Assembly (NCBI GenBank): GCA_903891045.1
Contig: CAITDH010000277.1
Coordinates: forward strand, 1-32,434
Length of the DNA stretch: 32,434 bases
Origin: an uncultured Desulfobulbaceae bacterium
GTDB taxonomy: Bacteria > Desulfobacterota > Desulfobulbia > Desulfobulbales > Desulfocapsaceae
Direction of reading: 5' to 3'
The notes under the pieces are model-generated. The model saw only the letters and a list, made by a program, of their open reading frames with translations. It ran no database searches and had not been told where the DNA came from. The position numbers were made by a program, and so were the translations under genes. Below are positions 1-32,434 of the stretch, piece by piece. Position 1 is the stretch's first letter. Each line of letters begins with the position of its first letter.

Positions 1-4
1 CAAT

Positions 5-125
5 ACTCAGCTAAAAGTTCTTATGCTCCCCCCCCTGAAATACTCCCGGCTGTGTGGGAATGACATAGCATTATATGCTGCATTACTCCCGCATAGCTGG
101 GAGTCCAGGAAGGTGATAGCTGAGT
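5..125. repeat. Nested inverted-repeat (hairpin) element
   Basis: Outer arms ACTCAGCTA (5-13) / TAGCTGAGT (117-125), perfect 9 bp; middle arms CTCCCGGCTGTGTGGGA (43-59) / TCCCGCATAGCTGGGAG (87-103), 17 positions with 3 differences that are all G-U compatible; core AGCAT (67-71) / ATGCT (75-79). Confidence 0.6.
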
Positions 126-161
126 TTCCTATAGAGGCACAATGATCAATATAGTTCCATA

Positions 162-371
162 TTGGCTAAACATGAAAATCACTCAACAATTGACTACCTT
201 AGGATGCAGCTAGCATCCAAAACGATTAGAGAATACTACGATATAACGTGTTGGGATGAGCTGCGTATTAGACTAAGATATTTTGCGGGGTTTTGGCACT
301 ATCTGTTGTTCACAGTGTCCAGCATGGCATATTTCGTCTATGCATCATGGCGATTTTTTACGAGAACATAA
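162..371 (+). CDS. Small hypothetical protein, possible C-terminal transmembrane segment
   Basis: 69-aa ORF with TTG start; hydrophobic stretch FAGFWHYLLFTVSSMAYFVYA; no family recognised. Confidence 0.25.
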   Translation: MAKHENHSTIDYLRMQLASKTIREYYDITCWDELRIRLRYFAGFWHYLLFTVSSMAYFVYASWRFFTRT

Positions 372-443
372 TAATCGAATAATCGGGTCAACCTCACCAC
401 GGAAAGTTCGGCGGCACTGACGCGTTAAAGGAGGAGATACAAT

Positions 444-1013
444 ATGAAACTTATTTCTATTCTTGGCCTGTTTTGCTCATTAATCATTTTCACGGCACAC
501 CTTTCTCATACTGATGACAAGACGACAGAAATGAACCAGTCATTGAAAGACAGGGCAAACTTAGGGGATGCTAACGCAGCTTTTCAGATTGGCTACTCCT
601 ACGAAAAAGGGCAGGGCGTGAAGAAGAATTTAGTCGAAGCCGTCAAGTGGTATCGCATGGGAGCCGAAAAGGGTGATATGCAAGCGGCGCTAAATTTAGC
701 AGGAATATATTTAAAAGGGGTTGGGGTTAAAAAAAATGAGGAGAAAGCTATAGAACTATACGTACAAGTGGGAAAAAGTGAAACATGGTATGCTCCTTTG
801 GCACGTACATCGCTACTTATATTAGCGAAAGACTATTCCCTGGGCGGAGAAGCATTGAAGCCCAACAAGGATAAAGCTCACGAGTTGTTTGAGCGTCTCT
901 TTGAAGTAGAAACGGCAAATATTGACCGAGGCGAAGCTCAGATGAACGAAGCCGTTGATAAATTTAACAACGCAACAAATGTCCTCCTGAAGATAACCCC
1001 AAAGGATGAATAA
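444..1013 (+). CDS. Sel1-like repeat (tetratricopeptide-like) secreted protein
   Basis: Signal-like N-terminus MKLISILGLFCSLIIFTAHLS; Sel1 repeats (ANAAFQIGYSYEKGQGVKKNLVEAVKWYRMGAEKGDMQAALNLAGIYLKGVGVKKN); GGAGGAG upstream of the ATG. Confidence 0.85.
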   Translation: MKLISILGLFCSLIIFTAHLSHTDDKTTEMNQSLKDRANLGDANAAFQIGYSYEKGQGVKKNLVEAVKWYRMGAEKGDMQAALNLAGIYLKGVGVKKNEEKAIELYVQVGKSETWYAPLARTSLLILAKDYSLGGEALKPNKDKAHELFERLFEVETANIDRGEAQMNEAVDKFNNATNVLLKITPKDE

Positions 1014-1236
1014 ATTATTTGGAAAGAAATTATTGAACAAATCGGGTTAAATCGGGATCAGACCACGTTTCCCATACTTTGCGGGGTCCGAAACAGCCTG
1101 CAACACCTTCCCGTAATGGCCGACGAGCCGACAGAATTGGCACTTTCAGCCAAAGAATGCTACCCTATTCTCAGTTATCCTCTATCCTTAAACCTCAGCC
1201 CCAAAAAACTAGACCATCCACCACAAGGAGAGACTC

Positions 1237-2382
1237 ATGTTTGATTTCACCTTTCACAACCCGACCAAGATCATCTTCGGCACTGGCAAGGAAGCCCTGA
1301 TCGGCGCCGAGCTGAACGCTGCCGGAATAACAAAGGTTCTCCTGGTTTATGGCCGCAACTCGGTGATCAAAAGCGGCCTGCTGGAGCGGGTCACGGCCAG
1401 CCTCAAGGCCGGCAATATCAGCTGCAGCCAGTATGGCGGGGTGGACTCCAACCCTCTGATTTCCCATACCAGGGAAGGCGTGGCCCTGGCCAAGCGGGAG
1501 AAGGTGGAGGCGATCCTGGCGGTGGGCGGCGGTTCGGTGCTGGACGAGTCCAAGGCCATCGCCGTGGGCGCCCTGAGCGATACGGATGTCTGGGACTTCT
1601 TTGTCGGCAAGGAGGTTACGCGCGCCCTGCCGGTCTTCACCATCCTGACCCTGGCCGCCACCGGCAGCGAGATGAACGGCAACTCGGTGGTCACAAATGC
1701 CGAGACCCGCCAGAAATACAATATCGCCTCGCCCCATGTCTACCCCAAGGTCTCCATCCTCAACCCGGAGCTGACCCATTCCGTACCCCTCAATTACACG
1801 GCCTACAGCGCCGTGGATGCCATCTGCCATGTCTGCGAGGGCTATTTCACCAAAGAGCCAGGCACCCATCTCCAGGACCGGTTGGTGGAAGGGATCATCA
1901 AGACGGTGATCGAGACCACAGATCTGATCATGGCCGCACCCAGCCACGCCCAGGCGCGCGCCTCCTTCATGTGGACCGCCACCCTGGCCCTCAACGGCCT
2001 GACCCCGGCCGGGGTCGGCGAATACAGCTTTCCCAACCACATGATCGAGCATGCCTTGAGCGCCATCTACAATATCCCGCACGGGGCCGGGCTGTCAATT
2101 GTCATGCCCGCCTGGATGAAGTGGTATCTGGCCAGAAATCGCGGCCAGTTTGAACGGTTCGCCAGGGAGATCTTCGGGCTGGATTCGGGGATAGCAGGGA
2201 TTGGGGCGCTGGAACAGTGGTTTGTGACGATCAAGTCACCGGTGCGTCTGCACGAGGTAAAAATTCCGGCGGCAGACATCAAGGCCATCGCCGAAAACGC
2301 CGAAGGACTGGCCCGCCAATGGGGCATTGGTAACCTCTACCCTCGGGAGACCATAGCCGAGATCCTGAGACTGGCGGTATAA
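1237..2382 (+). CDS. Iron-containing alcohol dehydrogenase (YqhD/BDH-like)
   Basis: GGGSVLDESKAIA, VDAICHVCEGYF and NHMIEHALSAIYNIPHGAGL motifs of the group III Fe-ADH family; AAGGAGAG RBS. Confidence 0.92.
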   Translation: MFDFTFHNPTKIIFGTGKEALIGAELNAAGITKVLLVYGRNSVIKSGLLERVTASLKAGNISCSQYGGVDSNPLISHTREGVALAKREKVEAILAVGGGSVLDESKAIAVGALSDTDVWDFFVGKEVTRALPVFTILTLAATGSEMNGNSVVTNAETRQKYNIASPHVYPKVSILNPELTHSVPLNYTAYSAVDAICHVCEGYFTKEPGTHLQDRLVEGIIKTVIETTDLIMAAPSHAQARASFMWTATLALNGLTPAGVGEYSFPNHMIEHALSAIYNIPHGAGLSIVMPAWMKWYLARNRGQFERFAREIFGLDSGIAGIGALEQWFVTIKSPVRLHEVKIPAADIKAIAENAEGLARQWGIGNLYPRETIAEILRLAV

Positions 2383-2528
2383 GAGCAACTTTTACCGCCC
2401 AACCCTGCCCCTTGATGTGGCGGACGCCGCTCCTTTAACAGGTCGGCGCCCGCCCCTTCCCCAACAAACACCCTCTGCTGCTGCCGTTGATACCCGGCAA
2501 CGCCACAAGAGTATCTGGTGGCAACGGC

Positions 2529-4217
2529 TTATTCCTGCACCCCCGTCTGCCCAGACGCCGCCAGATATTTCCTGGCCCCGGCCAGGGCGGCATCGATATT
2601 GCCGAAGATAAACTCCTGGCCGATCTTTTCGGTAAAACGGTTGCGGTCAAGGGAGGCCTGAAGTCGGGGCCGGACGCCGGAGAGGATCAGGGCGGTGCCG
2701 TCCTTACGGGTCTTGGTCAACAGATCCTCCAGGGCCTGTAACGCCGTGGCATCGATGGTCAGGATATGGCGCATCCGCAGGATCAAGACCCTGGCCGGGT
2801 TCTTGACGATGTTCAGGGTATCCTTGAACTGGGTAACGGCGCCGAAGAAAAACGGCCCGTAGATCTCAAACACCTCCACCCCCTTGGGCACCTCGCGGGT
2901 GGCGATGGCCAGGGCGTCCTCCTTGCCGTACTCCTCGTTCAGTTCATTGGTGATATTGCGCACCTCGGTGACCTGGGCCATACGGTTCATGAAGAGCAGG
3001 GCGGAGAGGACAACGCCGGTCTGGATGGCCACGGTCAGATCGACAAAAACCGTGAGGAAAAAGGTGCTGAGCATCACCAGGATATCCGACTTGGAGGCGC
3101 GGAACAGCTTGACGAAATGACGCCATTCGCTCATGTGGAAGGCGACCACCAGCAGGATCGCGGCCAGGGTGGGCATGGGAATGAGCACCGCCCAGCGGCC
3201 GAAAAGCAGCAGGATCAGGAGCAGGGTAATGGCATGGACCATGCCGGCCACCGGGGTACGGCCACCGTTCTTGATGTTGGTCGCGGTCCGGGCGATGGCG
3301 CCGGTGGCCGGAATCCCGCCGAAGAAGGGCACGGCGATGTTGGCGACCCCCTGGGCCACCAGCTCCATGTTGGAGCGGTGGCGCATCCCGGTCATACCAT
3401 CGGCAACCACCGCAGACAGCAGTGACTCAATGGCGCCGAGCAGGGCGATGGTCAGGGCCGGCGAGATCAACTGCGGCAGCATGGCCCAATCGAGGTGGGG
3501 CAGCCGCGGCATGGGCAGCATGCTGGGCACACTGCCGAACTGGGAACCGATGGTCGCCACCGGCAGACCAAGAAAATGGACCATCCCGGTGCCCACGAGG
3601 ATGGCGATGATGGAGCCGGGCACCTTCCTGGTCACCTTGCCCCAGAAGACAATGATCAGCAGCGAGATCACGCCCACCAGCAGGGCTGAGAGATTGAGGG
3701 TATCGGCATGGTGGGCGTAGTCCATAATCTTGTGGATAAACTCGCCGGACAGCGCAGGGATGGTCAGCCCGAAAAAATCCTTGATCTGGGTGGTGGCGAT
3801 GATCAGGGCGATGCCGCTGGTGAACCCCACGGTCATGGGATAGGGGATGAATTTGATCACCGCCCCCATCCGGGCCAGACCCATGGCGACCAAGAGTACC
3901 CCGGCCATCAAGGTGGCCATTGCCAGGCCGTCATAACCGAACTTGCTGACGATGCCGAAGACCACGACGATAAAGGCGCCGGTAGGCCCGCCGATCTGCA
4001 CCCGGCTGCCGCTCAAAAGCGAGATGAGAAAGCCGGCGATGATGGCGGTGAAGATCCCCTGCTCCGGCTTAACCCCCGAGGCAATGGCAAAGGCGATGGC
4101 CAGGGGCAGGGCGACGATGCCGACCAGAAGACCGGCCATAATCTCGCGGCCCAGCTGCTTGCGGTCGCAACCATCCTTGATACAGGAAAAAAACTCAGGA
4201 ACCAAACGGGTGCTCAT
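2529..4217 (-). CDS. SulP family inorganic anion transporter with C-terminal STAS domain
   Basis: Multi-TM sequence with GPTGAFIVVV and GAIARTATNIKNGGRTPVAGMVHA; C-terminal STAS-like ILRMRHILTIDATALQALEDLL. Confidence 0.93.
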   Translation of the reverse strand: MSTRLVPEFFSCIKDGCDRKQLGREIMAGLLVGIVALPLAIAFAIASGVKPEQGIFTAIIAGFLISLLSGSRVQIGGPTGAFIVVVFGIVSKFGYDGLAMATLMAGVLLVAMGLARMGAVIKFIPYPMTVGFTSGIALIIATTQIKDFFGLTIPALSGEFIHKIMDYAHHADTLNLSALLVGVISLLIIVFWGKVTRKVPGSIIAILVGTGMVHFLGLPVATIGSQFGSVPSMLPMPRLPHLDWAMLPQLISPALTIALLGAIESLLSAVVADGMTGMRHRSNMELVAQGVANIAVPFFGGIPATGAIARTATNIKNGGRTPVAGMVHAITLLLILLLFGRWAVLIPMPTLAAILLVVAFHMSEWRHFVKLFRASKSDILVMLSTFFLTVFVDLTVAIQTGVVLSALLFMNRMAQVTEVRNITNELNEEYGKEDALAIATREVPKGVEVFEIYGPFFFGAVTQFKDTLNIVKNPARVLILRMRHILTIDATALQALEDLLTKTRKDGTALILSGVRPRLQASLDRNRFTEKIGQEFIFGNIDAALAGARKYLAASGQTGVQE

Positions 4218-4592
4218 CAGACAAATCCCTCCACAATACTCTCCAGTAGCGCCGGGTAGATATCAGAAGGTCGGGGGGCTTTACGCGAGGAACAAGCGCA
4301 GGGTAAAAGCAGGGCCAGGTGATAGGTACCCGACGGACAACAGCCATGCACGTCAGGCAGAAGGCGACAAGGATTCCACCTTGTCGCCAGGCCATAACCA
4401 TAGAAAATCAAACGGGAATTTGCAAGAAAAAAATCGACCAATGGCCTTCCGGTATTGCCGGCCAACTGTCCATACTTGCCAGAAACAAAACAAAGGGTAT
4501 TGCCTATTTATTGAAAAGAGAGGAAAAGGTATTCGACAGTTGCAACAAAAACCCGGAACAGGAAGATCAATTTTCACCCTTTCAACCCGCCC

Positions 4593-6038
4593 ATGCCTTT
4601 CGACATTGAACACGCCTTACAGATCCTGGAACAGGAGGTGCGGAACTACCAGGTCCCGGTAGTCGACCTGATTGCCGTGCAGTCCCATGACCCCTTCAAG
4701 GTTCTGGTGGCGACCATCCTCTCGGCCCGGACCAGAGATGAGGTGACCGCCCAGGCCGCCGCCCGCCTCTTTGCCAAGGCCCCTACCCCTCAGGCCCTGG
4801 CCGCCCTCGACGAAAAGAGCCTGCAACAGCTCATCTATCCGGTGGGATTCTACAAAAACAAGGCCCGCTATCTGGCCGCCCTGCCTGCAGAGCTGGAAAA
4901 AGAATTCGGGTCTCAGGTGCCAAGCGAGATCGAGCAACTCATTGCCTTACCGGGCGTGGGCCGGAAGACCGCCAATCTGGTTCGCGCCCAGGGGTTTGGC
5001 CAGCCGGCTATCTGTGTCGACACCCATGTCCACCGGATCATGAACATCTGGGGCTATGTGCAGACCGCAAACCCCTTGCAAACCGAGATGGCCCTGCGGG
5101 AAAAGCTCCCTGAGCAGTACTGGATCCGAGTCAACTCCCTGCTGGTGGCCTTTGGCCAGGGAACCTGCCGGCCGGTGGGTCCGCACTGTGAGAGCTGCGT
5201 CCTTACCCCCCTCTGTCCCCGGATCGGCGTGACCCCAAGAAAACTCAAGCTGACACGACCCGAAAAACAATCAGGAATCAAGAGGATGATCTCCTGGAAT
5301 GTCAATGGACTGCGTGCTGTGGCCAAAAACGGCTTCACCGATATCGTAGCCGAACTGGCCCCGGATATCCTGGCCCTCCAGGAGATCAAGGCCTCCCCTG
5401 AACAATTACCGGACTCGGTGCGGGAGCTAGCCGGATTTACCGGCTATTTCCATCCTGCCCACAAAAAAGGCTACTCAGGGGTGGCCATTTACAGCCGGGT
5501 GCCGGCAGACAAAGTCTATCATGGCATTGGCGACCCTCGCTTTGACGAAGAAGGGCGGGTTCTGACCCTGGAGTTTGGCGATTTCTATTTCGTGAACTGC
5601 TATTTCCCCAACTCCCGCCACGACCTGAGCAGGTTAGACCTCAAACAGGAATTCAATCACGCACTGCAGGGGTTTGTGGAAGGGTTGGCCCGTACGAAAT
5701 CGGTGGTGGTCTGCGGTGATTTCAATGTCGCCCATACCGAAAGAGACCTGGCCAACCCTGAGGCCAATATGAAGAATGCCGGGTTTACACCGGAAGAACG
5801 GCAATGGATGGATGCGTATATCGAGGGGGGATGGGTGGACACCTTCCGACACTACAATCAGGAGCCCGGCCACTATTCGTGGTGGAGTTACCGCAGCAAT
5901 GCCCGCGAACGGAATATCGGCTGGCGCATTGACTATTTCTTTGTTGATCACGCCAGCAGAAAACGAATAGTTGGCGCTGACATCCTGGCTGACATCCAGG
6001 GCTCAGACCACTGCCCCATAGCCCTGGACTTCAAGTAA
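4593..6038 (+). CDS. Fused endonuclease III (Nth, N-terminal) and exodeoxyribonuclease III (Xth, C-terminal)
   Basis: N-terminal HhH LPGVGRKTANLV with Lys, VDTHVHRI Asp, and Fe-S loop C-X6-C-X2-C-X5-C (CRPVGPHCESCVLTPLC); C-terminal ISWNVNGLRA, LQEIKA, GDFNVAH and GSDHCPI motifs of ExoIII; one uninterrupted 481-aa ORF. Confidence 0.93.
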   Translation: MPFDIEHALQILEQEVRNYQVPVVDLIAVQSHDPFKVLVATILSARTRDEVTAQAAARLFAKAPTPQALAALDEKSLQQLIYPVGFYKNKARYLAALPAELEKEFGSQVPSEIEQLIALPGVGRKTANLVRAQGFGQPAICVDTHVHRIMNIWGYVQTANPLQTEMALREKLPEQYWIRVNSLLVAFGQGTCRPVGPHCESCVLTPLCPRIGVTPRKLKLTRPEKQSGIKRMISWNVNGLRAVAKNGFTDIVAELAPDILALQEIKASPEQLPDSVRELAGFTGYFHPAHKKGYSGVAIYSRVPADKVYHGIGDPRFDEEGRVLTLEFGDFYFVNCYFPNSRHDLSRLDLKQEFNHALQGFVEGLARTKSVVVCGDFNVAHTERDLANPEANMKNAGFTPEERQWMDAYIEGGWVDTFRHYNQEPGHYSWWSYRSNARERNIGWRIDYFFVDHASRKRIVGADILADIQGSDHCPIALDFK

Positions 6039-6083
6039 AAACGATCGTCCTGGAAATTTTCTGCCCACAAACGATCGTTTTTA
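6036..6083. terminator. Probable bidirectional intrinsic terminator between convergent nth-xth fusion and lgt
   Basis: Perfect 13-bp inverted repeat TAAAAACGATCGT (6036-6048) / ACGATCGTTTTTA (6071-6083), with T-runs in both orientations. Confidence 0.6.
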
Positions 6084-6884
6084 CCTGGCCTGCCGCCGCC
6101 AGAAAACAAGCCAGAGCGACAGACCGCTGACAATCATCAGGCTGCTGAGCAGCTGGCCCATAGTCAGCAGACCAAAGAGAAAGCCGAGCTGCGGATCCGG
6201 CTCCCGCACCGTTTCCACGAGAAACCGGAACAGACCGTAGCAGATGAGGAAGAGAAAAACCATACTCCCATGCGGCCAGCGGGGACTGCCCTGCCAAGGC
6301 CTGTATTTCTGTGACCAGAGGATAGAGAAAAGCACGACCCCTTCAAGAAACATCTCATAGAGCTGTGAGGGGTGTCGGGCCAGAAGACCGCCGCCGGGAA
6401 AGATCATCCCCCAGGGGAAATCGGTGACCCGGCCATAGAGCTCGCCATTGATAAAATTGCCCAGCCTGCCGAAGCCCAGCCCAATGGGCACGGTCACCAC
6501 ATAGATATCCGCGACCTTCCAGTAGTCCAGTTTCGTTTTCCGCAGATAGAACCAGCCACCCACCAGCACCCCAATACAGGCACCATGGAACGACATGCCG
6601 CCGGTCCAGGTTGCTGGAATTTCCAGGGGGTGATGCAGGTAATAGGAGAAATTGTAAAACAGGACATAGCCCAGACGGCCCCCGAGCACCACCGAGAGGA
6701 TGAGCGCCAGATTCAGATTCTCAAAATACGCCTCCAGCTCCTGGTAAGCAAAGAGCCGGATCTGCCGGCGCACCAGGAAATAACTGGCCATAAACCCGAG
6801 CACATACATCAGGCCGTACCAGCGGACATGCAAGGGGCCAATGGAAAAAAGAACCGGATCGATATTGGGGAAAGTCATTGGCAA
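6081..6884 (-). CDS. lgt: Prolipoprotein diacylglyceryl transferase
   Basis: IGPLHVRWYGLMYVLGF, GGRLGYVLFYN and GRLGNFINGELYGRVTDFPWGMIFPGGG...RHPSQLYE are characteristic Lgt motifs. Confidence 0.97.
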   Translation of the reverse strand: MPMTFPNIDPVLFSIGPLHVRWYGLMYVLGFMASYFLVRRQIRLFAYQELEAYFENLNLALILSVVLGGRLGYVLFYNFSYYLHHPLEIPATWTGGMSFHGACIGVLVGGWFYLRKTKLDYWKVADIYVVTVPIGLGFGRLGNFINGELYGRVTDFPWGMIFPGGGLLARHPSQLYEMFLEGVVLFSILWSQKYRPWQGSPRWPHGSMVFLFLICYGLFRFLVETVREPDPQLGFLFGLLTMGQLLSSLMIVSGLSLWLVFWRRQAR

Positions 6885-6890
6885 GCCTAC

Positions 6891-8792
6891 CTACTTCTTC
6901 TTTTCCATTTTTTTCAGATGAACCTGGAGGACGGAAATCGCCGCCGGGGTAATGCCTGAGATCCGTGAGGCCTGACCAAGAGAGGCGGGACGCACCGTGG
7001 TCAATTTCTGCACCACCTCATTGGAAAGACCAGCCAGCCCTTTATATTCCATGCCTTCCGGCAGGACCATCGCCTCCATCTTTTTGAATCGATCTACCTG
7101 TTCCTGCTGGCGCTGGATGTAGCCATGGAACTTGATCTGCAACTGGATCTCATCCCGGACCGATGACCCGGCCAGTTGCTGGACACGCCCCTGGTTCTCC
7201 GCGTCCATGGGCAAGCGCACCAGTTGCTCCAGCCCCAGTTCAGGACGACGCAGGAGTTCAGCAAGCGACATCTTCTGTTTGAGCTCAACGCTCCCCTGGG
7301 CCAGCAAGGCCTCATTGATCGCTTTATCCGGCTTGACCTGGATGGATTCAAGCAGAAGCACACCCTGCTCAATAGCGGTCTGTTTTCCTCTGTATCGTTG
7401 ATACGCCTTTTCATCCAGCAGACCGATATCATGGCCGATCTGGCAGAGACGGGTATCGGCGTTATCCTCGCGCAACAGCAATCGGTATTCGGCCCGCGAG
7501 GTAAAGAGCCGGTACGGCTCTTTGGTGCCGCAGGTGACCAGATCATCAATAAGCACCCCAATATAGGCCTGGGAGCGGTCGAGGATAAGGGGCGCCTGAT
7601 CCCTGACATGATGAACAGCATTGATCGCCGCCATCAAACCCTGGGCAGCGGCCTCCTCATAGCCGGAAGTGCCGTTGATCTGTCCGGCCAAAAACAGACC
7701 GCGGATCCGTTTGGTCTCAAGCGATGGTTTGAGCTCCAAGGGATCCACGTAGTCATATTCAATGGCGTAACCGGGACGGATGATCCGGGCCTGCTCCAGC
7801 CCTTTGATGCTCTGGATCATAGCCACCTGAGTGGCCAAGGGCAGACTGGTGGGCAGACCATTAGGATAAACCTCGGTGGTATCAAGCCCCTCCGGCTCCA
7901 GAAAGACCTGATGACGATCTTTTTCCGGGAAGCGCATGACCTTGTCCTCAATCGAGGGACAATATCTGGCCCCAATCCCTTCAATAATCCCGGTGTACAT
8001 GGGAGACTTGTCGATGCCTGCCCGGATAATGGCATGGGTCTGGCTATTGGTATAGGTGATATAACAAGGCCGCTGCGGCAGAGCATACTCCCCTCTATTA
8101 TCAAAGGAAAAATGGACGGGCGGCTGATCGCTGTGCTGAATTTCCAGTTCGGAGTAATTGATACTGCCGGCGGCAATCCGCGGCACCGTTCCCGTCTTCA
8201 TCCGCCCCACCCGAAACCCGGCCTCCTTGAACCATCGGGCCAGACTGGTTGAGGGGCTATCCCCCATACGGCCGGCCGGAAAATGTTTGAGGCCCACATG
8301 GATCAGACCGTTGAGGAAGGTGCCGGTGGCCACCACCACGGCCTTCACCCGGATCTCTTCCTCAAGCGAGGTGACAAGCCCGCAGATCCGGCCATCTTCC
8401 ACCAACAGCGAATCGACCACGGCCTGGCGGATCTCCAAATTTTCCTGATTCTCGAGAATGGACTTCATCCGCAGACGATAGAGCAGGCGATCAGCCTGGG
8501 CCCGGGAAGAACGAACGGCAGGTCCCTTGCTGGTATTGAGACGGCGGAACTGAATAGAGGTGGCATCAATATTCCTGGCCATTTCACCACCCAAGGCATC
8601 AATCTCCCGCACCAGATGCCCCTTGGCCAAACCGCCAATGGCCGGGTTACAGGACATGGCGCCAATGGTATCGACATTGATGACCACGACCAAGGTCTTG
8701 CACCCCATTCTGGCGGCAGCGAGGGCAGCCTCACAACCGGCATGGCCGGCGCCAATCACGGCGACATCATAGGTGTTTATTTCTTGTGACAT
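6891..8792 (-). CDS. mnmG: tRNA uridine-5-carboxymethylaminomethyl(34) synthesis enzyme MnmG (GidA)
   Basis: [45 protein letters not shown] and [13 protein letters not shown] motifs. Start taken at internal Met (8792) rather than the ORF-track start 8837. Confidence 0.96.
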
Positions 8793-9640
8793 TCTTGCTC
8801 CAGGGGAGAATCTTTTTTCCACCAGATAAGGGCCCACTGGGGAGGATGTTCGCGGCGAATGGTAATCTGATTCCCCTCAGAGGAGATGATCCTGGACTCG
8901 AGATAGCGCCGTAACGCGTCTTCTTCCTTGGCGCTGAGGTCTTTGAACATCCAGCCGTAGGCCTGTATGGCCTCTTCCCTGTCAGTAAATACAGAATCCT
9001 GGTCCAATTTCAGGATATCAATACAGGGATGAATACCCATGCTGTAGAGAATATTGACAGTGTAGATATAATCCGGGCCAGACTGAAACTCGCGGCCAAT
9101 GGCCGCAAAGGCGGCCGGATCAAAAGGAGTGGGCGATATCCGGTCGGCAATAAAGACATACTCACCGGCATGATCATTGAGTTTCTGCAAGGCAAGAGCG
9201 AGGTTGTCAACTGCCAGCGACCGGGAGGCAATGGCAATATCGTATTTTTCTATTCCCAGTTGCTGCCAGTCATCTTCCCATGCCCCTTTAATGGTTCGGA
9301 TATTCTGGATATTTTTAGCCTGGGCCTGCCTGGTCAATGCCTCAAGCATCCCCGCTGAATAATCAACAGCGGTGACCGAGCGAACCTTCCCCGCTAGAGG
9401 GATAGCCAATGTTCCCGGCCCTGACCCCATGTCAAGGATGGTTCGATCTGGACCAAGCGGCAGACGCTCCAGCAAGAGAGAGACATACGAAGTCCCCGCA
9501 TTTCTGGTGGCAAAAGAGGCTGCCTTTTTATCCCAGTCAGCCGCCCCCTTGCTCGACCAGGACTTCTGTTTTCTCGCATTCTGCCACAGCAGATTCCAGT
9601 CGATATCTGCCAGTGTTGTTTCTGGGGGTATGATGGGCAT
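8777..9640 (-). CDS. Class I SAM-dependent methyltransferase
   Basis: [17 protein letters not shown] motif I and [14 protein letters not shown]; its 3' end overlaps the mnmG start by 16 bp. Confidence 0.85.
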
Positions 9641-9647
9641 AAAACCA

Positions 9648-9748
9648 CACAGCTTTCAAAAAATTTGAATAAGGAAACTCTAACCTGACACCTGACACCT
9701 GACACCTGACACCTGACACCTGACACCTGAAAAGTAGCACAGCTTTCA
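9648..9748. repeat. Heptamer array bounded by an 11-bp direct repeat
   Basis: CACAGCTTTCA at 9648-9658 and again at 9738-9748 (offset 90 bp), enclosing the ACCTGAC array. Confidence 0.85.
9683..9730. repeat. Tandem 7-bp repeat (ACCTGAC)n, about 6.9 copies
   Basis: ACCTGAC x6 plus ACCTGA, uninterrupted and identical. Confidence 0.97.
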
Positions 9749-9787
9749 TGCTTCTGCAAGTGAAGCCCGAAAGAGCCATGAAAATGT

Positions 9788-9817
9788 TTGACAGTTACCA
9801 GCATCTGTGTTTATAAT
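9788..9817 (+). promoter_or_regulatory. Sigma70-type promoter for the rpmH operon
   Basis: TTGACA (9788-9793), 18-bp spacer, TATAAT (9812-9817); both hexamers match consensus; about 160 bp upstream of the rpmH ATG. Confidence 0.7.
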
Positions 9818-9979
9818 CTTCTTTTTATTTTTATACTTGTACCATGTCCTCTTCCAACAAAGGGTCGAGCAGGGTTATTTTATTCGGACGATCGGAAGAA
9901 TCAAAAAAAATCAGCAAATCCAGTATGATGGCTGACACAATTAGAAATATTCATGAATATCATGAATCAGGAGTGAGTG

Positions 9980-10117
9980 ATGAGTAAACGTACCTTTCAA
10001 CCAAGTAATATCAAGATGAAACGTAAGCATGGTTTTCGTCATCGTATGAGCACCGCTGCCGGTCGTTCTATTTTAAGCGCCCGCCGCGCCAAGGGACGGA
10101 AACGGCTGTCTGCCTGA
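9980..10117 (+). CDS. rpmH: 50S ribosomal protein L34
   Basis: Manual translation [45 protein letters not shown]; below the ORF-track size cut-off. Confidence 0.98.
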
Positions 10118-10127
10118 TTGTAACGAG

Positions 10128-10463
10128 GTGTTCAGACTCCAGAAAAATCATCTGCTGCGCAAGGGGTGGGAGTTTGAACAGGTGTACAAACAGGGTAAAC
10201 GATTGCATGGCAAAAACTTCACCCTGATCGTACGCCAAAACAACCTCGAACAGAGCAGGATTGGGATCAGTGTGCACAGACAGATCAAAGGGGCCGTGAA
10301 GAGAAATAGAATCAAACGGATAATAAGAGAGTCTTTTCGCCTGCATCGGGAATTGTACCCAGAATGTGCCGATATTGTTTTTGCCATTCGTCCGGGAGTA
10401 GATTTTGGTTCAACTGCCGATATCAATCAGGCAGTGACGGCAGCTTGTGGTCGAGTAGCGTGA
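10128..10463 (+). CDS. rnpA: Ribonuclease P protein component
   Basis: GTG start; [33 protein letters not shown] and [17 protein letters not shown] motif; located directly after rpmH. Confidence 0.95.
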
Positions 10464-10482
10464 GGCCTGGAGGCTATCTGCT

Positions 10483-10710
10483 ATGAATAAGAATCTGCTT
10501 ATAAAGAGAATTTTCATCTGGTTTATCAGGGGGTATCAGTATCTTATATCTCCCCTGCTCCCCCCTGGCTGTCGTTTTACTCCCACCTGCTCGATTTATG
10601 CAATTGAGGCAATAGAACGCTATGGCGCATTGCGTGGCTCCTATCTCGCCGCTCGTCGCATTCTGCGCTGTCAGCCATTCTGCCGGGGTGGTTATGATCC
10701 TGTTCCCTAA
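10483..10710 (+). CDS. yidD: Membrane protein insertion efficiency factor YidD
   Basis: [33 protein letters not shown]...[18 protein letters not shown] signature. Confidence 0.97.
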
Positions 10711-10826
10711 CACCTTCCTCTTGCGGAGAAACGATGACTGGCGGGAACAAATCTCCGAGAGATTAAAACAGATGTTTTTTGTAGAAAGGCTCTCTTTAAT
10801 GGAGCGAATCATTTCAGGAATATGGC

Positions 10827-12506
10827 ATGGATACCTATAGAGCACTTCTGGCTGTCGTCATTTCATTTGTTATTCTGGTTGGCTATCAATATTTCTTCGT
10901 GGGTTTTGATTCTAAAAAGGCAGTAAAAGATCCAGCGGCCCAGACGTCTGTATCCTCTGTTACCACACCACCTGCCCTCAATCAGACGGGCCAGGCGACA
11001 TCCCCAAAACAAGAAGCGCTGAAACAATCTTTGCCAATCTCTGTTTCGTCAGATCATACGATTCGTGAGATTAACGTAGAGACAGATCTCTATAGTGCAG
11101 TGATCACTGAAAATGGCGGGGCCATCAAGAGTTTTATCCTGAAAGATTACAAGGCAAGCCTGGCCAAAAACTCACCGGGAGTACAACTGGTCAAAGCCAC
11201 AGAGCAGGAGGGGTTCCCCCTGACATTTTCCTGGGGAGACGTGGCTGCCACCAATACCTTTTATAACGCAGACTCCGATAAAGTGCAGTTCACCGGAGCT
11301 GAGAGCACCAGCACGCTGACAATGAAAGGCCTTACCGAATCCGGTCTTGAGCTGGAACGAACCTACCGCTTTGACCGCAATACCTATCTGCTGGAACTCG
11401 CTGTCCGGGTAAAAAATGGTTCCGCCAAACCTTTGCAGGGCTCAGCTCTGTTGCACCAGACCAACCTTCCCTTTGAAGAGGCCGCCAAAGGCTCCACGAC
11501 CTCACTTTTTGCCGGCCCGGCAATTTTTATGGATGGCCAGCGTCAGGAGTTCAAGAGCAAGGAAATAACCGGGGAACCCAAGACCGCGCAGGGAAAAGTG
11601 GACTGGGCCGCTTACGACAGCACTTATTTTATGTGCGGAATCCTACCCGAGAATGAAGGCGGCACCAGCGTGACCATGCAGCAAACGGATAAACTGGTGA
11701 CCATGCAGGTTGGCGGCGCACTCGACGTGTTGCAACCCGGCCAGGAAAAGATTTATAAGTATCGGGTATATTTTGGCCCCAAGAAGCTTTCCCTGCTCCA
11801 AAAGACAGGATACAACCTGGACAAGGCCGTTAATTTCGGCTGGTTTGATGTCATGGCCAAACCCACCCTCTGGCTGTTGAATTTTTTCCATACTTATTTG
11901 AAGAATTACGGGATCGCCATTATCCTGGTGACGATTGCCTTCAAGCTTGCCTTCTGGCCCATTGCCCAGAAGGGACTCAAGTCCATGAAAAATATGCAGA
12001 AGTTGCAGCCCAAAATGGCCAAGATCAAGGAAAAGTACAAAGACGATCCGGCCATGATGAACAAGGAGGTCATGAATCTGTACAAGACCTACAAGGTCAA
12101 TCCTCTTGGCGGCTGCCTGCCCATGGTCCTCCAGATTCCGGTATTTTTCGCCCTCTACAAGGTGCTGCTCATGTGTATTGAGCTGCGACATGCCCCTTTC
12201 ATGCTCTGGATCACCGATCTTTCCGCTCCTGATCGCCTGATGCTCGGGTTTGATATTCCTTATCTGGGTGGGATTCCGGTACTCACCCTGCTCATGGGGG
12301 CCTCCATGTTCCTGCAGCAAAAGATGACCCCCACCACTGCCGACCCCACCCAGGCCAAGATCATGATGTTTTTGCCGATCATGTTTACCTTTATGTTCTT
12401 GAATTTTGCATCCGGCCTGGTTCTGTACTGGTTTATCAATAATCTGCTGGCTATCCTGCAGCAATATTTGATCAACAAACAAGCCAATAAACCATTGGCA
12501 GCGTAG
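10827..12506 (+). CDS. yidC: Membrane protein insertase YidC
   Basis: N-terminal TM plus periplasmic domain; C-terminal insertase core (NYGIAIILVTIAFKLAFWPIAQKGLKSMKNMQKLQPKMAKIKEKYKDD). Confidence 0.97.
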   Translation: MDTYRALLAVVISFVILVGYQYFFVGFDSKKAVKDPAAQTSVSSVTTPPALNQTGQATSPKQEALKQSLPISVSSDHTIREINVETDLYSAVITENGGAIKSFILKDYKASLAKNSPGVQLVKATEQEGFPLTFSWGDVAATNTFYNADSDKVQFTGAESTSTLTMKGLTESGLELERTYRFDRNTYLLELAVRVKNGSAKPLQGSALLHQTNLPFEEAAKGSTTSLFAGPAIFMDGQRQEFKSKEITGEPKTAQGKVDWAAYDSTYFMCGILPENEGGTSVTMQQTDKLVTMQVGGALDVLQPGQEKIYKYRVYFGPKKLSLLQKTGYNLDKAVNFGWFDVMAKPTLWLLNFFHTYLKNYGIAIILVTIAFKLAFWPIAQKGLKSMKNMQKLQPKMAKIKEKYKDDPAMMNKEVMNLYKTYKVNPLGGCLPMVLQIPVFFALYKVLLMCIELRHAPFMLWITDLSAPDRLMLGFDIPYLGGIPVLTLLMGASMFLQQKMTPTTADPTQAKIMMFLPIMFTFMFLNFASGLVLYWFINNLLAILQQYLINKQANKPLAA

Positions 12507-12790
12507 TTGTTCCTTCCCGTGTATCTCCCTTTATATTGCGCCTCTCTTTGGTCTCCTTGCGCACCGGGAAACACGGATTCTATCAAGGTCCCTTAAAAAA
12601 TCAGGATCTTTGTTTAAGCTCATGGCAGATGAAAAATTTTACCAAAGACACCCAACAGGCACTATTCTTGTGGGAACAAAGAGTTCTTGCTCTGAGGATA
12701 AAATTTTGGAAATAACGCCAAGATTAAACAACAAGATTCTTTTTGCAAGGTGCCTCTCAAATGACAAGTGACCATTGAAGGATAGCCCCC

Positions 12791-13780
12791 ATGTCTTTAG
12801 AAAAAAAAGATTTTTTTGGAAAAACAGTAGCAGATGTAATCAGACAGGCCTGTGACACCTTGCAAGTACCCCAGGAACACCTGGATATTGAGGTGATAGA
12901 GACAGGCTCTACCGGTATTTTTGGTTTTATCCGTAAGAAGGCTCATATCCGGGCCAGGGTGAAAGAGGCAGCTTCTACCGCCGTCACTGAAACAAAGATT
13001 GAGCCGCCGGCAACAGAGGAACACTCTCTTCCTGTTCTGCAAAAACCTGCCCCTGCAGCCAAAGCGCCCGTTCAGCAAGCGACCATCCCAGCAGATGAGA
13101 GCATCGCCGTTGAGACCATGACCAGCGAAGAAGACGAGGATGACTTTCCCCTTACTCCCAGCTCAGAAGAACCACTCAGCCAGGAAAGTATTGATGGGGT
13201 ACAACACGAACTTACCCACCTGCTCCAATTGATGGGCCTTCCCTCAAAGGTAGAAATTGAAGCACAAGGCAGTTCCGTACGATGTCATATAATCGGCGAT
13301 TTTGAAGCAGACCTTACCGGACAGGAAGGAAAGATCCTGGACAGCCTGCAATATCTGCTCCGCAAAATCACCTCCAAAAACCTCTCCGAACGGGTACGAA
13401 TCTCCATTGATGTCGGTGATTTCCGGGAAAAACGACAGGACGAGTTGCAGGATCTGGCCAAAGAACTGGCAGCGTTCGTCAAGGAAGATGGCAAAACCCA
13501 GGTCATCCCTTCACTGAACCCATCCGAACGACGGGTTGTGCATATGGCCTTGCAGGACGATAAAGAGATCCGCAGCCGTAGTGTGGGCGACGGCCTGTTT
13601 AAAAAAATCCTTATTTATAAACCAGGCAAGCCCAAGACCGGCGGCAATACCAGTGGCAGCAATGGTAACAGCACCGCAGCCAATCCCAAAAAACGCCCTG
13701 CATCCCGAGGCAGAAGGCGTAAAAGCAGCAAACCCACAACCGAGAATAACGAAAATAACGAGAATGGCGAGAACGAATAA
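12791..13780 (+). CDS. jag: Jag/KhpB-type RNA-binding protein (Jag-N, KH, R3H)
   Basis: Jag-N-like start (KKDFFGKTVADVIRQACDTLQVPQEHLDIEVIETGSTGIFGF), R3H-like NPSERRVVHMALQDDKEIRSRSVGDG; between yidC and mnmE. Confidence 0.92.
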   Translation: MSLEKKDFFGKTVADVIRQACDTLQVPQEHLDIEVIETGSTGIFGFIRKKAHIRARVKEAASTAVTETKIEPPATEEHSLPVLQKPAPAAKAPVQQATIPADESIAVETMTSEEDEDDFPLTPSSEEPLSQESIDGVQHELTHLLQLMGLPSKVEIEAQGSSVRCHIIGDFEADLTGQEGKILDSLQYLLRKITSKNLSERVRISIDVGDFREKRQDELQDLAKELAAFVKEDGKTQVIPSLNPSERRVVHMALQDDKEIRSRSVGDGLFKKILIYKPGKPKTGGNTSGSNGNSTAANPKKRPASRGRRRKSSKPTTENNENNENGENE

Positions 13781-13823
13781 GCCATCGTAACACAATGGTC
13801 TGGGATACAAATGGTGTCTAGTA

Positions 13824-15227
13824 ATGGCTGCTGAAAACGAGATGAGCGATACTATCGCCGCCATTTCCACCCCCCCAGGCGCCGGGGGTATCGGGGTGAT
13901 CCGAATGAGCGGCCCCCAAGCCTTTGCTGTCCTGCAACAGATCTTCAAGCCCCACGACCCCGCCTGCTCCTTCCGCAGTCATCAGCTCTATTATGGCCAT
14001 ATTCTGGCACCGGAGGTATCCGGACAGAAAAAAATTATCGATGAGGTCCTGGCCGTTTATATGCGGACTCCCAAGACTTATACCCGTGAGGATGTGGTCG
14101 AGATCCATGGCCACGGCAATTTCCTTGTCCTCCAGTCCATTCTTGAACTCCTGCTCCATTATCCAGTTCGTCTGGCCGACCCTGGAGAATTTACCAAACG
14201 TGCCTTCTTGAATGGCCGCATCGATCTGACCCAGGCTGAGGCCGTGATTGATCTCCTCTCGGCCAGGACCAGAAAAGGGATCGAGATAGCTCAGGGCCAA
14301 CTCTCCGGCAGACTCTATGACCAGGTTGACGCCATCCGCCAGGTCTTGATGCATATGCGGGCCATTGTCGAGGTCGCCATTGATTTTCCTGACGAAGACC
14401 ACGAGATTATCAATCATGACGAGTTGACCCTGCAGCTTGAGGCAAGCGTCAGGGCGCCTCTTGTTGTCCTGCTGCGCAATGCCGATCAAGGCAAGATCTT
14501 CCGGGAAGGGATTACCGTAGTCATTGCCGGCCTGCCCAATGTGGGCAAGTCCAGCCTGCTTAACACCCTCCTCCAGGAAGAACGGGCCCTGGTCACCGCC
14601 ATTCCTGGAACCACCCGGGATACCATTGAGGAATATGTTGATATTGAAGGGGTGCCGGTGCGCATCGTCGATACCGCCGGGATTCGTGATAACGCCGAAG
14701 AGGTTGAAGAGCTGGGAATCCAGCGGGCGAAGCAACAGATACAACAGGCCGATCTTGTCCTTTTCATGATTGATCTGACAAAGGGGATCAGGGGCGCGGA
14801 TCATGAGCTGTTTCGCAGCATCGAGCATAAGCCGGTGATCCTGGTTGCCAACAAGATGGACCTATTGCCGCAAGGACTACCTGACCTCACTGAATTTGGC
14901 AATCACGCCTTGGCGCAGGTATTGATCTCGGCCAAGAAACAACAAGGAATCGCCGAACTGAAACAGGCCATTTTCAAGGCCGTGGTCGGCAACAGAGGAC
15001 AGTGGCAGGAAGATGGCTGCGCGCCAAATCTCCGCCACAAAGATGCCCTGACCCGGGCCTATGCGGCCAGCAACCAGGCGCTGGATGGGCTACAGACCGT
15101 AACCACCAGCGATCTGCTGGCCATCGACCTCCAGGAATGTCTGGCCGAGCTTGATGCCATTGTCGGAGTTACCACTACCGAAGATATTCTGGACCTGATC
15201 TTTAAGCAATTTTGTCTGGGAAAATAA
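13824..15227 (+). CDS. mnmE: tRNA uridine-5-carboxymethylaminomethyl(34) synthesis GTPase MnmE (TrmE)
   Basis: DTIAAISTPPGAGGIGVIRMSG, GLPNVGKSSLLN, DTAGIRD, NKMD and C-terminal FKQFCLGK. Confidence 0.98.
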   Translation: MAAENEMSDTIAAISTPPGAGGIGVIRMSGPQAFAVLQQIFKPHDPACSFRSHQLYYGHILAPEVSGQKKIIDEVLAVYMRTPKTYTREDVVEIHGHGNFLVLQSILELLLHYPVRLADPGEFTKRAFLNGRIDLTQAEAVIDLLSARTRKGIEIAQGQLSGRLYDQVDAIRQVLMHMRAIVEVAIDFPDEDHEIINHDELTLQLEASVRAPLVVLLRNADQGKIFREGITVVIAGLPNVGKSSLLNTLLQEERALVTAIPGTTRDTIEEYVDIEGVPVRIVDTAGIRDNAEEVEELGIQRAKQQIQQADLVLFMIDLTKGIRGADHELFRSIEHKPVILVANKMDLLPQGLPDLTEFGNHALAQVLISAKKQQGIAELKQAIFKAVVGNRGQWQEDGCAPNLRHKDALTRAYAASNQALDGLQTVTTSDLLAIDLQECLAELDAIVGVTTTEDILDLIFKQFCLGK

Positions 15228-15301
15228 ACCTTTGTAACAAAACGATATCGCAGTCTCCCTTTGCTGGATTCTTTGATTTTTTAGGCCAGGAACAGGAACG
15301 A

Positions 15302-16144
15302 CTATTTGTTTTGTTCAGTAACCACTTGATGGAGGAGAGCAAAAAAAGCATGGGGATCCATATCGGCCGCACTGGCAATTTCCCGAATCGTCTGCTCCGG
15401 CCTAGCCGAGATATTTTCCTTGGCCAATCCTTGAATAATCAAGGCTGGCTGCAGATTATATTCAGTACAAATTTCAGACAGTATCTTTTTACCAAACCCC
15501 GGCAACGGCTCATCCGGAAAGGTGACTAAGGTCGGTTCCACAGCAGTTATGGCAGGCTTGATTATTTCAAATAGAGTCATGGGGGTCATATGGTTACGCA
15601 CAGCGATTGTGGCAATGGTCTGTTTATCATTATCCATAATAATCCCAGCCTTGGCTAAGAGTTCCATAGCCTTTACCGGATCAACCTCCACTTTCCTGTA
15701 AAATGAGGAAAAAGAGGAAAGCTCAGCATGCGCATAGGGCGGCTCACCATATTTTTTACCCGCAGCAGCCTTAAGATAATGTCCAAAATTCAGTACGATG
15801 GACATGGGTGGAATCTTCCAATATGTACCGAATCCCACCACCAGAGTCAAAACCAGAGCTACATTAAAACTGGCAGTAAAAATCTTGAGCTTCCTGGCCT
15901 TATTTTTCATATAGGCTACAATCACACTCCAATTGTAGAACATGTGAAGCAAGCCGGTGATCAGAAAAAGGAAACCGAGATTGAGGTGCAAGTTCCCCCA
16001 CTCGGTCTTAGTCAGACCCCACAACCGCCAATCCGACCAATAGGCAATCCGCCCTTCCGGAACTATATAGAGGATGCTACTGGTGAGAATACAGAGGACA
16101 AAAGAAAATAACATGGTTAATGAGATGATTCTCCGTAAATGCAT
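15302..16144 (-). CDS. DUF4405-like membrane protein with extra soluble C-terminal region
   Basis: N-terminal TM region with HLRRIISLTMLFSFVLCILTSSILY and NLHLNLGFLFLITGLLHMFYNW (spaced His); about 140 aa hydrophilic C-terminus. Confidence 0.65.
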   Translation of the reverse strand: MHLRRIISLTMLFSFVLCILTSSILYIVPEGRIAYWSDWRLWGLTKTEWGNLHLNLGFLFLITGLLHMFYNWSVIVAYMKNKARKLKIFTASFNVALVLTLVVGFGTYWKIPPMSIVLNFGHYLKAAAGKKYGEPPYAHAELSSFSSFYRKVEVDPVKAMELLAKAGIIMDNDKQTIATIAVRNHMTPMTLFEIIKPAITAVEPTLVTFPDEPLPGFGKKILSEICTEYNLQPALIIQGLAKENISARPEQTIREIASAADMDPHAFFALLHQVVTEQNK

Positions 16145-16258
16145 CGATTTTTTCCTTATTTGGATAAAATAAGTTTAAATGGCGCTGATGACATACTGCC
16201 ATCAACGCCATAAATTACTTTTTTGGGGGAGAAAGGGAAAAGCCCCCTATTAATCTAA

Positions 16259-16915
16259 TTAGAACGTGTACCGTGCGCCCAGCAAAAAGTTGTGGCTGGA
16301 GAATTCGAAGTCAGTCGTGGAACCATAACCTTCATCAAACGAAGGATCGGCAGCACCGACATAACGGTAGGAGAGATCAATGGCCACGTTTTTGTTGATG
16401 GTATAAGAGACGCCAGCCATAAACTGGTAAGCGAAGACGCTATCATCGTTACTGTAGCTACCGTAACCGGCATCAGATCTTATATGGTTGAGTTCAACAT
16501 TGGCGTAACCAATACCAGCACCTAAGTAAGGTACAATAGGACTGTTGTTTTTGAAATCATAGTAGCCATTGGCAAAAAGAGAGCTTGATGTCAAATCCCC
16601 ATTAACAAATGAAGTCGTTCCAGTATAAATTCCATTATTGTAGCTTTCTGAGGAGTCGAAATCATTCTTTTGATATCCAACTTCAACTTCAGCCCTGAAG
16701 GTATCAAAGTCGTAGCCGATTGCACCATTGATTGCCAATCCCGTATCGAATGATATGTCATCAGCCCAAGTTCCCCCGCCATCAACTCCACTTGCAGTTA
16801 ACGTAGGAGGCACAGAAACTCCCAGCTTGCCGCTGACGTAAACTCCCGCAGCAGAAGCGGCCGTGGCAGAGAGTGTAAGGGCACAGCATGACAGAACAAT
16901 TGCTATTTTTTTCAT
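16259..16915 (-). CDS. Outer-membrane beta-barrel protein (opacity/OmpA-like barrel)
   Basis: MKKIAIVLSCCALTLSATAASA signal peptide; alternating beta pattern; terminal SSHNFLLGARYTF aromatic C-terminus. Start set to 16915 rather than ORF start 17188. Confidence 0.85.
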   Translation of the reverse strand: MKKIAIVLSCCALTLSATAASAAGVYVSGKLGVSVPPTLTASGVDGGGTWADDISFDTGLAINGAIGYDFDTFRAEVEVGYQKNDFDSSESYNNGIYTGTTSFVNGDLTSSSLFANGYYDFKNNSPIVPYLGAGIGYANVELNHIRSDAGYGSYSNDDSVFAYQFMAGVSYTINKNVAIDLSYRYVGAADPSFDEGYGSTTDFEFSSHNFLLGARYTF

Positions 16916-17075
16916 TGTGTTCTCTTTTTTGGTTGAATTTTTCATAAATAAACTTCTTGATTGATTTTTGAGAAAAAAGGTCAGGTCTTGAAAAATAAGT
17001 TTCTCATATCTGCTTGATCTGCGAGAGTAAGATTCAAAATAGAAGGAAGCGCATATAAACCAGATTTTTATAGGG

Positions 17076-17714
17076 TTACCATCTTCTCCATCCATAATGC
17101 CCATATCGCAGCGGTTGATGCCAATAGCCGGAATGCCAGAGCCACGAGCCATCCACCCAGATGTAGTCCGGACCCAGAGCCACGACAACCTGTTCAGCTG
17201 GTAGTACAGTTCTTGTCACACCCGTCACCTCGGCAGACTGAATCTCGGTCGGTGTATTGATCATGCAGTCAATAATCTTTTCACTGACCCTCGCCTTTTT
17301 CAGATCAATAATATCCGCAGTGTTGAGGTGATAAACTGTCCGAGAATTGCGAATTTGACTGATGACGAGATCATCGCTGATCCCTGCCTGCACCAGCGAT
17401 TTTACGTCCACAACCGTCAACGGCTGATTCTGTTCGACCCGTTGCATAGACTGTTGTGGTGCCTGCGCTCTCAACTGCGCATCCTGGGCCTGATCCATAC
17501 CATGCCCGATGGCGCCGCCTGCCAAAGCTCCCACCACTCCGCCGACAAGCGCGCCAGGTCCCGGATGCCGAGCCATACTACCGATAATCGCACCAGTGGC
17601 GCCTCCAGCCAAAGCTCCCGAGGCAGTGTTATCCGGTTGCCCCTGAGGTGACATACAACCCGCAACCAATATTCCCACAACCGCTACTGCTAAAAAATAG
17701 CCATACCATTTCAT
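17076..17714 (-). CDS. Glycine-zipper lipoprotein
   Basis: Lipobox LVAGC; GALAGGATGAIIGSMARHPGPGALVGGVVGALAGGAIGHGMDQ; C-terminal YIWVDGSWLWHSGYWHQP aromatic repeat. Confidence 0.8.
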   Translation of the reverse strand: MKWYGYFLAVAVVGILVAGCMSPQGQPDNTASGALAGGATGAIIGSMARHPGPGALVGGVVGALAGGAIGHGMDQAQDAQLRAQAPQQSMQRVEQNQPLTVVDVKSLVQAGISDDLVISQIRNSRTVYHLNTADIIDLKKARVSEKIIDCMINTPTEIQSAEVTGVTRTVLPAEQVVVALGPDYIWVDGSWLWHSGYWHQPLRYGHYGWRRW

Positions 17715-17815
17715 ATTCTTTTTTCCTTTAGGGCAAAATAGGGGACAGCGACCGTTTTATCTAATGCATAATATAGACCCTTGCGGTGCAACAACATCAA
17801 ACGAGGAGATTATTA

Positions 17816-18292
17816 TTACCGACCACCACCTCGTCCTCCGCTTCGGCCACGGCCTCCTACCCCACCAGCCCAATTCGGATGCCCAGATTCATCGCGGAGG
17901 ACAACAGCAACCCCTTGATCGATTTCCGTAATTTTCTGAGCCAGAATATAGATAACCCCATCCTGTCCCTGGGCCTTGGAGCCGCGAACGACCACCTCAT
18001 CTCCCTCTTTTAAGGGGACACCATAGTCAGCCCAATACCACTGCGGTCCAAGAACCACCATCATCCTGGTTCCTCCACCTTCAATCTCCAACTGGAGGTT
18101 ATGGCGTTCAGCACCGACCAAAACCGAAAGGATCTGACCAGTTACAGTGGTTACGGTATTGACATCATAACCGGATTCAAAATTCAGAGGAGGACGATTG
18201 CCATGCTCAGTTCCCCAGAAGGCCTGCGCAGAAAACGGGAAAGACGCGCAAAGGATCAGCAGAAAGGGTATAATAAGTAATATTGGTCGCAT
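17816..18292 (-). CDS. Small secreted protein, Gly/Arg-rich C-terminus
   Basis: Signal peptide MRPILLIIPFLLILCASFPFSAQA; ends GGVGGRGRSGGRGGGR. Confidence 0.7.
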   Translation of the reverse strand: MRPILLIIPFLLILCASFPFSAQAFWGTEHGNRPPLNFESGYDVNTVTTVTGQILSVLVGAERHNLQLEIEGGGTRMMVVLGPQWYWADYGVPLKEGDEVVVRGSKAQGQDGVIYILAQKITEIDQGVAVVLRDESGHPNWAGGVGGRGRSGGRGGGR

Positions 18293-18344
18293 AACACAGA
18301 GCGGAGGACGTCTCCGCCCTCCGCTTGTACTAATTCTTATTGAT

Positions 18345-18659
18345 TTATGGAGCTGTTACCACCGGTGTTACCGGCACGGTTGGGGTGGTCAAACGACTCC
18401 CGTCCCGCAATCCATTACCATTGGCCGGTCGAGTGGTAGAACCATTGGCGGTCGTGCCAGTGGTCAGAAACGTGCCGTCACGACGCTGTGAATCTGCCGG
18501 ACGAGTGGTCGTGGTTGATGTAGTGCCAGTACCAGGTGTATGGATTCCGCTTCCGCTTCCATTCCCGCCACCGTTACCGCCCCGAGCCATTGCCTCTCCA
18601 GCCAACGACATTGCACACATCACGGCCAATCCCAATACCAATATTCTTCTGGTTTTCAT
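18345..18659 (-). CDS. Low-complexity Thr-rich secreted protein
   Basis: Signal MKTRRILVLGLAVMCAMSLAGEAMA; two related mature segments TTRPADSQRRDGTFLTTGT and TTRPANGNGLRDGSRLTTPT. Confidence 0.6.
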   Translation of the reverse strand: MKTRRILVLGLAVMCAMSLAGEAMARGGNGGGNGSGSGIHTPGTGTTSTTTTRPADSQRRDGTFLTTGTTANGSTTRPANGNGLRDGSRLTTPTVPVTPVVTAP

Positions 18660-18693
18660 AATTTATTTTTCCTTGGTAAGTTTACTTGAATAA

Positions 18694-18840
18694 TTACCTG
18701 CGAGGAACACAGGTGGAAGTTGGGGTACGCGTCTGGGTTTTCGTCTGCAATTTGGTGGCGGCCATGGCCTCACCCACCAGGGTCATTGCAAAAATTGCGG
18801 CCAGGGTCAGGGCTATCATTCGTTTTGTTTTCATGTTCAT
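18694..18840 (-). CDS. 48-aa secreted peptide
   Basis: Manual translation MNMKTKRMIALTLAAIFAMTLVGEAMAATKLQTKTQTRTPTSTCVPRR*; AAGGAGAAA RBS upstream; leader closely resembles that of the 18345..18659 product. Confidence 0.6.
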   Translation of the reverse strand: MNMKTKRMIALTLAAIFAMTLVGEAMAATKLQTKTQTRTPTSTCVPRR

Positions 18841-18902
18841 TTTCTCCTTGTGATTTGAAACTGGTTAACAACGACTTGTACTCTTTGACAGGAGCCATCC
18901 CT

Positions 18903-18941
18903 ATCAAACGTTATGCCACCAGTATTTCACAATCTGTGCCA
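18903..18941 (-). promoter_or_regulatory. Two tandem sigma54-like sites upstream of the secreted-peptide genes
   Basis: Minus strand TGGCACAGATTGTGAA (18941-18926) and TGGCATAACGTTTGAT (18918-18903), partial matches to TGGCACG-N4-TTGCW. Confidence 0.35.
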
Positions 18942-19022
18942 CTTGGGGATTTTTTCATAACTTATTAAAATTCATCGAATTAAAATAGATTTCATTTTTA
19001 TAGTCACCCTTAGCATAAAAAG

Positions 19023-19045
19023 GTCAGTGCACTTTTTGCACTGAC
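19023..19045 (-). terminator. Intrinsic terminator of the two-component operon
   Basis: GTCAGTGCA (19023-19031) / TGCACTGAC (19037-19045), 5-nt loop, followed on the minus strand by CCTTTTT. Confidence 0.7.
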
Positions 19046-19063
19046 TATGAAAAAATTGCACCA

Positions 19064-20458
19064 TTACTCATCCCTTTCCTCATCAGCCAATCCATATTCT
19101 TTCAGACGATACTGAAGAGTGCGGCGCGAAATCCCTAAACGGTCGGCTGCTAAACGTCGATTACCATCAGTAGCCTGGAGGGCAATCATAATCGCCTGAC
19201 GCTCCGCCTCTTTCAGCATGCCACTTTCTGCAGGCAGAACGCCGCCCAAAGAAACAGTTGTACTCCCATTTAATTTTTTTTTATTTTCACCCTGCAAGAG
19301 TTCAGGAAGCTCCGCTCGTGTTATCTCACCCCGTGCCAGAATAACCGCCCGCTCCAGGACATTTTGCAGCTCACGAATATTACCAGGCCAGTGGTAAGTG
19401 CCCAGGGCCTTGAGTGCCGAGATAGCTATTCCCGAAACCTCTTTTCCCATACTCCGACTATGCAGACGGACAAAAAAATCAGCCAGATCATCAATAGCAT
19501 CAAGGCGATCACACAAGGAAGGCAGAGTGATAGGAAAGACATTCAAGCGATAAAAAAGGTCTTCACGAAAGCGACCGGTAACAATCTCCTGGGCCAAATC
19601 ACGATTGGTGGCGGCCAAAACCCGCACATTGGCATGGATATCCCGACTGCCTCCTACCCTCTGAAAACTGCGTTCCTGAAGGATACGCAATATTTTTGCC
19701 TGCATCGGCAGAACCATTTCACCAATCTCGTCGAGCAGGATAGTACCGCCGGCAGCCAGTTCAAATTTTCCCTGACGAGCAGTAGATGCACCGGTGAAAG
19801 CCCCCCGTTCATGGCCAAAGAGCTCACTCTCCAGCAAGTTTTCGGGGATAGCCGCACAGTTCACCGCGACAAACGGGCCACTTTTGCGAGAACTTACAAG
19901 ATGGATATAGCGGGCCAACAACTCCTTGCCAGTGCCGCTCTCACCTCCAATCAACACGGTCGCCTCGGTTGGTGCAACCTCGCCTACCAGCCAGCGCACT
20001 TTGTCCATGGCCGTACCTGCAAAAAGGATATCAAGTGGCGGCAACCCAACCATCTCAACCTCATCAAGGGCGGTTAGCCGCCGCTTGCGAATATACTCCG
20101 TAAGCAAACGATCAACCAAGGCCCGCAGGGTAGCAGGATCCTTGAGCGGCTTAGTCAGAAAATCACTGACCCCGTCTTTAATTGCCGACACCGCTTCTTC
20201 CACCGTGCCAAAGGCGGTGATCAAGACAAAGGGCGGAGCGGCAGGGTCGTTCCGACTGGCCACAAACAACTCAAGCCCTCCCATTTTTGGCATCTTAAGA
20301 TCAGACAATACCAGGTCAAAGGATTCTTGTTGCAGCTTGACCAGCCCCGCCGCACCATCCACCGCCTGGGTCACCTCATGGCCCGCATCTTCGAGAATAG
20401 CGGCAAGCAACCCCCGAAAGGTGGTATCATCTTCAACAATCAAGATGCGCCCGCTCAT
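19064..20458 (-). CDS. Sigma54-dependent NtrC-type response regulator
   Basis: Receiver (ILIVEDDTTFRGLL, LVLSDLKMP), AAA+ (GESGTGKELLARYIH, GAFTGA, ELFGHERGAFTGA), Fis-type HTH (LAADRLGISRRTLQYRLKEYGL). Confidence 0.96.
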   Translation of the reverse strand: MSGRILIVEDDTTFRGLLAAILEDAGHEVTQAVDGAAGLVKLQQESFDLVLSDLKMPKMGGLELFVASRNDPAAPPFVLITAFGTVEEAVSAIKDGVSDFLTKPLKDPATLRALVDRLLTEYIRKRRLTALDEVEMVGLPPLDILFAGTAMDKVRWLVGEVAPTEATVLIGGESGTGKELLARYIHLVSSRKSGPFVAVNCAAIPENLLESELFGHERGAFTGASTARQGKFELAAGGTILLDEIGEMVLPMQAKILRILQERSFQRVGGSRDIHANVRVLAATNRDLAQEIVTGRFREDLFYRLNVFPITLPSLCDRLDAIDDLADFFVRLHSRSMGKEVSGIAISALKALGTYHWPGNIRELQNVLERAVILARGEITRAELPELLQGENKKKLNGSTTVSLGGVLPAESGMLKEAERQAIMIALQATDGNRRLAADRLGISRRTLQYRLKEYGLADEERDE

Positions 20459-21717
20459 CTAATCTCTCCCTTGCTCTCAACCGCTATCAATCGCACTGTA
20501 AATTCCGCCCCACCTTCAACTCTGTTTTTTACCACTATACTGCCACCGCAACCATCAACAATCTTTTTACAGACCGCCAACCCTAAACCAGCACCTCGGG
20601 CTTTATTGGTCCGAAAGGGCTCAAATAATACTTTCTGCATTTCAACAGCAATACCGGGACCATTATCGGTTACCATGAGCTCCACCCATTTTCCTGCCCG
20701 TCGTCCAGAAACTATAATAACTCCAGCCTGAGAAGAGAGAGCAGATGCCTGCATGCCATTCGTGAGAAGATTAAGCACGAGCTGATGAAGACCATCCTCT
20801 GCACAAGAAACCATGAGGTCATCGGGAAGTTCGCAAACAAGCTGGATGCCCTGTTCCTTCGCCTGGGGCACCAGCAACGCCAGCACGGCCCTCACCACGG
20901 TCAAAAGTTGACATGAAGCCGCCGCTAAGGAATCAGGACGGGTATAGAGCAAGATGTCATGGGCCAATCCTTCTAAGCGTTGGGCCTCGCTGACGATCAG
21001 GGCGGCAAAGCCCCGCTCTTTGCCATCAGCCAGCCTCTCTTCCAGGAGCTGGCCATATCCCTTGATACCTGCCAGCGGGTTACGGATCTCATGGGCCAGC
21101 ACCGCCCCTACCTCCCCCAACCGCGCCAGTTCTTGCTGACGGGCAAGATGACGCTCTCGCCGCCCCTGCTGTCGTAATAACCAGATAATACTTAGACCCA
21201 GCCCCCAGCCCAGAAACAACAAAGAAAAGATGACCGTCACCCCCTGACGCGCCCGGTGTATGACAGTATCGGAGCGCCAGGTATGCAGGGCAAGACGGAG
21301 AATACAGGTCTGACCTGCGAGATGGACCGGGGTCTGAAATTCATAAACCATTTCACCGGTTCCCAACTGTATTCGCTTCTCACTCAAGCCTCCCTTGATC
21401 AAGAGAGACCGATAACGTTCATCCGTTACATCAGAACCAATGAGATTGGAATTTGTATGAAAAATGATCTTGCCATTGGCAGAAAGAATAGCCGCATACG
21501 CAATCTCAGAGGTCTGAAACGAGGCCAGCGATTTTAAGGAAGGGTCGCGGGCAGCTACACCTTCCATGGCAGTTGCCATAGTCAAGGCCAGACCACGCAA
21601 ATTCTCCTGGGCCACCGGCGCCGCCATTCGATAATTGCGAATCGCGAACCAGGAAAGGCCGCCGGTCAAAACAAGAACAGTCACAAAAATCAGAAAGAAA
21701 GCGCTAAAGCGAATCAT
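20455..21717 (-). CDS. Membrane sensor histidine kinase
   Basis: Two TM segments around a periplasmic domain; H-box VLAHEIRNPLAGIKGYGQLL; DNGPGIA and GAGLGLAVCKKIV; 4-bp overlap with the response regulator gene. Confidence 0.96.
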   Translation of the reverse strand: MIRFSAFFLIFVTVLVLTGGLSWFAIRNYRMAAPVAQENLRGLALTMATAMEGVAARDPSLKSLASFQTSEIAYAAILSANGKIIFHTNSNLIGSDVTDERYRSLLIKGGLSEKRIQLGTGEMVYEFQTPVHLAGQTCILRLALHTWRSDTVIHRARQGVTVIFSLLFLGWGLGLSIIWLLRQQGRRERHLARQQELARLGEVGAVLAHEIRNPLAGIKGYGQLLEERLADGKERGFAALIVSEAQRLEGLAHDILLYTRPDSLAAASCQLLTVVRAVLALLVPQAKEQGIQLVCELPDDLMVSCAEDGLHQLVLNLLTNGMQASALSSQAGVIIVSGRRAGKWVELMVTDNGPGIAVEMQKVLFEPFRTNKARGAGLGLAVCKKIVDGCGGSIVVKNRVEGGAEFTVRLIAVESKGEIR

Positions 21718-21747
21718 AAAAAGAGAACACCACGAAACATCCTGCGA

Positions 21748-22278
21748 TCAGACAGGATTCTTGAGGTGACAGATTATCGGCAAGTTACGGTATTGTTCAT
21801 TAAAATCAAGACCATACCCAACAAGAAATCCTTGAGGGATAGAAAAACCGCAATAATCAATCTGCACCGGATGCGTGCGGCGTTCCGCTTTATCAATCAG
21901 GGCGCAGACCTTGACTGAATTTGCCCCCTGGTCGGCAAGATGAGCCATCAACCACTGCACGGTCAGGCCGCTATCGATGATATCTTCCACCAGCAGCACG
22001 TCATATCCCTGTACCGCAATGGTGGGCGTACTGCGCAGGATAATATCTCCGGACGAAGACGCACCCTTTCCATAGGAAGAAACCTGGATAAAATCGATGG
22101 CCAGGGGGACATCAATAGCGCGGACCAAATCAGCCATAAAAACAAAAGCCCCTTTCAGAACCCCGAGTACCAGCAGATTTCCGGCCGCGTAATCACGACT
22201 GATTGCCTCCCCCAGTTGCACTATCCGCTTCTGGATGGACAAGGCATCTAAAATAATTTCCCGATCCGTATCTTCCAT
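21748..22278 (-). CDS. hpt: Hypoxanthine phosphoribosyltransferase
   Basis: LVLGVLKGAFVFMADLVRAID and VLLVEDIIDSGLT PRPP motif; IDYCGFSIPQGFLVGYGLDFNEQYRNLPII. Confidence 0.95.
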   Translation of the reverse strand: MEDTDREIILDALSIQKRIVQLGEAISRDYAAGNLLVLGVLKGAFVFMADLVRAIDVPLAIDFIQVSSYGKGASSSGDIILRSTPTIAVQGYDVLLVEDIIDSGLTVQWLMAHLADQGANSVKVCALIDKAERRTHPVQIDYCGFSIPQGFLVGYGLDFNEQYRNLPIICHLKNPV

Positions 22279-22584
22279 ACCATACTCCCTGCAATTTTCT
22301 GTTTATTCTACAAAAACCTACTTCTTTATGGTATGCCGCAAGGGCAAAGTCAAGGACTTAATGAGCATGTGCAAGCGCTACTCTCCTGTAGCAAAAAACT
22401 CCACCAAAGGCTTACTGATATCAGTTAATAATGATTTTTCCCCTGTTGACAAACAAGGCTTGTTCAAGTAGATATAAATTTCTTTTATGAAATGTATCAA
22501 TCAACGTGGTGTCAGAACTTTTTCTCTTTTCACTGCTTGAAAAAGAAAGAAGAAAAGCAAGAATTGCCAAATTAGGTTGTCAAA

Positions 22585-23157
22585 ATGGGAAAACCAGCCA
22601 GTACAAAAGCCAGTACACTTCATCCTGCTTTCAACAGCGAAGTTATTGCTGTTCCAGGCGGCGAACATCTGAACAGTTGTTTTTCGTGCGGGGCGTGCAG
22701 CGGCATATGCCCAGTCAGTCAAGCCATTCCTGAGTTTGATCCGCGAAAGATTATCCACATGATCCGCATGGGGATGAAGGATCGCTTGCTGGGCTCCGAT
22801 TTTCTCTGGTACTGTTCCGGATGTAAATCCTGCATCTTTGTCTGCCCCCAGGATGTGCGTTTTGCCGAGATCATGGGTGCCCTGGCCCAGCTGGCCCTGA
22901 AAGAAGGCTATGTCAGCGAGCAGGATCTGATTGACAAAGGCAAGGCTGCTCAGGTGGAACGGGATCTCTGTGTCGCCTGTCTCACCTGTGTCCGGGTCTG
23001 CCCCTGGTCTATTCCCATGATTGACAAACAGGGAGTGGCAGTCATTGATGTTGAGACATGCAGGGCCTGCGGGATCTGCGTTGAAGAGTGTCCAGCCCGG
23101 GCAATCAGACTAAATGAATCTGAAGATGCGCGGTTAATTGCGGCCTGCGGAGTTTAA
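22585..23157 (+). CDS. HdrC-like iron-sulfur protein with four [4Fe-4S] motifs
   Basis: CFSCGACSGICP, CSGCKSCIFVCP, CVACLTCVRVCP and CRACGICVEECP. Confidence 0.85.
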   Translation: MGKPASTKASTLHPAFNSEVIAVPGGEHLNSCFSCGACSGICPVSQAIPEFDPRKIIHMIRMGMKDRLLGSDFLWYCSGCKSCIFVCPQDVRFAEIMGALAQLALKEGYVSEQDLIDKGKAAQVERDLCVACLTCVRVCPWSIPMIDKQGVAVIDVETCRACGICVEECPARAIRLNESEDARLIAACGV

Positions 23158-23206
23158 GCAGGAGGCTACGTGCACGAAAGTCGTTGATGAAGACGAGGAA
23201 TATAAA

Positions 23207-23620
23207 ATGAGTTTTGAACCAAAAATAACCCTGTTCAGTTGTCATTATGCATCACAGCAGAGTTGTGCTGAAAAGGGAAAAGAATTGCAGCAGCTCGGTT
23301 TCCCCGCAACCATTACCTTGGTCAGGGTCCCCTGTACTGGAAAAATACAGGTGACAACCCTGTTGCAGGCCTTTGAAGACGGGGCCGATGGCGTCTATGT
23401 GGTTGGTTGTCCGGTAGATGGCTGTCACAATGTCAAGGGAAGTGTCAGGGCAGCCAAAAGGGTGGCGGCAGTAAAAAAAGCCCTGGAAGAGCTCGATGTT
23501 GAGAGTGGAAGGATTGAGATGTTCCATCTTCCCCGCGGGCTTCACCCAGAATTTGTGGCCGCTGGGGTGGCAATGGATAAAAAGATCCGTACCCTTGGCC
23601 CAAGTCCTTTTCAGAGTTGA
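23207..23620 (+). CDS. MvhD-family (hydrogenase iron-sulfur subunit) protein
   Basis: VRVPCTGKIQVTTLLQAFEDGADGVYVVGCPVDGCHNVKGSVRAAKRV. Internal Met at 23207 preferred over ORF start 23138. Confidence 0.88.
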   Translation: MSFEPKITLFSCHYASQQSCAEKGKELQQLGFPATITLVRVPCTGKIQVTTLLQAFEDGADGVYVVGCPVDGCHNVKGSVRAAKRVAAVKKALEELDVESGRIEMFHLPRGLHPEFVAAGVAMDKKIRTLGPSPFQS

Positions 23621-23638
23621 AATCAGGGAGAATAGAGG

Positions 23639-24310
23639 ATGATTGTCGCAGAACGTAAGCCGATGGCTGAAATTATAGAAATGGTAAAAGATTGCTCCAG
23701 GGTATTGGTTCTGGCCTGTCGTGGTTGCGTAACCGTCTGTTCAGCCGGCGGCGAGCGCGAGGCTGCAGCCTTGGCCTCCCTGATCCGTTTGGGCATGAAA
23801 AAACAGGGCAAGACCATCCAGGTCATTGAAGGCAGTCTGGTCAGACAGTGCGACAAGGAGTATATCGACGCCATTGACGCCTGGGATGGTCAATACGATG
23901 CCATTGTCTCCACCGCCTGTGGAGTCGGCGTCAATTTTATCGCCAACCTGCGCAAAAAGACCGTAGTCTATCCCGCACTAAACACCACCTTCTTTGGCGG
24001 ATCAACCGAGCAGGGCATCTGGACGGAACAATGCGCCGGTTGCGGTAACTGCGTTCTCCACCTCACTGGCGGACTTTGCCCTGTGGCCCGTTGCGCCAAG
24101 AGTCTGATGAACGGCCCTTGCGGCGGATCAGTGGGTGGCCGATGTGAAATCAACAAGAATACCGAATGTATCTGGCAGTCCATCCATGACCGCTTGGGTA
24201 GTTTTGGCCGCGGGTCGCAAATGGAAGCAATAGCCCCCATCCGTGACTGGTCAACAGCCGGCCATGGCGGCCCTCGAAAGACCGTCCGTGACGACCTGAC
24301 GATTTCATGA
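23639..24310 (+). CDS. MetV-like protein (methylenetetrahydrofolate reductase C-terminal-type domain)
   Basis: CAGCGNCVLHLTGGLCPVARCAKSLMNGPCGGSVGGRCEIN signature; N-terminal Cys-rich RVLVLACRGCVTVCSAGGE. Confidence 0.85.
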   Translation: MIVAERKPMAEIIEMVKDCSRVLVLACRGCVTVCSAGGEREAAALASLIRLGMKKQGKTIQVIEGSLVRQCDKEYIDAIDAWDGQYDAIVSTACGVGVNFIANLRKKTVVYPALNTTFFGGSTEQGIWTEQCAGCGNCVLHLTGGLCPVARCAKSLMNGPCGGSVGGRCEINKNTECIWQSIHDRLGSFGRGSQMEAIAPIRDWSTAGHGGPRKTVRDDLTIS

Positions 24311-24425
24311 GGTTATAAAAATACAGTCGAATACCCTCCTAGCACGAGAACACGTTAAGTAATCAGGTTTTTTCGTTCAAGAAACCAGAAATACAATTCC
24401 ACAAAACACCTCAACAGCTTTCTCT

Positions 24426-24465
24426 AAAAAAACGTTTCTGCCTACATAGGCAGAAACGTTTTTTT
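24426..24465 (+). terminator. Intrinsic terminator
   Basis: AACGTTTCTGCCT (24431-24443) / AGGCAGAAACGTT (24448-24460) perfect 13-bp stem, ACAT loop, A-run before and T-run after. Confidence 0.92.
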
Positions 24466-24693
24466 GTTTCCCGTCCTCCCATGCGGCAATCTCTCCACTT
24501 TTGGAAAAACTGATTTTTACAGCCCATAAATAAAATCAGCCTTTACCCCCTTGCAATAATCAAACTCTCATCTTACTTTCTATAAAATTAATAATAAATA
24601 CTATTCCTTATTCGGAATTTCCTTAAAAAGGATATCTGAATCAGATGTATTGAATAACTGCCATAACGGCACGATAAACAAAAGGAGTACATC

Positions 24694-26421
24694 ATGGGCC
24701 GAAGTAGAAAAAAAGACAATCTGTTGAAATACTTTATGCAAATGAAAACACTTGTTGCCCTACCTGTTCTTGGTATCATCTGCCTTTTAACTCTATCCAC
24801 GACTGCAGCCCAAGCCAAGTCTAGCATCCTCCTCTTTCTTCCCGCAATCGTCAATCATTCTCCCGCTCCTCCTGGAATAGGGACCCCGCCAAAAGGAAAT
24901 GGCCAATACACCCTCATTGCCTGGAATGAATTGGGGATGCATTGCATGGATCCCAGCTATGAAGATTTTTCGGTTCTTCCCCCTTACAACACCCTATTAG
25001 CGCAAGTTATTCGCCGTGGCGACGGACCAGCTATTATCACATCCAACATTACCGTCGAATATCGAATACTTGGAAACACCCGTTCTGATAACAAAACGAA
25101 CTTCTGGCAATATGCGCAAAAACTTTTTGGCTTGTCACAACCCCTTACCCCCAATATTGGCCTCAAAGGAAATGGCCTCAGTGGACGTATGACAGCGGCC
25201 GGAGACCATTTCGTTGCAGAGGCAATCCCACTCACCGAATATCTGGACAGCAACCTGAAAACACCTTATCCCTATCAGGTTGCTGAACTTGTGGCCAAGG
25301 ACAGCAACGGCAACATTTTAGCCAGCACCCAGACCGTTGCCCCTGTTTCCACCGAAATGAACTGTGCAGCCTGCCATAATGACAACGGTTCAGCAAATCA
25401 TGGTATTGCCACCGGCGTGGTGAAACAGAATATTCTTACACTCCATGATCAAAAGCACTCTACTACCCTCATGGCTCAACGGCCTGTGCTTTGCGCCAGT
25501 TGTCACAGTTCAAATGCCCTTGGCACTGCCGGCACAGGCATTCCTAGCCTGTCCAGTGCCATCCACGGAAGACATGCAGAAGTAGGCATTGACGATGGGA
25601 CAATGACAGGGACCTGCTATAAATGTCATCCCGGCACTCAGACAAAATGTCTGCGCGGAGCTATGTTTGCAGCAGGGAAAACCTGTTATGACTGTCACGG
25701 CAACCTCGCAGCTGTAGGAAACCCAAACCGCAAACCCTGGCTTGACGAACCTCGTTGTGATAAATGCCACGACGCGGCATACGGTGAAAACAGCGGCACG
25801 TTATATCGCTTTTCTAAGGGACACCAAGGCATCTATTGTCAGGCATGCCATGGAAGTCAGCATGCCGAATATCCTTCAACACAACCAAATGACAACATCC
25901 AGTCAATTCTTCTCCAGGGCCATGCTGGAACCGTTGATACCTGTACGGTCTGCCATATAACACAACCTTCTTTCGGTGGTCCCCATCAAGATACCATGCA
26001 CCCGATTGGCAATTCTTGGGTTAGCGGCCATCAAAGCGCCGACAAAAGTAACTGCGCCCAGTGCCATGGCACAACAAGCGCTGGTACCCCATACAGTGCG
26101 ATAAAAGTTGCAGAAACCATCAATGCGGGAGTGTATGGGATTAAAAACTGGGCGGCTGGTTATCAGGTAAGTTGCTATAGCTGTCACAATGGCCCCAATC
26201 CCATTTCTGGCATGCACCCGATTGGCCAGAGTTGGGTTAGTGGCCATCAAGGCGCTGACAAAAGTACCTGTGCCCATTGTCATGGCACAACAAGCGCTGG
26301 CACGCCATTAAGCGCAGTAAAAGTTGCAAAAACCATCAATGCAGGTGATTATGGAATTAAAAACTGGGATGCGGGCTATCAAGTCAGTTGCTGGAGCTGT
26401 CACAGTGGCCCTAATCCTTGA
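24694..26421 (+). CDS. Secreted multiheme c-type cytochrome, 11 CXXCH motifs
   Basis: CAACH, CASCH, CYKCH, CYDCH, CDKCH, CQACH, CTVCH, CAQCH, CYSCH, CAHCH, CWSCH; signal peptide LVALPVLGIICLLTLSTTAAQA. Confidence 0.93.
   Translation: MGRSRKKDNLLKYFMQMKTLVALPVLGIICLLTLSTTAAQAKSSILLFLPAIVNHSPAPPGIGTPPKGNGQYTLIAWNELGMHCMDPSYEDFSVLPPYNTLLAQVIRRGDGPAIITSNITVEYRILGNTRSDNKTNFWQYAQKLFGLSQPLTPNIGLKGNGLSGRMTAAGDHFVAEAIPLTEYLDSNLKTPYPYQVAELVAKDSNGNILASTQTVAPVSTEMNCAACHNDNGSANHGIATGVVKQNILTLHDQKHSTTLMAQRPVLCASCHSSNALGTAGTGIPSLSSAIHGRHAEVGIDDGTMTGTCYKCHPGTQTKCLRGAMFAAGKTCYDCHGNLAAVGNPNRKPWLDEPRCDKCHDAAYGENSGTLYRFSKGHQGIYCQACHGSQHAEYPSTQPNDNIQSILLQGHAGTVDTCTVCHITQPSFGGPHQDTMHPIGNSWVSGHQSADKSNCAQCHGTTSAGTPYSAIKVAETINAGVYGIKNWAAGYQVSCYSCHNGPNPISGMHPIGQSWVSGHQGADKSTCAHCHGTTSAGTPLSAVKVAKTINAGDYGIKNWDAGYQVSCWSCHSGPNP
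25996..26421 (+). repeat. In-frame tandem duplication of a di-heme unit inside the cytochrome gene
   Basis: MHPIGxSWVSGHQxADKSxCAxCHGTTSAGTPxSAxKVAxTINAGxYGIKNWxAGYQVSCxSCHxGPNP at 25996 and again at 26212 (216-bp period). Confidence 0.95.
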
Positions 26422-26459
26422 TTAAGTGATCTTGAGGTTTACCCCAAAAAAATCCCCGC

Positions 26460-26499
26460 ATATTATGAGAGAGACACAACTGTGCCTCTCTCATAATAT
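26460..26499 (+). terminator. Long hairpin downstream of the cytochrome gene (possible terminator or mRNA 3' structure)
   Basis: ATATTATGAGAGAG (26460-26473) / CTCTCTCATAATAT (26486-26499) plus inner CACA/TGTG; no strong T-run follows. Confidence 0.55.
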
Positions 26500-26512
26500 T
26501 TAGCACAGACAA

Positions 26513-26715
26513 AAGGATAAGAGGGGTAGTCGGTTAGCTCCACTTTCTTGCGAAAACTGCGTTGCCAGGCAACATTTCAACAAATATGAAATAAGTGTTA
26601 TTCCCATATATTACTGACATCACTGACATTTTTCTCACATTCAGTTTCTTCTCATGAGAAGCTTATAGAGGGATTCCGTTTCAGGTGGAGCTAACCGACT
26701 ACCCCCCAAGGATAA
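26513..26715. mobile_element. MITE-like element with target-site duplication
   Basis: AAGGATAA direct repeat at 26513-26520 and 26708-26715; interior 26521-26707 bounded by inverted repeats G(A/G)GGGGTAGTCGGTTAGCTCCAC (23 bp, 1 mismatch); no ORF inside. Confidence 0.85.
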
Positions 26716-26835
26716 TATCCCCCCGTTACAACTTCTCTTAATTCCAGTCTATTTCTCTTTCAGACCTGACAATTGATGTAAAGATGTAACTAAGGATTGG
26801 ACAGGATGGCGGCGGAACACACAGATTGACAAATC

Positions 26836-28272
26836 TTAACTGGCTTCCGTCACCTGTTCTCCGGCAGCTCCCCGGCCATAATCATCATCAAAACGGACGA
26901 TATCGTCTTCCCCCAGATAGCTGCCATTCTGCACCTCTATGAGTTCCAGGGCAATCACCCCTGGATTTTCCAACCTATGCTGGACACCGGCCGGGATATA
27001 GGTAGACTGGTTCTCATGCAGCAGAAAGACATCCTCACCATTGGTAATTCGGGCAGTTCCAGTGACAATTACCCAGTGTTCATGCCGATGATGATGCATC
27101 TGCATGGAAAGTTTTTCCCCTGGATAGACCGTTATCCGCTTGATCTGATACCGTGGCTGCTGTTCAAGGACCGTATAACTCCCCCATGGACGAAAAACCG
27201 TCCGGTGAAACCGGAATTCATCACGATGTTTTTTCTTCAGGCGGGTCACAATCTTTTTCACATCCTGGGACCGTGACAAAGGCGCCACCAGAACCGCATC
27301 CGCAGTCTCAATCACCAGCGTGTCTTCAAGGCCAACGGTTGCCACCAGCTTGCTCTCTGAACGTACCAGACAATTTTTAGTATCTTCAAGGATCACATCA
27401 CCGGTACTGACGTTCCCCTGCCCATCCTTGGTGGATATCTTCCACAAGGCCTTCCAGGAACCGATATCACTCCAGCCAAGATTTGCTGCCACCACCGCTA
27501 CCTTATCGGTTTTTTCCATCAAGGCATAATCAATGGAGTCACTAGGAGACAAGGCCATGGCCTTGCTGTCTAAGCGATAAAATTTTCCATCCCGCAAACC
27601 ATGGCGAACAGATTCGGTCATGGCCAAGAGCATCTCTGGGGCATGAATCTCCATCTCGGAACGGAAGGTCTTGATGGAAAAGGCAAACATCCCACTGTTC
27701 CAGAAGTAATTTCCACTCTCGACATAGGCCATGGCCGTGGCCAGATCAGGTTTTTCCTTAAACGAGAGGACAGAGCTACCTTCACCCCGTTCTATATACC
27801 CATAGCCAGTTTCCGGACTCTGTGGCTCAATGCCGAAGGTAACAATGGCCCCTCCAGCCGCCAGCTCCACCGCCTTCTGCACCGCCTCGATAAATGCTTC
27901 CTGACGCAGGATCAGATGATCGGCTGGCAGCACCAGCAGGATGGTATCGTCATCACTTGTCAGAGCGCAGAACTCCACGGCCGCACACACCGCCGGCGCA
28001 GTATTGCGGCCAAGGGGTTCAAGGAGGATAGAATAACTGGCGACAACGGCCAGGGCATCAATCTGACTGCGGGTAATAAAACGATGTTCCTCGCCGACTA
28101 CCACCACCGGGGCAAGAACATCCTCAAGCTGACAGACCCGCAGCACCGTGGTCTGGAGCAGGGAATTCTCATCAATCAACGGCAAAAGCTGTTTGGGATA
28201 CAGCTCCCGAGACAGAGGCCACAACCTGGACCCAGTGCCACCGGCCAGGATTACGGGCTGGATTTCATACAT
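26836..28272 (-). CDS. manC: Mannose-1-phosphate guanylyltransferase / mannose-6-phosphate isomerase
   Basis: PVILAGGTGSRLWPLSRELYPKQLLPL nucleotidyltransferase motif; C-terminal cupin RPWGSYTVLEQ, HHHRHEHWVIVTGTA. Start 28272 chosen to avoid overlapping creD. Confidence 0.94.
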   Translation of the reverse strand: MYEIQPVILAGGTGSRLWPLSRELYPKQLLPLIDENSLLQTTVLRVCQLEDVLAPVVVVGEEHRFITRSQIDALAVVASYSILLEPLGRNTAPAVCAAVEFCALTSDDDTILLVLPADHLILRQEAFIEAVQKAVELAAGGAIVTFGIEPQSPETGYGYIERGEGSSVLSFKEKPDLATAMAYVESGNYFWNSGMFAFSIKTFRSEMEIHAPEMLLAMTESVRHGLRDGKFYRLDSKAMALSPSDSIDYALMEKTDKVAVVAANLGWSDIGSWKALWKISTKDGQGNVSTGDVILEDTKNCLVRSESKLVATVGLEDTLVIETADAVLVAPLSRSQDVKKIVTRLKKKHRDEFRFHRTVFRPWGSYTVLEQQPRYQIKRITVYPGEKLSMQMHHHRHEHWVIVTGTARITNGEDVFLLHENQSTYIPAGVQHRLENPGVIALELIEVQNGSYLGEDDIVRFDDDYGRGAAGEQVTEAS

Positions 28273-28303
28273 GTTGTTTCTCCTTGGGAAAGCCTGATAA
28301 TTA

Positions 28304-29650
28304 TCAGACTTCAACCTTGTCTTGTTCTGTTTCTATCGCATACCAATCAATCTTTCTCGTTATATACATAACCGCAGTCAGGACAATAAAGAGCCCCATA
28401 CTGCCCATGATCAAAGCATAATCTTCTAATTGAAGCACAACAAACAAGTATGCATACAAAATTGTCAGCACGCCCGAAATAGTAAAAGAAAACCGCAAAT
28501 TCTTGAGTATTCCCATAGAGTAACAAGTAATAACAAATGTAACCGCCAGAGCAGAGAGTATGTATGCAAAATTAAAATTTATATACTCAGATAGGGAAAG
28601 CAATAAAGTATAAAACAGCAGAATAGCCATACCGATCAAAAGATATTGTATGGGATGAACTCTGCGTTTATTGATTATTTCTGAAAAGAAAAAAGCAGCA
28701 AATGTAAAAACAATAAACATAACAGCATACTTGGAAAGTCTTGTTGTTTTTTGATAAATATCTGCTGTCAAAATTAATTTCAACCCAAATGCCGATTCCA
28801 TCACCTTGTATTGACTGCCTTCCCAAAATTGAGGATAATTTCTATTCAAATGCAAGACTTTCCATTCTGCCGAAAAGCCATCCTTTGTCACCTCCCTTGA
28901 TACGGGTAAAAAGGCTCCATTAAAACTTGGAGAAGGCCAACTTGATTGAATTTTAACAATATTAGTCTCGGCAACAGGAATAAAACTGATTTGCTGACTG
29001 CCATTGAGGTTCAAAGAAAAGGAAAAAGAATTCACCCCATCCGAAGATAAGGGTTGTATCAAAGCTCCAACTCCAGAAGAAGCTATGTCTGCTGTTTTCA
29101 GCCCCGGATTACAATCATAGCTGGACTGATTGAATTTAACGACTATTCTCTCCTGAATTCCGCGCATATCCGTAATTCCAATTGAAAAAAAGGTCTTATC
29201 CCAAAGGATGTTTTCCTGATTGATATTTAATTGATCCAGAGGTGGAAGCTTAAAATTGCCATCAAAGGTAAGTACCATATTGTACAACACTGCCTCATAG
29301 AGACTTCTATATCGAACCTCCGGCTTTATCCTTCCTGAAATATTTAATGTTTCCGGAAGGATATATAGATAATTTACATTAAATTTTTCTTTGTCTTTAT
29401 CATCTTTATAGAAATGTTTATACGGTATGGTAATAAATGGCCCCGTAATTGTTTGACTTGCCCCCCATTTCTCGCTGAGTTCACCGACCACCGAATTTCT
29501 CCTCAACTCCCTTTCATTGATTAGAGAACTTATCATCATTGTTGGTATCAAAAGTGCCAACACCAGAATGCCAATTGACACTATTTTTAACGTTGCGGAA
29601 TTCTTGACATAAGCAGATGCTTTTTTTATGGGATCTTGTGAAATGATCAT
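28304..29650 (-). CDS. creD: CreD-family inner membrane protein
   Basis: N-terminal TM LKIVSIGILVLALLIPTMMISSLINERE, then periplasmic region and C-terminal multi-TM YLLIGMAILLFYTLLLSLSEYINFNFAY typical of CreD. Confidence 0.88.
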   Translation of the reverse strand: MIISQDPIKKASAYVKNSATLKIVSIGILVLALLIPTMMISSLINERELRRNSVVGELSEKWGASQTITGPFITIPYKHFYKDDKDKEKFNVNYLYILPETLNISGRIKPEVRYRSLYEAVLYNMVLTFDGNFKLPPLDQLNINQENILWDKTFFSIGITDMRGIQERIVVKFNQSSYDCNPGLKTADIASSGVGALIQPLSSDGVNSFSFSLNLNGSQQISFIPVAETNIVKIQSSWPSPSFNGAFLPVSREVTKDGFSAEWKVLHLNRNYPQFWEGSQYKVMESAFGLKLILTADIYQKTTRLSKYAVMFIVFTFAAFFFSEIINKRRVHPIQYLLIGMAILLFYTLLLSLSEYINFNFAYILSALAVTFVITCYSMGILKNLRFSFTISGVLTILYAYLFVVLQLEDYALIMGSMGLFIVLTAVMYITRKIDWYAIETEQDKVEV

Positions 29651-29695
29651 TTTCCCCTCTCTGGGAATAAATTTTACTCATGCATAGATTTGTAA

Positions 29696-31069
29696 TTAAC
29701 TCTTATCCCTGATAAGGGCCAACAGCTCCCTGGTTTTTTCGGCCAGCAGTGCTGGATCATTGCGGCTCTCCACATTGAGGCGGAGCAGCGGTTCGGTATT
29801 GGACTTGCGGATATTAAACCGAAAGTCGGGAAAAGTCACACTCAGACCGTCGGTTTCATCCTCTTCCCCCTGCGCAAATCGGGCCTTGACCCGGGCAATG
29901 GCCGCATCCGGGTCATCGACCACGCTGTTGATCTCGCCGGAGACCGGATAGGCCGCCATCCGGTCTTCCACCAAACTAGTGAGAGTTACATTCTTTCTGG
30001 AGAGGAGCGAGCAGATCAGCAGCCAGGGAACCATCCCCGAGTCGCAGTAGCCGAAATCCCGAAAATAATGATGGGCGGACATCTCACCGCCGTAGATCGC
30101 ATCCTCCTGGCGCATCCGCTCCTTGATGAAGGCGTGGCCGGTCCGGGTCATCACCGGGATCCCACCTGCACCCTGTACCTGTTCCTGGGTATTCCAGATC
30201 AGACGCGGATCATGAAGGATCTTACCATTCGGTTCCTGGGCCAGGAGCTCCTGGGCCAGCAGGCCGACGATATAATAGCCCTCAATGAAATTGCCCTGCG
30301 CATCCCAGAAAAAACAGCGGTCAAAATCACCATCCCAGGCAATACCCAGATCGGCCCCGTGCTCACGCACCAGCCGGGCAGTCTCTTCTCGTTTTTCCGG
30401 CAGCAAGGGATTGGGGACGCCATGGGGAAAGGTGCCGTCCGGCTCATGAAAGGCCTTGATAAAGGTAAAGGGCAGATGCGGCTCCAGCAGATCAATCACC
30501 GCCCCGGCGCAGCCATTACCGCTGTTGACCACCAGCTTCAGGGGTTTCAGCGTGGCCAGATCTACATAGCCAAGGAGGTGCTGGATATAGCTGGCCTTGC
30601 CGGCAACGCTGCTCCGTTTTCCTTTAATCGCTGACAACGCCGCCAACCTGTCGCTGACAATCATCTCCGCCATTGCCTTCAGTCCCGATTTTCCGGTCAC
30701 GGGCCGCGACCCAACCGTCACCAGCTTCATGCCGTTATAATCCGCCGGATTGTGACTGGCGGTGACCACAATTCCACCATCCACCCCATCCGACTCCAGA
30801 CTGAAGGCTGCGTGATAAATCTCCTCCGTGCCGCACAGGCCCAGATCCAGGATATCGACCCCTGAGTCGAGCAACCCTGAGATCAGGGCCTTGGTCAGTG
30901 ATGCACTGCTCAGACGGATATCACGCCCGACCACCACCTTTCGCGGCGCAAAGACGGCGGCAAAGGCCCGCCCTATGTCTCTTGCCAATTGCGGGTTAAG
31001 CTCGTCCGGTACCCGGCCCCGGATGTCATAGGCCTTGAAACAGGCCGGGATGGTTAGAGTGGTTTTCAT
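29696..31069 (-). CDS. manB: Phosphomannomutase/phosphoglucomutase
   Basis: FKAYDIRGRVPDELN, VVTASHNPADYNGMKLV catalytic Ser loop, DGDFDRCFFWD metal loop, GGEMSAHHYF sugar loop. Confidence 0.94.
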   Translation of the reverse strand: MKTTLTIPACFKAYDIRGRVPDELNPQLARDIGRAFAAVFAPRKVVVGRDIRLSSASLTKALISGLLDSGVDILDLGLCGTEEIYHAAFSLESDGVDGGIVVTASHNPADYNGMKLVTVGSRPVTGKSGLKAMAEMIVSDRLAALSAIKGKRSSVAGKASYIQHLLGYVDLATLKPLKLVVNSGNGCAGAVIDLLEPHLPFTFIKAFHEPDGTFPHGVPNPLLPEKREETARLVREHGADLGIAWDGDFDRCFFWDAQGNFIEGYYIVGLLAQELLAQEPNGKILHDPRLIWNTQEQVQGAGGIPVMTRTGHAFIKERMRQEDAIYGGEMSAHHYFRDFGYCDSGMVPWLLICSLLSRKNVTLTSLVEDRMAAYPVSGEINSVVDDPDAAIARVKARFAQGEEDETDGLSVTFPDFRFNIRKSNTEPLLRLNVESRNDPALLAEKTRELLALIRDKS

Positions 31070-31095
31070 CGGTTTGTTCTCCTGCTACTGAATTG

Positions 31096-31875
31096 CTAGG
31101 CCAGACGCACCAGCTCGACCGCGCCCATCGCCCCCATCACCTCACCACAGATCACCACGGCCCCTTCGATGCCCTCGATCTCCCTGGCCTTGGCCAGCGC
31201 CCGCTCAACACCTGCCTTGGCACTGAGCGTTGTGCCCACCTCATTGCCAATACAGGTTGCCATAGCATCGGCCAGGGCTGTTGATCTGGCCACCACGGTC
31301 ACCGCATCGGCCTTACCAAAACTAAGCGAATGGCCCACTGTGCCTGATGAGGTACAGACCCCAACCGGCATCTGCGAAGGGAGCAGACGCAGACCAACCT
31401 TATAACTCAGTGGGGACTGCCCGGCAAAGATGGCCACCGAACACTCCTGGAGCCGCTGCACATAAATATCCCCACCATTTTCGACAATAATCTCTTCAAC
31501 CCCCTCGGCTGCCAGCGCCTTGCCTACAAACTCGGCAATGGCGCCTGCCACTGCGGCCATGGGGCCAACCCCTGCCTGCTGAGCAGCGGCAAGCATCTCT
31601 CGTACCAGGGGCGGCGCCAGAAAATCCATGGCCATGGGATCAAGCGTTGCTAAAAACAGCGGATGCTTTACAATATAATTTTCAAGCTGCAGACGATACT
31701 GAAGGACAAGCTCGGTTGCCCGCTCTTTCACATCCCTTGTAGCAAGGATATGGAGATCAGTCTCCTGAATCAACACCTGGGTTGCCACCAGTCCTGTCTG
31801 ATCCGGAAACTGGCGATAACTCCGGATGCGGTATGATTCCGGTTTTTTAAGGCGTCTTCCTGCTTTCATATCCAT
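31096..31875 (-). CDS. UPF0280 family (ApbE-like fold) protein
   Basis: GPMAAVAGAIAEFVGKAL...IIVENGGDIYVQ and VCTSSGTVGHSLSFGKADAVTVVA motifs. Confidence 0.85.
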   Translation of the reverse strand: MDMKAGRRLKKPESYRIRSYRQFPDQTGLVATQVLIQETDLHILATRDVKERATELVLQYRLQLENYIVKHPLFLATLDPMAMDFLAPPLVREMLAAAQQAGVGPMAAVAGAIAEFVGKALAAEGVEEIIVENGGDIYVQRLQECSVAIFAGQSPLSYKVGLRLLPSQMPVGVCTSSGTVGHSLSFGKADAVTVVARSTALADAMATCIGNEVGTTLSAKAGVERALAKAREIEGIEGAVVICGEVMGAMGAVELVRLA

Positions 31876-31901
31876 TTCCTGACTGCTATATTCCCGACCA
31901 T

Positions 31902-32434
31902 ATGATTATGATGCCGGCTCGACGCGATCTTGTCCTTCTTTTTACCCGTTACCCCGAACCTGGAAGGTGCAAGACCCGACTTATTCCGGCACTGGGACGG
32001 GATGGGGCCGCAGATCTCCACCGGGATATGACCCACCGGGTCCTTGCCCAACTGACCAAACTGGCAGCCATCCACCCACATCTCCTGGAGATCCACTACG
32101 ACGGTGGCACCGAGGAGCAGATGCGCTTATGGCTCGACGCGGGCCGCCACTACCGGCAGCAGGCAGATGGCGACATCGGCTGCCGGATGCAGGCTGCCAT
32201 CTGCCGTCACCAAAGCCGGATGCAACGACTGCTTCTCATCGGCTCCGACTGCCCGGACCTTACCGCCGAGATTCTGGAGGAGGCCTTTATTGCCCTAACC
32301 ACTCATGATCTTGTCCTGGGCCCGGCCTTTGATGGCGGCTACTACCTGATCGGAACGCGCCAGGAAAGCTCAAGTCTTATCTGCCGCACCCTGTTCCAGG
32401 ATATGCCATGGGGTACGGATGATGTGTACCCAAC
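31902..32434 (+). CDS. TIGR04282/DUF2064-type glycosyltransferase, truncated by window end
   Basis: Manual translation MIMMPARRDLVLLFTRYPEPGRCKTRLIPALGRDGAADLHRDMTHRVL...LLLIGSDCPDLTAEILEEAF...LVLGPAFDGGYYLIGTR; no stop before 32434, so absent from the ORF track. Confidence 0.85.
   Translation, partial: MIMMPARRDLVLLFTRYPEPGRCKTRLIPALGRDGAADLHRDMTHRVLAQLTKLAAIHPHLLEIHYDGGTEEQMRLWLDAGRHYRQQADGDIGCRMQAAICRHQSRMQRLLLIGSDCPDLTAEILEEAFIALTTHDLVLGPAFDGGYYLIGTRQESSSLICRTLFQDMPWGTDDVYP

Follow-up and report, generated by a model that had tools for sequence, protein, structure and literature searches.

The 187-bp element at 26521–26707 of the window, the 32,434-nt stretch of DNA from an uncultured Desulfobulbaceae bacterium analysed here, is almost certainly a MITE, an internally deleted IS1595-family IS that retains both TIRs and was presumably inserted by a transposase acting in trans. 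An IS with the same ends is present in the same genome, related 187-bp copies lie at other sites in congeners, and the orthologous site is empty in three further congeners. The proposal in a preliminary description that this is a transposed non-autonomous element is borne out by these observations.

Structure of the element

The left TIR, GAGGGGTAGTCGGTTAGCTCCAC (26521–26543, plus strand), and the right TIR, GTGGAGCTAACCGACTACCCCCC (26685–26707, minus strand), are complementary at 22 of 23 positions, with one mismatch and 21 consecutive perfect pairs. Both ends of the MITE are directly abutted by an exact 8-bp duplication, AAGGATAA, at 26513–26520 and 26708–26715. By simple arithmetic a perfect 21-bp inverted repeat inside 200 bp has ~1e-8 expected occurrences by chance, and the exact 8-bp direct repeat at its flanks multiplies this by a further ~1.5e-5. 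The coordinates, TIRs and intact target duplication given in the preliminary description are all exact. Its view that the element leaves no room for a transposase also holds, as the 187 bp contain no ORF of at least 80 aa and the transposase remnant on the reverse strand contains stops. The MITE is assigned to the minus strand because what it retains of an IS1595-family transposase gene, a decayed 5' end, reads on that strand.

The parent IS and its family

The source genome assembly (G000; 2.85 Mb, 377 contigs, 95% complete) contains only four TIR sites, namely both ends of the MITE and both ends of a full-length IS of 1054 bp at G000:C306:992-2045. The 21-bp ends of this IS are identical to those of the MITE, and it is likewise flanked by a perfect 8-bp duplication of its own, TTTTATAA (984-991 and 2046-2053). 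Its transposase gene is frameshifted into four pieces in different frames, which match both zinc-ribbon and DDE_Tnp_IS1595 domains. Two other candidates in the assembly were rejected. A TIR match on contig C257 is a chance occurrence inside a coding-looking region with no second end, and an IS1595-type transposase on contig C79 (intact 336-aa frame, 37% identical), considered as the mobiliser, has no such TIR around its gene.

The MITE segment at 26554–26707 (minus strand, ~154 bp) is colinear with the transposase-5' end of the C306 IS (G000:C306:1893-2045). MITE positions 34-64 match the IS at 87% and positions 128-187 at 80%, with a spacing of ~63 bp between the two matching blocks in each element. 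Near the inner end of the segment the codons T-Y-x-x-F-V-E-M-x-P-x-x-A are readable; on the minus strand the MITE has TYFIFVEMLPGNAVFA where the C306 IS has TYRSFVEMFPDDAACSA and a MITE of the congener G008 has TYRDFVEMLSNNAVFA. Because this remnant of the transposase start, ~20 decayed codons, runs into the other TIR, the MITE corresponds to the IS minus everything from around the twentieth codons to the far TIR.

An intact relative with the same TIRs (L062) measures 1043 bp core to core and is flanked by the duplication TTCATTAT. Its transposase of 335 aa matches PF12760 (E 7.6e-11), PF12762 (E 1.5e-33) and the NCBIfam model for IS1595 transposases, NF033547 (2.7e-58). A single ORF of ~335-346 codons is found in L062 and in two further relatives, L079 and L057, and 8-bp duplications of related IS also include TAAATTTA (L079) and ATTATAAA (L142). 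A search for solved structures related to the transposase by sequence found none. The IS1595 family is divided into seven subgroups. Members of the IS1595 family make an 8-bp target duplication and carry one transposase gene with zinc-ribbon and DDE_Tnp_IS1595 domains (PMC8101967). The parent IS and its intact relatives together show all of these traits, with a PF12760 + PF12762 transposase, an 8-bp duplication and one transposase gene.

Related copies, empty sites and age

Two congeners, G008 and G010, each carry two 187-bp MITE copies at other sites; those of G008 (L060 and L093) lie on contigs of Desulfocapsaceae bacterium (JAUSAB), which points to the same family as the likely source of the window. 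All four are 80-81% identical to the MITE of the source genome, share its internal junction and are each flanked by a different 8-bp duplication. Copy number is thus low, with one in the source genome and two in each of these congeners, and a search of 93 genomes of the family found no further copies outside the genus at E 1e-6. The genome of G010 also contains a TIR-bounded IS derivative of 679 bp (L144:1292-1970), with the inner motif TGCCAC and part of the transposase kept, which is a deletion derivative of intermediate size. A second MITE type in the same genome (L127:1503-1684 and L130:1503-1684) has a different body, 182 bp core to core, the inner motif CGTCAC and likewise 8-bp duplications at its flanks.

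The orthologous intergenic region lacks the MITE in three congeners, G007, G015 and G012. In alignments across the insertion point one segment, with a single matching 8 bp, replaces AAGGATAA-MITE-AAGGATAA; the comparison was made by local alignment, as the flanks have diverged. Because the locus is empty in these congeners, the insertion postdates the divergence of their lineages from that of the source genome. The earlier suggestion of a recent insertion stands to this extent and agrees with the perfect duplication. It is weakened by the ~20% difference between copies of different species and by the frameshifts in the only matching IS.

Genomic setting

The MITE sits between the 3' ends of two convergent genes, stop codon to stop codon. 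One encodes a 575-aa multihaem cytochrome (24694-26421, plus strand; Cytochrome_C7, Paired_CXXCH_1), the other a mannose-1-phosphate guanylyltransferase/mannose-6-phosphate isomerase (26836-28314, minus strand; NTP_transferase, MannoseP_isomer). Between the cytochrome gene and the MITE lies a near-perfect palindrome of 40 bp, ATATTATGAGAGAGACAC..GTGCCTCTCTCATAATAT (26460-26499), which is single copy in the genome and conserved in the corresponding position of G007, G015, G012 and G008. This hairpin is probably a terminator for both convergent genes.

The cytochrome gene itself contains a 216-bp tandem duplication (25995-26417, 83% matches), which repeats a 72-aa haem-binding unit at the C-terminus. 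The proteins of several congeners align with it only as far as residue 433 or 504. Elsewhere in the window, a perfect heptamer array, ACCTGAC x 6.9, is found at 9683-9730 upstream of a methyltransferase-like gene (8777-9640).

Alternative origins

The element could be structured DNA or RNA maintained by the host, such as a conserved hairpin RNA, a REP-like sequence or a terminator, which resembles a MITE in looks while being functional at this site. Strong folding of both strands (-69.9 kcal/mol with z -7.9, and -70.8 kcal/mol with z -6.8) and the location between convergent genes both point in this direction. However, the TIRs account for the folding stability, the terminator position is already filled by the separate conserved hairpin at 26460-26499, and no Rfam match occurs anywhere in the window, on which grounds the RNA family or riboswitch reading is rejected. 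Absence of the element at the orthologous site in the three congeners refutes such an origin, and this explanation is very unlikely overall. A MITE of another family that duplicates 8 bp, for example IS66, is the least probable of the alternatives and can practically be dismissed. IS66 elements likewise make 8-bp duplications, which is why the preliminary description offered IS1595 or IS66 as candidates. Only IS1595 survives from that pair, as no models other than those of IS1595 match the C306 IS, whose TIRs are identical to those of the MITE, or its intact relatives, and none of them has an IS66-type transposase. The annotated IS1595-like ISCsp2 also has recognisably related ends (GGGGTATCTATTTAGCTCCAG).

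A further question is whether the 187-bp elements descend from a single MITE or whether each species' element arose by a separate deletion from its local IS. In favour of separate deletions, both arms of the G010 copies show the same change of the inner motif, AGTCAC for CTCCAC, and the distinct 679-bp derivative is found in the same genome. Against this, MITEs of different species share the same internal junction, and they are 80-86% identical to each other, whereas a MITE and any IS end that can be aligned with it agree at 60-67%. Separate deletions are therefore improbable, if less so than a host-maintained hairpin.

Proposed origin and mobility

The preferred reading, a MITE derived from an IS1595-family IS, would begin with an internal deletion that kept both TIRs and ~130 bp beside the transposase-5' end. 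The transposase, supplied by a full-length IS that shares these ends, would have bound and cut the MITE TIRs in trans. Insertion would then have taken place between the 3' ends of the cytochrome and guanylyltransferase genes, with repair of an 8-bp staggered cut producing the AAGGATAA duplication. Mobilisation in trans by an IS1595-type transposase is suggested by the ends and the 8-bp length of duplication that the MITE and the IS have in common. Since the assembly contains a single matching IS and this one is frameshifted, the MITE is probably immobile, or stranded, today. No intact transposase with these TIRs was found in the 377 contigs of the 95% complete assembly; it may be that an intact IS copy is missing from the assembly or that the frameshifts in the C306 IS are assembly errors.

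Distribution of the TIR and its inner motif

A scan with 17 bp of the TIR against 84,980 species, each represented by one genome, returned 99 stretches from many phyla. Perfect 8-bp duplications flank 17 of the 24 assessable short TIR pairs (<350 bp), as opposed to 2 of 1200 random placements with equal freedom of offset, which rules out chance repeats. In several metagenome-derived genomes the TIR lies within ~130 bases of contig ends (L027, L033, L036, L053, L054, L064, L066, L071, L080), a pattern that assembly breaks at multi-copy elements of the TIR family would produce. A literature search with the TIR letters gave only unrelated matches among the matches listed.

The outer TIR block, GGGGTAGTCGGTTAG, is constant across many phyla and the inner six bases vary among elements. 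Between the two ends of one element these inner bases differ at a mean of 0.47 positions (n=17). Reassigning the right ends at random to other elements raises this mean to 1.40, and the smallest value in 2000 shuffles was 0.76; the sample is biased by seeding the scan with CTCC-type ends, and some of its elements are related. The matching of inner motifs between ends is consequently a lead and no proof of co-evolution. The same pairing is seen within the genus, with CTCCAC in the MITEs of the source genome and G008 and AGTCAC in those of G010, matched in both arms. Tentatively, and with the odds against it, the two TIR arms may evolve in concert even in MITEs seemingly of one ancestor. If so, this could reflect conversion between the two arms of a MITE, or selection that tracks a changing transposase specificity, and MITEs could be cross-mobilised between unrelated hosts. 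A TIR common to many phyla with paired inner motifs forms a small natural data set on the joint change of transposase specificity and TIRs.

Significance and comparison with known systems

The parent IS, the sister copies and the empty sites are all documented here along with the MITE, which marks past IS1595 activity in the genus. For annotation, 26521–26707 should be read as neither a gene, a riboswitch nor a regulatory hairpin. Among known MITEs of similar size (178-235 bp) is Chunjie of Geobacter uraniireducens, with 38 copies in one genome; as described in a review (PMC10969869), it likewise occupies intergenic places of an anaerobic bacterium. G. uraniireducens is absent among the matches of the TIR scan, so no link to Chunjie is shown. 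ISCsp2, an IS1595-like element from plasmids of Comamonas and Diaphorobacter, encodes a transposase 50% identical to that of L062. Its TIR resembles GGGGTAGTCGGTTAGCTCCAC at ~15 of 21 positions, with a different TIR middle, and unlike the MITE it is full-length with its own transposase gene. Haloquadratum walsbyi carries 165-bp MITEs related to ISHwa6 of the IS1595 family (PMC3852290). These are alike in family, similar size, inverted repeats (25 bp) and 8-bp duplication, a likeness drawn from their published description, but they differ in having an archaeal host and seven copies in one genome. IS1595-family IS and MITEs with 8-bp duplications are thus already known, and the present MITE is a further example of an ordinary kind.
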